From positions 1 through 64,000 of the forward strand of contig SVRW01000005.1 in NCBI GenBank assembly GCA_015064625.1: a stretch of 64,000 nt of DNA. The letters run 5' to 3'. This DNA comes from Oscillospiraceae bacterium (GTDB lineage: Bacteria > Bacillota > Clostridia > Oscillospirales > CAG-382). Shown here piece after piece: positions 1 through 64,000 of the stretch (the stretch's first letter is position 1; every line of letters starts with the position of its first letter). The position numbers and the translations under genes were made by a program. The notes below the pieces were generated by a model. It had not been told where the DNA came from and made no database searches. It saw nothing but the letters and a program-made list of their open reading frames with translations.

Positions 1-78
1 TCCAAGGTGGTGTTCTCGCATATCCATTATAACACATAGTTTAAATTCTGACGAGTACTTTTTCTGTTTTCCTGACAT
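1..78 (-). mobile_element. IS3-family transposase OrfA, N-terminal fragment (cut by window edge)
   Basis: Reading leftwards from an ATG at 78, 26 codons begin MSGKQKKYSSEFKL, a typical start of the small helix-turn-helix OrfA of IS3/IS150-like transposases. The gene runs out of the window. An AGGTG ribosome-binding site precedes the ATG and lies inside the terminal hairpin described at 83-122. Family assignment rests on this short N-terminus and on the CCCCAAAAGTTAGACA-like terminus, so the subgroup is not known. Confidence 0.6.
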
Positions 79-82
79 AAAA

Positions 83-122
83 ATATGCACCTCCAAAAGT
101 GTCTAACTTTTGGGGTGCATAT
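83..122. repeat. IS terminus with hairpin over the transposase RBS
   Basis: The arms ATATGCACC-CCAAAAG and CTTTTGG-GGTGCATAT surround TGTCTAAC and form an almost perfect 40-nt inverted repeat. Read leftwards it gives CCCCAAAAGTTAGACA, the usual look of an IS3-family end. The second arm contains the GGAGGTGC ribosome-binding site of the transposase, so outside transcripts would fold and hide it. Element end is inferred to lie near 120. Confidence 0.55.
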
Positions 123-138
123 CATTTTTGGGGTCTCG

Positions 139-160
139 GGGTCTTTTTTTAAAAAGACCC
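139..160 (-). terminator. Hairpin terminator behind the ABC-F gene
   Basis: GGGTCTTTTT and AAAAAGACCC pair across a two-base loop immediately beyond the stop codon of the leftward ABC-F gene. A second copy of the same element, with similar flanks, lies at 35029-35052. Confidence 0.6.
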
Positions 161-164
161 TGAG

Positions 165-1949
165 TTAAAAATCTCCAAGAGATTCGGAAAGGGTATAATA
201 TTCCTCCAAAAGCTCTAAAAGACTTTCTTCCAAGGAATCTTTTTCCGTGGTAGCTTCTTCTAATTTAACGTAATCCGTTGCATATTCGGTGGATATTTTT
301 TCTTCAAGAAATTTAATTTTTTCTTCCGTTTCGGGAATAAGCTTCTCCAAAAGCTTGAAGCGTTTTTCATCTCTCTGCTTCTGATTGCGTTGCTTCTTTG
401 CGTTTTCGTATGCGCTGTTTGCGGGCTTTTCCTTCACTTGAGCAAATTCTTCCTTGAAGAAGGATTGGCGAAGGTTCAAATATCTTTCATAATTCTCTGC
501 GAAATAATGAAAGGAAGTTTCGTAAGCGTTTTTGTTTATCTCTAAAATATGAGTTGCAAGAGATTTTATAAAATATCTGTCGTGTGAAACACAAAGGACG
601 GTTCCGCTATATTCGGAAAGAGCGGTTTCCAGAATTTCTCTTGATGGGATATCTAAATGGTTTGTAGGCTCGTCAAGTATAATAAGGCTTTTCTCAGCTA
701 ACACCATTTTACAGATCGAAAGTCTTGCACGTTCACCACCGCTAAGAGCAGAGATTGGCTTGAAAACATCGTCGCCTAAAAAGTTGAAGGATGCCAGGAG
801 AGAACGGGTTTTTGTTATGCCCATATCTCCGCAAATTTCATAAACCTCTTCGAGAACTGTGTTTTCCTCGTCAAGATTTTGCATTTCCTGGTCATAATAC
901 CCTATTTCTTGATTATATCCATATTCAAAAGTTCCGCTGTTTTGTATTTCACGCCCTGTGAGAATCTTCAAAAGCGTTGATTTTCCGCAACCGTTTGAGC
1001 CTAAAATGAAAAGACGTTGACCTTTTTTTAGTTCGAATGATACCTTAAAAAGCTCATTTCCGTTATAACCTTTTGAAAGTTCTCTTACGCTCAAAACGTC
1101 TTCCCCGCTTTCTTTGGCGTTGAATCCAAATGAAATAGATTTCGGGGCGTTTTTAGGCTTTGAAAGTTTTTCCATTCTGTCGAGAGCTTTCATACGGCTT
1201 TCTGCGGCAATGATATTTCTTTCTCTGTTCCATTTCCGTTGATTAGCAATAAAAGCTTCTATTCTTGCAATTTCCTTTTGTTGCAGATTATAATGCTTTA
1301 ATGCATCCTCTCTCAGCTTCCGCTTCTTCTCTGAAAAAACGCTGTAGCCTCCCGAATACATTGCACATTCGCAGTTTTCGATTTCGAGAGTGTGGGTCGT
1401 TGTTCTGTCAAGAAAATATCTGTCGTGGCTGACTATAAGAAAGGTCTTTTTCGAAAGTCTGACCATGTTTTCGAGAGACGTAAGGCTTTCTACGTCAAGA
1501 TGGTTTGTAGGTTCGTCAAGTATGATTATATCAAAATCACCCATCATAACGGAAGCAAGTGCAACTCGTGTTTTTTGCCCACCAGAAAGAGTGTCAAGCG
1601 GGAGATGATGAAGCTCCGTAGGGATTCCAAGGCTCTTCAAAACACCTTCTGCTTTCGTTTTGTATTCTTCTCGTAAGGTTGACGAAATTACGTCGAGAAC
1701 GGTACAGTTTTCATAATAATCGTTTACGTGCTGACGTAAAAAACCGATTTTCGTACCTTTTCTTATGTTTACAGTTCCCGAATTACTTTGAGCTGTTCCG
1801 CTTATTATATTAAGAAGCGAGGTTTTCCCCGCACCGTTTGCCCCTATTATACCAACCTTTTCACCTTCGTTAACAGAAAAGGATATGTTTTTCAGAACGT
1901 CTGAAACTCCGTATGAAAGACAGACGTTGTTAACCGTAAGTATGCTCAT
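165..1949 (-). CDS. ABC-F family ATPase (ribosome-associated, YdiF/Uup-like)
   Basis: A 594-residue protein with two ABC cassettes in tandem and no membrane segment, the ABC-F layout. Cassette 1 has Walker A GANGAGKT at 36-43, signature LSGGQ and Walker B with DEPTNHLD. Cassette 2 has GSNGCGKST, LSGGERAR and again DEPTNHLD. Between them lies the charged linker (about 205-265, containing RKWNRERN) that reaches the ribosomal tRNA sites in this family. A C-terminal coiled coil (about 515-590) is Uup/YdiF-like. The family acts on stalled or translating ribosomes, and some members protect against antibiotics. I see nothing that distinguishes housekeeping from resistance here. Confidence 0.9.
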   Translation of the reverse strand: MSILTVNNVCLSYGVSDVLKNISFSVNEGEKVGIIGANGAGKTSLLNIISGTAQSNSGTVNIRKGTKIGFLRQHVNDYYENCTVLDVISSTLREEYKTKAEGVLKSLGIPTELHHLPLDTLSGGQKTRVALASVMMGDFDIIILDEPTNHLDVESLTSLENMVRLSKKTFLIVSHDRYFLDRTTTHTLEIENCECAMYSGGYSVFSEKKRKLREDALKHYNLQQKEIARIEAFIANQRKWNRERNIIAAESRMKALDRMEKLSKPKNAPKSISFGFNAKESGEDVLSVRELSKGYNGNELFKVSFELKKGQRLFILGSNGCGKSTLLKILTGREIQNSGTFEYGYNQEIGYYDQEMQNLDEENTVLEEVYEICGDMGITKTRSLLASFNFLGDDVFKPISALSGGERARLSICKMVLAEKSLIILDEPTNHLDIPSREILETALSEYSGTVLCVSHDRYFIKSLATHILEINKNAYETSFHYFAENYERYLNLRQSFFKEEFAQVKEKPANSAYENAKKQRNQKQRDEKRFKLLEKLIPETEEKIKFLEEKISTEYATDYVKLEEATTEKDSLEESLLELLEEYYTLSESLGDF

Positions 1950-2061
1950 TTTTTTCTCCTTTCGGGAGATAGAATTTCATTTAATAAAGTATACCATAAG
2001 GTCGATTCTTTTTCAAGGGTAAAAAGAAAACAGCTTTAATAATTTATTTTATGAGATTTAA

Positions 2062-2090
2062 TTGACAAAAAGAAAAATGGATAGTATAAT
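2062..2090 (+). promoter_or_regulatory. Perfect sigma-A promoter without an obvious gene
   Basis: TTGACA (2062-2067), 17-bp spacer, TATAAT (2085-2090). Transcription would start near 2097 and run at once into the hairpin at 2110-2140, then antisense to the DUF378 gene. The next rightward gene, trmB, starts at 2469. Confidence 0.6.
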
Positions 2091-2109
2091 ATGCAAACGG
2101 GGAATGTAA

Positions 2110-2140
2110 AAGGCTGTAAAAAACTCGTTTTTACAGCCTT
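2110..2140. terminator. Intrinsic terminator hairpin of the DUF378 gene
   Basis: A 13-bp stem, AAGGCTGTAAAAA against TTTTTACAGCCTT, with a 5-base loop. Read leftwards the stem is followed by TTTTACATT, so it suits the leftward DUF378 gene. It could also end the rightward transcript from 2062-2090. Confidence 0.65.
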
Positions 2141-2169
2141 ATTAAGAATATTGATTATCGCGCGTGAAT

Positions 2170-2382
2170 TTATCTGGTTTCTTCTTCGATAACTTCTCTT
2201 TTTCTGAAAAGAAGGGAAATGCACCAAAGACCGCAGAGACCTACCAACGTGTAGACGATTCTGCTCCATGTTGCATCCTGTCCTCCAAAGAGCCAAGCAA
2301 CTAAATCGAATTGAAAAAGTCCGATGCTGCCCCAATTTAATGCGCCGATAATTGTTAATATCAAGGATATTCGGTCTATCAT
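2170..2382 (-). CDS. DUF378 family small membrane protein
   Basis: Seventy residues with two hydrophobic helices (about 5-32 and 42-62) and a short charged tail. The N-terminal pattern IDRISLILTIIGALNWG matches the DUF378 (YuzA-like) family of small membrane proteins, whose function is unknown. An AGGAGAGGAG ribosome-binding site precedes the ATG. It is divergent from trmB. Confidence 0.75.
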   Translation of the reverse strand: MIDRISLILTIIGALNWGSIGLFQFDLVAWLFGGQDATWSRIVYTLVGLCGLWCISLLFRKREVIEEETR

Positions 2383-2468
2383 TATTTCATCTCCTCTCCT
2401 TGATAGCTATTTTTTGCAGATTTTGTTTTTTTATTCAAAAGATTTTTTATGATTGAAAGAGGAATTGT

Positions 2469-3167
2469 ATGCGCCCAAGACCTAAAAAACACAGACAAGA
2501 AAGAATGAATACGGTAAATGAATATCTTGCTTTGGTAAATGTTGATGAAAAATGCACTCTCCCCGAGGTAATGCGCCGAACGGGCGAGGGATACGTTATA
2601 GATATTGAAGGTTCTTACGAAGAGAAAATTCGCAAAGCTCCATTGCGTCTTGAAATAGGATGCGGAAAAGGAGCATTTATTTCTGGACTTTCGAAAAAAT
2701 TTCCTAACGACAGATTACTTGCTTTGGAGCTTGCCCCCGACGTTATGCTTATGGCTATGGAAAAATGTAGCAATTTGAATTGTGAAAACGTTAGGTTTTA
2801 CCGTTGCGATGCAACTATTGTTGACACGTTGCTTCCCGAAAATTCAGTTGACGTGCTTTATCTAAATTTTTCTGACCCTTGGCCAAAAGCAAGAACGGCG
2901 AAGCGGAGACTTACCGCAACACCGTTCCTTGAAAAATACAAAAAGATTTTAAAGCCCGAAGGAAGAATTTATTTCAAGACGGACAACCGTCCGTTGTTTG
3001 ATTTTTCCCTTGAACAGTTTGAAGAAGCAGGCTTTGAGCTTGAAAACGTATGCTTTGATTTGCATAATAGTCCTATGATGGCTGACAACATTGAAACTGA
3101 ATACGAGAAAAACTTTTCTGCAAAAGGCTTTACCATAAATTATCTTGAAGCTACTTTTGAGAAATAG
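2469..3167 (+). CDS. trmB: tRNA (guanine-N7-)-methyltransferase
   Basis: Makes m7G46 in the tRNA variable loop with S-adenosylmethionine. The 232-residue protein has the Rossmann SAM motif EIGCGKG at 62-68 and the family signature DPWPKARTAKRRL near 136-148. The length is normal. An AAGAGG ribosome-binding site precedes the ATG. The last 17 bases overlap the 3' end of convergent murE. Confidence 0.95.
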   Translation: MRPRPKKHRQERMNTVNEYLALVNVDEKCTLPEVMRRTGEGYVIDIEGSYEEKIRKAPLRLEIGCGKGAFISGLSKKFPNDRLLALELAPDVMLMAMEKCSNLNCENVRFYRCDATIVDTLLPENSVDVLYLNFSDPWPKARTAKRRLTATPFLEKYKKILKPEGRIYFKTDNRPLFDFSLEQFEEAGFELENVCFDLHNSPMMADNIETEYEKNFSAKGFTINYLEATFEK

Positions 3168-4587
3168 CGTTTTTTATAATCTCTGCTTCAAAAAATGGGT
3201 AATGAACTCCCTTTATTTCCTCGTAATGCTGATGACCTTTTCCTATTACAAGAATATAATCCCCAGCTTTTGAATTTTTAACCGCATATTCTATAGCTTT
3301 TTTTCTGTCTTTTATGACTATTGATTTACCTTCGGCTTTGTTTATACCAACGTAAATATCAGCTATAATATCGTCAAGAGATTCATCTCTGGGATTGTCT
3401 GAAGTAACAATGGAAAGCTGCGAATTTTTTGCTATTATTTCACCCATTCCGTACCTTCTCAGCTTTGAGCGGTTTCCACCGCAACCAAAAACGGTTATTA
3501 TTCTTGATGGCTTGTAAAGCTTCAAGGCTTCAAAAAGGTTTTCTGTGCTAAGCTCGTTGTGAGCGTAGTCTATAATTGCAACTGCTCCTGTGGGAAGTGG
3601 AATTGATTCCATTCTACCTTCAACAAGAGTAGCTTCCAATCCCAATTTTATTGCATCCTCGGAAATTCCCAAATGCCTTGCTGTAACAATGGCGGCAAGG
3701 GCGTTGTAAATGGAGAATTTGCCGGGGATGTACGTTTTGTATTCTTGGCTTCCGCAAGTAAAAGCGGTGAAAAGCCCTTTTTCGTCCTTTGAATATGTTT
3801 CGTTTTCTGCTTTGTTATCCGTGTCTCCGAAACCAAAGGTATATACGGGAACAGAGCAATTTTCTTTCATGTAGGAAAGGTGTTCACAATCACCATTGGC
3901 GAAAATCACCTTTGATTGAGAAAAAAGCATTTTTTTACATTCTTTGTATTCCTCAAAGCTTTCATGCTCGTTTGGCCCTATATGGTCGGGAGAAAGATTT
4001 GTGTAAATTCCAACGTCGAAGGTTATACCGTATGTTCTGTGGAGCTTGAAGCCTTGCGAGGTTGCTTCCATAATAACCGTATCAATTCCGCAATCGAGCA
4101 TCTTTTTAAGGTATTCGTGGATAACAGTGGATTCGGGGGTTGAATTTGGGGATTCTATCAAAGTATCTCCGTAAAGAATACCAACAGTTCCCATCAACCC
4201 GACTTTTTTGCCCTGCTTTTCAAGGATGCTTTTTAAAGTGTAGCTTATGCTCGTTTTTCCCTTTGTTCCTGTTATTCCGATAAGCGTCAATTTTTTTGCA
4301 GGATTTCCGTTTATTTCAGCAGCAAGGAGCGCCATGGCTTTTCTCGTGTCTTCGCAATAAAAGACCTCGGCATCTTCAGGCAGAGAAAGCTTATCTGATG
4401 CCACGAATACTCTGCACCCTTTTTCATAAGCGGACAGGGCATATTTATGTCCGTCTGCGGAAAAACCCTTTATGCAAACGAAAACCGAATTTTCATCTGC
4501 AAGCTTTGAATTGTTGCAAAGCTTTGTTATTTCCTTTTTCGATTGACATTCCGCATTTATTGATTTCAAAAGACGGCAAAGCTCCAT
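3151..4587 (-). CDS. murE: UDP-MurNAc-tripeptide synthetase, meso-DAP type
   Basis: Adds the third peptide residue to UDP-MurNAc-L-Ala-D-Glu in the cytoplasm. In 478 residues there are an N-terminal Mur domain, the ATP loop GITGTKGKT at 104-112, and the motif DNPRDE near 395. DNPR is the signature of enzymes that use meso-diaminopimelate rather than lysine, consistent with dapF upstream. The start codon overlaps the dapF stop as TAATG after an AAGGAGAAAGG site, so the two genes form one operon. Confidence 0.95.
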   Translation of the reverse strand: MELCRLLKSINAECQSKKEITKLCNNSKLADENSVFVCIKGFSADGHKYALSAYEKGCRVFVASDKLSLPEDAEVFYCEDTRKAMALLAAEINGNPAKKLTLIGITGTKGKTSISYTLKSILEKQGKKVGLMGTVGILYGDTLIESPNSTPESTVIHEYLKKMLDCGIDTVIMEATSQGFKLHRTYGITFDVGIYTNLSPDHIGPNEHESFEEYKECKKMLFSQSKVIFANGDCEHLSYMKENCSVPVYTFGFGDTDNKAENETYSKDEKGLFTAFTCGSQEYKTYIPGKFSIYNALAAIVTARHLGISEDAIKLGLEATLVEGRMESIPLPTGAVAIIDYAHNELSTENLFEALKLYKPSRIITVFGCGGNRSKLRRYGMGEIIAKNSQLSIVTSDNPRDESLDDIIADIYVGINKAEGKSIVIKDRKKAIEYAVKNSKAGDYILVIGKGHQHYEEIKGVHYPFFEAEIIKNAISQK

Positions 4588-5462
4588 TACCTTTCTCCTT
4601 TATCTGCGTATAATTTTTCGAATTTTTCTATAGCACCGTCAGGTACGACTCCGTCGAAAACGATTTCCGATGGAGCTGTCATATAAAGACAATCTTCTTT
4701 TTCATCCCATTTTATTTTTGTGATGCCCCCAAGCTGATGAACGTTTACTTCTCTGTCGCATCTGTCTGTGAGCACACCTGCAACGGTTGAAACGCAACAC
4801 CCTGTTCCGCAAGCCAACGTTTCCCCGCAGTTCCTTTCCCAGGTCCTGAGGAAAAGGTTTTGTCTGTCTAAAACCTTGACAAATTCAATATTCGCTTTTT
4901 GCGGAAAAAATGGGTTACATTCAATGGAGGAACCGTATTTTTTTAGATCCAACGTTTCAACGTCATCGGCAAAGGTTGCTGAATGAGGGTTGCCCATGGA
5001 AACTGACGTCATGCGGAATATTCTTCCGTGAGCTTCCAACGGATGTTCGACAACGTCGTTTTCAGCGAGGGGAATTTTCTTGTAATCAAGAATGGGTGAT
5101 CCCCAACGCGCCGTTATGTTTTCAACTTCACCGTTTTTAACGTGAAGGGTTATTTCCTTCGTTCCGCCTAAGGTTTCAATAAGTATTTCCGTTTTGTTTG
5201 TAAAGCCTTTTGCGTAAACTAATTTACCAACGCTTCTTATGGCGTTTCCGCATATTTCTGCTTCGCTTCCGTCAGGGTTGAATACTCTCATTCTGAAATC
5301 TGCTTTTTCAGACGGGCAAACGAGAATCATCCCATCGCTTCCAACACCGAAATGCTGTTTTGATAAAAATTTTGCCCATCTTGAAGGGTCATTCATATTC
5401 TGAGTCAACAGCTCTATATATACGTAATCATTCCCGAAGGACTGCATTTTCGTGAATTTCAT
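4587..5462 (-). CDS. dapF: Diaminopimelate epimerase
   Basis: Converts LL- to meso-diaminopimelate, the substrate of the next gene, murE. Both catalytic cysteines are visible: NPDGSEAEICGNAIR (PROSITE-type motif, family usually CGNG) and ETLACGTGCC. At 291 residues it is slightly longer than the usual 275-280. The promoter at 5498-5526 serves the dapF-murE operon. Confidence 0.95.
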   Translation of the reverse strand: MKFTKMQSFGNDYVYIELLTQNMNDPSRWAKFLSKQHFGVGSDGMILVCPSEKADFRMRVFNPDGSEAEICGNAIRSVGKLVYAKGFTNKTEILIETLGGTKEITLHVKNGEVENITARWGSPILDYKKIPLAENDVVEHPLEAHGRIFRMTSVSMGNPHSATFADDVETLDLKKYGSSIECNPFFPQKANIEFVKVLDRQNLFLRTWERNCGETLACGTGCCVSTVAGVLTDRCDREVNVHQLGGITKIKWDEKEDCLYMTAPSEIVFDGVVPDGAIEKFEKLYADKGER

Positions 5463-5497
5463 TTTGCCTCCAATAATATAATAGTTGGATTTCTTTT

Positions 5498-5526
5498 ATT
5501 TTATCACGATAATAAATATATTTCAA
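5498..5526 (-). promoter_or_regulatory. dapF-murE promoter
   Basis: Reading leftwards: TTGAAA (5526-5521), 17-bp spacer, TAAAAT (5503-5498), with TGA just before the -10 (extended -10 type). It lies back to back with the mazG promoter. Confidence 0.6.
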
Positions 5527-5555
5527 GGATTTTTGAAAAAAACAGCTTTATTTTC

Positions 5556-5584
5556 TTGACATTATATAAGATATAGGGTAAAAT
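5556..5584 (+). promoter_or_regulatory. mazG operon promoter
   Basis: TTGACA (5556-5561), 17-bp spacer, TAAAAT (5579-5584), followed by AAAAGGAGAG and the mazG ATG at 5608. Confidence 0.65.
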
Positions 5585-5607
5585 ATTGTGAAAAGGAGAG
5601 TTGAAAA

Positions 5608-6264
5608 ATGGAAAAATATAAAGACGATATAAAAAGACTTAATTCCTTGGAGGAATTCAGCTTTGAGGATTTTGTGAAAACGGTTGAGATTCTTCGCGAG
5701 CTTTGCCCTTGGGATAAAGAGCAAACGCATACGTCAATAAGAAAAAATCTTATTGAAGAAGCATACGAGGTTGTTGAAGGCATAGATAGAAACGATCCCA
5801 AAATAATGAAAGAAGAATTGGGAGACCTTATGCTTCAGGTTGTTTTCCACTCGATTATGGGGAAGGAAGATGGAGAATACGACGTTTATTCCGTAATGAC
5901 TGACGTCTGCAAAAAGCTTATCAGAAGACATCCTCATATATTTGCAGAGGTTTATGCAGATACAACGGATAAGGTCCTTGAGAATTGGGAAAATATTAAG
6001 AAGGAAGAAAAAGAAAACAAAACTCTTTCGGATGAGCTGTCAAGTATTTCTTCCTCGCTTCCCGCTCTTATGAGAAGCGAAAAGGTTTGCAAGAAGATAA
6101 GAAAGCGTACAGGCAACGTTTTTGATGATATGCCTCTCACTGAAGAAGAAGCTGGAGAGCTTCTTTTTAAGCTGACTTCAAGATGCGACAATTCTGGAAT
6201 TGATGCTGAAGAAGCATTGTTCAGATATACAGAAAGGAAGATAAAAGAATATGAGAATAAATAA
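5608..6264 (+). CDS. mazG: MazG family nucleoside triphosphate pyrophosphohydrolase
   Basis: Hydrolyses NTPs to NMP and pyrophosphate. The MazG signature LCPWDKEQTH is followed by metal-binding EEAYEV and EELGDLMLQVVFH (about 30-90). At 218 residues it is shorter than the two-domain enzymes of about 260, because the C-terminal repeat is reduced to a remnant (about 150-215). It overlaps the next gene by 14 bases, indicating cotranscription. Confidence 0.85.
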   Translation: MEKYKDDIKRLNSLEEFSFEDFVKTVEILRELCPWDKEQTHTSIRKNLIEEAYEVVEGIDRNDPKIMKEELGDLMLQVVFHSIMGKEDGEYDVYSVMTDVCKKLIRRHPHIFAEVYADTTDKVLENWENIKKEEKENKTLSDELSSISSSLPALMRSEKVCKKIRKRTGNVFDDMPLTEEEAGELLFKLTSRCDNSGIDAEEALFRYTERKIKEYENK

Positions 6265-6766
6265 AGAAGCTATCGATAAGATAAAGCTTATGGTTATGGA
6301 CGTTGACGGAACGCTTACTGATGGTAAAGTGTATATGGGCGCTGACGGTGAGCTTATGAAAGCCTTCAACGTTAAAGACGGTCACGCAATATATTGCTTC
6401 AAAAATTTCGGTGTTATTCCTGCGGTTATAACTGGAAGAAAGTCGAAAATTGTTGAGATGCGTTGTAAAGAGCTTAGAATTGAACATATTTATCAAGGTG
6501 TATCTAACAAGATAGAAAAGCTTGAAGAACTTCTTTCAAAGCTGTCTGCTGAAACGGGAGAAGAATATACTTTTGAAAACGTTGCATATGCGGGAGATGA
6601 CATTATAGACCTTGAATGCATGAAAAAATGCGGTATTGCAGTTTGTCCTTCTGATGCAGTAGACGAGGTTAAGGCGGTTTCTCATTTTGTTTCCACGAAA
6701 AAAGGTGGCGACGGAGCAATTCGTGAATTTTACGACCTTTTGAAAAGAACAAAAAACGAAGAATGA
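6251..6766 (+). CDS. HAD-IIIA phosphatase, KdsC/YrbI-like
   Basis: A 171-residue cap-less HAD phosphatase with the nucleophile motif MDVDGTLTDGKVYMG (about 16-30) and late motif YAGDDIIDLECM. KdsC itself removes the phosphate from KDO-8-phosphate, but this Gram-positive window has no LPS genes, so the true substrate is probably another sugar phosphate. It overlaps mazG and is followed 12 bases later by the MATE gene. Confidence 0.8.
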   Translation: MRINKEAIDKIKLMVMDVDGTLTDGKVYMGADGELMKAFNVKDGHAIYCFKNFGVIPAVITGRKSKIVEMRCKELRIEHIYQGVSNKIEKLEELLSKLSAETGEEYTFENVAYAGDDIIDLECMKKCGIAVCPSDAVDEVKAVSHFVSTKKGGDGAIREFYDLLKRTKNEE

Positions 6767-6778
6767 TCTGGAGACTAT

Positions 6779-8110
6779 ATGAAAATCGGCTTATCGGAGC
6801 ATTTTACTTACGGTAAACTTTTAAGGTTTACCTTGCCATCTATCTGTATGATGATTTTCTCATCTATATACGGTGTTGTGGATGGATTTTTCGTATCTAA
6901 TTTTGCAGGAGAAGTCCCTTTCGCTGCAGTTAATTTTATAATGCCCTTCCTTATGATGCTTGGAGCTCTCGGGTTTATGTTTGGAACGGGTGGAAGCGCA
7001 CTCGTTGCAAAGACTATGGGCGAGGGCGACAAGGAGAAGGCGAACAAGATTTTTTCCTTGGTTTTATACGTTTCTATTGCTGTGGGAATAATTGTAGCAA
7101 TTCTTGGCGTTGTTTTTATCAGACCAATAGCAAAGCTTCTTGGGGCTGAAGGTGAGCTTCTTGAAAATTGTGTGATTTATGGACGTATAATTCTGGTAGC
7201 GCTTCCCGCTTTTATGCTTCAGATGGAATTCCAGAGTCTTTTCGTAACTGCGGAAAAGCCAAAGCTTGGACTTTTTGTAACTGTTGCCTCTGGAGTGACG
7301 AACATGGTGTTGGACGCTCTGCTCGTTGGAGTGCTCGAGGGTGGACTTATTGGCGCGGCGGTTGCAACTGCTATAAGCCAGGCGGTTGGTGGAATTGTTC
7401 CGCTTTTTTATTTTGCCCGTCCTAATTCGAGCTTACTCAGACTCAGAAAAACCAATTTTGACGGCAAGGCATTACTAAAGACTTGCACCAATGGCTCTTC
7501 CGAGCTTTTGAGTAACGTATCAATGTCATTGGTTGGTATGTTATACAACGTTCAACTTCTTAAATACGCAGGTGAGGATGGTGTTTCCGCGTATGGTGTA
7601 CTTATGTATGTCGGATTTATTTTCCTTTCCGCCTTTATCGGATATTCTGTTGGTATAGCTCCCGTTGTAGGATTTAATTTCGGGTCGGGAAATAAGAAAG
7701 AACTTAAGGGGCTTTTCAAAAAGAGCCTTTGCATAATAAGCGTTGGAGCTGTTGTTATGGTTTCATCTTGCTATGCTTTTTCTGCACCTCTTTCAAAATT
7801 ATTCGTAGGGTATGATGCAGAGCTTTTAGAGTTGACTTGCAATGCGTTCAATGTATATTCTTTTGTATTTCTTTTAGCGGGATTTTCTATTTTCTCATCA
7901 GGGTTCTTTACCGCGCTTAACGACGGTTTGACATCTGCTGTCATATCCTTTCTCAGGACGGTTGTATTCCAAGTGGGTGCGGTGCTGATACTGCCTATGA
8001 TATGGGGAACTGATGGTATATGGTGGTCTGTAGTGGCTTCTGACGCAATGGCTGTTCTGGTATCCTCTATCTTTATATTCGCCAAGCGTAAAAAGTACGG
8101 ATATATTTAA
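6779..8110 (+). CDS. MATE family multidrug/metabolite exporter
   Basis: A 443-residue integral membrane protein with about 12 hydrophobic helices in two related halves. The start of each half has the typical MATE character, for example TLPSICMMIFSSIYGVVDGFFVS (given here as a description of 18-40) and the IGYSVGIAPVVGFNFG segment. Family members export cationic drugs or metabolites using sodium or proton gradients; the substrate cannot be read from sequence. It is the last gene of the mazG operon, before the hairpin at 8111-8142. Confidence 0.88.
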   Translation: MKIGLSEHFTYGKLLRFTLPSICMMIFSSIYGVVDGFFVSNFAGEVPFAAVNFIMPFLMMLGALGFMFGTGGSALVAKTMGEGDKEKANKIFSLVLYVSIAVGIIVAILGVVFIRPIAKLLGAEGELLENCVIYGRIILVALPAFMLQMEFQSLFVTAEKPKLGLFVTVASGVTNMVLDALLVGVLEGGLIGAAVATAISQAVGGIVPLFYFARPNSSLLRLRKTNFDGKALLKTCTNGSSELLSNVSMSLVGMLYNVQLLKYAGEDGVSAYGVLMYVGFIFLSAFIGYSVGIAPVVGFNFGSGNKKELKGLFKKSLCIISVGAVVMVSSCYAFSAPLSKLFVGYDAELLELTCNAFNVYSFVFLLAGFSIFSSGFFTALNDGLTSAVISFLRTVVFQVGAVLILPMIWGTDGIWWSVVASDAMAVLVSSIFIFAKRKKYGYI

Positions 8111-8142
8111 CTTCTTTTCTTCTTTGAAAAGAAGAAAAGAAG
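8111..8142 (+). terminator. Purine/pyrimidine hairpin after the MATE gene
   Basis: CTTCTTTTCTTCTTT pairs with AAAGAAGAAAAGAAG around a minimal loop. The same hairpin occurs at 9580-9611 (opposite orientation, behind the Crp/Fnr gene) and as a variant at 34769-34801. Confidence 0.5.
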
Positions 8143-8276
8143 CAAAAGAAGAAACTAAATTTTTGGACTAATCATAAGTTTAAAATAGAACATTGGATTT
8201 TCAGAAGAAAAGAAGCAAAAGAAGAAACTAAATTTTTGGGCTAATTATAAGTTTAAAATAGAACATTGGATTTTCA
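8131..8276. repeat. Two tandem 73-bp direct repeats
   Basis: Units 8131-8203 and 8204-8276 are almost identical (differences in GGACTAATCA versus GGGCTAATTA). Each begins with the right arm of the purine hairpin, GAAGAAAAGAAGC. The duplication fills most of the gap between the MATE and thioredoxin genes. No open reading frame or promoter is visible in it. Confidence 0.9.
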
Positions 8277-8308
8277 AAAGATTTTCAAATTAAAACAGGG
8301 TTATTATT

Positions 8309-8626
8309 ATGGCTGTATTGAATCTTACGGAAAAAGATTTTGCAAGAGTTGTGGGAAAAGAAAACTCCTCTGTCGTTTTGGAATTTTATGCCGATTGGTG
8401 TAAACCCTGCCATAAAATGCTTCCTGTGGTTGAGAAGCTGTCGGAGGAATATAATTCTATTGATTTTTATAAAATAGATTCAGATGAAGAAGCGTTCCTT
8501 GCTGCAGCTCTTAAAGCGTCAACTTTACCAACTTTGGTTTTTGTGAAAGATGGAGTTGTCAAATATGCAACAGAGGGTAACGTTTCAGAAGCGGAAATTT
8601 TGAAGGGAATCGAAAAAATAAAATAA
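8309..8626 (+). CDS. Thioredoxin family protein
   Basis: A 105-residue thioredoxin-fold protein with YADWCKPCHKML, i.e. a redox-active CKPC motif at about 31-34 in place of the usual CGPC, and the cis-proline segment STLPTLV. It reduces protein disulfides in the cytoplasm; the reductase is not in the window. The ribosome-binding site is weak (CAGGG). It may read through from the MATE unit, since no strong own promoter is seen after the tandem repeats. Confidence 0.85.
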   Translation: MAVLNLTEKDFARVVGKENSSVVLEFYADWCKPCHKMLPVVEKLSEEYNSIDFYKIDSDEEAFLAAALKASTLPTLVFVKDGVVKYATEGNVSEAEILKGIEKIK

Positions 8627-8632
8627 AAACTC

Positions 8633-8660
8633 TTGAAAAATCAAAAAAATTTGTTATAAT
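8633..8660 (+). promoter_or_regulatory. Rubrerythrin promoter
   Basis: TTGAAA (8633-8638), 16-bp spacer, TATAAT (8655-8660), immediately followed by the dyad at 8660-8674. The leader to the rubrerythrin ATG is about 85 nt. Confidence 0.65.
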
Positions 8661-8674
8661 GTGACTGTGTCACA
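8660..8674. promoter_or_regulatory. Crp/Fnr-type operator at the rubrerythrin start site
   Basis: TGTGAC-TGT-GTCACA is a perfect 15-bp inverted repeat that overlaps the -10 end and the expected transcription start. The half site TGTGA matches Crp/Fnr-family recognition, though the spacing (5 instead of 6 between TGTGA and TCACA) differs from E. coli CRP. The position suits repression. A Crp/Fnr regulator is encoded 950 bp away, at 9622-10269. Confidence 0.55.
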
Positions 8675-8751
8675 GTATAATTTTATCTTAATTGGTAAAA
8701 TATATATGTAATGAAAAAACAAAAATAAATCATTTTTAAGGAGACAAAATT

Positions 8752-9408
8752 ATGAAGTACAAATGCTTGTTATGCGATGTTGAATTCGAAGTTCCCGCTG
8801 GCGAAGAGGCTGTTTGCCCTGTTTGCGGTGCAACAGGTTCTGATCTTGAAGAAATCGAGATAATTGAAAAGAAAAGCAAATACGCAGGAACAAAAACCGA
8901 AAAGAACCTTGAAGCTGCATTCGCAGGTGAATCTCAAGCAAGAAACAAATACACCTATTTCGCATCCGTAGCAAAAAAAGAAGGCTACGAACAGATCGCA
9001 TCCCTTTTCCTCAAAACCGCTGATAACGAAAAAGAACATGCAAAGATGTGGTTCAAGGAACTCAAAGGAATCGGAAACACATCTGAAAACCTTGCAGCTG
9101 CTGCAGAAGGTGAAAACTACGAGTGGACAGATATGTACGACGGTTTTGCAAAAACTGCAGAAGAAGAAGGATTCCATGAATTGGCAGAAAAATTCAGACT
9201 CGTTGCTGCTGTTGAAAAACATCATGAAGAACGTTACCGCGCACTTCTCAAAAACGTTGAACTTGCAGAAGTATTTTCAAGGAGCGAGGTTAAAGTTTGG
9301 GAATGCCGTAACTGCGGTCATATCGTTGTTGGAACAAATGCTCCTGAAATTTGCCCCACTTGTGCACATCCTCAGAGCTACTTCGAAATCCACGCTGAAA
9401 ATTACTAA
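8752..9408 (+). CDS. Rubrerythrin with rubredoxin-like domains at both ends
   Basis: A 218-residue peroxide-detoxifying diiron protein typical of anaerobes. Residues 1-27 form a small zinc-ribbon-like rubredoxin module (C5-x2-C8 and C22-x2-C25). Residues about 45-175 are the four-helix diiron domain, with ligands in [31 protein letters not shown] and EKHHEERY. Residues about 180-218 are a second rubredoxin (WECRNCGH and [11 protein letters not shown]). Classical rubrerythrin has only the C-terminal and reverse rubrerythrin only the N-terminal domain. It is monocistronic between its own promoter and the terminator at 9430. An AAGGAG site precedes the ATG. Confidence 0.92.
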
Positions 9409-9429
9409 TACCGAAACATTTATAAAAAA

Positions 9430-9466
9430 CGAATGCTATCCGCTCGCGGATAGCATTCGTTTTTTA
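9430..9466 (+). terminator. Rubrerythrin terminator
   Basis: CGAATGCTATCCGC and GCGGATAGCATTCG form a perfect 14-bp stem with a two-base loop, followed by seven T. Confidence 0.9.
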
Positions 9467-9579
9467 TCGGATTAAATTTGATTTTGAATTATTGGGTTCT
9501 TATTTTGATTACTGCTTCCCGAAACTCTGAGGTGGAACGTCGGAAACAAAAATGGTAAAATGATTAGTTTCTTCTTTTG

Positions 9580-9611
9580 CTTCTTTTCTTCTTTTTAAAG
9601 AAGAAAAGAAG
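9580..9611 (-). terminator. Purine/pyrimidine hairpin behind the Crp/Fnr gene
   Basis: CTTCTTTTCTTCTTT and AAAGAAGAAAAGAAG pair around a 2-base loop. It is a reverse-oriented copy of the element at 8111-8142, including the adjoining CTTCTTTTG block. Confidence 0.5.
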
Positions 9612-9621
9612 AGAAAAAAAT

Positions 9622-10269
9622 TTAAGCTAAATCTCGTAGTGCGTCTATGTCGATAATTTTTATAGAACCGCGTTTTTGTTCAATGAGTCCTTCTTCTGCA
9701 AAACGTTTTACCATTCGTGCGACAACTTCGCGGGCAGAACTGATATAGTTTGCTATAGCTTCGTGAGTAAGCTTGATTTCTGATTTTCCTGTTCTGTCGT
9801 ATTCTTCAACCAGAAACCCTGCGAGCCTTCGATCGAACCCTTTGAATATAATGTTCTGCATAGTCCATACAACCGATGAGAACCGTTCTGTTGCAAGCTC
9901 GTAAACGAAACATCTTGCGTGAAGATTGTTTTCACTCAGCTTCTTAAATGCGCCTGGCAGGATTGTGAGTAAGGTGCAATCCGTTTGCGCTATAATATGC
10001 GTATCAAAGGTTATCTTGTCCATAATGCAGGAGGCGGACAAAATGCTGCAATCCCCAGGATAAAGCCTGTATAACGTTATCTCGCGTCCTTCCTCTGATA
10101 AAAGGCATACTCTTGCTTCGCCTTTAATTATTATAGATGGCCCAAGGCAATCCTCGCGTCCGCTGTGAATATAGGAGCCTTTAGGATAATCCTTTGTCAC
10201 ACAACATTTTGCTGTGTATGCTTTTTCTTCCTCTGTTAAATCCTTCCAAAAAGGAAATTTTGTTATCAT
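9622..10269 (-). CDS. Crp/Fnr family transcriptional regulator
   Basis: A 215-residue protein with an N-terminal cyclic-nucleotide-binding-type beta barrel (about 20-125), a dimerisation helix, and a C-terminal Crp winged helix with LTHEAIANYISSAREVVAR (about 165-185). Nine cysteines in the sensor half, including CC near 22 and GDCSILSASC near 92-101, suggest a redox or metal input, though no standard Fnr FeS motif is clear. Its start overlaps the upstream membrane protein stop (ATGA), so they are cotranscribed. The likely local target is the rubrerythrin operator at 8660. Confidence 0.85.
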   Translation of the reverse strand: MITKFPFWKDLTEEEKAYTAKCCVTKDYPKGSYIHSGREDCLGPSIIIKGEARVCLLSEEGREITLYRLYPGDCSILSASCIMDKITFDTHIIAQTDCTLLTILPGAFKKLSENNLHARCFVYELATERFSSVVWTMQNIIFKGFDRRLAGFLVEEYDRTGKSEIKLTHEAIANYISSAREVVARMVKRFAEEGLIEQKRGSIKIIDIDALRDLA

Positions 10270-11915
10270 TTTTTCTCCCAGGAGATAAGCTCCCTTATCC
10301 CATCTATCTGCGTTTCTGAATAATAAACAGTTATAATATCACCTTCGGATATGAGCATGAGGCTTTCATCTGCTGAAATGCTTTTTTTGTATACTTCGCC
10401 TGTTTGTGCGGTGATGTATGCTACGGATTCATTGTTCAAAAGAACAATGCGTATATCTTTTACTGCGATTTCTGCAGAAGGAGCACCTTCGGACAATTCT
10501 CCGTCTGTTAATATTCCGTTTTCTGCAAGAAGCTTTCGGTAGGAAGTGAGGGCTTCCGTTTGTGTTGTTCCTGTTGTGACGATACTGTAATTTTCTACGT
10601 TGACAAGAGCATAAAGCTTTACAAGTCCTCCCGAATCCTTCAGTACCATAATATACGTAGCTTCTCCTGACACGTTGATGAGCGAAGGGAAGGATGCAAC
10701 GTATCCTTTTTCTTGAACCTCGCCTTCGGCGGCATGCATTGCAGAGTATTCTTCAGCACCGACTACGGGATAATATTTGTATTCTGCTGTTCGTGCATTT
10801 GTGAGAATAAAACCAATGTTGCTTTCGTCACTTGTTATGGAGGTGACACCTGTGAAATACCAAACGTCGTCATCGATGACTATATATCCGAAATCATTTG
10901 TTGCAACCTTGCAATCAACGTTTCCTATAACGCTGTTCCAGTATCCACCTGAAAGAGTTCCTTGCCAGTTGTATTTTTCTGTGGCGAGATATCCGTCATA
11001 AACGATATCAACCCAGGATGGTATGTCTTTAACGTCGTAATATTGGGATTCACCCGTGCATGGATCGAAAATTATAGCACCACAAACGTCCATTGCACCG
11101 AAAAGCATAACTTTAGCCGTCATACAGGGAACGATGTATTTAGGCGCGCCATTATCGTCAACTTCGAATTTGGGCGTGTCGAATATTTTGGTGGGGTAAG
11201 AGAATCTTAATTTTCTTGTGAGGTAGTCGCCCAGATAACCGCTTTCAGCGTATTTTATGGATTGTTCTGATTTAATGTATTCAGCGCTGTTGTTTACAGG
11301 GTCAACCATAACATACCCTGGTATGCCCTTTGATTTGTTATTATACCATTTGAAGAAATCGGCATATTCTAAATTTGCAACCTTTTTAGGAGTTCTTTGG
11401 TAATTTATCTGTGTATAAGTTCCGCTTATCTCATATTGGGAAACAACTTCAGAAAGCGATCCTAATGTACGGTTACCGATTATTGCGGCAGAATTTGAGT
11501 CCATAAGAGCTATATTTGTTACCGTCTCGCATTCAGGCATATCTTCCTCGAATACTGCATTTGTCACTGTTATAACGCTTGCGTATGATTTTGCGTTGAA
11601 GAACGTTGAGGAAAAAACTTCTCCTAAAGCTATTACAACTAATGGCAAGAGGATTGCGATAACCGGAACGATCCTTAACTCTTTGAAAAAGACTTTGCTA
11701 CGATTTCTCGCAGGTGTGGCATTTATTTTTGCGCCTAAATGTTTAAAGCCGTTTTTCGTCAATCCAAACGGCAACGCGAGGAGCACTGCAGAAAAGGCTA
11801 AGAATGACCAGAATTCACTGCTGTGTATATTGATTGGGGGCAAAAGAAAATAGTATGATGCGGCAATTATCAAAATCGCTATAAGCGTGCCTGTGATTTT
11901 TCCTTTGATTTTCAT
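10266..11915 (-). CDS. Membrane-anchored protein of unknown function
   Basis: A 549-residue protein; the start at 11915 follows AAGGAAG, and a further upstream ATG lacks a site. About three N-terminal hydrophobic helices (12-30, 35-56 and 84-106) are followed by an extracytoplasmic region of about 430 residues without cysteine-rich or catalytic motifs that I recognise. The region is rich in beta-type segments such as SGGYWNSVIGNVDCKVA and WYFTGVTSITSD. It is translationally coupled to the Crp/Fnr gene. It may be a sensor or cell-surface protein; function unknown. Confidence 0.75.
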   Translation of the reverse strand: MKIKGKITGTLIAILIIAASYYFLLPPINIHSSEFWSFLAFSAVLLALPFGLTKNGFKHLGAKINATPARNRSKVFFKELRIVPVIAILLPLVVIALGEVFSSTFFNAKSYASVITVTNAVFEEDMPECETVTNIALMDSNSAAIIGNRTLGSLSEVVSQYEISGTYTQINYQRTPKKVANLEYADFFKWYNNKSKGIPGYVMVDPVNNSAEYIKSEQSIKYAESGYLGDYLTRKLRFSYPTKIFDTPKFEVDDNGAPKYIVPCMTAKVMLFGAMDVCGAIIFDPCTGESQYYDVKDIPSWVDIVYDGYLATEKYNWQGTLSGGYWNSVIGNVDCKVATNDFGYIVIDDDVWYFTGVTSITSDESNIGFILTNARTAEYKYYPVVGAEEYSAMHAAEGEVQEKGYVASFPSLINVSGEATYIMVLKDSGGLVKLYALVNVENYSIVTTGTTQTEALTSYRKLLAENGILTDGELSEGAPSAEIAVKDIRIVLLNNESVAYITAQTGEVYKKSISADESLMLISEGDIITVYYSETQIDGIRELISWEKK

Positions 11916-11986
11916 TTTTTCTTCCTTTTGAATATGTATTATATATAAATGACAAATATGGAACAAATTGGGTGTTCATTACCCCG

Positions 11987-12015
11987 ATTTTATCACAGCT
12001 TATGCCTTTTGTCAA
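11987..12015 (-). promoter_or_regulatory. Promoter of the membrane protein / Crp-Fnr operon
   Basis: Reading leftwards: TTGACA (12015-12010), 17-bp spacer ending TGTGA, TAAAAT (11992-11987). Shortly downstream lies the imperfect dyad GAACAAATTGGGTGTTC at 11961-11977. Confidence 0.65.
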
Positions 12016-12086
12016 TAGTTATAAACAGCAATAAAATGTCGAAAATTCAGTTACAAATAATTTACAATTGAAGATGGCGAAATATA

Positions 12087-12115
12087 TTGACAATATAGTA
12101 TTTATATGGTAAAAT
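12087..12115 (+). promoter_or_regulatory. S10-spc-alpha operon promoter
   Basis: TTGACA (12087-12092), 17-bp spacer, TAAAAT (12110-12115). It is the only strong promoter I see upstream of the ribosomal gene block. A TATAAT at 12244-12249 with a 19-bp spaced TTGCAG could be a weaker second promoter. Confidence 0.75.
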
Positions 12116-12121
12116 AGCCGA

Positions 12122-12430
12122 GCTTGATGTGCGATGAAGCGGGAGGTTGCTGCGATTTTGCAGGTAGTTTCCGTGGAGTATGTCCGTCATCCGCGTTTGA
12201 AAGAGGTTTTGCCAAGCCTTGCAGAAAATGCAAAAAAACGCGGTATAATCGGGCGCAAAACCCGATATTCTCAAGGTTTCAGGTCAGAAAACGGACCGTA
12301 TTTTTAAAGCGGGAGTTTGAAACGCCCGAAAAAGTATAAACCAAAATCCGACCTCGTGACCGACTGAATAAAGCGGGGGAGCCGTAAAGCAAAAAATAAA
12401 CAAAAAAAGAAAGAAGAGGCAACATCAAAC
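12122..12430 (+). promoter_or_regulatory. Structured leader of the S10 operon mRNA
   Basis: About 310 nt without a credible gene. It contains several stem-loops: ATCGGG/CCCGAT at 12248-12266, GGTC/GACC at 12282-12297, and GCGGG/CGCCCG near 12309-12330. The 5' part has a purine-rich GAAGCGGGAGG block. Position and length fit a ribosomal-protein autoregulatory leader (in E. coli L4 is the regulator), but I do not recognise a named motif. An open frame at 12124-12339 here is cysteine/arginine-rich and lacks a ribosome-binding site. Confidence 0.5.
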
Positions 12431-12739
12431 ATGGCAAAGAAAACAGTAAGAATCAAGCTCAAATCCTACGATCACACTCTTATTGATAAGAGCGCAGAAA
12501 AAATCGTAGAAACAGCAAGAAGAAGCGGTGCTTCCGTTTCCGGACCTATTCCCCTTCCTACAGATAAGGAAATCATCACAATTTTGCGTGCCGTTCATAA
12601 ATATAAGGACTCGAGAGAGCAATTTGAACTTCGCACGCACAAACGTCTCATCGATGTTATCAACCCCACAAAAGAAGCAATAAATGCGCTCACGACCATT
12701 GAGCTTCCTGCAGGCGTTGATATCGAAATAAAGTTGTAA
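12431..12739 (+). CDS. rpsJ: 30S ribosomal protein S10
   Basis: 102 residues, usual length. The family pattern is clear: [14 protein letters not shown] at the start, SGPIPLPT in the middle, and [12 protein letters not shown]. First gene of the operon; also NusE in antitermination. AAAGAAGAGG precedes the ATG. Confidence 0.98.
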
Positions 12740-12804
12740 GCTTTTCATTATAACAGGTTAAGTTGGGAAAACTCAACCAATGACCGTAAGGAGGAAAACA
12801 GTTA

Positions 12805-13434
12805 ATGAAAAAAGGACTTATCGCAAAGAAAATCGGCATGACGCAGATTTTTGATTCCAAAGGCAAAGTAACACCCGTTACAGTTGTCGCAGCAGGACCT
12901 TGTGTAGTAACCCAGGTCAAAACCCTTGCTAAAGAGGGATACAGCGCAGTACAGCTTGGTTTTTCGGATATTCCCGAAAGAAAGCTCAACAAAGCTGCAA
13001 AAGGACATTTTGCAAAGAACGGCGTTTCTTTCAAAAAGTACCTTAAAGAATTCCGTCTCGATAACGCAGAAGACATGAAGGTTGGCGATATCATTACAGC
13101 CGATACATTCGCTGAAGGCGAAAAGGTCGACGTAACAGGCATCTCCAAAGGACACGGCTTCTCCGGCTTTATCAAGAGATGGGGCGGACACAGACTCAGA
13201 ATGACCCACGGTACAGGCCCTGTTCACAGACAGGTAGGCTCTATGGGCGCCATCAGTGATCCCGGTAGAGTTATGAAGAATAAGAAGATGGCAGGACAAT
13301 ATGGTAACGAAAAGGTTACTACCTTGAACTTGGAAATAGTCAAGATAGATGCCGCTAACAACCTTTTGGCAATCAAGGGAGCAATTCCCGGCGCACGTGG
13401 CGGAATAGTGTTCATCCGTAACACAGTTAAATAG
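12805..13434 (+). CDS. rplC: 50S ribosomal protein L3
   Basis: 209 residues, usual length. Starts [15 protein letters not shown] and contains the conserved loop [12 protein letters not shown] and [13 protein letters not shown]. Early assembly protein near the peptidyl-transferase centre. AAGGAGG precedes the ATG; 65 bp separate it from rpsJ, the largest gap in the S10 section. Confidence 0.98.
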
Positions 13435-13452
13435 GCGAAAGGAGAATAAGAA

Positions 13453-14079
13453 ATGCCAACAATCAATGTAGTAAATATGCAGGGCAAAGCCTGCGGCACT
13501 TATGACCTTAGCGAGAAGGTGTTCGGTATAGAACCTAATGAATATGCCGTTCACGCTGTAGTTAAAGCATTGCTTGCAAATAAGAGACAGGGCACACAGT
13601 CCACGCTTACCAGAACAGAGGTAAGAGGCGGCGGTAGAAAGCCTTGGAGACAGAAGGGTACAGGCCGCGCAAGACAGGGTTCCACAAGATCACCTCAGTG
13701 GTTCAAAGGCGGTATAGCTCTCGGTCCTAAGCCCAGAAGCTACAGAGTAACCCTTAACAAGAAGCTTAAGAGACTTGCTTTGTTCAGCGTTCTCTCTGCT
13801 AAAGTTAAAGAAAATGAAATGATCGTTGTTGATTCCATCGCAGTTGATGAATACAAAACGAAGACAATCGTTGATTTCCTTAAAGCTGTAGGAGCTGAAG
13901 GAAAAGCACTTATCGTAACAAAGGCTGCTGACGAAAAGGTATATCGCTCTGCAGGCAACATCGCAGGCGTTGAAACAACACCTTCCAACGCAATCAACGT
14001 TTATGACATCCTCAGATTCGACAAACTCGTTATCGCAAAGGATGCAGTAGCAGCTATCGAGGAGGTTTATGGTAAATGA
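13453..14079 (+). CDS. rplD: 50S ribosomal protein L4
   Basis: 208 residues. The long extended loop with TRTEVRGGGRKPWRQKG and GRARQGS is the L4 hallmark, reaching into the exit tunnel. In E. coli L4 represses this operon; whether it does so here is untested. Its stop overlaps the rplW start (ATGA). Confidence 0.98.
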   Translation: MPTINVVNMQGKACGTYDLSEKVFGIEPNEYAVHAVVKALLANKRQGTQSTLTRTEVRGGGRKPWRQKGTGRARQGSTRSPQWFKGGIALGPKPRSYRVTLNKKLKRLALFSVLSAKVKENEMIVVDSIAVDEYKTKTIVDFLKAVGAEGKALIVTKAADEKVYRSAGNIAGVETTPSNAINVYDILRFDKLVIAKDAVAAIEEVYGK

Positions 14080-14369
14080 AAACAGCATACGATATAATTC
14101 TTAAACCTGTAGTTACCGAAGCATCCATGGATAACATGCAGGAAAAGAAATACACCTTCAAGGTTGCTAAAGATGCAAACAAAATCGAAATCAAAAAGGC
14201 AGTAGAAGAAATTTTCGGCGTTGAAGTTGAAAAAGTAACTACAATTAAAATGCCTAAGAAACCCAAGAGACTCGGAATGTATTACGGATACACAGGCGAA
14301 TGGAAGAAAGCAATTGTTAAGCTCACAGAAGCTTCCAAAACAATTGAATTCTTCGATAGCTTGATGTAA
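14076..14369 (+). CDS. rplW: 50S ribosomal protein L23
   Basis: 97 residues with [13 protein letters not shown] and [19 protein letters not shown], standard for L23, which sits at the tunnel exit and docks SRP and trigger factor. Translationally coupled to rplD. Confidence 0.97.
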
Positions 14370-14389
14370 TCGAAAGGAGGACACCAATT

Positions 14390-15220
14390 ATGGCAATAAA
14401 AGCTTATAAGCCTACAACACCTTCCAGAAGACATATGTCGGTTCCTTCTTTTGAAGAAATCACAAAGAAGTCTCCTGAGAAAAGTCTTGTAACAGTATTG
14501 AAAAAACATGCTGGTAGAAACAACACCGGCAGAATCACCGTTCGTCACCACGGCGGCGGAAACAAACGCAAATACAGAATCATCGATTTCAAGAGAAACA
14601 ACACTTCTCCTGTAACCGTATCCGCTATCGAATACGATCCCAACCGTACAGCATACATTGCATTGGTTGCTGATGAAGCAGGCAAGAAGAGCTACGTTCT
14701 CGCTCCTCACGGCGTAACAGTAGGCGACGTTCTCTACTCAGGTGCTGATTCCGATATCAAACCCGGTAACGTTCTTCCTATCTCTGCTATCCCCGTTGGT
14801 ACTCTTATCCACAACATCGAGCTTTATCCTGGTAAGGGCGGACAGCTTGTTCGTTCCGCAGGTGCTGTAGCTCAGCTTATGGCTAAGGAAAACGGCAAAG
14901 CTCAGGTAAGACTTCCTTCCGGCGAAGTAAGATACGTTAGACTCAACTGCACCGCTACAATCGGTACTGTTGGAAATCTTGATCATGAAAACGTTAAGCT
15001 TGGTAAAGCAGGTAAAACACGTCACTTGGGCATTCGTCCTACAGTACGCGGTTCCGTTATGAACCCCTGCGATCACCCTCACGGTGGTGGTGAAGGCCGT
15101 TCACCTATCGGTCGTCCTACACCTGTAACACCTTGGGGTAAGCCTACTCTTGGTTATAAGACCAGAAAGAAGAAGGCAAGAACTAACAACATGATCGTAA
15201 AACGTAGAAACGATAAGTAA
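14390..15220 (+). CDS. rplB: 50S ribosomal protein L2
   Basis: 276 residues, usual length. Contains [16 protein letters not shown] and the C-terminal [17 protein letters not shown], whose histidine is at the peptidyl-transferase region. AAAGGAGG precedes the ATG. Confidence 0.98.
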
Positions 15221-15241
15221 GGGAATTAGGAGGTAACAAAA

Positions 15242-15523
15242 ATGAGCAGAAGCGCAAAAAAAGGTCCATTCGTGGAAAAGAAGCTGTATGACCGCATTGC
15301 TGCCATGAACGCCTCAGGTGATAAGAAAGTTCTTCAGACCTGGTCCCGTTCATCCACAATTTTCCCCGAATTTATCGGTCACACAATAGCTGTTTACAAT
15401 GGAAAGAAGCATATTCCGGTTTATATCGTAGAAGATATGGTTGGACATAAATTGGGCGAATTTGCCTTGACACGTACGTTTAAAGGCCATGCAGGCTCCA
15501 AAACGTCTAACAACGGTAAGTAA
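15242..15523 (+). CDS. rpsS: 30S ribosomal protein S19
   Basis: 93 residues, with [14 protein letters not shown] at the start and [23 protein letters not shown] in the middle, diagnostic of S19. It partners S13 in the 30S head. Confidence 0.98.
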
Positions 15524-15537
15524 GGGAGGCAATAATC

Positions 15538-15924
15538 TTGGAAAAGACTAAAGTTGCAAAAGCTTATCTCAGACAAGTTCGTATATCACCCAGAAAAGTT
15601 CAAATCGTTCTTGATCTGATCAGAGGTAAAGACGTAGCTATGGCTGCAGCAATCCTCAAGAATACAAATAAAATAGCTTGCGAATGTGTAGGCAAGCTTC
15701 TTGAATCTGCAAAAGCAAATGCAGAACACAACTTCGAAATGGACGTTGACAAGCTCTACGTTGCAGAATGCTTCGTAACGCCCGGTATGCTCAAGGGAAT
15801 GAAGAGAATCATGCCCAGAGCTCAGGGAAGAGCTTACAGAATCATTAAGCGTACTTCTCACATCACCATAGCGCTTAAGGAAAGAGAAGTAAAGGAGGAA
15901 GTCAAGAATGGGACAGAAGGTTAA
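15538..15924 (+). CDS. rplV: 50S ribosomal protein L22
   Basis: 128 residues starting from TTG, 8 bases after GGGAGG; no ATG fits the family N-terminus [18 protein letters not shown]. The tunnel beta-hairpin [20 protein letters not shown] is present. The last 17 bases overlap rpsC. Confidence 0.97.
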
Positions 15925-16573
15925 TCCTCACGGCCTCAGAGTCGGTGTAATTAAAGATTGGGATTCCCACTGGTTTGTAAACGATAAAAACTTCGGCGAC
16001 ACTCTCGTTGAAGATTACAAGCTCAGAAAATTCATCAAAGAAAAAGTTAAGGCTGCAGGCGTTCCCAAAATCGAAATCGAACGCGACAACAGCAGAATCA
16101 AAGTTACAATCTACTGTGCAAAACCCGGTATCGTAATCGGTCCTAAAGGTTCCGAAATCGAAAAGCTCAAGGTAGCTATTCAGGCTATGACCGGTGTTCC
16201 CACAAGAGTTAACGTTGCTGAAGTTAAAGCAGTTGATATGAACTCCCAGCTCGTTGCAGAAAACATTGCAACTCAGCTTGAAAAACGTATTTCCTTCCGT
16301 CGCGCAATGAAACAGTCCATTGGCAGAACAATGAAAGCAGGCGCAAAAGGTATTAAAATCAAGTGCTCCGGCCGTTTGGGCGGTGCTGAAATCGCAAGAA
16401 GCGAACAGTATCACGAAGGTACAATTCCCCTTCAGACATTGAGAGCTGATATCGACTACGGTTTTGCAGAAGCAAACACCACATACGGTAAAATCGGCAT
16501 CAAGGTTTGGATCTACAAGGGCGAGGTTCTCCCCGAAGTAAAACGTACCTCTAACACCGAAGGAGGTAAATAA
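15908..16573 (+). CDS. rpsC: 30S ribosomal protein S3
   Basis: 221 residues. Starts [17 protein letters not shown]; the KH domain has [13 protein letters not shown]; the C-terminal half has [12 protein letters not shown]. Located at the mRNA entry channel. AAGGAGG inside rplV serves it. Confidence 0.98.
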
Positions 16574-16575
16574 TC

Positions 16576-16989
16576 ATGTTAATGCCTAAGAGAGTTAAAT
16601 ACAGACGTGTTCAAAGAGGCCGTCTCACAGGTAAAGCCATGAGAGGCAACACCATAAGCAACGGTCAATTCGGTCTCGTAGCAATGGAACCCGCTTGGAT
16701 CACAAGCAACCAGATCGAAGCAGCCCGTGTAGCTATGACTAGATACGTTAAAAGAGGCGGTAACGTTTGGATCAAAATATTCCCCGATAAGCCTATAACA
16801 GAAAAACCTGCTGAAACTCGAATGGGTTCCGGTAAAGGTAGCCCTGAATACTGGGTAGCTGTTGTTAAACCCGGTAGAGTTCTCTTTGAGATGGATGGTA
16901 TTACCGAGGAACAGGCAAGGGAAGCCATGCGTCTTGCATCCCATAAACTTCCTATCAAATGTAAGTTTATGGTTAAGGACGCTGAGTAA
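16576..16989 (+). CDS. rplP: 50S ribosomal protein L16
   Basis: 137 residues, starting [16 protein letters not shown], with [16 protein letters not shown] and the conserved RMGSGKG segment. Only two bases follow the rpsC stop; GGAGG at the rpsC end is its ribosome-binding site. Confidence 0.98.
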
Positions 16990-17006
16990 TTAGGAGGCAG
17001 TAATCA

Positions 17007-17204
17007 ATGAATATAGCAGAAATCAGAGAAATGTCTTCAACTCAGCTCGAAAAAGAGTTGATGGAGCAGAAAAAAGCACTCTTCAACCTTCGTTTCCAAC
17101 ATTCCATTAACCAATTGGAAAACCCCATGAAGTTATCGGAAACTAAGAAAACAATAGCTCGTATCCTCACAGTTCTTCGTGAACGTCAGAACGATGCTGA
17201 GTAA
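17007..17204 (+). CDS. rpmC: 50S ribosomal protein L29
   Basis: 65 residues forming two helices (EIREMSSTQLEKELMEQKKALFN region, about 4-26, then the ETKKTIARILTVLRER helix). Usual size and position beside rplP and rpsQ. Confidence 0.96.
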   Translation: MNIAEIREMSSTQLEKELMEQKKALFNLRFQHSINQLENPMKLSETKKTIARILTVLRERQNDAE

Positions 17205-17226
17205 CTTACGAAAGGAGTAACGAAGA

Positions 17227-17481
17227 ATGGAAAGAGCTCTCAGAAAAACAAGAGTTGGTACAGTAGTAAGTACAAAAATGGATAAAACTATCGTTGTTGC
17301 TATGACAGATTACGTTAAGCATGGACTTTACAACAAGTTTATCAAACGTACTGTTAAATATAAGGCTCATGACGAAATGAATGAGTGCGGTGTAGGCGAC
17401 AAAGTAGAAATTATGGAAACAAGACCCCTTTCTAAAGAAAAGAGATGGCGCCTTGTAAGAATTATAGAGAAGGCTAAATAA
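17227..17481 (+). CDS. rpsQ: 30S ribosomal protein S17
   Basis: 84 residues, OB-fold; starts [19 protein letters not shown] and contains the typical [13 protein letters not shown]. Primary 16S rRNA-binding protein. AAAGGAG precedes the ATG. Confidence 0.97.
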
Positions 17482-17507
17482 GCCGCAGTAAGTAAGGAGG
17501 TACATTC

Positions 17508-17876
17508 ATGGTACAGCAACAATCATTTTTGAAGGTTGCCGATAACACCGGTGCTAAAGAGCTTATGTGCATCCGCGTACTCGGCGGCACAGGCAGAAGA
17601 TATGCCGGCGTTGGCGACGTTATCATTGCTTCCGTTAAGAAAGCAGCACCCGGCGGCGACGTTAAAAAAGGCGAAGTTGTTAAAGCTGTTGTTGTAAGAA
17701 CTGTAAAGAGCATCAGACGCGAAGACGGTTCCTACGTAAAGTTTGATGAAAACGCAGCAGTTCTTATTAAAGAAGACAAGAACCCCAGAGGAACCCGTAT
17801 TTTTGGGCCTGTGGCAAGGGAGCTTCGTGACAGAGACTATATGAAAATACTCTCTCTCGCTCCCGAAGTTGTATAA
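17508..17876 (+). CDS. rplN: 50S ribosomal protein L14
   Basis: 122 residues, usual length; [18 protein letters not shown] and the C-terminal [15 protein letters not shown] are diagnostic. AAGGAGG precedes the ATG. Confidence 0.98.
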
Positions 17877-17893
17877 TTGGGGAGGCATGAGAT

Positions 17894-18253
17894 ATGTTTG
17901 GTAAAAAGACAAAGGCTGCAAACACAGCTAAAATGCACGTTAAAACCGGTGACCAGGTTATCGTAGTTTCCGGTAAATACGCTAACGGTGACAAACCCGT
18001 TATCGGCAAGGTTCTTGAAGTTTCCAAAAAAGAAGGCAAGATCATTGTTGAAGGCGTTCATATCGTTACAAAGCATGTTAAACCTCGCAGACAGGGCGAA
18101 ACAGGCGGCATTGTAAAAACAGAAGGTGCTATCTACGCATCCAAAGTTATGCTTTACTGCCCCAAATGTGATAAGGGCGTAAGAGTTCGTCACATCAACA
18201 AAGAAACAGGCGCAAAAGGCCGTTTCTGCGCAAAATGCGGCGAAAGCCTTTAA
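17894..18253 (+). CDS. rplX: 50S ribosomal protein L24 with zinc-ribbon tail
   Basis: 119 residues. The KOW region ([17 protein letters not shown]) is followed by [21 protein letters not shown] and a tail with CPKCDKG and CAKCG, a four-cysteine zinc ribbon found in many clostridial L24 proteins. Assembly initiator of the 50S subunit. Confidence 0.97.
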
Positions 18254-18267
18254 TCAGGAGGTTTGAA

Positions 18268-18807
18268 ATGTCAAGATTAAACGAATATTACAAGAACGAA
18301 GTTAAAGATGCTCTTATGAAGAAATTCAACTACTCAAGCCCTATGCAAATTCCTAAGCTTGATAAAGTAGTTGTTAACATCGGCGTAGGCGAAGCTAAGG
18401 ATAACCCCAAGGCTTTGGAAAGCGCAATTAACGATTTGAGCATCATCACAGGTCAGAAACCCGTTGCAACAACAGCAAAGAAATCCATCTCCAACTTCAA
18501 GTTGAGAGCAGGTTCTAAGATTGGTGCAAAGGTTACTCTCAGAGGCGAAAGAATGTATGAATTTGTTGACAAACTTTTCAACATCTCCCTTCCCAGAGTA
18601 AGAGACTTCAAAGGAATCAACCCCAATGCTTTCGACGGCAGAGGCAACTATTCCTTGGGTATTAAAGAACAGCTTATCTTCCCCGAAATCGAGTACGATA
18701 AAATCGACAAGATCAGAGGTATGGATATAGTATTTGTTACTACGGCGACAAAAGACGAAGAAGCAAAAGAACTTCTCAAGCTTCTCGGTGCGCCGTTTGC
18801 GAAATAA
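18268..18807 (+). CDS. rplE: 50S ribosomal protein L5
   Basis: 179 residues. The start at 18268 follows CAGGAGG; a longer frame from 18235 would overlap rplX and lacks a site. [33 protein letters not shown] and [16 protein letters not shown] are all standard. Binds 5S rRNA in the central protuberance. Confidence 0.98.
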
Positions 18808-18821
18808 GGAGGTACTGCAAA

Positions 18822-19007
18822 ATGGCAAAGACAGCAATGAAAATCAAACAGCAAAGACCTCAGAAGTTCTCCACAAGAGAATATAACAGATGCAAGATTT
18901 GCGGCAGACCTCATGCTTATCTCCGCAAGTTCGGTATATGCCGTATCTGTTTCAGAAACTTGGCTTATAGTGGACAGATTCCTGGCGTAAAGAAGGCCAG
19001 CTGGTAA
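18822..19007 (+). CDS. rpsN: 30S ribosomal protein S14, zinc-binding short form
   Basis: 61 residues with CKICG and CRICFRN forming the C4 zinc site (about C24, C27, C40, C43). This is the type Z (C+) S14, the usual in-operon form in Firmicutes. A zinc-free paralogue, if present, is elsewhere. Confidence 0.97.
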
Positions 19008-19031
19008 TTTCAAACAGGAGGAGATAATTAA

Positions 19032-19430
19032 ATGCAAGTTACAGACGTTGTAGCAGATATGCTTACAAGAATCCGCAACGCTAATTCGGAAAAACATGCA
19101 AGCGTTAACGTACCTGCTTCCAATCTTAAAAAGGCTATCGCTCAGATCCTGCTTGATGAAGGCTATATCAAGTCTTATGAAGTAGAAGAAGACGGAAAAC
19201 AGGGAAATATTAAAATAGCTCTTAAATATGGCGAAGGCAAGTCCAGAATCATCTCCGGACTTCGCAGAGTATCTAAGCCTGGTCTTAGAATCTACGCTTC
19301 CAGCGAAGATCTTCCTAAGGTAAGAAACGGCTTGGGAATCGCTATCATATCAACTTCTAAGGGCGTAATGACAGACAAAGCAGCTCGCAAAGCCGGTATC
19401 GGCGGCGAAGTATTGGCTTTCGTTTGGTAA
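19032..19430 (+). CDS. rpsH: 30S ribosomal protein S8
   Basis: 132 residues; starts [16 protein letters not shown] and ends with [20 protein letters not shown], the conserved C-terminal rRNA-binding block. In E. coli S8 represses the spc operon. CAGGAGGAG precedes the ATG. Confidence 0.98.
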
Positions 19431-19443
19431 GGAGGAGATACGT

Positions 19444-19989
19444 ATGTCAAGAATTGGAAAAATGCCCATAGCATTGGCATCCGGAGTAGATGTTACTATC
19501 GCTGAAGGTAACCTTGTTACAGTTAAAGGTCCTAAAGGAACCTTGACTCGCAAGCTTCACGGTGACATGATCATCTCCAAGGAAGGAACTGAAATCACAG
19601 TTTCCCGTCCCACAGACAACAAAGAACACAGAGCCCTTCACGGTCTTACAAGAACTCTTCTTGCCAACATGGTAGAAGGCGTATCCAAAGGCTTTTCCAA
19701 GGAACTCGAAATCAACGGTGTTGGTTACAAAGCAGCTCTTCAGGGCAAACAGCTTGTTCTCAACCTCGGTTATTCACATCCTATCAACATAGACACTCCC
19801 GATGGAATCACATTCGAGGTTCCTTCTCCTTTGAAGGTTATAATCAAAGGTGCAGATAAACAGCAGGTTGGCCAGGTTGCTTCTGAAATCAGAGGCTACA
19901 GACCTCCCGAACCCTACCTTGGCAAGGGTGTTAAATACGTTGATGAAACAATCAGACGTAAGGCCGGCAAGTCCGGTAAGTCCAAGTAA
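19444..19989 (+). CDS. rplF: 50S ribosomal protein L6
   Basis: 181 residues with [16 protein letters not shown] at the start and the C-terminal signature [14 protein letters not shown]. Two related halves as usual. AAGGAGG precedes the ATG. Confidence 0.98.
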
Positions 19990-20007
19990 TATAGGAGGAC
20001 AGGATAA

Positions 20008-20367
20008 ATGGTTAGTCGTTCTGACAGTAATAAACAAAGACTCCGTAGACATAAGAGAGTCAGAAGCAAAATCTTCGGTACAGCACAGAGACCCAGATTT
20101 GACGTATACCGTTCTGAAAACAATATCTACGTACAGATCATTGATGATGAAGCAGGCGTAACGTTAGTTTCTGCAAGCAGCACCGAAAAAGAATATAAAG
20201 CTCTTCCCGGTAATAAAGAAACAGCAGCTGCAATCGGTAAGCTTGCAGCAGAAAGAGCCCTTCAGAAGGGAATTACCGAAGTTGTATTTGACAGAGGCGG
20301 ATACCTCTATCACGGACGTGTTCAGGCGTTGGCAGAAGCTGCGCGTGAAGCAGGCCTTAAGTTTTGA
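20008..20367 (+). CDS. rplR: 50S ribosomal protein L18
   Basis: 119 residues; [20 protein letters not shown] near the start and [18 protein letters not shown] near the end are typical of this 5S rRNA-binding protein. AGGAGGA precedes the ATG. Confidence 0.97.
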
Positions 20368-20385
20368 GAAAGGGGAATGTATAAT

Positions 20386-20898
20386 ATGGCTATCAAAAAT
20401 AATAAAATAGACTATAGCGTTCTCGAACTCAAAGAAACGCTTATCCACACAAAGGGCGTTTCCAAAACAGTTAAGGGCGGTAGAATCAGAAGATTTTCTG
20501 CATTGGTAGTAGTTGGTGACGGAAACGGACATGTAGGCTACGGTCTCGGCAAAGCAGCTGAAGTTCCCGATGCAATCAGAAAAGCTTTTGATGAAGCAAA
20601 AAAGAATATCGTTCACGTATCCCTCAAGGGCACTACGATTCCTCACGAAATTATCGGTGAATTCGGCGCAGGCAGAGTTCTTCTTAAACCCGCCGCACCT
20701 GGTACTGGTATCATCGCAGGCGGCACAATGAGATCCGTTCTCGAAGTTGCAGGTATTCGTGATATCCGTGGTAAGTCTCTCCGTTCCAACAACCCCACAA
20801 ACGTTGTTAAGGCTACTTTCGAAGCATTGAAAGCCCTCAGAACAGCTGAAGAGGTTGCTGCTATTCGCGGAAAGACAGTTGAAGAAATTTTGAAATAA
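20386..20898 (+). CDS. rpsE: 30S ribosomal protein S5
   Basis: 170 residues. ATG 20386 is chosen over ATG 20377 because GAAAGGGG then lies about ten bases away. [19 protein letters not shown] and [19 protein letters not shown] are diagnostic. A fidelity protein at the mRNA entry site. Confidence 0.97.
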
Positions 20899-20911
20899 GG
20901 AGAGAGATATA

Positions 20912-21091
20912 ATGGCAAACGTTAAGATTACCCTTAAAAAGAGTTTGATCGGTCGTTTGGAAAAGCAGATTCTTACAGCACGTTCTCTCGGACTCCGTAA
21001 GATAGGCGATTCTAAAGTAATTGCACTTGACGATAGCGTTAAAGGCAAGATCAACGTTATTTCTCACCTTGTTAGCGTTGAAGAAGTTTAA
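20912..21091 (+). CDS. rpmD: 50S ribosomal protein L30
   Basis: A 59-residue frame: MANVKITLKKSLIGR, then LGLRKIGDSKVIALDD. Small, ferredoxin-like L30 in its normal place between rpsE and rplO. AAGGAGAGAG precedes the ATG. Confidence 0.95.
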   Translation: MANVKITLKKSLIGRLEKQILTARSLGLRKIGDSKVIALDDSVKGKINVISHLVSVEEV

Positions 21092-21121
21092 AACAAACTT
21101 TGATTAAGGAGGAAACCAATT

Positions 21122-21562
21122 ATGAAGCTTTTTGAGCTTTCACCTGCACCCGGTTCAACGAAGCCCAAGTACAGAAAGGGCAGAGGTATCGGTAGCGGTA
21201 ACGGAAAGACAGCCGGTAAAGGTCACAAGGGCCAGAACGCTCGTTCAGGCGGCGGTGTAAGACCTGGTTTCGAAGGCGGTCAGCTTCCCATATACAGAAG
21301 ACTCCCCAAGAGAGGCTTCACCAACCACTTCGCAAAACATTATGCAATTATCAATGTTGGCGACTTGGAAATCTTTGAAAACGGCACTGAGGTAACCTTG
21401 GAAATGCTCGTTGAAAAAAGAATTCTCCGTAAGGAGCTTGATGGACTTAAGGTTCTCGGTACTGGCGACCTTACAAAGTCCCTCACAGTAAAAGCAAAGA
21501 TATTCTCTGCATCCGCTAAGGAAAAGATTGAAGCCGCCGGAGGAAAGGCAGAGGAGGTATAA
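21122..21562 (+). CDS. rplO: 50S ribosomal protein L15
   Basis: 146 residues; the glycine-rich N-terminus [20 protein letters not shown] and [18 protein letters not shown] are standard. The stop lies one base before the secY ATG, indicating coupled translation. Confidence 0.98.
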
Positions 21563-21563
21563 G

Positions 21564-22844
21564 ATGCTGCAAACATTAAAGAATGCTTGGAGAGTTGACG
21601 AAATAAGAAGAAAACTTATCTTTACAGGTATAATCTTGCTTCTTTACCGTCTTGGATGTGCAATCCCTGTTCCTTTTGTAGATAGTAAAACAATCGCAGA
21701 ATGGTTCTCCGGTAACGCAGATAACCTTCTTGGTTATTTTAGTGTAATTAACGGCGAGGCCTTTTCACAGGCAACGTTGTTTGCGCTCTCGATATCACCT
21801 TATATTACTGCATCAATCGTTATGCAGCTCCTTGCTGTAGCAATCCCTGCTCTTGAAAGAATGAGCAAGGAAGGCCCTGAAGGACAGAAAAAAATAACAC
21901 AGATTACTCGTTACGTAACCGTTGCTCTTGCACTTGTTACAGCTTACGGATATTACAGAGCTCTCGATTCCAGAGGTGCTTTGACATCTGATGGTTGGTT
22001 CGCAGGACTTGTAATCGTTACTTCCTACTGTGCTGGTGCTTCACTTATTATGTGGCTCGGCGAAAAAATAAATGATAACGGTATCGGTAACGGTATCTCA
22101 ATGATACTCTTTGTTAACATCGTTTCCAGCTTGCCTTCTATGTTTGGCAGTGCTATTAACCTTGTTAAAGAGGGCGGCAAGCAGTATATTGCTTCCGTTG
22201 TAGCAATCGCAGTAATTATGGTTGCTATTGTGTTCTTCGTAGTTTGGATTACAAACTCTGAAAGACGCATACCCGTTCAGTATGCAAAACGTCAGATGGG
22301 TAGAAAGGTTTACGGCGGTACAAGCACTAACCTTCCTATAAAGCTTAACATGAGTGGTGTTATGCCTATCATTTTTGCTCAGTCCATCGTTACGCTTCCT
22401 TCAACTCTCGCTTTGATATTTGGTTGGAAAACAGATAGTGGATTCTTCCAGTATTTCTCCATGACATCATATATCGGCGTTGCAGTTAACTTTGCGCTCA
22501 TTATTGCGTTTTCATATTTCTACATTACTATTTCCTTCAACCCTGTTGAAGTTGCGAATAACCTTAAGAAAAACGGCGGTACAATAACAGGTATCCGTCC
22601 TGGTAAGCCCACAACGGATTACATCGTTAAGGTTCTTAACAGAATTACCTTTATCGGTGCATTGTTCCTTGGATTTATCGCAGTATTCCCTCAGGTTATT
22701 TACTGGCTTTTCCCTAATTCAGGAATGGCAAGCATGGTATTCGGAGGTTCTTCATTACTCATCGTTGTAGGCGTTATTCTTGAAACGTTCCGTGAGCTTG
22801 AAGGCCAGATTACAATGCGTAACTACAAGGGATTCCTCAGCTAA
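21564..22844 (+). CDS. secY: Preprotein translocase subunit SecY
   Basis: The channel of the Sec translocon. 426 residues from ATG 21564, which follows GAGGAGG; a longer frame from 21528 overlaps rplO. About ten transmembrane helices, with RLGCAIPVPFVD after the first amphipathic part, SISPYITASIVMQLL, and the cytosolic loop RRIPVQYAKRQMG that contacts ribosome and SecA. Located, as usual, between rplO and adk. Confidence 0.97.
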   Translation: MLQTLKNAWRVDEIRRKLIFTGIILLLYRLGCAIPVPFVDSKTIAEWFSGNADNLLGYFSVINGEAFSQATLFALSISPYITASIVMQLLAVAIPALERMSKEGPEGQKKITQITRYVTVALALVTAYGYYRALDSRGALTSDGWFAGLVIVTSYCAGASLIMWLGEKINDNGIGNGISMILFVNIVSSLPSMFGSAINLVKEGGKQYIASVVAIAVIMVAIVFFVVWITNSERRIPVQYAKRQMGRKVYGGTSTNLPIKLNMSGVMPIIFAQSIVTLPSTLALIFGWKTDSGFFQYFSMTSYIGVAVNFALIIAFSYFYITISFNPVEVANNLKKNGGTITGIRPGKPTTDYIVKVLNRITFIGALFLGFIAVFPQVIYWLFPNSGMASMVFGGSSLLIVVGVILETFRELEGQITMRNYKGFLS

Positions 22845-22865
22845 GAGGAAAAACGAGGTAAGGTT

Positions 22866-23516
22866 ATGTATAATCTTATAATGTTTGGCCCTCCCGGTGC
22901 GGGTAAAGGGACTCAAGCAAAAATTATTAGTAAACAGTTCGGGATTCCCGCTATATCAACGGGTGAGATGATTCGTGCAGCTATAAAGGCTTCCACTCCT
23001 ATGGGATTGGCAGCCAAGAGCTACACAGAATCAGGCTCTCTCGTTCCAGACGAGGTTGTAATCGGCATCATCAAAGAGCGTTTGACTGAAGATGATTGCA
23101 AAAACGGTTTCATCCTTGATGGATTCCCGAGAACTATACCTCAGGCAGAGGCTCTCGCTTCAATGGGAGTCGAGATAACAAAGGTAATTTCGTTTGAAGT
23201 TTCTGATAAAGCCATTGTTGACCGTATGAGCGGCAGAAGACTTTGTTCAGCTTGCAGTGCATCCTATCATACAGTGTATGCACCATCTGCTGAAGAAGGA
23301 AAATGCGACGCTTGCGGAAGCGAGCTTATAATCCGTAAGGATGATCGCAAAGACGTGGTTGAAAGCAGACTTCTCACCTATCACCGCGAAACAGAACCCT
23401 TGAAGGAGTTCTACTCAAAGTTGAATCTTTTGGTTGTTGTTGACGGTGAAGGAACAGTGGAAGACGTTTCAAAAAGAGCTTTAGAAGCTCTTGGCGTAGT
23501 TCTTCATAACGTATGA
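22866..23516 (+). CDS. adk: Adenylate kinase, zinc-LID type
   Basis: Interconverts AMP, ADP and ATP. 216 residues: P-loop GPPGAGKGTQ at 8-17, LDGFPRT near 80-86, and a LID domain with CSAC and CDAC cysteines that bind zinc, common in Gram-positive bacteria. GAGGTAAGG precedes the ATG. Confidence 0.97.
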   Translation: MYNLIMFGPPGAGKGTQAKIISKQFGIPAISTGEMIRAAIKASTPMGLAAKSYTESGSLVPDEVVIGIIKERLTEDDCKNGFILDGFPRTIPQAEALASMGVEITKVISFEVSDKAIVDRMSGRRLCSACSASYHTVYAPSAEEGKCDACGSELIIRKDDRKDVVESRLLTYHRETEPLKEFYSKLNLLVVVDGEGTVEDVSKRALEALGVVLHNV

Positions 23517-23537
23517 CCGATATCGTGATTGGTCGAA

Positions 23538-23577
23538 AGGAGAGTCGCCTCTGTAAAAACAGTGGCGGAAAATGGTA
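23538..23577 (+). promoter_or_regulatory. Hairpin between Shine-Dalgarno and map start codon
   Basis: AGGAG (23538-23542) is 34 bases from the ATG that fits the map N-terminus. Between them CGCC-T-CTGT and ACAG-T-GGCG (23546-23567) pair around AAAA. Folding would reduce the effective spacing to about 12 bases. Confidence 0.5.
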
Positions 23578-24326
23578 TGATATATATTAAGTCTGACGAC
23601 GAGTTGGAGTTGATGAGAAAGGCGGGTAGAATCGCCGCGCTCGCTCGTGAGGCTGCGGCTGAATGTATCAAGCCTGGTGTCACAACTCGCTCCATCGATT
23701 CTACTGTTAAACGTGTAATTCAGTCATACGGTGCTACCCCATCTTTTCTGGGATATGCAGGTTTCCCTGCTTCTGCATGTATAAGCGTTAATGACGAGCT
23801 GATCCATGGGATTCCGTCAGGACGTGTACTGCAAGAGGGGGACGTTGTTAAAATTGACGTTGGTGCTAAATATAAAGGGTTTCATGGTGACTGCGCAGGA
23901 ACTTATGGCGTGGGAACCATAAGCCCAGAAGCCCAGAAGCTTATTGACGTAACGAAGCAAAGCTTTTTCGAAGGCATGAAGGCGGCGGTTATTGGAAACC
24001 GAATCGGTGATATTTCTGCAGCTGTTCAGAATTACGTTGAAAGCTTTGGATACGGAGTTATAAGAGATTACGTCGGTCACGGAATCGGCAAAGCCCTTCA
24101 TGAATCTCCTGAAGTTCCAAACTATGCGTCAAAAATAAGAGGTCCCAGACTTGAAAAGGGAATGACCATTGCAGTTGAACCTATGGTAGCTATAGGTTCA
24201 TATCAGATAAAGGTTCTTTCAAACGATTGGACTGTTGTGACTTGCGATGGCTCGCTTACAGCACATTACGAAAATACAATAGCAATTCTCGATGACGGTC
24301 CTGTTATTTTAACGGACCCAAGGTGA
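23577..24326 (+). CDS. map: Methionine aminopeptidase type I
   Basis: Removes initiator methionine. 249 residues from ATG 23577, giving MIYIKSDDELELMRKAGRI as in the family; in-frame GTG 23562 and TTG 23529 are alternatives. Metal ligands appear in KIDVGAKYKGFHGDCAGTYG, GHGIGKALHESP, VEPMVAIG and the late NTIAILDDG. The ribosome-binding site lies unusually far upstream, across a hairpin. Confidence 0.94.
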   Translation: MIYIKSDDELELMRKAGRIAALAREAAAECIKPGVTTRSIDSTVKRVIQSYGATPSFLGYAGFPASACISVNDELIHGIPSGRVLQEGDVVKIDVGAKYKGFHGDCAGTYGVGTISPEAQKLIDVTKQSFFEGMKAAVIGNRIGDISAAVQNYVESFGYGVIRDYVGHGIGKALHESPEVPNYASKIRGPRLEKGMTIAVEPMVAIGSYQIKVLSNDWTVVTCDGSLTAHYENTIAILDDGPVILTDPR

Positions 24327-24328
24327 TT

Positions 24329-24640
24329 ATGAAAAAGATTTACTCAGGATGTTTTGCAGTTTCTCTCAAGGGGCATGATGCTGGTGTTGTTTACGCAGTG
24401 CTTTCGGAAGACGAAAAATATGTTTTTCTTGCCAACGGTAAAGAACGCAAAGCGGAAGCTCCTAAAAAGAAGAAAAAGAAGCATATCAAATGCTTCTTTG
24501 AGAATAAACTTTGTGAGTATATATCTTTTGGTACGCCTATAACTGATGGGCGATTGAGACGGGCTGTTCGCCAATTCCGTGAGGATATGAGCCCAACAGA
24601 AATGAAAAAGGCGGACGGACATTGCCGAGAGGAGGAATAG
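24329..24640 (+). CDS. KOW-domain RNA-binding protein (L14e/L27e-like)
   Basis: 103 residues from ATG 24329, which follows AAGGTG; the frame could also open at GTG 24323. An N-terminal KOW-type segment ([20 protein letters not shown]) precedes a lysine cluster (about 47-55). Such a gene between map and infA is common in Clostridia. RNA binding is inferred from the KOW fold and the position; its exact role is unknown. The stop TAG overlaps the infA ribosome-binding region. Confidence 0.75.
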
Positions 24641-24642
24641 TT

Positions 24643-24861
24643 CTGGCTAAAGACGATGTAATTGAGTGTGAAGGCGTGGTAACGGAAGTGTTACCCAACA
24701 CTGTGTTTAAAGTAAAGCTCACCAACGGTCACATTATTACCGCACATATTTCAGGTAAGATGCGTATGCATTATATCAGAATATTGCCTGGTGACAGAGT
24801 AACGGTTGAGGTATCTGTTTACGACTTGACACAGGGAAGAATCACATTCAGAATGAAATAA
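24643..24861 (+). CDS. infA: Translation initiation factor IF-1 (apparent CTG start)
   Basis: OB-fold factor that occupies the A site during initiation. From CTG 24643 the product is 72 residues, the family length, beginning (M)[12 protein letters not shown]. The site GGAGGA (24631-24636) lies six bases before this CTG. No ATG, GTG or TTG is in frame at a suitable distance; TTG 24622 lies before the Shine-Dalgarno and would add seven extra residues. [21 protein letters not shown] and [12 protein letters not shown] complete the family pattern. Confidence 0.88.
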
Positions 24862-24886
24862 TCAACTAATATAAATATTTATGGTA

Positions 24887-24925
24887 CGGTGATATGTTCG
24901 AAAGGCTCACACAGAACTTTCACCG
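24887..24925 (+). promoter_or_regulatory. Stem-loop between infA and rpmJ
   Basis: CGGTGA-TAT-GTTC pairs with GAAC-TT-TCACCG around a 14-base loop. It precedes rpmJ-rpsM-rpsK-rpsD-rpoA, i.e. the alpha section, at a place where other species carry r-protein autoregulatory structures. The function is inferred only. Confidence 0.35.
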
Positions 24926-24967
24926 AAGAACAAAATCAGTGAGTCGGAAAGGTTTATGGTGTATTAA

Positions 24968-25081
<114 letters not shown>

Positions 25082-25100
25082 GAAAGAGGTGTAAAATTCT

Positions 25101-25469
25101 ATGGCACGTATTTCAGGTGTTGACCTTCCAAATGCAAAACGCGTAGAAATCGGCTTGACCTACATCTACGGTATCGGCAGAAGCCGCGCCAATGAAATTT
25201 TGGCAAAAACGGGTATCAACCCCGACATCAGAGTTAAAGATTTAACAGAAGACGATGTTGCAAAGCTTCGTGAAGTTATCGAAAACGATTATGTTGTAGA
25301 AGGCGACCTCAGAAGAGAAGTTGCTCTCAACATCAAGAGAATGATTGAAATCGATTGCTACAGAGGCATCAGACACAGAAAAGGACTTCCCGTAAGAGGA
25401 CAGAGAACAAAGACAAACGCTCGTACGAGAAAAGGTCCCGTTAAGACAATAGCTAACAAGAAGAAGTAA
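25101..25469 (+). CDS. rpsM: 30S ribosomal protein S13
   Basis: 122 residues; [20 protein letters not shown] at the start and [19 protein letters not shown]-type tail (here [19 protein letters not shown]). Head protein that bridges to the 50S subunit. Confidence 0.98.
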
Positions 25470-25484
25470 GCGGAGGAGTAAATA

Positions 25485-25883
25485 ATGGCGAAAGCTCAAA
25501 AAAAGACGACAATCAAAAAGCGTCGTGAACGCAAAAATATTGAAGCAGGCGCAGCTCATATCTGCTCAAGCTTCAACAACACGATCGTAACAATTACAGA
25601 CCTTAAAGGTAATGCTATTTCTTGGGCATCCGCAGGCGAGTTGGGTTACAGAGGTTCAAGAAAATCCACTCCTTTTGCGGCACAGATGGCTTCCGAAACT
25701 GCAGCAAAAGCAGCTATGGAACACGGTCTCAAAACAGTTGAGGTATATGTAAAAGGACCCGGACAAGGCAGAGAAGCTGCTATTCGTGCCCTTCAGGTTG
25801 CAGGTCTTGATGTAAGACTCATCAAAGACGTAACACCCATCCCTCACAACGGATGCAGACCGCCTAAAAGAAGACGTGTTTAA
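25485..25883 (+). CDS. rpsK: 30S ribosomal protein S11
   Basis: 132 residues; [20 protein letters not shown] and the C-terminal [18 protein letters not shown] are diagnostic. Platform protein. GGAGGAG precedes the ATG. Confidence 0.98.
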
Positions 25884-25908
25884 TTAGAGAACGGAGGTAA
25901 TCAGACGT

Positions 25909-26541
25909 ATGGCAAGATATACAGGACCCGTTTGCAGACTCTGCCGCAGAGAAGGCACAAAGCTTTTCCTTAAAGGCGACAAATGCACATCCAGCAAATG
26001 TCCAATTTCACACAGAGAATCTGCTCCCGGACAACATGGCGCAGCTAACGCTCGTAAAAGAGTAAAAGAATATGGCTTGCAGCTTAGAGAAAAGCAGAAA
26101 GCAAAGAGGTACTATGGTATTCTCGAAAAGCAATTTAAGAACTATTTCGAAAAAGCAGATAAGAAGGAAGGTCAAACTGGTGAAAACCTTCTCGCTATGA
26201 TCGAAAGACGTTTGGACAACGTTGTATACCGTGCAGGTATGGCTTCCAGCCGTGCTGAAGCAAGACAGCTCGTTCTTCACGGTCACTTCACCGTTAACGG
26301 CAAAAAGGTTAACATTCCTTCTTACTTGGTAAAAGCAGGAAACGTTATCTCCATCAGAGAGAAGAGCCTTGATTCCGCTAAAATTAAAATGCTTGTCGAG
26401 GCTATCTCCGACAGGTCAGTACCCGCTTGGTTGGATGTTAACAAGGATACAGTATCTGCAACTGTTGTAGCACTTCCTAAGAGAGCAGATGTTGAATTTC
26501 CCTTTGAAGAACATCTTATTGTTGAGTTGTACTCCAAGTAA
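25909..26541 (+). CDS. rpsD: 30S ribosomal protein S4, zinc-binding form
   Basis: 210 residues. The N-terminus has [18 protein letters not shown] and KCPI, the C+ zinc site, then the S4 RNA-binding domain [20 protein letters not shown]. Translational repressor of the alpha operon in E. coli. ACGGAGG precedes the ATG. Confidence 0.98.
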
Positions 26542-26543
26542 TG

Positions 26544-26592
26544 TTTGCGCGGCTTAATGACGCTAAACATAGTTTTGAATGCGAAATTCGCA
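26544..26592 (+). promoter_or_regulatory. Stem-loops between rpsD and rpoA
   Basis: GTTTGCG...CGCTAAAC (26544-26569) is followed by the perfect palindrome TGCGAAATTCGCA (26580-26592), then ATTTT and the rpoA ribosome-binding site. It could moderate read-through or stabilise the mRNA ends. Confidence 0.3.
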
Positions 26593-26609
26593 ATTTTAGG
26601 AGGTAACAA

Positions 26610-27563
26610 ATGCTTGAGATAAAAAGACCTAATATCGTAGTTGAAGAAATGAGCGAAGACGGAAGAAAGGGTAAGTTCGTTGTAGAACCTCTTGAAAGAG
26701 GTTATGGAACAACTTTGGGAAATTCTCTCAGAAGAATTCTTCTCAGCTCCCTTCCCGGTGTTGCCGTTACGAATATTAAAATCGACGGTGTTCTTCATGA
26801 AATCTCTACTGTAGAAGGCGTCAGAGAGGATGTTACTGAAATCGTTCTGAACGTTAAGGGAGTAGTTGCAAAGCTTCATTCTCAGGAACCCAAGACTGTT
26901 ATTATCGACGTTATGGGCCCTAAGATTGTAACAGCAGGCGACATTATTTCCGATGCGGATTTGGAAGTATGTAACCCCGAACATTGTATCGCTACCGTTG
27001 AAGAAGGCGAACGCTTCGTTATGGAGCTTACCTTTGACCACGGCAGAGGCTACGTTTCTTCTGCTAAAAACAAGGAGAAGGCTCAGAAAGCTATCATCGG
27101 TACAATTTATACTGATTCCATTTTCACTCCTGTATACAGTGCATATTACACTGTTGAAAATACAAGAGTTGGTAACATAACGGATTACGACAAGCTTACT
27201 TTATCTGTTGAAACAAACGGCACAATTTCCGCTAATGAAGCGGTTTCTCTCGCTGCAAAAATTATGAATGACCACCTTTCTCTCTTCGTAGAACTTTCTG
27301 ACGAAGCAAAGAATATGGACGTTCTCGTTGATGGCGAAGAAGAAAAAGCAAAGAAAGATCTTGCACTTCAGATCGAAGATCTTGAACTTTCTGTTCGTTC
27401 GTTCAACTGCTTGAAGAGAGCAGGCATAAATACCGTTGAAGACCTCATCAACTACACTGAAGAAGAAATGATGAGAGTAAGAAACATGGGTAAGAAGTCT
27501 TTGGAAGAAGTTATTCATAAGCTTGATTCCATGGGACTCACCCTCAGGAAGACTGAAGAATAA
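26610..27563 (+). CDS. rpoA: RNA polymerase subunit alpha
   Basis: 317 residues. The N-terminal assembly domain has [22 protein letters not shown]-like block (here [10 protein letters not shown] then [10 protein letters not shown], about 30-50). A linker near 225-245 leads to the C-terminal domain [20 protein letters not shown], which contacts DNA UP elements and activators. TAGGAGG precedes the ATG. Confidence 0.98.
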
Positions 27564-27581
27564 TAGAAGGAGGCAGCTCAA

Positions 27582-28007
27582 ATGCCGGGTACAAGAAAAT
27601 TAGGCAGAACAACTGACCATAGAATGGCTATGCTCAAAGGCATGGTAACATATCTTTTCGAAGTTGGTCAGATCGAAACAACATATACACGCGCTAAGGA
27701 AGTCAGCGCATTGGCTGAAAAAATGATTACCGTTGGTAAGGCAAATGATTTGGCAGCCAAGAGAAAGGCTTTCGCATTCCTTAAGAAGGAAGAAGTAGTT
27801 TACAAGCTCTTTTCCGAGATTGCTCCTTTGTACAAAGACGTAAACGGCGGTTATACTGCAGTTTATAAGCTCGGTCCCCGTCGTGGCGACGGTGCTGAAA
27901 TGGCAATCATCAAGCTTTTGAACGCTGATTCTCTCTATAAAGTAGTTGAAGAAGACGCAAAAGCAGCTAAGAAAGCTAAAAAAGAAGAAGAAAAGAAAGA
28001 AGACTAA
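27582..28007 (+). CDS. rplQ: 50S ribosomal protein L17
   Basis: 141 residues; KLGRTTDHRMAMLKGMVTYL at the start and YTAVYKLGPRRGDGAEMAII in the second half. A lysine/glutamate-rich tail of about 20 residues extends the family core. Last gene of the operon. Confidence 0.98.
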   Translation: MPGTRKLGRTTDHRMAMLKGMVTYLFEVGQIETTYTRAKEVSALAEKMITVGKANDLAAKRKAFAFLKKEEVVYKLFSEIAPLYKDVNGGYTAVYKLGPRRGDGAEMAIIKLLNADSLYKVVEEDAKAAKKAKKEEEKKED

Positions 28008-28030
28008 TCACTTCTTAATATTTGAAATTT

Positions 28031-28059
28031 TACCGCACAGTTTTCTGTGCGGTATTTTT
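28031..28059 (+). terminator. Terminator of the S10-spc-alpha operon
   Basis: TACCGCACAG and CTGTGCGGTA form a 10-bp stem around TTTT, followed by five T. Confidence 0.92.
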
Positions 28060-28211
28060 CATAGGGTTTAATTTACTTTAATATGACGAAAGAAAGATAA
28101 ATTCGAAATTCCTTCTAATGAGATTTAGTTTTGAATGATATATACTAAATTAAAAATACAAACGGAATGTTTTTATCATTATAAAGTCCCTCAAAAAATT
28201 TTTTGGAAATA

Positions 28212-28249
28212 TGTAAGATTTTGAAAAATCAAACGCATATATAAGTGAA
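28212..28249 (+). promoter_or_regulatory. Shared ECF-type promoter motif, copy 1 (sigma gene 1)
   Basis: TGTAAG(ATTTT) at 28212, then 27 bases, then GTGAA at 28245. The same two blocks at the same 27-base spacing occur at 30195, 31091 and 32130. The left block resembles ECF -35 elements of the TGAAACnTTT type. The rest of 28060-28326 is AT-rich and holds no gene. Confidence 0.6.
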
Positions 28250-28257
28250 TCGATTCA
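28246..28257. promoter_or_regulatory. Palindrome TGAATCGATTCA upstream of sigma gene 1
   Basis: A perfect 12-bp palindrome directly overlapping the end of the shared promoter motif, followed by AAGG. An identical copy at 32164-32175 lies upstream of sigma gene 2, but not upstream of the lipoprotein genes. Confidence 0.45.
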
Positions 28258-28326
28258 AGGTTATAAAAGTGTCGACGAATCAAGACTATTTTCCTTGTGC
28301 GGTATTCAACATAAGGAGGTGTATAA

Positions 28327-28893
28327 ATGAATGATGCTAAATTATTAAAGCTGTTACATAGCAACCCGAACAAAGGAATTGAAGAGTTAATGAATCAGTA
28401 TGCGGGCTTGGTCTATGCCGTAGTCAAAAATACTTTGGCTGATTTTGTTTGTATGTCTTCCGATATTGAGGATTGCATATCCGACACTTTCAGCGAGTTT
28501 TATTTAGAGTTATCAAAATATGACCCCAAGGAATCAAGCATAAAAACTTATCTTTGCCGTATTGCTAAAAATAACGCTATTGACCTTTGCAGAAAACGGG
28601 AAAGACAAAGAATGGACATTTCGGTGGATGATGAAGAATTAACGGTTCAATTGTCAGACGGATTTAGCGTGGAGGAAAACGTTTTAAAATTCGAATTAAG
28701 CAAAGAAGTTTTTAATGCTATAAACGCTTTGGGTGAGCCTGATTCAAGTATCATTTTCAGAAAATATTATTACGGCGAACCATCCAAGGAAATTGCCGAA
28801 AGATTAAATATGACAGTTTCAAACGTAGATACAAGAGCGTTTCGGGCTTTGAATAAATTGCGTAAAACGTTAGGAGGGAAATACGGTGAATAA
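28327..28893 (+). CDS. ECF-type RNA polymerase sigma factor 1
   Basis: 188 residues of the sigma-70 family reduced to regions 2 and 4. Region 2 holds DIEDCISDTFSEFYLELSKY and TYLCRIAKNNAIDLCRKR (about 45-100); region 4 holds DSSIIFRKYYYGEPSKEIAERL and the helix-turn-helix MTVSNVDTRAFRALNKLRK (about 135-185). It is paralogous to 32189-32749 over its whole length. The stop overlaps the anti-sigma start by 8 bases. The upstream motif suggests autoregulation. Confidence 0.9.
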   Translation: MNDAKLLKLLHSNPNKGIEELMNQYAGLVYAVVKNTLADFVCMSSDIEDCISDTFSEFYLELSKYDPKESSIKTYLCRIAKNNAIDLCRKRERQRMDISVDDEELTVQLSDGFSVEENVLKFELSKEVFNAINALGEPDSSIIFRKYYYGEPSKEIAERLNMTVSNVDTRAFRALNKLRKTLGGKYGE

Positions 28894-29983
28894 TGATTTT
28901 AAAAGGAAAGTCAACATAAAGAAAACAATCGGAGAAGCAAATCCCGATCAGATAGAAGAATTTATAGAAAATAATAAAAAATCAAGCATTTCCGAAGAAA
29001 TGTTGAAAAATGTAAAATTAAAAGTGTATGATAAAACAAGACTTTCTCCTGTAAAGAAGAAAAATTTTAACTTTAAACTTTGGCTTCCCGCTGCAGCGTG
29101 CCTGTGCGTTGCGGTTGCGGTATCTCTGTGCTTTCAGCAGTTAAACTTTGAAAACACTACCGAAATAATTTCTAGCGAGGATACTTTGAGGTCAGAATCA
29201 ATGCCAAATAAAAGTGAAGAGGGGTCTGAAGATGTGTCTGAACAAGTTTTTGAAGACGAAATTATGAAAGGTGTAAATTGGTCAGCTGAAGAAGATGAAG
29301 AAGGACGTAAAAAGTATTTTAACTCTGTGGAGTTTTTCCTTGACAGAGAGGGAGCTTATGATCGAGCATGGGTATCTGTCACTTTGAAGAATCTAAAACC
29401 CCTTGGAACGTATACTAAGTATGGAACTTTGGTTAACGGCGGGACTCAAACTCAGATAAAAATAACAGATGAACAGTTGAGTGTTGCTACAATCTTTATA
29501 AATAAAATATATTATTTCGGTGAATTGAACGGATGTATTGAAGAAAACGAAACAGTTGAAATTTTGGTACCATTTATTGTGAAGGAAGATGAAGTGCTTT
29601 TAACATACCTTGATGACGGTTTTAAAGAAAAAAATGAAGCACATTTTTTCCCAATGACGGAAATAGGTAAAGAATATATAATCGATCTCGCTATAATGGG
29701 TAGCCGATACAAAGAAATACTTGAAGATGCTTCTGTAAACGGAACTGAACTCTGTTCACTTTTCTTTTTCCCGATGTTTTCTGACGATTTTACGAAGGTT
29801 AAAAATATAAGCGAGTTTTATTTTTTGAATTCTGTTCCTCAAGTTTTTGTTGCCGCTTATGACAGATATATAGGCGAAAAAGTAAGTCAGAATTCCTTTG
29901 AAACAAGGTATTATAGTTGTTTTAAAGATAAGGTTTATAATATTTTTGGAAAAACACCTGAAATAGATAAAGCAAACAAGTAG
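28886..29983 (+). CDS. Putative membrane anti-sigma factor 1
   Basis: 365 residues from GTG 28886, seven bases after AGGAGGG. The cytoplasmic N-terminus of about 60 residues (KKTIGEANPDQIEEFIEN) probably holds the sigma. One transmembrane helix follows (about 68-90, WLPAAACLCVAVAVSLCF), then an S/E-rich linker (about 95-130), and an extracytoplasmic domain of about 230 residues that I do not recognise. Role inferred from overlap with the sigma gene, topology and paralogy with 32746-33618; the outer domain differs from that paralogue. Confidence 0.65.
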   Translation: MNNDFKRKVNIKKTIGEANPDQIEEFIENNKKSSISEEMLKNVKLKVYDKTRLSPVKKKNFNFKLWLPAAACLCVAVAVSLCFQQLNFENTTEIISSEDTLRSESMPNKSEEGSEDVSEQVFEDEIMKGVNWSAEEDEEGRKKYFNSVEFFLDREGAYDRAWVSVTLKNLKPLGTYTKYGTLVNGGTQTQIKITDEQLSVATIFINKIYYFGELNGCIEENETVEILVPFIVKEDEVLLTYLDDGFKEKNEAHFFPMTEIGKEYIIDLAIMGSRYKEILEDASVNGTELCSLFFFPMFSDDFTKVKNISEFYFLNSVPQVFVAAYDRYIGEKVSQNSFETRYYSCFKDKVYNIFGKTPEIDKANK

Positions 29984-30081
29984 ATTGAATGTATAAAATG
30001 GAGAAACAAAATACGACAAAATAAATCTTATTAGCAAATGGGAATATTACGTTGAATGCTCATAATGAAATTTTTTCAAAA

Positions 30082-30114
30082 AACGTCCTGCGGAGAAATC
30101 CGTGGGGCGTTTTT
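30082..30114 (+). terminator. Terminator after anti-sigma gene 1
   Basis: AACGTCC-TGCGGA and TCCGTG-GGGCGTT with loop GAAA, then T run. It is nearly identical to 30978 and 32023 and related to 33641. The gap 29984-30284 otherwise holds only the promoter motif and a ribosome-binding site. Confidence 0.85.
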
Positions 30115-30194
30115 GTGAGAAAAGACATTTGAAAGAAGTTGATTTTTATATTTTCTTGTGAAATGCAGATTTTTTATAAAAAATAATATAAAAG

Positions 30195-30232
30195 TGTAAG
30201 ATTTTGGGATTTTAAATGAATTATATAGTGAA
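30195..30232 (+). promoter_or_regulatory. Shared ECF-type promoter motif, copy 2 (lipoprotein 1)
   Basis: TGTAAG(ATTTT) at 30195 and GTGAA at 30228, separated by 27 bases. The sequence between is identical to copy 3 and differs from copies 1 and 4. Confidence 0.6.
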
Positions 30233-30284
30233 AGGTAAATAAAAAGCCTGAATACTAAATCACAAGGTGCAAAGGAGGCACATT

Positions 30285-30968
30285 ATGAAAAAATTGATTT
30301 CAAAAATTCTCGTATGTCTTATTCTTTCTTCGCTTATTTTATCTTCCTGCGGTGCAAACGAAGATAAAGTAGAATTTAAAGAAACTGTTTCAGCGGAACG
30401 AGTTATGCAACAAGTGGAAGCAAAAGAAACCGTTTCGGAGGAACATGTTTTGCAACAAGCGGAAGTGGAAGAAATAGTTATGAAAGAATCGCTTGAAAAT
30501 AATTTAGCTGAATCTTCTACAGAAAGCATTGATAATAAAGAAAGCGGGGAATTATCCTTTTATCCACCCGATGGAGCAGAAATTGTTTACGCTGATGAAA
30601 ATTCGGTTTCTCATTATATGAATGCGTGTTATTTCAGGGGATTTTCAAATTGTATGATCGATTTTTTCGGAAACGAAAATAATGAAGTGTATTATTATGT
30701 TTGTTTTGATACTCGAAATTCTTGGCCTGGAAGCAGTGAAGTGCCAGTAGAAAAAGCACTTGAAAAATACGGGATAAAAGTGGAAGAAGTTACTCCTGCT
30801 ATATATGTGGCATACGTAACTGGGAGACAAATTATATCTCTCGAAAAAGGATTCAATGAAGACGAAGAACTCAAATATCGTTTTCTAAGGCTGTGTTGCG
30901 TAACGGAAAACTTCGTAGAAGAATGGACAACTGAGGAATATAGATGGATGAATTCGAGTGAAAATTAG
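30285..30968 (+). CDS. Lipoprotein 1 with anti-sigma-like ectodomain
   Basis: 227 residues from ATG 30285 after AAAGGAGG. Lipoprotein signal with lipobox LSSC (cysteine 22). Residues about 32-61 are two tandem 15-residue repeats (KETVSEEHVLQQAE type, exact 45-bp period at 30378-30467). The C-terminal domain (about 90-225) has VYYYVCFDTRN, YVAYVTGRQI, LEKGFNED and CCVTENFVEEW, the same set as in lipoprotein 2 and in the outer part of anti-sigma 2. I know no named family for it. Exported and membrane-tethered by inference. Confidence 0.75.
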   Translation: MKKLISKILVCLILSSLILSSCGANEDKVEFKETVSAERVMQQVEAKETVSEEHVLQQAEVEEIVMKESLENNLAESSTESIDNKESGELSFYPPDGAEIVYADENSVSHYMNACYFRGFSNCMIDFFGNENNEVYYYVCFDTRNSWPGSSEVPVEKALEKYGIKVEEVTPAIYVAYVTGRQIISLEKGFNEDEELKYRFLRLCCVTENFVEEWTTEEYRWMNSSEN

Positions 30969-30977
30969 TTTTAAGAC

Positions 30978-31010
30978 AACGCCCTGCGGAGAAATCCGCG
31001 GGGCGTTTTT
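30978..31010 (+). terminator. Terminator after lipoprotein gene 1
   Basis: AACGCCC-TGCGGA and TCCGCG-GGGCGTT around GAAA, then five T. Confidence 0.88.
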
Positions 31011-31090
31011 GCGAGAAAAGGTATTTATGATAGGTTAATTTTTATATTTTCTTGTAAAATGCAGATTTTTTATAAAAAATAATATAAAAG

Positions 31091-31128
31091 TGTAAGATTT
31101 TGGGATTTTAAATGAATTATATAGTGAA
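31091..31128 (+). promoter_or_regulatory. Shared ECF-type promoter motif, copy 3 (lipoprotein 2)
   Basis: TGTAAG(ATTTT) at 31091 and GTGAA at 31124, again 27 bases apart. The region 31040-31181 is a near copy of 30150-30284. Confidence 0.6.
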
Positions 31129-31181
31129 AGGTAAAAAGAAAGCCTGAAAACAAAACGTAAAAGGTGCAAAGGAGGCACATT

Positions 31182-31931
31182 ATGAAAAAATTGATTTCAA
31201 GAATTCTCGTATGTCTTATTCTTTCTTCGCTTTTATTAACTTCCTGCGGTGCGAACGAAGATAAAGTTGGATTTAAAGAAACTGTTTAAGCGGAACGAGT
31301 TTTGCAACAATCGGATGCCAAAGAAACCGTTTCGGAGGAACATGTTTTGCAACAAGCAGAAGCAAAAGAAATTGTTTTGAAAGAATTATCTGAAAATAAT
31401 TTAGCTGAATCTTCTACAGAAAGCATTGATAATGAAGAAAGCGGGGAATTATCTTTTTATCCACCCGATGGAGCAGAAATTGTTTATGGCGAAGATGAAG
31501 TTTCTAAGTATACAGTGGATGCTATTTTACGCGGGTTGAGCGTGTCCCGTTTTCTTGAGGAGGCGGACAATGAGGAGGCATATTATTATGTTTGCATTGA
31601 TACTCGAAATACTGATTATGGGTTATTTATGAATCAAGATTGTGACTATTCATGTTTTGACCTGATTAAAAAAGAACTTGAAAAGTATTTTACAAATGTG
31701 AAAGAATTTCCCGATTGTGTATATAGGACGAACAGCATGTATACTGCATACGTAACCAAGGAGCAAATTTCTACTCTCAAAAAAGGGTTTAGCGAAGACC
31801 CTACTACTAAGCAATTGTTCCTCGCATTATATTGCGTTCCGGAAAACTTTGTGGAAGAATGGATATATGAAAACACACATGGGTTTTACAATGGGGTAGT
31901 TGATTTTCCGCTTTGCAAAAAAAATAGTTGA
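31182..31931 (+). pseudogene. Lipoprotein 2, interrupted by one stop codon
   Basis: Paralogue of lipoprotein 1. The ATG at 31182 follows AAAGGAGG and opens the same signal peptide and lipobox (LTSC, cysteine 22). Codon 36 (31287-31289) is TAA where the paralogue has TCA, a single-base change; the frame is otherwise intact to 31931. The rest retains the repeat region and the domain with AYYYVCIDTRN, YTAYVTKEQI, LKKGFSED and YCVPENFVEEW. Reinitiation at TTG 31302 would lack the signal peptide. A recent nonsense mutation is the simplest reading; sequencing error cannot be excluded. Confidence 0.8.
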
Positions 31932-32022
31932 GCTTGGTTTATACTGTGTTTGAAACTAGTATATAAGAGTTCTTTTGGTAAGCATCTGAAACAATTATAT
32001 AAATCCTTGTATAACGCCCTGC

Positions 32023-32046
32023 GGAGAAATCCGCGGGGCGTTTTGG
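32023..32046 (+). terminator. Terminator after lipoprotein gene 2
   Basis: AACGCCC-TGCGG and CCGCG-GGGCGTT around AGAAAT (32023-32042), then TTTT. Same element as at 30978. Confidence 0.85.
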
Positions 32047-32129
32047 CGAGAAAAGGTATTTGAAAGAAGTTAATTTTTATATTTTCTTGTAAGCTATTGA
32101 TTTTTTTAATAAAAAAAGTAATATAAAAG

Positions 32130-32167
32130 TGTAAGATTTTACGATTTTTATTGAATTATATAATGAA
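32130..32167 (+). promoter_or_regulatory. Shared ECF-type promoter motif, copy 4 (sigma gene 2)
   Basis: TGTAAG(ATTTT) at 32130 and ATGAA at 32163, 27 bases apart. The TATATAATG block is only about 25 bases from the sigma ATG, so the leader would be very short. Confidence 0.6.
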
Positions 32168-32175
32168 TCGATTCA
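32164..32175. promoter_or_regulatory. Palindrome TGAATCGATTCA upstream of sigma gene 2
   Basis: Identical in sequence and position (relative to the motif) to 28246-28257. AAGGGG directly after it is the ribosome-binding site of sigma gene 2. Confidence 0.45.
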
Positions 32176-32188
32176 AGGGGATGTAAAA

Positions 32189-32749
32189 ATGGATGATACT
32201 ACGTTGTTGGAATTGTTGAAAACCAATCCCAACGTGGGAATGGAACAATTGATAAATCAGTATTCTGCTCTTATTTACACCGTTGTTAAAAACAAAATTT
32301 GTGACGTTTGCGTATCTTCCGAGGTGGAAGAATGTGTGGCAGACGTATTCAGCGAATTTTACATAGGTCTTTCAAATTATAATTCTGAAAAGTCAAGTAT
32401 TAAAGCGTATTTGTGTGCGATTGCCAATCATAAATCTGTCGATATTTATAAATCGAGGCGAAAACAAATAGATGACGTTTCTCTCGACGACGAGGAAACG
32501 CGGTTTCAACTTGGAGATGGTGAAAACGTTGAAAAAGACCTTTTGGAAAACGAACAGAGACGAAATATTTTGAAAGCCGTAAAGTCTTTAGGTGAGCCAG
32601 ATTCAAGCATAATTTTCTTGAAATTTTATTTTGGAGAACCATCTAAAGAAATAGGCAGGCGGTTAGGGTTGAGTGTTTCCAACGTTGATACTCGAACTCA
32701 CAGAGCATTGAAAAAATTAAAAGAGACGTTAGGAGCGTGGAAAAAATGA
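32189..32749 (+). CDS. ECF-type RNA polymerase sigma factor 2
   Basis: 186 residues, colinear with sigma factor 1: N-terminal LLELLKTNPNVGMEQLINQY, region 2 with EECVADVFSEFYIGLSNY and AYLCAIANHKSVDIYKSRR, region 4 with DSSIIFLKFYFGEPSKEIG and LSVSNVDTRTHRALKKLKE. Its stop overlaps the anti-sigma 2 start as ATGA. Possible cross-talk with sigma factor 1 is suggested by the shared promoter motif. Confidence 0.9.
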   Translation: MDDTTLLELLKTNPNVGMEQLINQYSALIYTVVKNKICDVCVSSEVEECVADVFSEFYIGLSNYNSEKSSIKAYLCAIANHKSVDIYKSRRKQIDDVSLDDEETRFQLGDGENVEKDLLENEQRRNILKAVKSLGEPDSSIIFLKFYFGEPSKEIGRRLGLSVSNVDTRTHRALKKLKETLGAWKK

Positions 32750-33618
32750 AAAAAAGTGTTAAAGATGCGTTTTATAAGGCTCAAGACGGGGAGCTGGACG
32801 ATTTTCTGAAAGAAATTGAGATTGAGGGAGGACTTTCCCACGAAATAACCTCAAGAATCAAAAAACGTGTTGAGGAAAAAACAGGCGTTGAGCTTGTACG
32901 AAGAAAAACCTTTTTCAAGCCTTGGGTCGCCGCTGTAGCTTGCTTGTGTATTGCAGTTGCCGTGTCTTTGAGCGTTGAATATATAAATTTTGAAAGCGAT
33001 CATGGTGTTCTGATGAGCGAAGACAACTTGCAGTCTGAAGCTGTACCAAATGTCAGCGAAGAAAATTCTGAAGAAAATTCGGAAAGCGATTTTCAATCTT
33101 CTGAAGATGTTTCCAATGATGAGTTAAAGTCATCTGAAGATGATTCTGCGGATGAAATAACTTCTTCTGAAGCTGTTTCGGACATTGTTAGTACGTCTGA
33201 CTTACAGTATTTCCCATCGGGAACATATAAAATAGTATACGGTGAAAATACTGTTCCTAAAATCGTAAATTCTGGAGAAGTTTCGGAATTCGTGAATTCA
33301 ATGTCGCTTTTTTTTGAGAGTGAAGCGACCCAAGGAGATAGTAAGGAGAATACTACTGCAGTCTATTATTACGTTTGTATTGATGTGAGAAATTCTTCGG
33401 TGTATTCAGAGGATGATTTTTTGAATGAGCTTCTGAAGTTAAGAATAAAAGCAAAGAAAATTGATTATGGCATATTTGTGTCATACGTTACTGAAAATCA
33501 AGTTAAAGCCATTGAAAAAGAATTCAATGAAGGCGATGCATTTAAAGGAATCAGACTACGATTAAGCTGTGTAGCGAAAGATTTTGTTGAAGAATGGATG
33601 ACTGAAACAAACAGATGA
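32746..33618 (+). CDS. Putative membrane anti-sigma factor 2 with lipoprotein-like sensor domain
   Basis: 290 residues from ATG 32746, ten bases after AGGAG (GTG 32737 is too close to it). A cytoplasmic region of about 55 residues is followed by one transmembrane helix (about 62-82, PWVAAVACLCIAVAVSLSV), a long S/E/D-rich stalk (about 90-150), and an outer domain with VYYYVCIDVRN, FVSYVTENQVKAIEKEFNE and CVAKDFVEEWM. That domain is homologous to lipoproteins 1 and 2, not to anti-sigma 1. The anti-sigma role is inferred from coupling and topology. Confidence 0.7.
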   Translation: MKKSVKDAFYKAQDGELDDFLKEIEIEGGLSHEITSRIKKRVEEKTGVELVRRKTFFKPWVAAVACLCIAVAVSLSVEYINFESDHGVLMSEDNLQSEAVPNVSEENSEENSESDFQSSEDVSNDELKSSEDDSADEITSSEAVSDIVSTSDLQYFPSGTYKIVYGENTVPKIVNSGEVSEFVNSMSLFFESEATQGDSKENTTAVYYYVCIDVRNSSVYSEDDFLNELLKLRIKAKKIDYGIFVSYVTENQVKAIEKEFNEGDAFKGIRLRLSCVAKDFVEEWMTETNR

Positions 33619-33640
33619 ATCAGAGTAAAATTGAGTTTAA

Positions 33641-33675
33641 AATAACGCCTTGCGTATATCTGCGGGGCGTTATTT
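33641..33675 (+). terminator. Terminator after anti-sigma gene 2
   Basis: AATAACGCC and GGGGCGTTATT with TGCG/TGCGG inner pairs, then TTT. Shorter relative of the three upstream terminators. Confidence 0.75.
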
Positions 33676-33724
33676 CTTGCGATTGAATATTTTGAGGATG
33701 TATTCAAAGATTTCTGTAAGCATA

Positions 33725-33754
33725 TTGACAACGTTTGAATAGGTGTGATAAAAT
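33725..33754 (+). promoter_or_regulatory. Promoter of the GerMN lipoprotein gene
   Basis: TTGACA (33725-33730), 18-bp spacer ending GTGTGA, TAAAAT (33749-33754). It lacks the ECF motif of the preceding genes. Confidence 0.55.
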
Positions 33755-33798
33755 ATAGCTGAATGGAAAATACTTTAAAATGAGTCGGGGGTATCTTC

Positions 33799-34464
33799 AT
33801 GTTCAATAAATTAAATTTTAAAATTTTTACTTTGTTTATCGTTTCCGTTCTATTGCTTTCATCATGTATTGAGGATGATGGGACAGAATCAAGCGGTAAA
33901 TTTTCTATGGATCCATTCTCGCAAGAGGTGAGCGTTGAAAGTGAAGAAGCTTCTGACGTCGTTTCAGAAGAAAGTGTTTCAGACAATGAATCGGATTTTT
34001 CAAAGGATGAAAACGTTTCCGAAAATGAATTTACCTCGGAAGATGAAGAAAGCTTGGACGAGGTTTCTGTTGAAACGAGCAATGGGGAAACGGCTTCAAA
34101 TAAACTACAGCTTTGTGTTCCCGATGATGAATATATGAATTTTGAATATAAAGAAGTAACGTTTGACGGAACGATAGATGGAATTATAAATGAGCTTGCG
34201 AAAGAAAAGCTGTTTTCAGAAGATGTTAAAGTCAACTCATTTGAAATTGAAGGTGATACTATCAGAATTGATCTTTCCGCAGAGTTTGGATTTGCAATTG
34301 CAACGGGAACGTTGGCTGAAAGGATGATTCTCGGTTCTTTTGTCAACACTTTAGTGTTGTATTATGACGTGAAACAGGTATACTTTACTGTTGATGGAGA
34401 TTTCTTCGATTCGGGACACGTTTATTATGATTTTCCGTTGAGCTTTACGGAAGCATTAGGTTAA
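33799..34464 (+). CDS. Lipoprotein with GerMN-like domain
   Basis: 221 residues. Signal peptide with lipobox LSSC (cysteine about 22), an S/E/D-rich stalk (about 35-105) like those of the anti-sigma proteins, and a C-terminal domain whose pattern IRIDLSAEFG, ILGSFVNTLVLYYDVKQVYFTVDGD is that of GerMN, known from sporulation and spore-germination lipoproteins. Function in this species is not known. CGGGGG serves as a weak ribosome-binding site. Confidence 0.75.
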   Translation: MFNKLNFKIFTLFIVSVLLLSSCIEDDGTESSGKFSMDPFSQEVSVESEEASDVVSEESVSDNESDFSKDENVSENEFTSEDEESLDEVSVETSNGETASNKLQLCVPDDEYMNFEYKEVTFDGTIDGIINELAKEKLFSEDVKVNSFEIEGDTIRIDLSAEFGFAIATGTLAERMILGSFVNTLVLYYDVKQVYFTVDGDFFDSGHVYYDFPLSFTEALG

Positions 34465-34582
34465 TAAGCGGATATTTTTATATGATTTTTGATTTATTCA
34501 AATAATATTTAGAATTGCAAATAATATTTTAAATCATACTTAAAATAAAAAATAAAAATATTTGCAAATTGTGTTTTAGGGG

Positions 34583-34611
34583 TTGACAAAAAGGAAAAAA
34601 GCGTATATAAT
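34583..34611 (+). promoter_or_regulatory. Perfect sigma-A promoter for a candidate small RNA
   Basis: TTGACA (34583-34588), 17-bp spacer, TATAAT (34606-34611). No credible coding frame follows before the terminator at 34723. Confidence 0.75.
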
Positions 34612-34617
34612 ATTTTT

Positions 34618-34757
34618 AAGAAATGATTAAATAAATACGAATTGTATTAAAAATTATTTGAATTCTTCCACACAAAGCGAGAGTTTTGTGTTTGTTTTCA
34701 TTTTTTTCCTTTCTTTTTACCTAAAAGCCCTTCCGTTTTTGCGGAAGGGCTTTTGGG
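34618..34757 (+). ncRNA. Candidate small RNA, about 140 nt
   Basis: Bounded by a consensus promoter and a strong terminator. Hairpins AATAC/GTATT (34634-34648) and ACACAAA/TTTGTGT with loop GCGAGAG (34670-34691) precede a pyrimidine-rich single-stranded stretch. A TTG-started frame across it reads mostly phenylalanine and lysine through the terminator and has no ribosome-binding site. I do not recognise 6S, tmRNA, RNase P or a riboswitch. Confidence 0.5.
34723..34757 (+). terminator. Terminator of the candidate small RNA
   Basis: AAAAGCCCTTCCG and CGGAAGGGCTTTT form a 13-bp stem with a six-base loop; the arm ends in TTTT. Confidence 0.88.
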
Positions 34758-34768
34758 GTCTTAGTGAC

Positions 34769-34801
34769 CTTCTTTTCTCTTTCCGTGAAAGAGAAAAGAA
34801 G
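34769..34801 (+). repeat. Purine/pyrimidine hairpin, third copy
   Basis: CTTCTTTTCTCTTTC and GAAAGAGAAAAGAAG around CGT, followed by CAAAAGAGAAAGCAAA. A variant of the hairpins at 8111 and 9580. Confidence 0.7.
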
Positions 34802-34861
34802 CAAAAGAGAAAGCAAATAATTTATTACAAATATATTTGGCAAATTTAAAACTTAAGTGTA

Positions 34862-35023
34862 ATAGCGATTAAAGTTTTTGTGAGCATGGGTGTTTTTTAG
34901 GCGGTTATTTTGCTTTAGTGTGTTAAAAAGTTAAAGCCGTTCATGTGATTAGTGTAAGTTTGAATTAAATAACTCTATGCGTAATGTTTTAATCGTTTAA
35001 TGCATAGCGATTAAAGTTTTTGG
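34862..35023. repeat. Two direct copies of ATAGCGATTAAAGTTTTTG
   Basis: The 19-base word occurs near 34863-34881 and 35004-35022, about 141 bp apart, each followed by a G-rich stretch. The second leads directly into the hairpin at 35029. Between 34802 and 35028 I see no gene or promoter. Confidence 0.8.
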
Positions 35024-35028
35024 GGGCT

Positions 35029-35052
35029 GGGGTCTTTTTTCAAAAAGACCCC
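35029..35052. terminator. GGGGTCTTTTTT hairpin, second copy
   Basis: GGGGTCTTTTT pairs with AAAAAGACCCC. Together with its right flank AGTTAAAAAT it repeats the element at 139-160 in the same orientation. Confidence 0.6.
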
Positions 35053-35072
35053 AGTTAAAAATAGTCAGAAAA

Positions 35073-35108
35073 AGAGCCTGTATCTCGTGATTTGGAGATA
35101 TAGGCTCT
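35073..35108. terminator. recR operon terminator
   Basis: AGAGCCTgTATCTC pairs with GAGATAtAGGCTCT around an 8-base loop, 15 bases beyond the recR stop; usable in both directions. Confidence 0.8.
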
Positions 35109-35123
35109 GTGATTTTTATTTGA

Positions 35124-35717
35124 TTATATATCGCTTCTGCCTTCCAATGCTCGAAGCAACGTTACGCTGTCGGCAAATTCGAGGGAAGCACCCACGGGAA
35201 GTCCATATGCAAGGCGGGTAACTTTTACTCCAAATGGTGATAGAAGCATTTTTATATACATTGCGGTGGCTTCACCCTCTGTGCTTGGGTTTGTTGCAAG
35301 AATAACTTCTTTAACAGAACCGTCGATGCGGGCAAGAAGCTCCGTTATGGCTATATCGTCGGGTCCTATGTCATCGAGAGGAGAAATTACGCCGTGCAAA
35401 ACGTGGTAAAGTCCTTTGTATTCATGCAGCGATTCAATGACTTCTGCCGCCTTTGCATCCTCAACTACACAAATCGTAGTAACGTCACGTCGGCTGTCTG
35501 AACATATAGGACATATTTCCGTTTCGCTCAAATTCTGACATTTACTGCAACGGGAAATAGATTCCCTTGCACTGTTTATTGCGTTTATCAGCTCTGTAGC
35601 TTCCGAATCTGTCATATTTAATATATGATAAGCAATTCTTGATGCGCTTTTCCTTCCTAACCCCGGGAAAGAAGCAATAGCGCCTGCCAATCGTTCAAGG
35701 GACGGAGTGAGAGACAT
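35124..35717 (-). CDS. recR: Recombination protein RecR
   Basis: Loads RecA at gaps with RecO. 197 residues from ATG 35717, after AAGGTAGGT; a longer frame to 35795 lacks a site and the family N-terminus. FPGLGRKSASRIAYHIL (helix-hairpin-helix), the C4 zinc finger CSKCQNLSETEICPIC, and the Toprim domain (VVEDAKAAEVIE, about 78-170) are all present. Last gene of dnaX-ybaB-recR. Confidence 0.96.
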   Translation of the reverse strand: MSLTPSLERLAGAIASFPGLGRKSASRIAYHILNMTDSEATELINAINSARESISRCSKCQNLSETEICPICSDSRRDVTTICVVEDAKAAEVIESLHEYKGLYHVLHGVISPLDDIGPDDIAITELLARIDGSVKEVILATNPSTEGEATAMYIKMLLSPFGVKVTRLAYGLPVGASLEFADSVTLLRALEGRSDI

Positions 35718-35836
35718 GGTATACCTACCTTTATATGAATGCGGAATTATGAATGCGGAATGTGGAACAGGAAAAAACAATAACTTGTAGTTCAACCTTA
35801 AAAGTTGTGCTTTTCAATATTGTTTCGAATTCCAAA

Positions 35837-36184
35837 TTAAAACAGACCGGGTATACTAAGCGAGCCTGTGATTTTTTCCATTTCAGCAGAGTTGGTATCT
35901 TCAACCTTGCGGATAGCTTCGTTCATAGCTGCAATGAGGATATCCTGAAGGGTTTCGGGATCTTCGGGATCGATAACGTCGGGAGAAATGGCAATATCCA
36001 AAATTTCTTTTGTTCCTTTGATTTTAACAGTTACCATTCCACCGCCTGCGGAAACTTCGTATTCTCTTTCGTCAAGGTCAGCTTGCAATGCTTCAGCATC
36101 TTCACGCATTTTCTGTGCCTGACGGATAACGTGGTTCATATTCTGAGGGCCACCGCCCATTCCTTGTGGTAATCTTGCTTTCAT
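35837..36184 (-). CDS. YbaB/EbfC family nucleoid-associated protein
   Basis: 115 residues; AQKMREDAEALQADLDEREYE and the following beta part GGMVTVKIKGTKEILDIAI are typical. Forms tweezer-like dimers on DNA. Its place between dnaX and recR is conserved in many bacteria. AGAAAGGA precedes the ATG. Confidence 0.92.
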   Translation of the reverse strand: MKARLPQGMGGGPQNMNHVIRQAQKMREDAEALQADLDEREYEVSAGGGMVTVKIKGTKEILDIAISPDVIDPEDPETLQDILIAAMNEAIRKVEDTNSAEMEKITGSLSIPGLF

Positions 36185-36213
36185 ATTGAAAATCCTTTCT
36201 TGTTAGATGTATT

Positions 36214-37548
36214 TTAATCCTTTAAAAAGTCTAAAAGGTCGCTGTACGGAATACCCGATACACCCGATGAACCTTCCGCCTTCTTTTGTATGGGTTTTGC
36301 AGGTTCGGGAGTTACGGGGGCGGGAGTTGTATGTCTTACAGGGGCAGGGGAAGAAGCAAGTGCTTTTTCCAATGCCGAAATTTTGGTTTCCAATCTATCG
36401 ATTCTTTCAAAAACCGAATTGTCCATTGCAGAGCTTCCGCTATTTCCCGACGTTGTAGGCGTACAAAGCTTAATAACAGCCATTTCAGCCATGAGCCGTT
36501 TGTTTATGGCAAGCCTTGATATTTTGCTTTGGGCGTTGTCCAATATCTCTGCGTATCTGAACAGCGTTTCATCGGAGAAGCCTTCGGCCAATGCTTTGAG
36601 CCTTTTTTCACCGTCTTCAGAATAGACAAATCTTTCGTTCAAAGAGCCTGACGTTCCAAGCTTTGTTACAATCATATCTCTTGTTAGATAGGAAAGGTCT
36701 TCAAGGAACGTTACAATATCGACGGCTGAAGCATTAACCTCGTCTATGATTTCCACGGCTCTTGCAACGTTGTTTTCACGTATAGCTTCGAAAAGGGAAA
36801 GTCCCGTTTCGTTTTCCGTTATTCCTAAAAGATTTGTTACAGATTCTTCTGTTATTTCACCGCCTGCATTTGCGGAAACACAGCTTTCCAAAAGGCTTAG
36901 ACCGTCACGCATTGCACCGTCAGCCAAATTTGCAATAAGCTTTGCCGCTTTTTCCGAAAGGGAGATGTTTTCTTCCTTTGCCACGAAAAGAAGACGGTTT
37001 TTTATTTCCTCAGATGAAATATTTCTGAATTCAAATCTCTGGCATCTTGAAAGAATTGTTGGCGGAATTTTATGCAATTCTGTTGTTGCAAGAATAAAAA
37101 TAACGTATTCGGGTGGTTCCTCCAAGGTTTTGAGCAAGGCGTTGAATGCACCTGACGAGAGCATATGAACCTCGTCTATGATGTACACACGCTTTTTTAA
37201 ATATGCAGGTGGATATAAAACCTCGTCTCTGAGGTCACGGATATTGTCAACACCGTTATTGCTTGCAGCATCGATTTCCAAAATATCCGTTGCATTTCCC
37301 TTGGAGACAGCTTTGCAGTTTTCACATTCACCGCAAGGGTTACCGTCTATTGGAGATAAGCAGTTTGCCGCCTTTGCGAGAATTTTTGCCGCAGAGGTTT
37401 TACCTGTTCCCCTTGTTCCGCAAAAAAGGTATGCATGGGATATCTTATCCGTTTTGCATTGTCTCTTCAATATATCGATAATATGTGCCTGTCCGCACAT
37501 TTCGTCAAAGGTTGACGGACGCCACTTTCGGTATAATGCCTGATACAT
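36214..37548 (-). CDS. dnaX: DNA polymerase III gamma subunit (short DnaX)
   Basis: Clamp-loader ATPase. 444 residues: P-loop CGTRGTGKTSAAK (about 43-55), zinc site C...CGECENC (about 65-80), DEVHMLS (Walker B) and SRC sensor region, then collar domain III to about 360. A proline/alanine linker follows, and the protein ends soon after at SDLLDFLKD. The usual Firmicutes tau-specific C-terminal domain is missing, so it is gamma-like only. Downstream of the SRP RNA, as is common. Confidence 0.94.
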   Translation of the reverse strand: MYQALYRKWRPSTFDEMCGQAHIIDILKRQCKTDKISHAYLFCGTRGTGKTSAAKILAKAANCLSPIDGNPCGECENCKAVSKGNATDILEIDAASNNGVDNIRDLRDEVLYPPAYLKKRVYIIDEVHMLSSGAFNALLKTLEEPPEYVIFILATTELHKIPPTILSRCQRFEFRNISSEEIKNRLLFVAKEENISLSEKAAKLIANLADGAMRDGLSLLESCVSANAGGEITEESVTNLLGITENETGLSLFEAIRENNVARAVEIIDEVNASAVDIVTFLEDLSYLTRDMIVTKLGTSGSLNERFVYSEDGEKRLKALAEGFSDETLFRYAEILDNAQSKISRLAINKRLMAEMAVIKLCTPTTSGNSGSSAMDNSVFERIDRLETKISALEKALASSPAPVRHTTPAPVTPEPAKPIQKKAEGSSGVSGIPYSDLLDFLKD

Positions 37549-37583
37549 ATTTCCACCTATCAGTTGAAAAAATTAAAAACAAA

Positions 37584-37890
37584 GAGCCGAGGTTCAAAGC
37601 ATGACCGCACAGCTTCCATCGAACCGAAGCCACGCGCGGAAACCTATCTTCCAACTCCAAACAGGCAACCTCACAACACATCAAAGATACTGCTTAATGC
37701 TGCTTGGTCCCCCACCTGACATGGTTCACAGCTTTTGATCGCGCAAGACCCGTTCTTCAACATCTTCGGAATAGGCGCAGCCACACAGCCAGGCCCTCAA
37801 AGAAGCATTCACCCCTGCTACAGCGGATTGCAGGTAACAAGGCACCGCTACCTCCCCAGTTAGTGCGGCCATGCTTTGAATCTCGACTCT
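37584..37890 (-). ncRNA. ffs: Signal recognition particle RNA, large type
   Basis: About 307 nt. The ends pair (GAGTCGAGATTCAAAGCATG with CATGCTTTGAACCTCGGCTC, two arms). Near the 5' end GGGGAGGTAGCGGTGCC and ACCTGCAATCCGC form the Alu-type domain. Near the 3' half, CATGTCAGGTGG-GGGA-CCAAGCAGCA is the helix-8 core that binds Ffh, with a GNRA-type GGGA loop in place of the usual GGAA. Length and Alu domain indicate the large Bacillus/Clostridium form. Located 35 bp upstream of dnaX. Confidence 0.92.
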
Positions 37891-37966
37891 TTCAGCATTG
37901 TATCATATTTTGTTCCAAATTGCAATAGCTTTTTAGAAAAAATGATTATTATGTGACGGGAAAAGA

Positions 37967-37995
37967 TTGACAAAAGAAAAAATTTGTGATAATAT
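37967..37995 (+). promoter_or_regulatory. Promoter of the secreted ricin-like protein gene
   Basis: TTGACA (37967-37972), 17-bp spacer, TAATAT (37990-37995). About 40 bases around it are nearly identical to the promoter at 38978. Confidence 0.65.
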
Positions 37996-38026
37996 ATAAA
38001 AAAATTAATGTACAAAGGAGACCAAA

Positions 38027-38854
38027 ATGAACAAAAAAATGAGAAAACAGATCTTAGCTGTTGTACTTACCTTGGTATTTTTCGTATCTGCAATCGCTTT
38101 CGCTTTTTTTTCGGCAAACGAATCTAACGTTGCTTATGCCACCGGCGGAACAGTCGTTACGGACCCTGACGCTATGCTTGCCGACCGTTACTCTCCTGTT
38201 GACGTAGGAGACGGAATCGTCGCAGCCATTATTCACAAACCCACAGGCTTGGCACTTACGAACACAGGTCTTTCAAACGTTGTTGCTGAAGAAGCAGTAT
38301 TCAGCGATGCTCAGCTTTGGACCTTTGTTAAAACCAATTCCAAAAACGCATACAAGCTTGTAAACCATCTTGATAACAGATGTCTCGATATTGACTCCGC
38401 AAAAACGGAAAATGCAACTAACGTTATGATTTGGGACGATAACGGACTTGATTGCCAGAGATATTATTTCTATGAAGTTGATGGTTCTTACTGCATCAGA
38501 CCTGTTCACTGCACGAACGATAGAATTCTTGACGTTTATTCAGAAACAAATAATGTTCAGATATATGAATATATAGCAAATAACCCTCAACAGCAATTTG
38601 CGATTGTTGTTCCAGGTGAAGAGGAAGAACCCTCATCAGAACAGCCTTTGCCTGAAGAATCCTCGTCTGAAGAATCCTCATCCGAAGAGCCTTTGCCTGA
38701 AGAATCCTCATCTGAAGAGCCTTCGAAGCCGTCGGATGAAACTTCCTCAGATGCTCCTGCAACCCCCGGTGATGCAGGTATCGTTGTGTTTGTTATTCTC
38801 GCAGTTATCTCCCTTTCGGCTATAGTGGTTTTCAAAAAAATAAGAAGATCATAA
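38027..38854 (+). CDS. Secreted, membrane-anchored protein with ricin-like domain
   Basis: 275 residues. Signal peptide (about 1-38), a ricin-B-like domain (about 48-195; TGLALTNTG, CLDIDSA, NNPQQQFAIV as a QxF variant of QxW), a stalk of PEESSSEE/SSEEP repeats (about 200-240) and a C-terminal hydrophobic helix with the tail KKIRRS. The PATPGDAG just before that helix looks like a degraded sortase signal (compare NPxTGD), so covalent anchoring is uncertain. The ricin-like domain is duplicated in the next gene. No catalytic motif is seen. Confidence 0.75.
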   Translation: MNKKMRKQILAVVLTLVFFVSAIAFAFFSANESNVAYATGGTVVTDPDAMLADRYSPVDVGDGIVAAIIHKPTGLALTNTGLSNVVAEEAVFSDAQLWTFVKTNSKNAYKLVNHLDNRCLDIDSAKTENATNVMIWDDNGLDCQRYYFYEVDGSYCIRPVHCTNDRILDVYSETNNVQIYEYIANNPQQQFAIVVPGEEEEPSSEQPLPEESSSEESSSEEPLPEESSSEEPSKPSDETSSDAPATPGDAGIVVFVILAVISLSAIVVFKKIRRS

Positions 38855-38888
38855 TTGCTTAAATTGATAATAGGCATATAATCAAAGC

Positions 38889-38910
38889 CGCCGCAGGATA
38901 TCCTGCGGCG
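38889..38910 (+). terminator. Terminator after the ricin-like protein gene
   Basis: CGCCGCAGGAT pairs with ATCCTGCGGCG, a perfect 22-base palindrome, with AAAG and CTTT flanks further out. Confidence 0.75.
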
Positions 38911-38977
38911 ATTGCTTTAAAGTGTAACCGATTATTGACATTTCTACAAAAGAGAATTATTATATGTGTAGAAAAGA

Positions 38978-39006
38978 TTGACAAAAGAAAAAAATTGTGA
39001 TAATAT
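38978..39006 (+). promoter_or_regulatory. Promoter of the dockerin amidase gene
   Basis: TTGACA (38978-38983), 17-bp spacer, TAATAT (39001-39006). Confidence 0.65.
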
Positions 39007-39050
39007 ATAAAAAACGCAATAAAAAAATAACAAAATTTAAGGAGACTGAC

Positions 39051-40679
39051 ATGAAAAAAACAACAAGCAGACAGATTTTATCCGCAGTTCTTTCTTTGGT
39101 ATTTTGCGTATCTGTAATTGTTTCTATTCCGTTTACGGCAAGTGCAGCCTATGAGGCTTATGCGGCTGACGGATCGGTAGTTACAGAAGCTGACATTATT
39201 CTTGACCCAGGTCACGGTGGCGAGGACCCCGGTGCTCTTGGCCCTGATGATGAAAACGGTGCTCGTCGTGAAGAAGATGATGATAACCTCAGATTAGCAT
39301 TAAAGGTTGGTGAGTATCTTGAAGCACAGGGAAAAACTGTTGCTTACACAAGAATTACAGACAAAACCGTAGATTTGTATGACCGTCCTCTTATAGCAAA
39401 CTCAGGTAATTATAAGATTTTCTGCAGCTTGCATAGAAATTCCTATGATAACCCTACTGCAACGGGCGTTGAAGTTTATTATCATGAATCCCTTTCTGCA
39501 GATTCGGAATCAGGTCGTATTGCAGCTAAAGTTCTTGAAAACATAATGAAAACACCTGCTGCGATTGCAAACAGAGGAACTAAAACAGCAAACTACGTTG
39601 TTTTGCGTGAAACTTTAACAAACTCTATTCTTGTTGAAACCCTTTTCATAAGCAATCCCGACGATAACGCTGTTTTTGATACATATTTCGAAGATCTTGC
39701 TTCCAATATCGCCAACGGACTTATTGAGTCTCTTGCATTTTCAACTCCCAATTACATGCTCGACGGTCGCTTCTATCCCGTTGATATGGGTACAGATTTC
39801 GTTGCTTCCATTGTTCATATTCCCACAGGTTTGGCACTTACGAACACAGGAGAATCCAACGTTATCGCTGCAGAAGCAGATTTCGGTGATGCACAGACGT
39901 GGACTTTTGTTAAAACAGGTCTTAAAAACGAATATAAGCTTATAAACCATCTTGATAACAGATGTCTTGATACTGACTCTATGAGAAGCGATGACGGAAC
40001 AAACATTATGATTTGGGACGATAATGGATTCGATTGTCAGAGATTTTATTTCTATGACGTTAACGGAAATTATTATATTGCCCCTGTTCATTGCAAAAAC
40101 GATAGAGTTCTTGACGTTTATGCTGAAACTAATAACGTTCAGATATATTTGTTCGGTGAGACTAACCCCCAACAGCAGTTCAGAATTGTTCGCGAGGGAG
40201 AGGAAGAACCTCCTGTTGTAGAGCCTCCTGTTGTAGAGCCTCCTGTTGTAGAACCTCCCGTTGTAAATCTTGAACTTACAGGCGAAAGCACTTATACTCT
40301 TGAAGCCTTTATCGTAGGTGGTATTAAAGCTCCAACTACTGTTGAAGATTTTGCACTTAACTTCAAAAACGAAAACGTTAAGGTTGTAAATGCAGAAGGG
40401 GAAGAAGTTGAAGTATCCGACTTCGTTGGAACGGGATGTGTTGTTTCTGCTTCCGATACAGAAGAAACTGCAGTTGTAATTGTTCTCGGTGACGTTGATG
40501 GCGATGGAGAACTTACCGCTACAGACTATCTCAGAATCAAGCAGTACTTCCTTAAGACTATGAATCTTGAAGGCGTATATTTCACGGCTGCAGATGTTGA
40601 TCGCTCTGGAAGCATTGATGGAACTGACTATATGCAGCTCAAATCACACTTCCTTGGAATTATTGATATTTACGCATAA
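39051..40679 (+). CDS. Secreted N-acetylmuramoyl-L-alanine amidase with ricin-like and dockerin domains
   Basis: 542 residues from ATG 39051, after AAGGAGA. Signal peptide (about 1-32), amidase_3 zinc domain (about 44-225) with DPGHGGEDPGALG, a second histidine in FCSLHRNSY and catalytic glutamate in ILVETLFISN. A ricin-like domain follows (about 235-385), then EPPVV repeats, a beta domain (about 400-465), and a C-terminal type I-like dockerin with two calcium repeats (DVDGDGELTATDYLRIKQYF and DVDRSGSIDGTDYMQLKSHF). It cleaves the peptide-glycan bond; the dockerin would attach it to a cohesin scaffold, not found here. Confidence 0.93.
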   Translation: MKKTTSRQILSAVLSLVFCVSVIVSIPFTASAAYEAYAADGSVVTEADIILDPGHGGEDPGALGPDDENGARREEDDDNLRLALKVGEYLEAQGKTVAYTRITDKTVDLYDRPLIANSGNYKIFCSLHRNSYDNPTATGVEVYYHESLSADSESGRIAAKVLENIMKTPAAIANRGTKTANYVVLRETLTNSILVETLFISNPDDNAVFDTYFEDLASNIANGLIESLAFSTPNYMLDGRFYPVDMGTDFVASIVHIPTGLALTNTGESNVIAAEADFGDAQTWTFVKTGLKNEYKLINHLDNRCLDTDSMRSDDGTNIMIWDDNGFDCQRFYFYDVNGNYYIAPVHCKNDRVLDVYAETNNVQIYLFGETNPQQQFRIVREGEEEPPVVEPPVVEPPVVEPPVVNLELTGESTYTLEAFIVGGIKAPTTVEDFALNFKNENVKVVNAEGEEVEVSDFVGTGCVVSASDTEETAVVIVLGDVDGDGELTATDYLRIKQYFLKTMNLEGVYFTAADVDRSGSIDGTDYMQLKSHFLGIIDIYA

Positions 40680-40744
40680 TTTTTAGTCACAAATATTAAA
40701 AATATACGTTTTTGAAAATATATTTTAAAAATTAAATAAAGGAT

Positions 40745-40775
40745 AATCTCCCTCGAAAATCGGGGGAGATTTTTT
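40745..40775 (+). terminator. Terminator after the dockerin amidase gene
   Basis: AATCTCCCTCG pairs with CGGGGGAGATT around AAAAT, followed by five T. Confidence 0.9.
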
Positions 40776-40806
40776 GTCGTAAACTCTGCACGTTGACATA
40801 ATAAAC

Positions 40807-40835
40807 TTGACAAATGTGCTATGTTGTGCTATATT
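40807..40835 (+). promoter_or_regulatory. Promoter of the rnj operon
   Basis: TTGACA (40807-40812), 17-bp spacer, TATATT (40830-40835). The -10 overlaps the AT-rich inverted repeat ATATTAAATAT/ATATTTAATAT at 40831-40858. The leader to rnj is about 145 nt. Confidence 0.6.
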
Positions 40836-40986
40836 AAATATGGATATATATTTAATATGGAATATTGTGAATTGTTTTCTGCTGTCATAAATTTTTATAA
40901 AAAAGAATAGAAGAATACGTTTTATGCGTATAATGTTAAAGACGGCTTTTACATAGAAAAAACAAAGGAGATGATTTCAGAGAATT

Positions 40987-42666
40987 ATGGCTAAAGCTAA
41001 AAAAAGCAAACTGAAAATAATTCCTCTTGGCGGCGTTGACGGTATCGGAAGAAATATAACCGTGTTTGAATGCGGTGAAGATATAATAGTTGTTGATTGC
41101 GGTATATCCTTTGCAGAGGTAGATACCCCGGGTATTGATTTTGTAATCCCAGATATATCCTATCTCGAAGGATGCATGGAAAAGGTGAGAGGAATATTTA
41201 TAACCCATGGTCACGAAGATCATATTGGAGCGATTCCCTTTTTCCTCAAAAGAATAAACGTTCCTGTGTACGCTACAAGGCTTACCTTGGGAATCCTTGA
41301 AAACAAGCTTATTGAGCATAATATGCGAGATGTTTGTGAGCTTGTAGAGGTTGCGGCGGGAGACGTTGTTGAAGACGGAAACTTTGCCGTGGAGTTTATC
41401 CACGTTAACCATTCTATAGCGGATTCCTGCGCTCTGCACATATATACTCCTGCGGGAAATGCTCTTGTTACGGGAGATTTTAAAATTGACCTTACTCCAA
41501 TTGACGGAGAGACTATGGACCTTGCAAGATTTGCGGAAATAGGAAGCGAAGGTCTTGACGTTTTGCTTTGCGATTCGACCAACGTGGAAAGAGTTGGCTT
41601 TACTCAGTCCGAAAAAATTGTTGGCGCATTTCTTGAACGTATAATGTTCAATACTGATAAAAGAATTATAATCGCGACCTTTTCTTCAAACGTTCACAGA
41701 GTTCAGCAGATAATAGATGCATCGGCAAAATTCGGGAGAAAAGTTGTCATAACGGGAAGAAGTATGCTTAACGTTATAAATGCCGCATCCCGCCTTGGAT
41801 ATATGACGATTCCAGAAGGCATTTTAATAGAAGTTGGCGATATGAAGCGTTATAATATGGATCAGATAACTATTATAACGACGGGAAGTCAGGGAGAGCC
41901 GATGAGTGCTTTGTATCGTATGGCATACGGTGAGCATGCACAGATTAAATTGGGTAAGGATGATTTGGTTGTTTTATCATCGTCCCCAATCCCCGGAAAT
42001 GAAAAGCTTATCTGCAATATAACAAACGAGCTTCTGAAAAGAGGAGCAACTGTTCTTAACGACGACGCTGTTTCAGACGTTCACGTTTCGGGACACGCAA
42101 GCCGTGAAGAATTGAAAATAATGCATAGACTTACACAGCCTGAATATTTTATTCCCATTCACGGTGAATATAAGCATCTTATTCGCCATATGGAGCTGGC
42201 AAAAGAGCTTGGAATGGATGAGGAAAATATTTTTATTCCCGAACAAGGTCATATTATAGAGCTTTCGCCATCGGGCATGAAAAAACGCGGTAACGTGCCA
42301 AACGGTGTTCTTTACGTTGACGGTGCAGGCTTCGGTGATTTGGGAAGCGGTGTTCTTAAGGAAAGAATGAAGCTTTCAGAGGATGGAGTTGTTATTATTA
42401 CAGTAACTTTGGATTCTGAGTTCAATTCCATACTTTCAGGTCCCGAAACCATTTCCAGAGGCTTTGCATACGTGGGCGAAGCAGAAGAAATAACGGAACA
42501 GCTTAACGGACTTGCTGCTGAAGTTATTGAAAAATGTCTTGATAAGGGATATTGTGATTTTTCAACTATCAAATCAAAAATAAGAGGGGAGATTTCGGGC
42601 TTCATTTTCAAACAGACGAAGCGCAGACCAATGGTTATCCCCATAATTATGTCGGTGGCATTATGA
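40987..42666 (+). CDS. rnj: Ribonuclease J
   Basis: Metallo-beta-lactamase/beta-CASP nuclease with 5'-3' exo- and endonuclease activity in RNA decay. 559 residues: GGVDGIGRN, the zinc motif HGHEDHIGA (about 76-84), GDFKID, SSPIPGN and VHVSGHASREE. The full C-terminal domain is present. AAAGGAG is 16 bases from the ATG, rather far. The stop overlaps the SDR start (ATGA). Confidence 0.96.
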   Translation: MAKAKKSKLKIIPLGGVDGIGRNITVFECGEDIIVVDCGISFAEVDTPGIDFVIPDISYLEGCMEKVRGIFITHGHEDHIGAIPFFLKRINVPVYATRLTLGILENKLIEHNMRDVCELVEVAAGDVVEDGNFAVEFIHVNHSIADSCALHIYTPAGNALVTGDFKIDLTPIDGETMDLARFAEIGSEGLDVLLCDSTNVERVGFTQSEKIVGAFLERIMFNTDKRIIIATFSSNVHRVQQIIDASAKFGRKVVITGRSMLNVINAASRLGYMTIPEGILIEVGDMKRYNMDQITIITTGSQGEPMSALYRMAYGEHAQIKLGKDDLVVLSSSPIPGNEKLICNITNELLKRGATVLNDDAVSDVHVSGHASREELKIMHRLTQPEYFIPIHGEYKHLIRHMELAKELGMDEENIFIPEQGHIIELSPSGMKKRGNVPNGVLYVDGAGFGDLGSGVLKERMKLSEDGVVIITVTLDSEFNSILSGPETISRGFAYVGEAEEITEQLNGLAAEVIEKCLDKGYCDFSTIKSKIRGEISGFIFKQTKRRPMVIPIIMSVAL

Positions 42667-43400
42667 TAAATTCAAATAAAACCGTGCTTGTAACAGGTGG
42701 TTCGGGTGGAATAGGTCAGGCTATAGTTGCCGCTTTCGGCAGGGAGGGGTATAACGTTGCCATAAACTATTTTACCAACGAAAAAGGCGCAATTGATGCA
42801 TCAAAGTCGGTCACGGGCGGTGGCGCTTTTGGTATTTACCAGTGTGACGTAGGCGATATGACTCAGGTTCTAAAAATGAAGGAACAGATAGAGAGAGACT
42901 TAGGTGAGGTTGACGTTCTTGTTTGCAACAGTGGAATAGAATATTTCGGACTTTTTCATTTGGCAAAAGAAGAAGAAACGGAACGCCTTTATAAAACCAA
43001 CTTGTTTGGAGCGGTCAACTGTGCAAGAGCGTTTTTACCTCCTATGATAAATAAAAAAAGCGGAAGCATCATTATGAACGCTTCTATTTGCGGGGAAATG
43101 GGCTTTTCCTGTGAGGTTGACTATTCCGTTACAAAAGCGGGACTTATCGGGTTGACTAAGGCGTTATCAAGAGAGGTTGCTCCAAGCGGTGTCAGAGTGA
43201 ATTGCGTTTCCCCTGGGTTTATTGCAACTCCGATGACTGCTCATTTTTCAGAAGAAGCACTTTCTTCTATAAAAGAAGAAGTCCCCCTTGGAAGAATCGG
43301 AAAAAGTGAAGATATTTCCGAGGCAGTTTTATATCTCGCTTCTGACAAAGCGAGCTATGTAACGGGAACAGTTTTGTCCGTCAATGGCGGATGGTATTAA
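42663..43400 (+). CDS. SDR family oxidoreductase (FabG/YmfI-like)
   Basis: 245 residues with TGGSGGIGQAI (NADP loop, 10-20), CNSGIEYFG, the catalytic YSVTKAG (Tyr-x3-Lys), and the C-terminal YVTGTVLSVNGGWY. It resembles 3-oxoacyl-ACP reductases. In related Firmicutes such a gene, YmfI, reduces the aminopentanone on elongation factor P. The single-gene setting beside rnj rather than in a fab cluster leans toward a YmfI-like role, but this is inference. Confidence 0.85.
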   Translation: MINSNKTVLVTGGSGGIGQAIVAAFGREGYNVAINYFTNEKGAIDASKSVTGGGAFGIYQCDVGDMTQVLKMKEQIERDLGEVDVLVCNSGIEYFGLFHLAKEEETERLYKTNLFGAVNCARAFLPPMINKKSGSIIMNASICGEMGFSCEVDYSVTKAGLIGLTKALSREVAPSGVRVNCVSPGFIATPMTAHFSEEALSSIKEEVPLGRIGKSEDISEAVLYLASDKASYVTGTVLSVNGGWY

Positions 43401-43416
43401 AATTTGGTGAGGTTAC

Positions 43417-44667
43417 ATGATGAACAATATAAAAGAAAATCTCATAAATAAATGTGTATTGGCGAAGAAGGCGGGAAAGCTTCTTGCAGTTTCAACGGGA
43501 GAAGCAAGGAATAACGCCCTTCTTGCTATGGCAGATTCCCTTGAGAAAAATGAAAAATTGATTCTTGAGGCGAACGCTAAGGATATAGAAAAAGCGAAGG
43601 AAAACGGCATAAAAGAAGCGATGGTTGACAGACTTATGCTTAATTCCCAAAGAATTAAAGGGATATCTGACGCCATGCGCAAGGTTGCCGCTTTGCCTGA
43701 CCCGCTTGGCTCCGGCGAGGTGTGGACTCGCCCCAACGGACTTATGATACGAAAAGTTAAAGTTCCTCTGGGGAATATTGCAATAATTTATGAATCCCGC
43801 CCCAACGTTACGGCAGATGCGGTATGCCTTTGTATAAAGAGCGGCAATACTGTGTTTTTAAGAGGGGGAAAAGAGGCGTTTTTCTCCAATACGGCTATAA
43901 TTTCAGCTCTCAGAGAGGGATTGGAAAAATCGGGCTTTTCGGGCGATTTGATACAGACCCCCGATGATACTTCCCGTGAAACCGCAACAGCTCTGATGAC
44001 GCTTTCGGGTTACGTGGATTTACTTATCCCACGAGGCGGAAAAAGTCTTATTCGTTCCGTTGTGGATAATGCAACTGTCCCTGTTATTGAGACGGGCGCG
44101 GGAAATTGCCACGTTTACGTTGAGAAAACCGCTGATTTGGAAATGGCAGCAAGGATTGTAAAGAATGCAAAAATGCAACGCCCTTCTGTTTGTAATGCGG
44201 CAGAAAATCTTCTTGTTGATAGAGAAATTGCAAATGATTTTCTTCCCGTAATAAAAAAAGTTTTAGAGGGAACAGAGCTTCGTGGATGCGAGGAAACCGT
44301 TGGAATAATTGATGTTGCATCGGCTACGGAGGAAGATTTCTTTACGGAATATGACGATTATATAATGTCACTTAAGGTTGTTGACGGTTATAAGGAAGCG
44401 GTTGAGCATATTAACGTACATAGTACGGGACATAGCGAAGCAATTATCACAAGAAATACAGAAGCGGCTGATTATTTCACAGCGAATATTGATTCTGCCG
44501 CGGTGTACGTTAATGCATCAACAAGATTTACCGATGGTGAAGAATTTGGATTCGGCGCAGAGATCGGTATATCAACCCAGCGACTTCACGCAAGAGGTCC
44601 AATGGGACTTTCCGAAATGACAACAGTTAAATATATTGTAGTTGGAAACGGTCAGACCCGTGGGTGA
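43417..44667 (+). CDS. proA: Glutamate-5-semialdehyde dehydrogenase
   Basis: Second step of proline synthesis: reduces glutamyl phosphate. 416 residues, usual length. VPLGNIAIIYESRPNVT, the catalytic cysteine in QRPSVCNAAENLLVD, and DGEEFGFGAEIGISTQ are standard. proB is not in the window. GGTGAGG precedes two possible ATGs (43417 and 43420). Confidence 0.96.
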   Translation: MMNNIKENLINKCVLAKKAGKLLAVSTGEARNNALLAMADSLEKNEKLILEANAKDIEKAKENGIKEAMVDRLMLNSQRIKGISDAMRKVAALPDPLGSGEVWTRPNGLMIRKVKVPLGNIAIIYESRPNVTADAVCLCIKSGNTVFLRGGKEAFFSNTAIISALREGLEKSGFSGDLIQTPDDTSRETATALMTLSGYVDLLIPRGGKSLIRSVVDNATVPVIETGAGNCHVYVEKTADLEMAARIVKNAKMQRPSVCNAAENLLVDREIANDFLPVIKKVLEGTELRGCEETVGIIDVASATEEDFFTEYDDYIMSLKVVDGYKEAVEHINVHSTGHSEAIITRNTEAADYFTANIDSAAVYVNASTRFTDGEEFGFGAEIGISTQRLHARGPMGLSEMTTVKYIVVGNGQTRG

Positions 44668-44671
44668 TGAT

Positions 44672-45229
44672 ATGGAACAGCCGACTAAAAGACTTTACGT
44701 TCTTTTGATACGTTCAAGAAGTGTTCCTTCAATGCTTATAAGATTCTTTACTAAAGCAAAATATACTCATTCCTCGCTGGGATTTTCCGAGGACTGTATG
44801 CAGCTTTATAGCTTCGCGAGAAAGTATGAGAGCTTGCCTTTGCCAGGATGCTTTACCACAGAGAAAATTGATAGAGGCTTTTTGGGAAAAGACCCTGAGA
44901 CCCCTTGCGCGCTTTTTTACTTTGACGTTACAACGGACGTTTTTGAAAGTGTTAACGCAGAAGTTAACATGATGTACGAAAAACAGCATCAGTATAAGTA
45001 TAATTATTTAGGGCTTATTCTTTGCGGCTTAGGTATCGAAAAAACGAGAAAAAACAAGTATTTTTGTTCTGAGTTTGTGTCGCATATATTGAAGAAAACG
45101 GGCGCGTTGCCCATAGAAAAGCATCCATCTGTTTTCAGACCCGTTGATTTCTTGAAAATGGATGAACTTAAGCTGATATACGAAGGAAATATTGGCGGTT
45201 TAAGAGATAAAATACTCATAAACGTATGA
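44672..45229 (+). CDS. Permuted papain-like (NlpC/P60, YiiX-type) hydrolase
   Basis: 185 residues. KAKYTHSSLGF holds the candidate histidine (about 33) and KYFCSEFVSHILKKTG the cysteine (about 130), the His-before-Cys order of permuted NlpC/P60 enzymes. No signal peptide, so the site of action is probably cytoplasmic. The substrate (peptide, lipid or thioester) is not known. It starts 5 bp after proA, and 18 bp before nagZ. Confidence 0.7.
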   Translation: MEQPTKRLYVLLIRSRSVPSMLIRFFTKAKYTHSSLGFSEDCMQLYSFARKYESLPLPGCFTTEKIDRGFLGKDPETPCALFYFDVTTDVFESVNAEVNMMYEKQHQYKYNYLGLILCGLGIEKTRKNKYFCSEFVSHILKKTGALPIEKHPSVFRPVDFLKMDELKLIYEGNIGGLRDKILINV

Positions 45230-45247
45230 TAATTTTGGAGGACGGCT

Positions 45248-47095
45248 ATGAAAAACATTGTGAAAAGACTTGAAGGTAAAAAAATAACTACGGAAAACCT
45301 CATGTCTGTTATGACCCTTGAAGAAAAGCTGGGCCAGATGTTTATGCTTGATTTCCGCAGATGGAAGAATAAGGATGATAAGGAACAAAGTGACCATCAG
45401 GTGTTTTCTCCAGAGGTTAAAGAGCTTATCGGAAAATATGGCTTAGGTAACGTTATTCTTTTTGCGGAAAACTTCGCTGATATCGATCAGATAGTTAAAT
45501 TTAACCACGAATTGAAAAATTCCGTTGTCAACGGTATTCCTATGATTATAGGTGTGGATCAAGAAGGCGGCAGAGTCGTCAGAATGAATGACGGATGTTC
45601 AATGCCTGGTAATATGTGCGTTGGTGCAACGGATGATGCTGAAAATGCATATAAAAACGGGTACATAATCGGAAAAGAGCTTAAAGCTGTTGGTATTAAC
45701 TGCGATTTTGCTCCTTCAATAGATGTAAACAATAATCCTGCTAATCCCGTTATCAATCTCCGCTCATTTTCGTCCTCTCATACGTATGCTTCTCCTTATG
45801 GAGTTAAAATGGCTCAAGGTTTGCAGGACGCAGGCGTTGCTGCAACGGGCAAGCATTTCCCGGGGCATGGTGACACAAACGTTGATTCCCATACGGGACT
45901 CCCTGTTGTAAATAAAACTCTGGAACAGCTTATGGAAGCAGAGCTTATTCCTTTTATAGAAACGTCAAAATCGGGAATTTATATGTATATGACTGCCCAC
46001 ATGACGTTCCCTCTTATTGCTAAAGAAAGATATGTTTCCAAACAGACAGGTAAGGAAATGACTGCCCCTGCAACGCTCTCTAAAACCTTCCTTACGGATA
46101 TCCTCAGAGATAAATTGGGGTATGAAGGTGTTGTTATCACTGATTCTATGCAGATGCAGGCTATTTCAACTCATATGGGCTCACATCCTTCTTTGATAAA
46201 GGCTATAAACGCAGGCGTTGATATCTTGCTTATGTTTATAACCCTCAGAAACCTTGAGGATGAATACAAGCTTGCAGACGTTTTTACTGCATTGACCGCC
46301 GCTGTTAAAACGGGTGAGCTTTCAATGGACAGAATTAACGAATCCACAAAACGTGTTCTTGATTTGAAAATCAAGATGGGGCTTTTTGATGAAGAAGAAA
46401 AATCCCTTGAGGAAAAATTGGAATATGCAAAAGCCGTTGTAGGTTGCAAGGAACATAGAGAAATTGAACGTCAGATAACTGCAGACGGCATAACCGTTCT
46501 TGAAAATAACGGTGTTCTTCCCCTTGATCTTTCGGATAATAAAAAGGTTCTTTACGTTTCAGCGTATTCCAACAAAACAACTTCCTTTGAGTATGCAGTA
46601 AAACGCCTTGTTTCTGAAGGAAAAATCAAGAAATTTGAATACGATACCTACACGTATAACGGTAAATCAGCCATAACGGATGAACTGAAAGAGAAGGTTG
46701 ACAAAACGGATTACGTAATAGTGGTTACTGAAACGGAAGCCCCGGTTGCTTTCGATAAACCATACGTATCTTTCCCTGTATCTCTCTGCAAATATTGCAA
46801 AGAAACGGGCAAAAAAGTTGTTGTTATCAGTTCTTTCCTACCTTATGATGCTCCTGTTTATAAGGATGCAGACGCATTACTCCTTTGCTATTGCCCCAAA
46901 GGTATGTCAAAGGAAGCCGCAAGTGACTTGAATACTAATAAAGCGTATGGTGTTAACGTTGTGGTTGCAGTTGAGTGTGTTCTTGGCGGTATGACCCCTG
47001 GCGGAAAACTTCCTGTGGATATCTTTGAAGTGAAGCCCGATGGAAGTTATAATTTTGATAAAATTGAATATCCATTTGGATACTCAAAAAAATAA
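45248..47095 (+). CDS. nagZ: Beta-N-acetylhexosaminidase, GH3 (NagZ-like)
   Basis: Releases N-acetylglucosamine from muropeptides. 615 residues: an N-terminal GH3 barrel with KHFPGHGDTNVDSHTGLP (catalytic Asp-His pair, about 203-220) and nucleophile in VVITDSMQMQAIS (about 293-305). A C-terminal alpha/beta domain (about 400-610) is also present, as in Bacillus NagZ. Unlike the lipoprotein Bacillus enzyme it has no signal peptide, implying recycling in the cytoplasm. GGAGG precedes the ATG. Confidence 0.92.
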   Translation: MKNIVKRLEGKKITTENLMSVMTLEEKLGQMFMLDFRRWKNKDDKEQSDHQVFSPEVKELIGKYGLGNVILFAENFADIDQIVKFNHELKNSVVNGIPMIIGVDQEGGRVVRMNDGCSMPGNMCVGATDDAENAYKNGYIIGKELKAVGINCDFAPSIDVNNNPANPVINLRSFSSSHTYASPYGVKMAQGLQDAGVAATGKHFPGHGDTNVDSHTGLPVVNKTLEQLMEAELIPFIETSKSGIYMYMTAHMTFPLIAKERYVSKQTGKEMTAPATLSKTFLTDILRDKLGYEGVVITDSMQMQAISTHMGSHPSLIKAINAGVDILLMFITLRNLEDEYKLADVFTALTAAVKTGELSMDRINESTKRVLDLKIKMGLFDEEEKSLEEKLEYAKAVVGCKEHREIERQITADGITVLENNGVLPLDLSDNKKVLYVSAYSNKTTSFEYAVKRLVSEGKIKKFEYDTYTYNGKSAITDELKEKVDKTDYVIVVTETEAPVAFDKPYVSFPVSLCKYCKETGKKVVVISSFLPYDAPVYKDADALLLCYCPKGMSKEAASDLNTNKAYGVNVVVAVECVLGGMTPGGKLPVDIFEVKPDGSYNFDKIEYPFGYSKK

Positions 47096-47119
47096 ATATA
47101 TTTTGAAAGGATACTTATT

Positions 47120-47563
47120 ATGAGCAAAATTAAAAACAGAATAGTGTTGTGTGTGCTTCTCACATTTGTAGTTGTTTTTTCTTGTGCTTGCGACCTGGTG
47201 AAAGCTCCTGATTATTATGAGCTTAACGGAGATGACGTTGTAACCTCTTTCACAAAGGTAGTTGGCGACAGGAAAGTAAATACAAAGAAAATTGAGATGA
47301 CAAACGCAGTTCAGACCATTTCTTATTCCTACAAAAACGTTGTAGACGCCTATGGCGACGCAGAAAAGTATATTGACTTTTTGACAGGAGAGGAAGATTT
47401 TTATTATAACGGAATGTTGAATATGGACGAATCCGAGGACGAAGTCTCCCTTTCTAAAACCTCTCCCAAGGATGAAGAATACGAAATAACCGTAACCGTA
47501 ATATATAACGTAAATACTAAAGTGGTAAAAATCGTCGTTGAACGAGAGAAAATTATTGAATAA
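47120..47563 (+). CDS. Putative lipoprotein of unknown function
   Basis: 147 residues. Hydrophobic signal with the lipobox-like VFSC (cysteine about 22; a second Cys follows as SCAC). The mature part is mostly polar, ends in a beta-rich stretch (EYEITVTVIYNVNTKVVKIVV), and has no known motif. AAAGGA precedes the ATG, 24 bp after nagZ. Confidence 0.65.
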   Translation: MSKIKNRIVLCVLLTFVVVFSCACDLVKAPDYYELNGDDVVTSFTKVVGDRKVNTKKIEMTNAVQTISYSYKNVVDAYGDAEKYIDFLTGEEDFYYNGMLNMDESEDEVSLSKTSPKDEEYEITVTVIYNVNTKVVKIVVEREKIIE

Positions 47564-47577
47564 TCAGCAAAAATAAA

Positions 47578-47614
47578 TCACCCGATAGAGAAAATAAGTT
47601 TCTTTGTCGGGTGA
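47578..47614. terminator. Bidirectional terminator
   Basis: TCACCCGA pairs with TCGGGTGA, and inner GAGAAA with TTTCTT. TTTT follows rightwards. It lies between the convergent lipoprotein and membrane protein genes. Confidence 0.8.
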
Positions 47615-47630
47615 TTTTACATTTAAAAGG

Positions 47631-48173
47631 TTATTTGGATTTTTTATATTTGCTTTGAGATGATTTTTTGGAGGATTTTGAATTTTGGTTCTGTGATAGG
47701 AATTCGTTTCGAACCTCTTTGGCTGATTTAATAAACATATAATATGCTACACATTGTGAAATTAAGACAACCACATTCAAAATGCTTTCTGCGAGATAGC
47801 GATATGACACGGAAAATAAAGTTTTAAAGCTCGATAAAGAAAGTAATATGTAAACAACAAATAAAACTTTTGCTGCTTTTATATAACCTTTCTTTTCACA
47901 TGGATTTTTGCTTATACGTATACCCTGTATTGCAGGTAATATTGAAATAAAAATAATAAAAAAGGCAAATATATATAAAAAAATAAACGTTCCTTTTGCT
48001 ATATCTGAATATTCGGGAGAAAATTTTGAAATCAATGTGTCAAAATAACCGGTATACATGTTAAATATAACGTTTGCAACCGATTTAATAAAATCCACAA
48101 TTCCCAAAACAATTATTGATAATCCGCAAAAGTAAAGTTTTTTTCTGCTCGACAAACTTGTTCTTTTATCCAT
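47631..48173 (-). CDS. Four-helix membrane protein of unknown function
   Basis: 180 residues with four hydrophobic helices (about 12-37, 62-86, 100-122 and 132-152) and a lysine/serine-rich cytoplasmic tail (SKSSKKSSQSKYKKSK). I do not recognise a family. Codon use is more AT-rich than its neighbours (many TTT, ATA, AAA). AGGTG precedes the ATG; an upstream AT-rich promoter is probable but not clear. Confidence 0.7.
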   Translation of the reverse strand: MDKRTSLSSRKKLYFCGLSIIVLGIVDFIKSVANVIFNMYTGYFDTLISKFSPEYSDIAKGTFIFLYIFAFFIIFISILPAIQGIRISKNPCEKKGYIKAAKVLFVVYILLSLSSFKTLFSVSYRYLAESILNVVVLISQCVAYYMFIKSAKEVRNEFLSQNQNSKSSKKSSQSKYKKSK

Positions 48174-48303
48174 AAGACACCTCGATTAAAACGTTTATTG
48201 TTTTAGACAAGTTTATATTAGCACGTTTTCTTGTATTTGTCAATGTGTTTGTTGAAAAAATAATAACATTTTATGAAAACGTTTGAAATTCATCAAAATC
48301 GAA

Positions 48304-48340
48304 TGGGGTGTCACACAAACAAAGTTAGCGTGGCACCCCA
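48304..48340. repeat. Long hairpin of unclear origin
   Basis: TGGGGTGTCAC pairs with GTGGCACCCCA (one T-G pair) around a 15-base loop. It lies in the 264-bp gap downstream of rsmA, with no T run on the rsmA strand, so it need not be a terminator; it resembles small mobile-element ends. The rest of the gap shows nothing. Confidence 0.5.
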
Positions 48341-48437
48341 TTTTAGAAAAAATTATTCTTTAACAAATGAGCTTTTTATTTAGTCAAGCGGGTATTGAAT
48401 TTTAAATTTGACTTTTTCAATCGACCCGTGTTATTTA

Positions 48438-49253
48438 TTATTTTTCGTAAAGTATATCAGCAATTCTACTGTAGCCTTGAATATCCAAGGCTTCGCCTCT
48501 TATATCCTTGTTCCCCGTTGCTGTTTCCACCGCTTCTGTCAATATTTCCTTTGAATATTTGCCTGAAAAGGCTGTAAATAAGGAATTAACCAAAGTTTTT
48601 CTTCTGTTCTCAAAAGCGCCGTTTAAAACCTTAAAGAAAAGTTTTACGTCTTTAGGATTGACGGGCGGTTCTTTATGAGGGATTATTTGAATTACCGCAG
48701 AAGTCACTTTAGGCGGAGGTGAGAAAGCGGAAGGAGGGACGGTGAAAAGCTTTTTGGCCACACCGAAATATGAAACGTAAGCAGTGAAAGAACTATATTC
48801 CGCGCTTCCTGCCTTTGAACATATTCTGTCCGCAACCTCTTTCTGAACCATAACTGTTATGCTTTTGAATTTTACACCGCTTTCAAAAAGAGCTTCTAAA
48901 ATAGGCGTCGTTATATAATAAGGCAAGTTGGCGCAAACGCACACTTCCATATTAGGAAAATGTTCGTTTACAAGTTCCTTGACATCTACTTTAAGTATGT
49001 CCGAATTTATAAACTGTATATTATTTCTGTCTGCAAATTTTTCATTGAGTATAGGTAGAAGCTCTTCATCAATTTCAACGGAAACAACTTTTTTTGCAAC
49101 ATTTGCAAGTTTTTCTGTCAGTATTCCGAACCCTGCTCCTATTTCTAAAGCACCGTCTTCTTTTTCAATTCCACTTTCATGAGCGATTCTCAAAGGGAAT
49201 TTATCGGACGTCAGAAAATTTTGCCCATATTTTTTCTTTTTTACGAAGCTCAT
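48438..49253 (-). CDS. rsmA: 16S rRNA dimethyladenosine transferase
   Basis: Dimethylates two adjacent adenosines near the 16S 3' end. 271 residues from ATG 49253, which overlaps the upstream stop (ATGA); a longer frame to 49292 has no site. KKYGQNFLTSDKFPLRIA, IGAGFGILTEKLA (SAM), and the catalytic NLPYYITTPIL are present, with a C-terminal domain with the usual AFENRRKTLVNSL. Confidence 0.96.
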   Translation of the reverse strand: MSFVKKKKYGQNFLTSDKFPLRIAHESGIEKEDGALEIGAGFGILTEKLANVAKKVVSVEIDEELLPILNEKFADRNNIQFINSDILKVDVKELVNEHFPNMEVCVCANLPYYITTPILEALFESGVKFKSITVMVQKEVADRICSKAGSAEYSSFTAYVSYFGVAKKLFTVPPSAFSPPPKVTSAVIQIIPHKEPPVNPKDVKLFFKVLNGAFENRRKTLVNSLFTAFSGKYSKEILTEAVETATGNKDIRGEALDIQGYSRIADILYEK

Positions 49254-49819
49254 TCTGCAATATCTATTACCGTGAGGAATTTTGATTCGCAATCGACGGC
49301 AAATTGACCGTGAGGTGCATTTGCATCAAAATAAATGCTATCGCCCTCGGAAAGAAACAGAGTTTTTGAACCGATAGTAACACCTATTTTACCCGAAACA
49401 ACAAAGTTAAATTCCTGACCGCTGTGTGAAACCAAATCGGGAGTTTCATCGGTTGGCGAGATTGTAACAAGCATAGGCTCTTTGTTTCTTCCAATGTAGT
49501 TGAAAGCGAGAGATTCAAAATCGTATCCTTCGTATCTCTTTACTTTGATTCCTGTTCCCTTGCGGGTAACGCTGAATTCTTCAACCTTTGGTGTGTCGCC
49601 TGTAAGAATTTCCGTTGGGTCAACACCGAATACAGAAGAAATTGTATATATAATACTTATAGGAATATCTTCGTCACCGCTTTCATAAGAAACGTAAAGC
49701 TCGGGGGATATACCAACGCGGGAAGCTACTTCTTCCACGGACATATCAAGAACTTCTCTTAAATATTCTATTCTTTTTTTAAGCAAAACAACCTGTTCGG
49801 GTGTACCGTTTGATTTCAT
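49250..49819 (-). CDS. XRE-family regulator with cupin domain
   Basis: 189 residues. Helix-turn-helix (about 12-66) with MSVEEVASRVGISPELYVSYESG, then a cupin_2 domain (about 105-185; EFNFVVSGKIGVTIG and SIYFDANAPHGQF). Such proteins commonly sense small metabolites; the ligand is not evident. Translationally coupled to rsmA, a linkage that may be just operonic. Promoter at 49879-49907. Confidence 0.88.
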   Translation of the reverse strand: MKSNGTPEQVVLLKKRIEYLREVLDMSVEEVASRVGISPELYVSYESGDEDIPISIIYTISSVFGVDPTEILTGDTPKVEEFSVTRKGTGIKVKRYEGYDFESLAFNYIGRNKEPMLVTISPTDETPDLVSHSGQEFNFVVSGKIGVTIGSKTLFLSEGDSIYFDANAPHGQFAVDCESKFLTVIDIAE

Positions 49820-49878
49820 GGTCGAACCGCCTTTCCATAGCCTTTTTATCGAAAAAAATTATTTTGTTTCCTGAAAGA

Positions 49879-49907
49879 ATTTTATCACATTTCGGTCTTT
49901 TAGTCAA
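49879..49907 (-). promoter_or_regulatory. XRE-cupin/rsmA promoter within the queG-like 3' end
   Basis: Leftwards: TTGACT (49907-49902), 17-bp spacer ending TGTGA, TAAAAT (49884-49879). The -35 overlaps the last codons and stop of the upstream gene. Confidence 0.55.
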
Positions 49908-50682
49908 TATCCTTTTTTGAAATGTTTTGTATATTCTCGGTTATTGTTTTCCTTCCTCTATAAGAAAATGAATAGGAGTTGAAAGCGGAGTCGTCCATTG
50001 TTATTATATCCGAAAAATCTGAAATTTTACCCTTGTAAAAATATTCAAAGGGTGAAAGGAATGCCTTCTTGTTCAAAGGACATATTTCTTGACATATGTC
50101 ACAGCCCCATACGGTATTCGTTTCTCGGAGAAGCATCAGGTCTTCTTCTGTTTTCCGCTTCCTTTGAGATATAGCGGAAATACATTCTTCTTTTTTGGGA
50201 CACGCTTTTCCGCAAAGTCCGCAGTTGGAGCAAAGCTCCTTTTGCGGTAAAATACGACTTTCAAGCTTTGCAGTTGTAATTATCTCACCGATAAAAACGT
50301 ACGAGCCGTATTTTTCATTTATCAAAAGCCCGTTTTTTCCAATGCTTCCCAATCCGCCTTTTTTCGCTAGGGCCCTTTCGTTAAATGGAGAATGGTCGGC
50401 AAATCCGTGAAATTCGCTTTCGGGATAAAGAGAGCAAAGCTTTGGAATAAGCTTTAAAAACAGCTCTTTAGCAAATCCGTGATAATCCCTTATCCTTGCA
50501 AAATGAGCCAAGGGGTTTTTTTCTTCTCTGTCCGTTCTGTATGGAATAAGAAATACTATGACGCTTGAAGCGGCTTCCGGTAACAGACGAATGTTTATGA
50601 CGTCGTCGGAACAAAAGGGAAGGATAGAGAAATATTCTATTTTTTCTTCTTCGAAAAGCTTACAAAGAGAACTGTTTTCCAT
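49900..50682 (-). CDS. Short QueG-like iron-sulfur protein
   Basis: 260 residues from ATG 50682, after AAAGGAGA. The C-terminal half has two 4Fe-4S sets, CSNCGLCGKACPKKEECI (about 161-178) and CDICQEICPLNK (about 202-213). The N-terminal part is related to the DUF1730 domain of epoxyqueuosine reductase. QueG itself is about 380 residues with HEAT repeats; this form lacks them and may have another substrate. No other queuosine gene is nearby. Confidence 0.72.
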   Translation of the reverse strand: MENSSLCKLFEEEKIEYFSILPFCSDDVINIRLLPEAASSVIVFLIPYRTDREEKNPLAHFARIRDYHGFAKELFLKLIPKLCSLYPESEFHGFADHSPFNERALAKKGGLGSIGKNGLLINEKYGSYVFIGEIITTAKLESRILPQKELCSNCGLCGKACPKKEECISAISQRKRKTEEDLMLLRETNTVWGCDICQEICPLNKKAFLSPFEYFYKGKISDFSDIITMDDSAFNSYSFSYRGRKTITENIQNISKKDID

Positions 50683-50746
50683 TTCGCATCTCCTTTGAAA
50701 AATAAAGAAAAAAGCCGCGAACACGTCACGGCTTGATTTGAAACGA

Positions 50747-51016
50747 TTAGTCAGAAATGTAGGGAACTAATGCAAGCTCTCTTGCGCGTTTTACAGCAAT
50801 TGTAAGCTGACGCTGATGCTTTGCACATGTACCGGTAATTCTGCGGGGAAGTATTTTAGAACGTTCAGAGAGATTCTTTCTGAAGCTACCAACGTTTTTG
50901 TAATCGATATGCTCAATCTTTTCTGCGCAGAAGAAGCAAACCTTCTTCTTTTTGCGAGGACGGAAAGTTTTCTGAGCATCTCTGGGTTCTCTTACTTCTT
51001 TGATTTCCTTATCCAT
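50747..51016 (-). CDS. rpsR: 30S ribosomal protein S18
   Basis: 89 residues; [20 protein letters not shown] with a CxxC, then [32 protein letters not shown]. Pairs with S6 on the platform. Operon rpsF-ssb-rpsR. Confidence 0.97.
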
Positions 51017-51055
51017 TGTTATCCTCCTATAATGATTTTGTTCTGAAATTTAAAA

Positions 51056-51493
51056 TCAGAACGGCAATTCGTCGTCTGTGGAAAGCTCTTCGAATGCGCC
51101 CATATCGGGAGCAGAGCTGCCGTAAGACGGAACAGATGGGGTTGAACCTCTGAAATCGGAGGAATCTGCATTCTTTCTTTCAACGAACGAAAGCTCGTCT
51201 GCTGCTACTGCATAAGAATATCTCTTTGCTCCTGTGCTGTCTGTCCATGTACGCTGTTGCATTTCGCCACATACAAGGATGGATTTACCCTTTGTAAAGA
51301 ATTTCGTTACGAATTCAGCTTTTTCACGCCAGCAAGTAACTTCAAAAAAGTCCGTAGCTTGTTCTCCTTGCTTGGAAAAACGTCTGCTTACAGCGATTCT
51401 GAATGAACAATAACTGATGCCTGTATTCGTTTGTTTCAATTCGGGGTCAGCAACAAGGTTGCCTATAAGAATTATCTTATTGAAAGATGCCAT
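51056..51493 (-). CDS. ssb: Single-stranded DNA-binding protein
   Basis: 145 residues: OB fold (about 1-105; NKIILIGNLVADPELKQTNTG and FFEVTCWREKAEFVTKF), a short disordered linker and the acidic tip DELPF, which recruits partner proteins. AGGGAGGAG precedes the ATG. Confidence 0.97.
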   Translation of the reverse strand: MASFNKIILIGNLVADPELKQTNTGISYCSFRIAVSRRFSKQGEQATDFFEVTCWREKAEFVTKFFTKGKSILVCGEMQQRTWTDSTGAKRYSYAVAADELSFVERKNADSSDFRGSTPSVPSYGSSAPDMGAFEELSTDDELPF

Positions 51494-51522
51494 TTTAAAA
51501 CTCCTCCCTTAAATAGTGGTTC

Positions 51523-51819
51523 TTATTCTTCGCACTTGATTGTGAGTGAACGAAGAATACCGTCGGTGATGTTAAGAATTCTCTTGAGCTCTGCAGGGAA
51601 AGCTGTGGGAGAGGTATACTTAACGTATACGTAGTAACCTTCTGTATAGTCGTCAATAGGGTAAGCAAGTTTTCTGTTGCCCCATTCTTCGGTCTTTTCA
51701 ACCGTTGCGTTTTCAGCGATAAGAGAAGTGAATTTCTCTTTCAAAGCGTTAACTGCTTCTTCGCCGAGGGCGGTATTGACAACGAAGGTCGTTTCGTACA
51801 AACCTGTTCTCTTTTCCAC
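51523..51819 (-). CDS. rpsF: 30S ribosomal protein S6
   Basis: 98 residues from GTG 51819, ten bases after AAGGAGG. GLYETTFVVNTALGEEA, WGNRKLAYPIDDYTEGYYVYV and the late NITDGILRSL fit S6. First gene of rpsF-ssb-rpsR. Confidence 0.95.
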   Translation of the reverse strand: MEKRTGLYETTFVVNTALGEEAVNALKEKFTSLIAENATVEKTEEWGNRKLAYPIDDYTEGYYVYVKYTSPTAFPAELKRILNITDGILRSLTIKCEE

Positions 51820-51834
51820 TTTGATTGCACCTCC

Positions 51835-51893
51835 TTCCGGACAAATGAGAGATACAAATTGCGCTTATTTGCATTTTTTGTGTATCTCCAAGG
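51835..51893 (-). promoter_or_regulatory. Leader hairpin of the rpsF operon
   Basis: On the minus strand GAGATACA...TGTATCTC pair, extended by AAATGC/GCAATTT; CCG follows shortly in TTTGTCCGGAAGGAGG, next to the ribosome-binding site. In other bacteria the S6:S18 complex binds such a leader through a CCG. Identity is tentative. Confidence 0.4.
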
Positions 51894-51922
51894 AGAAAAC
51901 CATTTAAGGCCTCTTACTGGTT

Positions 51923-51951
51923 ATTATAACAAAAAAAATCCCGATTGTCAA
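51923..51951 (-). promoter_or_regulatory. rpsF operon promoter
   Basis: Leftwards: TTGACA (51951-51946), 17-bp spacer, TATAAT (51928-51923), a perfect consensus. The -35 lies within the loop and stem of the prs terminator. Confidence 0.75.
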
Positions 51952-51983
51952 GTGCCAATATGGCTTTTAATCAATCGGGATTT
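51930..51983 (-). terminator. prs terminator
   Basis: Leftwards AAATCCCGATTG and CAATCGGGATTT pair around 24 bases with their own small stem (GCC/GGC), then a run of eight T. Confidence 0.82.
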
Positions 51984-52010
51984 AGTTTTTACAATTTGTT
52001 CACAAAGAAG

Positions 52011-53150
52011 TTATTTCGCGTTTTTCTGTGCGTCTGCTTTTATTGCTCTTTGAACCATATCCTTTGTTCTCAACTGAGCGTCGAGGAGTCCTGAGGTGGA
52101 ATGGTCATGATTCAAGGTGTTTACTATCTTTGCAATATATTTTGAAAGGTCAACCTGCTCGAACCAAGGACGGTCTACTATTTCCTTGGGAACGTACGTC
52201 AGGTTGGTAGAATAAAGCTTCTTCAGCTTTCCTTCTTCGTAGAGCTTGTCGAAAGCGGCAACGCCTTTGGTGAAGAGAGGGAAAGTTACAATGGAATATA
52301 CGTCTTTGATATCGTATTGTGAAAGTCTTTCGATAACCTCGATTATAGAACCGCCTGATGCTATCATATCGTCGATGATAAGAACGTTTTTGCCATCAAG
52401 GGGTTTGCCGATATATTCATGCTGAACTATCTGTGATTTACCGTCAACAACGTTATCAAGGTCGCGTCTCTTGTAGAAAACGCCAACGTCATGACCGAGA
52501 ATTGTTGCATAATAAACAGCTCTTTCCATAGCTCCTACGTCAGGACTGATAACCACCATGTTTTCGGTCATCTGTTTAACGCCTTCTCTACGGATGAATT
52601 CCTTAATTATCGAATACGTTGGGAAAACGTTTTCAAAGGAAGCAACGGGGATAGCGTTATGAATCGTAGGGTCGTGAGCATCGAACGTAATAATGGTATT
52701 AACGCCAAGAGACTCAAGCTCTCTCAAAGCCATTGCACAGTCAAGAGATTCTCTTCCGTGACGCTTATGCTGTCTGGAGGAATAAAGAAGAGGCATAATT
52801 ACTGAAACACGGTTCGCTTTTCCGCCTATTGCACTTATAACTCTTTTAATGTTCTGGAAATGCTCGTCTGGACCAACATGGTTTTCATAACCGTAAATCT
52901 TGTACGTACAGCTATAATTACCAATGTCGGATATAATGAAAATATCCTTGCCTCTTACAGATGCGTCAAGTCTGACTTTACCTTCACCGTTCTGGAAACG
53001 GGTTTCGGTTGTGGGAACTATGTAGTTTGCGCCTTCATCACCTCTTAGTAAAGCGATGTTGCGGTTGATTTTTTCTCCCAGATCTTTTGCGCTGTCCATT
53101 ACAATAATGCCCAAGTCACCATGATTGAAAAACTCAATTTTGTCTGCCAT
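52011..53150 (-). CDS. prs: Ribose-phosphate pyrophosphokinase, long form
   Basis: Makes PRPP from ribose-5-phosphate and ATP. 379 residues, longer than the usual 315. FDAHDPTIHNAIP is the flag region, and KNVLIIDDMIASGGSIIEV the PRPP loop (classical VDDMIDTAGT). The extra length lies in the N-terminal half and the end. This divergent long form occurs in Clostridia and some other groups. A leader of about 170 nt precedes it. Confidence 0.93.
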   Translation of the reverse strand: MADKIEFFNHGDLGIIVMDSAKDLGEKINRNIALLRGDEGANYIVPTTETRFQNGEGKVRLDASVRGKDIFIISDIGNYSCTYKIYGYENHVGPDEHFQNIKRVISAIGGKANRVSVIMPLLYSSRQHKRHGRESLDCAMALRELESLGVNTIITFDAHDPTIHNAIPVASFENVFPTYSIIKEFIRREGVKQMTENMVVISPDVGAMERAVYYATILGHDVGVFYKRRDLDNVVDGKSQIVQHEYIGKPLDGKNVLIIDDMIASGGSIIEVIERLSQYDIKDVYSIVTFPLFTKGVAAFDKLYEEGKLKKLYSTNLTYVPKEIVDRPWFEQVDLSKYIAKIVNTLNHDHSTSGLLDAQLRTKDMVQRAIKADAQKNAK

Positions 53151-53310
53151 TTAAACAGTCCTCCGTCAGATACAAAGATTATTTAATTTGAGATTGCTTG
53201 TGTGCGGTCATATTTTACAATATTTTGTCGTATTTGTACATCGTAAAAATCAACAAAATATAAGCTCTAATCCGATGAAAATTTTTCTTTTTCGGAAAAA
53301 CGCCACGGAA

Positions 53311-53323
53311 TGAACTCGGTTCA
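53311..53323. promoter_or_regulatory. Dyad TGAACTCGGTTCA at the prs start site
   Basis: A perfect inverted repeat, GAAC-N3-GTTC, just downstream of the prs -10 box and overlapping its likely start site. It differs by one base of spacing from the Gram-positive LexA box (GAAC-N4-GTTC). It lies about 125 bp from the recA promoter. Regulator unknown. Confidence 0.45.
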
Positions 53324-53330
53324 CATGCAG

Positions 53331-53359
53331 ATTATACAACAAAATACGGCTTTTGTCAA
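53331..53359 (-). promoter_or_regulatory. prs promoter
   Basis: Leftwards: TTGACA (53359-53354), 17-bp spacer, TATAAT (53336-53331). Confidence 0.75.
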
Positions 53360-53437
53360 CGGAAAATCTTATCAAAGGTTTTAAATTTTTGAATCTATTT
53401 TTTCTTTTCATTGTTAAAATACATCCAAACTTTAATA

Positions 53438-53466
53438 TTGACAAAATATACATTCTGTGTTATTAT
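53438..53466 (+). promoter_or_regulatory. recA promoter
   Basis: TTGACA (53438-53443), 17-bp spacer, TATTAT (53461-53466). No GAAC-N4-GTTC box is visible between 53340 and 53528. AAAGG (53496) is 27 bases from the ATG with the small hairpin GCGG/CCGC (53503-53515) between. Confidence 0.65.
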
Positions 53467-53527
53467 GTTTAGTGGAGTAATATAAAAGCTTTCAGAAAGG
53501 CAGCGGCTTGTCCGCAGATAGATAAAA

Positions 53528-54625
53528 ATGGCAAAAGAAACTAAAAAGAAGAAGGATACGGAAACTCCTGAGGATAAAAAAACTGCGGCTCTTAACGCCT
53601 GTATAATGCAGATAGAGAGAGAATGCGGAAAAGGAGCTATTATGCGCCTTGGAGAAGCGGCTGAAATGGAAGTTGTAGGCGTTTCCACGGGCTCTCTTAC
53701 CCTTGACTTGGCTTTGGGAATTGGCGGTATTCCAAAAGGGAGAATTACCGAAATATATGGTCCTGAATCATCAGGTAAAACAACTATCGCGCTTCATGCT
53801 ATAGCAGAAGTGCAAAAGGCAGGCGGAGAAGCGGCATTTATTGATGCTGAACATGCTCTTGACCCTGTTTATGCAGGGGCTTTGGGTGTTGACCTTGACA
53901 GACTCCTCGTGTCACAGCCCGATTGCGGTGAGCAGGCTCTTGAAATAACAGAGGCTCTTGCAAGATCGGGAGCTGTTGATATTATCGTTATCGACTCCGT
54001 TGCGGCTCTTGTTCCCAGAAGTGAGCTTGAAGGAAATATGGGACAGTCCTCTGTTGGCGTTCAGGCAAGACTTATGTCCCAGGCTTTGAGAAAGCTCAGC
54101 GGCGTTGTTTCAAAGTCCGGATGTACGGTTATTTTCATAAACCAGCTCAGACAGAAAATCGGTGTTATGTACGGTAATCCCGAGGTTACAACAGGCGGTG
54201 TTGCGCTCAAATTCTATGCTTCTGTCAGAATAGATATAAGACGTGCTGATGCTATAAAGCAGGGCGGTGAAATAATCGGAAACCATACAAGATGTAAGGT
54301 TGTAAAGAATAAAGTTGCTCCTCCTTTCAAGCAGGCTGAATTTGATATTCTTTACGGAAAGGGAATTTCCAAGGAAAGCGAAATCGTTGAGCTTGCAACT
54401 CAACTTGGTATTATTGAAAAGAGCGGCTCATGGTTCTCTTACGAGGGCAACAGGCTCGGTCAGGGTAAAGAATCCGTAAGAAAGCTTTTTGAGTCGGATA
54501 AGGAATTGTCAAACGAAATTGAGGCAAAAATCAGAGAGGGAAGAAATTCCATAGACCTTGTGAAGCCCGAAGATGATTTGTTTGAAAGAGCAGATGAAGA
54601 CGAGGGCGACGGGGATTTGTTCTGA
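53528..54625 (+). CDS. recA: Recombinase RecA
   Basis: 365 residues. Walker [10 protein letters not shown] at 78-86, [13 protein letters not shown], Walker [13 protein letters not shown], and the L2 loop [20 protein letters not shown]. Acidic C-terminus (EDEGDGDLF). The start is fixed by an in-frame stop (TAG at 53519) nine bases upstream. The lack of a normally spaced ribosome-binding site is unusual for such an abundant protein. Confidence 0.98.
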
Positions 54626-54636
54626 TTTTTTGAAAC

Positions 54637-55278
54637 ATGGAAAACTTGGAGCTTGATTTCGGTTTGCGTATAAAAAATGTTTTTCCAACTCATGGTGGAC
54701 TTGAATACGTAATACAGACGAATAAATGTAAATACACGTTAACGGGTGCTGACTTCAGAAGAATCGGAGAAGAAGTTCTCTTTGCAGGAAACGTTTTGTC
54801 CGATGATGAAGCAGAGGAGCTTGAGTTTTGCTCTGAAAAGCTTTTGTGTATTCAGAAATCCCTTAAGCATCTTGAGTATGCCCCTATGTCCGAGCGAAAG
54901 CTGCGGATGAAGCTTCATGGGAAATTTCCCCGTGAGGTTATTGATGCATCTCTTGAAATATTGAAGGGTAACGGATATATTGACGATTTGCGATTGGCTT
55001 TTGATTTGTGCGAAGAATATTTTGTGCATAGCCTTATGGGACCCGCAAAGATAAGGGGAAAGCTTTATGAAAAAGGTTTCTCCCGTGATACGCTGTCGCA
55101 GATTTTTGAGGAATACGAATTTTCTGAAGAAACGGTTTATGAGAATATGAAAAGTCTTTTGCGAAAGAAATATGGAGAAGAAATTTCTGAAACTGATAAA
55201 CCCAAGGCTCTCGAATATCTTGTCAGATGGGGTTATTCCTTTGAAGACGCAAGAAGCATTCTGAAAATTTTGTATTAG
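54637..55278 (+). CDS. recX: Regulatory protein RecX
   Basis: 213 residues of three-helix repeats: KHLEYAPMSERKLRMKLHGKFPREVIDASLE and GNGYIDDLRLAFDLCEEYF (the two blocks are at about 87-140). Modulates RecA filaments. It follows recA by 11 bp, the usual linkage. Confidence 0.9.
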   Translation: MENLELDFGLRIKNVFPTHGGLEYVIQTNKCKYTLTGADFRRIGEEVLFAGNVLSDDEAEELEFCSEKLLCIQKSLKHLEYAPMSERKLRMKLHGKFPREVIDASLEILKGNGYIDDLRLAFDLCEEYFVHSLMGPAKIRGKLYEKGFSRDTLSQIFEEYEFSEETVYENMKSLLRKKYGEEISETDKPKALEYLVRWGYSFEDARSILKILY

Positions 55279-55339
55279 GCACTACATAGTAATTTTAAGG
55301 AATAATTATCTCTATAGCAAAAATTGGAGTATGTAAATA

Positions 55340-56683
55340 ATGGCTGAACAGAAAATAAAAGTTGGTTTTGTATCCCTTGGATGCCCCAAAAATCTTATAG
55401 ATACGGAAATAATGCTTTATAAGCTCTCTGAAGCGGGCTTTGAGGTAGTCCCCGAAGATATTGATGCGGACGTTGTTGTTATCAACACTTGTGCGTTTAT
55501 AAAGGATGCAAAGCAGGAAGCTATCGATAATATACTTGATGTAGCGTGGTTGAAGAAAAACCGCACGCTCAGAGGTATAGTCGTAACGGGCTGCCTTGTT
55601 CAGCGTTTCGGTGAGGAAGTTATGAAAGAGCTTCCCGAAATTGATGCTGTTGTGGGCGTTGGCGGTGCTTTGAAAATAGTTGAAGCCGTGACTGCGGCTT
55701 ATAACGGAGAAAAGTATTCATTTATTCCCAATCCTTCCGACATTCCTCTTGAAGGAAGCAGAGTTGTTACAACACCTGAACATTTTGCTTATCTGAAAAT
55801 AGCGGAAGGCTGCGACAATAAATGTGCATATTGCGTTATTCCTTCCATCAGAGGAAGCTTCAGAAGCCGTCCCATTCTTGATATAATTGAGGAAGCGGAA
55901 GATTTGGCAGCTATGGGAATAAAGGAGCTTGTTCTCGTTGCACAGGATACGACGGCTTATGGAAAGGACATTTTCGGAACTTACGCCCTTGATTCTCTCC
56001 TTAAGGAGCTTTCCAAAATTAACGGTATCGAATGGATAAGAATACTTTACTGTTACCCCGAAAGAATAACTGATTCCCTCATCGAAGAAATTGCAACTAA
56101 TCCAAAGGTTGTAAAATACATTGATATGCCAATACAGCATATATCAAGTGACGTTTTGCGTCGTATGAATCGCAGAGATACGTCAGAATCTATAAAAACT
56201 GTAATTAAAAAGCTTCGTGACCGTATTCCCGATGTTGTTATCAGAACAACTGTTATTACGGGCTTTCCGGGGGAAACGGAAAAGGAATTCAATGAGCTTT
56301 TGGCTTTCGTCAAAGAAGCAAAATTTGAACGTCTTGGTGCTTTTGAGTATTCAAAAGAAGAAGGCACAGCAGCCTTCGATATGCCTGAGCAGGTTCATCC
56401 TAAAAAGAAAAAGAGCCGCAGAGATGCAATAATGCGTGCTCAGATGAAGATTCATGAAGAACATAACGATGCTCTCGTTGGCAAAACGCTGACGGTTCTT
56501 TGCGAAGGGTACGATCAGGCGGCGGAAAGCTATTATGGCAGAAGCTATGCAGACGCTCCTGATATTGACGGGAAAATATATTTTACGTCCTACAGAAGAA
56601 TAAAGGACGGCGAAATGATAAAGGTGAAAATTGCCGAAGTGCTTGATTACGACCTTGTAGGTAAGGCAGTTAAGGAGGAATAA
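55340..56683 (+). CDS. rimO: Ribosomal protein S12 methylthiotransferase RimO
   Basis: Radical-SAM enzyme that methylthiolates an aspartate of S12. 447 residues: N-terminal domain with VSLGCPKNLIDTE, cysteines in VINTCAFI and VTGCLVQRFGEE, the SAM cluster CDNKCAYCVIPSIRG (about 160-174), and a C-terminal TRAM domain. LGCPKN distinguishes it from MiaB. Its stop overlaps pgsA (TAATG). Confidence 0.95.
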   Translation: MAEQKIKVGFVSLGCPKNLIDTEIMLYKLSEAGFEVVPEDIDADVVVINTCAFIKDAKQEAIDNILDVAWLKKNRTLRGIVVTGCLVQRFGEEVMKELPEIDAVVGVGGALKIVEAVTAAYNGEKYSFIPNPSDIPLEGSRVVTTPEHFAYLKIAEGCDNKCAYCVIPSIRGSFRSRPILDIIEEAEDLAAMGIKELVLVAQDTTAYGKDIFGTYALDSLLKELSKINGIEWIRILYCYPERITDSLIEEIATNPKVVKYIDMPIQHISSDVLRRMNRRDTSESIKTVIKKLRDRIPDVVIRTTVITGFPGETEKEFNELLAFVKEAKFERLGAFEYSKEEGTAAFDMPEQVHPKKKKSRRDAIMRAQMKIHEEHNDALVGKTLTVLCEGYDQAAESYYGRSYADAPDIDGKIYFTSYRRIKDGEMIKVKIAEVLDYDLVGKAVKEE

Positions 56684-57312
56684 TGAATACACCAAATAAA
56701 CTGTCCATAGCGAGAGTTGTTCTTACGCCTGTATTCACGTTGTTCCTTGTATATTCTTTCTTTGGCGGCGGTCATATCGCCCATATTATAAGTACGCTTT
56801 TGTCTGCTGCTGTTTTTGGCGCGGCGGCTCTTACGGATTATTATGACGGAAAAATAGCAAGACGTGACAACATAATAACTAAGTTTGGAATATTTATTGA
56901 CCCCCTTGCAGATAAATTTATGATTTTCTGCGCTATGATTGGTATTTTTGCTTCAGGTTATATTGGAGAAAGTTCTATTGTATTTAAGCATTTTTACCTT
57001 TGGTGCGGACTTGTAATAATTTTCCGTGAGCTTGCGGTTACAACCATGAGACTCGTTGTTGCAGGCGAATCAGGAATAGTTGTTCCTGCTAATATTTGGG
57101 GAAAGATGAAAACAGTATCCCAGATAGTTGCAACGCTTGTAACGCTGGCTGAAAGTTTGCTTGACGATATTCTGCTTCTTGTAGGGATTGAAGGTGGTTT
57201 CCTTGGAGGCGGAATGTATTTCAGTATAGTTGCAGTATGCTTTGCGGCAATAAGCTCCATTGTTTCTGGTATGATTTATTTAAAGAGCTATTGGAGCGCA
57301 ATTAAACCGTAA
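56683..57312 (+). CDS. pgsA: CDP-diacylglycerol-glycerol-3-phosphate 3-phosphatidyltransferase
   Basis: First committed step of phosphatidylglycerol synthesis. 209 residues, about five to six transmembrane helices, and the CDP-alcohol transferase motif TDYYDGKIARRDNIITKFG then FIDPLADK (about 47-77). AAGGAGG at the rimO end serves it. Confidence 0.93.
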   Translation: MNTPNKLSIARVVLTPVFTLFLVYSFFGGGHIAHIISTLLSAAVFGAAALTDYYDGKIARRDNIITKFGIFIDPLADKFMIFCAMIGIFASGYIGESSIVFKHFYLWCGLVIIFRELAVTTMRLVVAGESGIVVPANIWGKMKTVSQIVATLVTLAESLLDDILLLVGIEGGFLGGGMYFSIVAVCFAAISSIVSGMIYLKSYWSAIKP

Positions 57313-57443
57313 ATTTTGAAAATCGGCGTATTACGGTAAAACTTTAAAGCTTTGATGCTTGGCGGAGTAACGATTTCGCAGCTTTTCAAAGCAAAAAATT
57401 AAAACCTTGATTTTTAAACCTTAACACGAAAGGATATATCCCA

Positions 57444-58850
57444 ATGAAACTTTATAACTCTCTTACCCGTTCCCTCGAGGAATTTGAAATCAAAGACAAC
57501 ACTGTGAGAATGTATGCTTGCGGTCCTACGGTATACAACCGCTTCCATATAGGAAACTCACGCTGTTTCGTTGTTTTTGATATGCTCAGAAGGTATCTGG
57601 AGTACAGAGGAGTAAAAGTGCTTTTTGCACAGAATTTCACAGACGTTGACGATAAGCTTATCAAAAAAGCGGCTGAAGAAGGAACAACCGTTCCAGAACT
57701 TGCAGAAAAATATATAAATGAATATTTCATCGATGCGGAAGGCCTTGGAATAAAAAAAGCTACGTACCATCCGAGAGCAACTGAAACTATGGATGAAATT
57801 ATAGCTATGGTAGGAAAACTTATCGAAAAAGGTCACGCATACGTAGCTTCAAACGGTGACGTTTATTTCTCAGCAGAAAGCTATAAGGATTACGGAAAGC
57901 TTTCACATCTTGATTCCGATAATCTTGAAGCGGGAGCAAGAATAAGCGTTAACGATATAAAACGCCATCCCTTCGATTTTGCCCTTTGGAAAGCAAGAAA
58001 AGAAGAAAGCGAAATAGCTTGGGAAGCTCCTTGGAGCATGGGCAGACCAGGTTGGCATATTGAATGCTCAGCTATGATAGATAAGCTTTTCGGCTCTGAT
58101 ATTGATATCCACGGTGGCGGACCAGACCTTATTTTCCCTCACCATGAAAATGAAATTGCACAGACGGAATGTGCCACGGGTAAGCCTCTTGCAAGATTCT
58201 GGCTTCATAACGGTTATATAAACGTTGATAATAAAAAAATGTCCAAGTCCGCAGGAAACTTCTTTATGGTTCGCGATGCGGCGGCGGAATTTGGATATGA
58301 TGCTGTAAGGTATTTTGTTCTTGCTTCCCATTATAGAAGCCCTATAAATTACAGCGCAGACATTCTCCGTCAGGCTGCGGCAGCTGTTGAAAGACTTCAG
58401 AACTGTGAGGAAAATCTCACATTCAGAAAACAGACGGCAGAAAACATTCCTATGTCTGATAATGAGAAAGAATGCCTTTCCTACTTAGAGGAAAAGAAAA
58501 AAGACTTTATTTCTGCTATGGATGAGGACTTCAACACGGCGGACGCTTTAGGTTGTGTTTTCGAAATGGCAAGAAAGATAAATTCTCTCCTTAATGAAGA
58601 AAAGCTTTCTGCAGAATTTTGCGAAACAGCATATAATGCTTATTTTGAGCTTTTATCCCTTTTGGGCTTTGAGAAGAAGAATAACAAGTCAAATGATGAC
58701 GACGCAGAAATAGAAAAACTGGTTGCAGAGAGAACGGAAGCAAAAAAATCCAAAAACTTTGCAAGAGCTGACGAGATAAGAGAAATTCTTAAGGATATGG
58801 GCGTTGTCATTGAAGACACAAGACAAGGTGCTAAATGGAAACGAGTATAG
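57444..58850 (+). CDS. cysS: Cysteine-tRNA ligase
   Basis: 468 residues, class I synthetase. CGPTVYNRFHIGNSR (HIGN at 35-38), zinc ligands in GWHIECSAM and the HHENE segment, KKMSKSAGN near 263-271, and the C-terminal DALR-like domain. AAAGGA precedes the ATG. No T-box or terminator is recognised in the 131-bp leader. It overlaps mrnC by 16 bases. Confidence 0.97.
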   Translation: MKLYNSLTRSLEEFEIKDNTVRMYACGPTVYNRFHIGNSRCFVVFDMLRRYLEYRGVKVLFAQNFTDVDDKLIKKAAEEGTTVPELAEKYINEYFIDAEGLGIKKATYHPRATETMDEIIAMVGKLIEKGHAYVASNGDVYFSAESYKDYGKLSHLDSDNLEAGARISVNDIKRHPFDFALWKARKEESEIAWEAPWSMGRPGWHIECSAMIDKLFGSDIDIHGGGPDLIFPHHENEIAQTECATGKPLARFWLHNGYINVDNKKMSKSAGNFFMVRDAAAEFGYDAVRYFVLASHYRSPINYSADILRQAAAAVERLQNCEENLTFRKQTAENIPMSDNEKECLSYLEEKKKDFISAMDEDFNTADALGCVFEMARKINSLLNEEKLSAEFCETAYNAYFELLSLLGFEKKNNKSNDDDAEIEKLVAERTEAKKSKNFARADEIREILKDMGVVIEDTRQGAKWKRV

Positions 58851-59206
58851 GCTCATACAGTCCTTTGGTTTTAGCTTATGCAGGAGATGCTGTTATAGAG
58901 CTTCTTGCGAGAGAACGCCTTGTAAGAGAGGAAGAAACGCAAGTTTCCGTCCTTAATGAAAAATGCAGAAAATACGTTACGGCAACGAATCAGAGTATTG
59001 CTTCCGAGAGGGCAGAGAAGCTGTTCACCGAGGAAGAAGCAAACGTTTTTCGGAGGGGGAAGAACACGAGAATCCACAATACGCCGAGAAGCGCCAACGT
59101 TAAAGATTATCATAGAGCAACAGGTCTTGAAGCTGTTTTCGGATATCTTTATCTGTCAGGAAAAACGGACAGGGCAAGAGAGCTTTTTGATGCAATATAC
59201 GATTGA
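58835..59206 (+). CDS. mrnC: Mini-ribonuclease III
   Basis: Matures 23S rRNA ends. 123 residues, only the RNase III catalytic domain: VLAYAGDAVIELLARERLV (about 9-27) and KDYHRATGLEAVFGYLYLSG (about 91-110) carry the acidic catalytic residues. It lies after cysS, a frequent arrangement in Firmicutes. Confidence 0.92.
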   Translation: METSIGSYSPLVLAYAGDAVIELLARERLVREEETQVSVLNEKCRKYVTATNQSIASERAEKLFTEEEANVFRRGKNTRIHNTPRSANVKDYHRATGLEAVFGYLYLSGKTDRARELFDAIYD

Positions 59207-59217
59207 TTGGTGAGTTT

Positions 59218-59796
59218 ATGGACGATTTAAGTATGCTTCAAAGAAGAGTTCTGGTATTTATCAAAGCTTTTCTGAACAATTACGGATATCCACCTACTGT
59301 AAGGGAAATTGCCAAAGGCACAGATATAAAATCGACCTCAACGGTTCACGATGCTTTGAACAAGCTGGAGCAGAAAGGGTACATAAATCGTGATGGCGGG
59401 CAGAGCAGAAGTACGGTTATAATGGGTGTTTCCGTTGAAAAAGGCGTATACAGTATTCCTCTTATGACGCGCAAAGGAGAAGAATGCGGTTTTGGAATGA
59501 TAGACGTTCCAAAAAGCCTTATTCAGGACAGAGAAGGAATTTTTGCTGTGAAAAGCGAAAACGCTTTCTATGAAAAAGGGGTTCTTGAAGGTGACGTTCT
59601 TATTGTGAAATCGTGCAAGGAAGCGGATAAAGACGATTTGGTTGTTTATGATGACTTGACGGTTGGAACTCCTTGCTTTTCAGAATTTGGCAACGAGCTT
59701 GATGAGCTTGCTTCTATTGATGGAATTGAAGAATATGAAGAAGAAAAAAGCTCTGAAATAATTGGTAAAGTATTGGTTTGTATCAGGCATTTTTGA
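59218..59796 (+). CDS. LexA-like repressor without autocleavage residues
   Basis: 192 residues from ATG 59218 (in-frame TTG 59203 possible). Residues 1-65 are a LexA winged helix: RRVLVFIKAFLNNYGYPPTVREIAKG, then STVHDALNKLEQKGYINRDG (segments). Residues 78-192 align with the S24 domain (YSIPLMTRKG, GVLEGDVLIVK, IIGKVLVCI). The Ala-Gly cleavage site is replaced (KGEECG), the nucleophile motif GDSM reads KSENAF, with Asn at the Ser position, and the lysine of TVKRF is Gly (TVGTPCF). It could still bind DNA, but not self-cleave. Located between mrnC and pyrH. Confidence 0.8.
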   Translation: MDDLSMLQRRVLVFIKAFLNNYGYPPTVREIAKGTDIKSTSTVHDALNKLEQKGYINRDGGQSRSTVIMGVSVEKGVYSIPLMTRKGEECGFGMIDVPKSLIQDREGIFAVKSENAFYEKGVLEGDVLIVKSCKEADKDDLVVYDDLTVGTPCFSEFGNELDELASIDGIEEYEEEKSSEIIGKVLVCIRHF

Positions 59797-59879
59797 AAAA
59801 AGGCATATTGAACCAAGAGGTGAAATATGTTAATATAAAGTGAAGTTCATAATTAAATAATACGGGAAGGACAAAAAAG

Positions 59880-60587
59880 ATGGCTAAATATAAGCGCGTG
59901 TTGCTCAAGCTCTCGGGAGAGGCTATGAGCGGTGAAGACGGAATAATCAATTTTGAATTTGTGAAACAGATAGCTGAGGTTATAAAGCGTTGCTCTGACG
60001 AGGGGGTTGCTTTTGGCATAGTTATTGGTGGCGGCAATATCTGGAGAGGAGCGGTTGGCGTTCAGGTTGAACGTTCAAGAAGCGACCATATGGGTATGCT
60101 TGCAACTGTTATCAATTCTCTTGCTATGCAGGATATGCTTATAAAATGTGGCGTTGAGGCTCACGTTATGACAGCTCTTGATATGCAGAGGGTTGCAGAA
60201 AGCTACACCCAATATAAAGCAAATGAGTATCTTGATCAGGGTAAAACCGTAATAATCGCCTGCGGAACAGGCAATCCTTACTTCTCAACTGATACTGGCG
60301 CACTTCTTCGTGCAGCTGAAATACATGCTGACGTTGCTTTGCTTGCAAAGAATATAGACGGTGTTTACGACAGCGATCCTAAGAAAAATCCTTCAGCCGT
60401 AAAATATGAAGCTGTAACTTATGAGGAGCTGCTTGAGAAAAATCTCAGAATTATAGACAGCGCCGCATCATCTTTAGGAATTGAAAATAATATAAAATCT
60501 CTCATTTTTGCGCTTAAAACTCCTGAAAACATTTATAAGGCTGTTATGGGCGAAGACGTGGGAACTATCGTGAAAGGACGAAACTAA
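59880..60587 (+). CDS. pyrH: Uridylate kinase
   Basis: Makes UDP from UMP. 235 residues of the amino-acid-kinase fold; KRVLLKLSGEAMSG, VIGGGNIWRG, and GTGNPYFSTDTGALLRA are typical. GGGAAGGA precedes the ATG. Heads the conserved cluster pyrH-frr-uppS-cdsA-dxr. Confidence 0.97.
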   Translation: MAKYKRVLLKLSGEAMSGEDGIINFEFVKQIAEVIKRCSDEGVAFGIVIGGGNIWRGAVGVQVERSRSDHMGMLATVINSLAMQDMLIKCGVEAHVMTALDMQRVAESYTQYKANEYLDQGKTVIIACGTGNPYFSTDTGALLRAAEIHADVALLAKNIDGVYDSDPKKNPSAVKYEAVTYEELLEKNLRIIDSAASSLGIENNIKSLIFALKTPENIYKAVMGEDVGTIVKGRN

Positions 60588-60588
60588 A

Positions 60589-61143
60589 ATGAAACTTGAA
60601 GTAAAACAGTATGAAGAGAAAATGAAAAAGAGCATTGCTTCTTATGAAGAAGAACTTGCATCAATTCGTGTAGGCAGAGCAAACGCAAAGGTGCTTGACA
60701 AGGTTGAGGCTCTTTATTACGGAACACCAACTCCTATTAACCAGATGGCAGAAATTAAGGCTGCAGACCCTAAAACTCTTGTTATCACTCCTTGGGATGC
60801 AACATCTCTCAAAGCTATTGAAAAGGCTATTCAGGCTTCTGACATCGGTATCACTCCTGCCAACGACGGAAAATGTATAAGACTTTCTTTCCCTCCTCTT
60901 ACAGAAGAACGCCGTAAAGAGCTTACTAAAAACACATCCAAGCTTGGAGAAAACGCAAAGGTTGCTCTCAGAAATATCCGCAGAGATGCAAATGATAAAT
61001 GCAAGGATATGAAAAAAGCTTCTGAAATGACAGAGGACGAACAGAAGCAGAGCGAAAAAGATGTTCAGGATCTTACCGATAAGTATATCAAGTTGGTAGA
61101 TGATATCACATCAAAGAAACAGAAAGAGATCATGGAGATCTAA
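60589..61143 (+). CDS. frr: Ribosome recycling factor
   Basis: 184 residues; SYEEELASIRVGRANAKVLD, YYGTPTPINQMAEI, and NDGKCIRLSFPPLTEERRKEL are standard. Splits post-termination ribosomes with EF-G. One base separates it from pyrH. Confidence 0.98.
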   Translation: MKLEVKQYEEKMKKSIASYEEELASIRVGRANAKVLDKVEALYYGTPTPINQMAEIKAADPKTLVITPWDATSLKAIEKAIQASDIGITPANDGKCIRLSFPPLTEERRKELTKNTSKLGENAKVALRNIRRDANDKCKDMKKASEMTEDEQKQSEKDVQDLTDKYIKLVDDITSKKQKEIMEI

Positions 61144-61176
61144 TTTTTTAAAAAAACTTAAAACGGTGGTTGAAAA

Positions 61177-61878
61177 ATGGGTAAGGTTATAATCCCCGAG
61201 GGACTTAAACACGTAGCTGTAATAATGGATGGTAACGGACGTTGGGCAAAAAAACGTCTGATGCCCAGAACCTTCGGTCATTCCGAAGGGGGAGAAGCAT
61301 TTGTAAAATTGGTTGATACTTGCAACGAATCAGGACTTGAATATCTGACCGTTTACGCTCTCTCTACGGAAAACTGGAACAGAAGTGCAGATGAAGTAGG
61401 CGGTCTTATCAAAATAATGCATGCATATATTGAAAAATATTCTCCTATGCTCAAAAAGAAGAACATTCGTTTGAAGCTTTTCGGTGACCTTTCCCGATTC
61501 GATGATAAATCCCGTGAAGTGCTTTTAAAAAGTGAGGAATTTTTGGGAAGCAATACGGGGATGACTTTGGGTATTTGTGTCAGCTATGGTGGCAGAGATG
61601 AAATTGTCTATGCCGTCAACAAGCTTTTGGCGCAAGGAAAGAAAGAGATAACCAAGGAAGATTTGTCTTCATGTCTTTACACTTCGGGAGTGCCCGATCC
61701 CGATTTGGTTATCAGAACTGGTGGCGAAAAACGCGTATCCAATTTTTTGCTCTGGCAAAGTGCGTATGCTGAATATTATTTTACGGATGTTCTTTGGCCT
61801 GATTTTGACGATAAAGCTTTTTCGGATGCGCTTGAATCCTTCGCTTCCCGTAAAAGACGTTATGGAAAAGAAAACTGA
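61177..61878 (+). CDS. uppS: Undecaprenyl diphosphate synthase
   Basis: Makes the C55 carrier lipid for peptidoglycan. 233 residues; VAVIMDGNGRWAKKR, FGHSEGGEAF, YALSTENWNR and RTGGEKRVSNFLLWQSAYAE are the conserved cis-prenyltransferase regions. A weak ribosome-binding site (ACGGTGG) precedes the ATG. Confidence 0.97.
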   Translation: MGKVIIPEGLKHVAVIMDGNGRWAKKRLMPRTFGHSEGGEAFVKLVDTCNESGLEYLTVYALSTENWNRSADEVGGLIKIMHAYIEKYSPMLKKKNIRLKLFGDLSRFDDKSREVLLKSEEFLGSNTGMTLGICVSYGGRDEIVYAVNKLLAQGKKEITKEDLSSCLYTSGVPDPDLVIRTGGEKRVSNFLLWQSAYAEYYFTDVLWPDFDDKAFSDALESFASRKRRYGKEN

Positions 61879-61898
61879 TAAAAGGCGGTTGTTTGTAT

Positions 61899-62732
61899 AT
61901 GAAACGAGTAATTACTGCTATTGTTATGATAGCAATTTTCATACCCGTGCTTATTTTTTCGGACACCTTGGCGTTCCCCATTGTAATTGCTTTGATGGGC
62001 GGGATTGCGGCAGGAGAAATTTTATACATAAGAGGGCTTCATAAAAAGCCTTATATAATGATTCCTTCTGTGCTTTTCGTTATGCTTTGTCCTTTTATTT
62101 CAGGTACTGATTGGTTTCCTGTGTTAGAATCTCATAACTATAATTTTTTAGTTGTGGCTTTCCCTGCGTTTGCGGCGTACCTTTTGTTCATAGCGGTGAC
62201 GTTTAACAGAAAAATTGCTTTTTCCGACATTACTTATGCGTGCGTAGGTGTTTTGTACATAGCTCTTGCCATGTTTTCCATTCCTTTTATCAAAGAAAGA
62301 GCGAGACTTGATTATTTGCTTCTTATCATTTGCCCCTGCTTTACGGATATTTTCGCTTTGTACGGTGGAAAATACTTTGGAAACAAAAAGCTTTGTCCCG
62401 CAGTAAGCCAGCATAAAACAGTTGCAGGTGCAATTTCGGGTGTGCTTGGAAGTGTTGTGGGTGCAATTCTTTACGGTGCGGTGAGATTTTTGATTTTGAA
62501 AAATGGATTTGACATTGTTTTCCTCGTTGTCGCAGGAATCTTAATTTCCATTGTGGGACAGTATGGCGATTTGGTTGCTTCTCTCATGAAAAGAAACAGC
62601 GGTGTCAAGGATTTTGGAAATTTATTTCCCGGTCATGGTGGAATTATGGACAGATTTGACAGTATTTTTGCTTCATTTGCCTGCGCATTTATCTTCCTTA
62701 CTGCATGTAAAGAGATTTTTATGATTTTTTAA
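61899..62732 (+). CDS. cdsA: Phosphatidate cytidylyltransferase
   Basis: Makes CDP-diacylglycerol, the substrate of pgsA. 277 residues from ATG 61899 (AAAGGCGG upstream). About eight membrane helices, and the family signature GQYGDLVASLMKRNSGVKDFG then PGHGGIMDRFDS near the C-terminus. Confidence 0.95.
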   Translation: MKRVITAIVMIAIFIPVLIFSDTLAFPIVIALMGGIAAGEILYIRGLHKKPYIMIPSVLFVMLCPFISGTDWFPVLESHNYNFLVVAFPAFAAYLLFIAVTFNRKIAFSDITYACVGVLYIALAMFSIPFIKERARLDYLLLIICPCFTDIFALYGGKYFGNKKLCPAVSQHKTVAGAISGVLGSVVGAILYGAVRFLILKNGFDIVFLVVAGILISIVGQYGDLVASLMKRNSGVKDFGNLFPGHGGIMDRFDSIFASFACAFIFLTACKEIFMIF

Positions 62733-62743
62733 AAGTATAAAAT

Positions 62744-62813
62744 CGGGGTATGAAAAATCCCCGTTATGAGAAAACGGGATGCGCGGTGTCTGAACTGACG
62801 CCTTCGTGTCCCG
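62744..62813 (+). promoter_or_regulatory. Two tandem hairpins between cdsA and dxr
   Basis: Hairpin A: CGGGG/CCCCG (62744-62763). Hairpin B: CGGGATGCG/CGTGTCCCG with inner GGTGTC/GACGCC (62775-62813) and a 6-base loop. Neither has a proper T run, so they may be attenuators, processing or stability elements within the operon. Confidence 0.45.
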
Positions 62814-62896
62814 CTTTGGTTTGACAAAAGAGAGATTCAATCAATATCGATTTGAGCATCTTTTGCTTAATATTCAATTTAAAAGGATGCGTTATA

Positions 62897-64000
62897 ATGA
62901 GTAAAACCATAACAGTTTTAGGCTCTACAGGTTCTATAGGCGTTCAGACCCTTGACGTTGCAGAACGTTACGGCTATAAGGTAGAAGGCATTTCTGCTTA
63001 TTCCAACGTGCGCCTTGCGGAAGAACAATGCAGAAAATTTGGAATAAAAAAAGTATGTATCGGGGAAAAATATTACAGTGATCTTAAAACCGCACTTTCA
63101 GATACGGATACTGTTGTCACTGCAGGTGAAGAAGCTGTTTCCGAAATGGCTTATGAGTGTACTTCAGATGTGCTTTATAACTCTGTTATGGGAATCGCAG
63201 GTATGAAGCCAACCTTGGCTGCTTTGAGGGGCGGCGTGAAGAAAATTGCCTTTGCAAACAAGGAGACCTTGGTTGCAGGAGGAAATATAGTAATGAAAGA
63301 GGCTGAAAAGAACGGAGCGGTTCTCTTACCCGTTGATAGCGAGCATTCCGCTATATTTCAATGCCTTCAATGCGGAAACAAGGCGAGAAAAATATTGCTT
63401 ACCGCATCGGGTGGACCTTTCTTCGGTAAAAAGAAAAAAGACCTTGAAAACATAACCCCCGCAGATGCGCTTAAGCATCCTAATTGGAGCATGGGCGCAA
63501 AAATTACTATAGATTCATCAACAATGATGAATAAGGGCTTGGAAATAATAGAAGCGGCACACCTTTTTGGTATGTCACCCGATGATATAGAGGTTGTTGT
63601 TCACAGAGAGAGCATAATTCATTCCATGGTTGAATTTTGTGACGGGGCAATTCTTGCACAGCTTGGCTCTCCCGATATGAGACTTTGTATTCAGTATGCG
63701 GCAACATACCCCGACAGATTACCTTCATCAGTAAAACCTCTTGACTTTTCAGAAATAGGAACTCTTTCCTTTCATAAACCCGACAGAGAAACGTTCACTC
63801 TGCTTGATACTGCAGTGAATGCGTTCAAGCGTGGCGGAAATATTCCTGCCGCTATGAATGGAGCTAATGAGGAAGCAGTTTCTCTTTTCCTTAAAGGGAA
63901 AATAAAATATTTGCAAATTTTTGACCTTGTGGAAGAAGCGGCTATAAATGCAAAATATATAAAAGACCCAACAGAAACGGAAATATTTGAAACAGATACG
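62897..64000 (+). CDS. dxr: 1-deoxy-D-xylulose 5-phosphate reductoisomerase (3' end outside window)
   Basis: Second step of the MEP isoprenoid pathway, supplying precursors for uppS. 368 codons are visible, without a stop at the window end; the family has about 380-400 residues, so only the last part is missing. TVLGSTGSIGVQTLDV (NADPH loop), AFANKETLVAGG, LPVDSEHSAIFQ, TASGGPF and HPNWSMGAKITIDSSTMMNKGLE (segment near 195-217) are all present. AAAAGGA precedes the ATG. Confidence 0.97.
   Translation, partial: MSKTITVLGSTGSIGVQTLDVAERYGYKVEGISAYSNVRLAEEQCRKFGIKKVCIGEKYYSDLKTALSDTDTVVTAGEEAVSEMAYECTSDVLYNSVMGIAGMKPTLAALRGGVKKIAFANKETLVAGGNIVMKEAEKNGAVLLPVDSEHSAIFQCLQCGNKARKILLTASGGPFFGKKKKDLENITPADALKHPNWSMGAKITIDSSTMMNKGLEIIEAAHLFGMSPDDIEVVVHRESIIHSMVEFCDGAILAQLGSPDMRLCIQYAATYPDRLPSSVKPLDFSEIGTLSFHKPDRETFTLLDTAVNAFKRGGNIPAAMNGANEEAVSLFLKGKIKYLQIFDLVEEAAINAKYIKDPTETEIFETDT

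Follow-up and report, generated by a model that had tools for sequence, protein, structure and literature searches.

The C-terminal ~139 residues of anti-sigma 2, the membrane anti-sigma factor of an ECF sigma/anti-sigma pair, form a domain with homologues in the C-terminal parts of lipoprotein 1 (LP1) and of ORF 2, which is what remains of a second, interrupted lipoprotein gene (LP2). We read the locus, with our confidence evenly balanced, as an autoregulated ECF circuit in which the outer end of anti-sigma 2 and the circuit's lipoproteins carry the same partner-binding domain.

The shared outer domain

The window (the whole stretch of 64,000 nucleotides that was analysed) comes from an uncultured gut-type Clostridia bacterium; the features of the locus are listed in the table.

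Table. Features of the two ECF pairs and the lipoprotein genes between them (positions in the window)
Feature	Position	Strand	Basis or remark
ECF-type promoter before ECF1, TGTAAGATTTT-N15-TATATAAGTGAA	28212..28249	+	exact 38-nt degenerate pattern match
Palindrome TGAATCGATTCA, overlaps 3' end of ECF1 promoter	28246..28257	.	present at ECF1 and ECF2 only
ECF1 sigma factor	28327..28893	+	Pfam Sigma70_r2, Sigma70_r4_2; TIGR02937
Anti-sigma 1: head and one TM as in anti-sigma 2, unrelated outer domain	28886..29983	+	overlaps ECF1
Hairpin terminator 3' of anti-sigma 1	30079..30114	+	-24.1 kcal/mol, z -7.1
ECF-type promoter before LP1	30195..30232	+	pattern match
Lipoprotein 1: signal peptide, lipobox LSSC, acidic Ser/Glu linker, domain	30285..30968	+	ORF; lipobox read directly
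Shared domain, copy 1 (LP1)	30552..30965	+	alignments, tblastn
Hairpin terminator 3' of LP1	30978..31007	+	-26.2 kcal/mol, z -6.2
ECF-type promoter before LP2	31091..31128	+	pattern match
Lipoprotein 2 gene, interrupted by TAA 31287-31289	31182..31931	+	frame read from ATG 31182
Shared domain, copy 2 (interrupted LP2 gene)	31449..31892	+	alignments, tblastn
Hairpin terminator 3' of LP2	32013..32043	+	-26.1 kcal/mol, z -5.9
ECF-type promoter before ECF2	32130..32167	+	pattern match
Palindrome TGAATCGATTCA, second copy (ECF2)	32164..32175	.	
ECF2 sigma factor	32189..32749	+	Sigma70_r2, Sigma70_r4_2, TIGR02937; 54% identical to ECF1
Anti-sigma 2: cytoplasmic head, TM, Ser/Glu linker, C-terminal shared domain	32737..33618	+	overlaps ECF2
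Shared domain, sensor copy	33199..33615	+	alignments, tblastn, AlphaFold models
Hairpin terminator 3' of anti-sigma 2	33640..33675	+	-20.3 kcal/mol, z -6.7

In pairwise alignments that take in some of the Ser/Glu linker, LP1 is 35% identical to anti-sigma 2 over 197 aa (E 3e-25) and ORF 2 is 30% identical (E 1e-17). A tblastn search of the bacterium's own genome with the 139-aa domain alone returned exactly three copies, namely anti-sigma 2 itself, LP1 (43%, E 1.1e-19) and LP2 (40%, E 1.1e-10), and all three known copies lie within an ECF locus; the condition named as refuting, a domain always without ECF genes nearby, was thus not seen. The alignment of the three copies (A1) has 38 invariant columns; the motifs from which the original prediction had deduced a common module (YYYVC-D-RN, YVT-Q, K-F-E and CV-FVEEW, in this order) all fall within them. 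A dN/dS of about 0.3-0.44 between copies indicates purifying selection. The claim that one exported module is common to a membrane sensor and to tethered lipoproteins holds by homology, but not for LP2 as a working lipoprotein, since its gene is not intact in this assembly. The outer part of anti-sigma 1, which had been called unrelated, is without a significant match to anti-sigma 2.

The most probable start codon of LP1 is ATG 30285, which is preceded by AAGGAGG. The LP2 frame from ATG 31182 reads MKKLISRILVCLILSSLLLTSCGANEDKVGFKETV and then stops: a TAA stands 13 codons downstream of the lipobox Cys, where LP1 has TCA, and ORF 2, which opens at TTG 31302, is without a signal peptide. The two genes form a mosaic, with promoter, signal peptide and linker 85-100% identical (dS 0.15 in the coding part) and the domain only about 55-62% identical (dS about 1.0); this unequal divergence along the length implies that segments moved separately.

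The domain was said to have no recognised name, and it is indeed an orphan, with no match in sequence searches of Pfam, NCBIfam or PDB; PDB matches to DDB2 and RRN6 were chance only. It is absent from the 393 other genomes of the same order that were searched, and no relatives were found in degenerate-pattern scans of genome contigs and viral contigs or among plasmids and phages. A weak match to A1 in one other genome (G012, E 0.0065) lies on the opposite strand to an AMP-ligase-type gene and was judged to be chance. Pfam matched neither the serpin family (PF00079) nor, at E values up to 5, the subtilisin-propeptide-like inhibitors (I9) to the shared domain. Two AlphaFold models, each from the same three-row alignment, have the same ferredoxin-like beta-alpha-beta-beta-alpha-beta core at modest confidence, and the unrelated folds that had been named as evidence against a common domain were not seen. 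Fold matches are weak (Z under 8), with subtilisin-like protease propeptides (Z 4.0-6.3) tied with Cas2, ribosomal protein S6 and others; because they are tied among many ferredoxin-like folds, they were not used for assignment.

Sigma pairs, promoters and transcription units

Both sigma genes match sigma-70 region 2 and region 4 models only, all above cut-off, and each overlaps its anti-sigma gene, by 8 nt in the ECF1 pair and by 13 nt in the ECF2 pair. The two anti-sigma factors have the cytoplasmic head, the TM segment (about residues 62-80 in anti-sigma 2) and the linker in common (40% identity over 119 aa, E 8e-15), and the heads are conserved from one pair to the other and also in relatives whose outer domains differ. 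No anti-sigma domain model of Pfam or NCBIfam matched either head; class I anti-sigma domains, e.g. of the zinc-finger type, pair with only about a third of ECFs (PMC7406223).

The 38-nt promoter element has five exact matches in the 2.07-Mb genome, before ECF1, LP1, LP2, ECF2 and an unlinked lipoprotein, LP3; all five thus stand before ECF operons or lipoproteins, and a reversed-pattern control gave 0 matches. A one-mismatch copy lies upstream of a serpin lipoprotein and a two-mismatch copy upstream of a third ECF/anti-sigma pair; the same promoter upstream of serpins was seen in this genome and in none of the other genomes searched. As the LP3 element is unlinked and has a different spacer, local duplication does not account for it. 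What had been a presumed regulon is strengthened by this identical element, rare genome-wide, before both ECFs and the lipoproteins; LP1 and LP2 look like members of an ECF regulon, membership being judged here by the promoter element only. ECF1 probably reads the same promoter as ECF2, so LP1 may not be ECF2's alone. The palindrome occurs twice in the window, where 0.01 copies are expected, and all four transcription units end in a hairpin of their own.

Serpin and LP3 domains in relatives

Of 65 serpin domains counted across 63 genomes of the family, 23 form the outer part of an anti-sigma factor encoded immediately after an ECF gene, and another arrangement, a separate gene within an ECF operon, accounts for 17. 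The serpin tree has at least 6 forced changes between arrangements (9 in the best tree), and the inhibitory hinge motif is kept in 19/24 fused serpins and intact in 17/17 ECF-operon serpins. In one relative (G017, E 1.6e-18) the LP3 domain forms the outer part of an anti-sigma factor, and it also makes up the C-terminal portion of serpin lipoproteins in ECF operons; as a candidate for a named protease-inhibitor family, it found no confirmation in Pfam. Judged from these sequences, serpin and LP3 outer domains repeatedly swap between anti-sigma factors and ECF-operon lipoproteins in the family. Because outer domains change places in this way, the simpler reading may be that the lipoprotein is the output, of which the sensor is a captured copy, and the serpin version of the design suggests that the sensor was made by copying the very defence it controls. 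Our literature search found no description of serpins as anti-sigma outer domains.

We speculate, tentatively and with more doubt than conviction, that a family of ECF circuits in gut-type Clostridia senses proteases: the outer domain would be an inhibitor (a serpin, the LP3 domain or the shared domain described here), attack by the protease or its capture would free the sigma factor, and the regulon would display the same inhibitor on lipoproteins. To our knowledge, the ligands of most anti-sigma outer domains are unknown; if outer domains and regulon products are copies of each other, the regulon would reveal what the sensor senses. For the serpin-type systems, serine proteases would then be a testable ligand class, and the large conformational change of a serpin on cleavage would be the trigger. 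Gut Clostridia would, if this is true, sense outside proteases via the same inhibitors that they deploy, with a bearing on the balance of host and microbial proteases in the gut, and the orphan domain would represent a new inhibitor fold family, specific to the lineage.

Possible working of the circuit and its alternatives

In the proposed autoregulated circuit, the head of anti-sigma 2 would hold ECF2 until an outside partner, when present, engaged the outer domain; anti-sigma 2 would then be released or degraded, a step that we infer, and freed ECF2 would transcribe its own operon and LP1 (and LP2 too, if it is intact in other strains). Membrane-tethered LP1 would bind the same partner via the same domain and neutralise or remove it, and the signal would fall. 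We infer for this a recognition of the promoter by ECF2, a single partner for both copies, and a secreted protease or other hydrolase as that partner. Sensor and output may possibly both bind a protease, an idea based on the analogy to serpins and on the weak ferredoxin-like fold matches. It counts against this explanation that the known copies of the domain are three, all from a single genome and one belonging to a broken gene, and that at other loci of the same ECF group no sensor domain is repeated in a neighbouring ORF within a 6 kb range.

The near-identical 5' parts and diverged domains of LP1 and LP2, the broken LP2 gene, and the repeated terminators and leaders would fit local recombination with no functional link, where the domain was duplicated between neighbours, the promoter was copied along, and anti-sigma 2 and the lipoproteins now differ in role. 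We consider this unlikely, given that the domain copies are still under purifying selection, that the promoter also precedes unlinked LP3 with its different spacer, and that serpin and LP3 domains show a like exchange between sensors and lipoproteins in other genomes. Since domain, membrane side and promoter are all the same for sensor and lipoproteins, the latter might instead act by titrating away the inducing ligand or by attaching to the sensor domain, tuning or shutting the circuit with no protective role; we give this little credence, as in relatives the part of the lipoprotein partner often falls to a serpin whose hinge is intact, which looks effector-like, and of the two lipoprotein genes here one is broken.

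Sensing of a polymer or small ligand, the domain being a binding module and LP1 delivering or capturing the ligand for use, would be in line with carbohydrate-sensing RsgI, since sensors and regulon of Clostridium thermocellum sigma-I/RsgI have CBM or GH modules in common (PMC4711584), and a ferredoxin-like core fits many binding roles. It nonetheless appears quite improbable to us: the shared module has no carbohydrate-related domain match in Pfam or NCBIfam, and the four transcription units hold no enzyme or transport genes.

The nearest precedent for the proposed circuit is sigma-I/RsgI6-GH10, where the GH10 sensor of RsgI6 is 57% identical to Xyn10D and sigma-I6 activates the Xyn10D promoter (PMC4711584). 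As in sigma-I/RsgI, the C-terminal outer module of a membrane anti-sigma factor is homologous to regulon proteins (the regulon here by promoter only), the sigma operon is autoregulated (here predicted from the promoter), and several paralogous pairs differ in their outer modules. Sigma-I, however, is not an ECF factor, whereas the sigma genes here match ECF models; neither anti-sigma factor matched RsgI models in Pfam or NCBIfam, the outer module is an orphan, and in place of cellulosomal enzymes the outputs are lipoproteins. SigV/RsiV of Bacillus subtilis also joins an ECF sigma factor to a membrane anti-sigma factor, the outer domain of which binds and inhibits the inducing enzyme, RsiV being lysozyme sensor and lysozyme inhibitor at once (PMC5014341); unlike there, Pfam gave no DUF3298/DUF4163 match here, and lipoproteins carry the sensor's domain.

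Secreted protease inhibitors of the serpin type are known from Clostridia, such as the siropins of the gut Firmicute Eubacterium siraeum (PMC5127057) and PinA of C. thermocellum (a serpin as cited in PMC12484212). The shared domain, unlike these, is not a serpin; the genome does encode serpins, its only ones being two lipoproteins at 77-79.5 kb of contig C33, one of them behind the near-match promoter.

A domain common to anti-sigma 2 and two lipoproteins

The original prediction placed a common C-terminal domain in anti-sigma 2, lipoprotein 1 (LP1) and ORF 2, the reading frame that remains of the interrupted lipoprotein 2 gene (LP2). This was borne out by BLASTP, in which anti-sigma 2 matched LP1 with an E of 3e-25 and ORF 2 with an E of 1e-17, and by a genome-wide search using the 139-residue domain alone, which found exactly three copies (E 1.1e-19 to LP1, 1.1e-10 to LP2). 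All motifs listed in the prediction are among the 38 invariant columns of the three-copy alignment, and the homology is established by sequence. The outer domain of anti-sigma 1 had been called unrelated, and indeed the two proteins have only head, TM and linker in common. Since ECF1 and ECF2 are 54% identical, and the anti-sigma heads, TM and linker are alike while the outer parts are not, the two pairs are, judged by these comparisons, paralogues set apart by exchange of the outer domain. The heads have no match to any curated anti-sigma model; both proteins are putative anti-sigma factors, identified by gene order, overlap with the sigma gene and topology.

The shared domain has no sequence match of note in Pfam, NCBIfam, PHROG or PDB. 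No copy was found in 99 relatives (a single match was judged to be chance), in the order's other 393 genomes, in plasmids or phages, or by pattern scan of other sequence collections; within the collections searched, the domain is lineage-restricted. AlphaFold, working from three alignment rows only, predicts a beta-alpha-beta-beta-alpha-beta(-alpha) core for anti-sigma 2 (core pLDDT 68-85) and the same element order for LP1 (pLDDT 70-83). Strands 1 and 4 of a ferredoxin-like sheet run side by side, and both invariant cysteines map to these strands or just beside them, so a disulfide between the two cysteines is possible. Structural neighbours were tied between sso1404/Cas2-like proteins, S6 and propeptides of subtilisin-like proteases, with the CspB prodomain as top match of the LP1 model (Z 5.9, rmsd 3.1, 80 residues); the arrangement is common, and no assignment follows from it.

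Locations of the features discussed
Feature	Location	Strand	Remark
LP1	window 30285-30968	+	domain 30552-30965
LP2 (interrupted)	window 31182-31931	+	ORF 2 domain 31449-31892
Anti-sigma 2	window 32737-33618		domain 33199-33615
Palindrome TGAATCGATTCA	window 28246-28257, 32164-32175		3' end of both ECF-operon promoters
GerMN-domain (PF10646) lipoprotein	window 33799-34464
LP3 lipoprotein	C38:69276-70594 (L030, L031)		413 residues, behind exact ECF promoter
Two tandem serpin lipoproteins	C33:77091-79538 (L069:5083-7683)	minus	only serpins in genome
Fifth exact element	C38:70557
1-mismatch element	C33:79721
2-mismatch element	C31:239827
3-mismatch element	C41:7221
Three ECF/anti-sigma pairs	C41:1-11000 (L071)		within 11 kb
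Anti-sigma factors, first pair	L035:2746-4230, L036:6561-8033
Anti-sigma factors, second pair	L062:4673-5938, L035:4955-6373

A putative promoter and two mosaic lipoprotein genes

The genes form four transcription units (ECF1-anti-sigma 1, LP1, LP2 and ECF2-anti-sigma 2). Each has a strong hairpin at its end, with z from -5.9 to -7.1, and starts with a 38-nt element of constant length, TGTAAGATTTT-N15-T(W)5-A-R-TGAA. A search of the whole 2.07 Mb genome matched the degenerate element exactly at five places, each of them 5' of an ECF operon or a lipoprotein gene; the reversed-pattern control gave no match. Its rarity and placement are firm, and we take the element as a putative shared ECF promoter. 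The fifth exact copy is not linked to the others and differs from them in its spacer; LP3 starts about 65 nt downstream of it. A 1-mismatch copy stands 76 nt upstream of the start of the first tandem serpin lipoprotein, a 2-mismatch copy precedes a third ECF/anti-sigma pair, and a 3-mismatch copy, at a level where chance matches occur too, is flanked by an anti-sigma gene on one side and the gene of a Cys-cluster protein on the other. In L071, a promoter-like element is found upstream of a Cys-cluster membrane-anchored protein, followed by a radical-SAM activase-type gene. The perfect palindrome is absent from the LP1 and LP2 promoters; it is a possible operator, which would set the sigma genes apart from their targets. 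Directly 3' of the anti-sigma 2 terminator, the GerMN lipoprotein has a similar Ser/Glu linker and no element copy upstream.

From its ATG, LP2 encodes a signal peptide and lipobox as in LP1, and is then plainly broken by a TAA at 31287, where LP1 has TCA; the ORF left has a TTG start and is without a signal peptide. Either the gene was lost recently, or the stop is a variant or a mistake in the assembly; the domain copy is without visible decay (dN/dS 0.38 vs anti-sigma 2). In promoter region, signal peptide and linker, LP1 and LP2 are 85-100% identical in 60-nt windows, with a dS of 0.15 in the coding part, whereas their domains are only about 52-65% identical (dS about 1.0). The two genes are thus, at the sequence level, a mosaic. 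Protein-level selection alone does not explain this, because synonymous sites differ sevenfold; either a shared promoter-signal-linker cassette received a different domain by exchange, or homogenisation made the cassettes alike.

Exchangeable outer domains and a possible circuit

In other Clostridia MAGs, the anti-sigma factors that follow members of the same ECF group resemble one another in their heads but differ greatly in their outer parts; at none of these loci does any neighbouring ORF up to 6 kb away repeat the sensor domain. The 65 distinct serpin domains placed in 63 genomes of the family include 23 that form the anti-sigma outer domain, directly behind or overlapping the ECF gene, and 17 encoded separately downstream in the ECF/anti-sigma operon, mostly as lipoproteins; the other 25 are in neither class (among them L114, which carries an anti-sigma head and lies at the start of its contig). 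A serpin tree, built by a quick method and with some long branches, gives an approximate nine changes between fused and not fused, six of them forced by starred branches. LP3 consists of two tandem copies (52% identical) of another unnamed domain, which is an anti-sigma outer domain directly behind the ECF gene in one genome (G017, E 1.6e-18) and in three genomes makes up the C-terminal part of serpin lipoproteins encoded in ECF operons; it thus behaves as the serpins do. Outer domains in relatives are exchangeable, and their repeated exchange is shown. The LP3 domain also occurs in relatives within dockerin-like large proteins. Two pairs of anti-sigma factors (L035/L036 and L062/L035), with differing heads and the same outer domain (26-29% identity), are further cases. 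In the ECF anti-sigma factors of L037 (frame split in two ORFs) and L038, the outer part begins with TVTLDVNPSIEI, resembling by eye the RsgI middle region.

The best reading of these arrangements is that the lipoprotein is the effector and the anti-sigma outer domain a captured copy of it. Such a sensor would meet the same outside partner as the effector, and the circuit would be homeostatic. RsiV, which both senses and inhibits lysozyme (PMC5014341), is a precedent for one outer domain doing both, and Sigma-I6/RsgI6 with xyn10D (PMC4711584) for a sensor paired with a regulon product. The serpin systems would have a serine protease as partner; that the orphan shared domain meets a protease, or some other hydrolase, is our guess by analogy. 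The GTKAAAAT-type hinge motif that marks inhibitory serpins is retained in all 17 operon serpins and in 19 of 24 fused ones. The five that have lost it (L157, L158, L159, L160 and L163) are possibly sensor-only pseudo-inhibitors, which we liken to the GH10 module of RsgI6, whose activity is weak. A literature search, with most subscription journals outside its coverage, found no link of serpins to anti-sigma outer domains. Siropins are gut Firmicute serpins shown to act on host proteases (PMC5127057).
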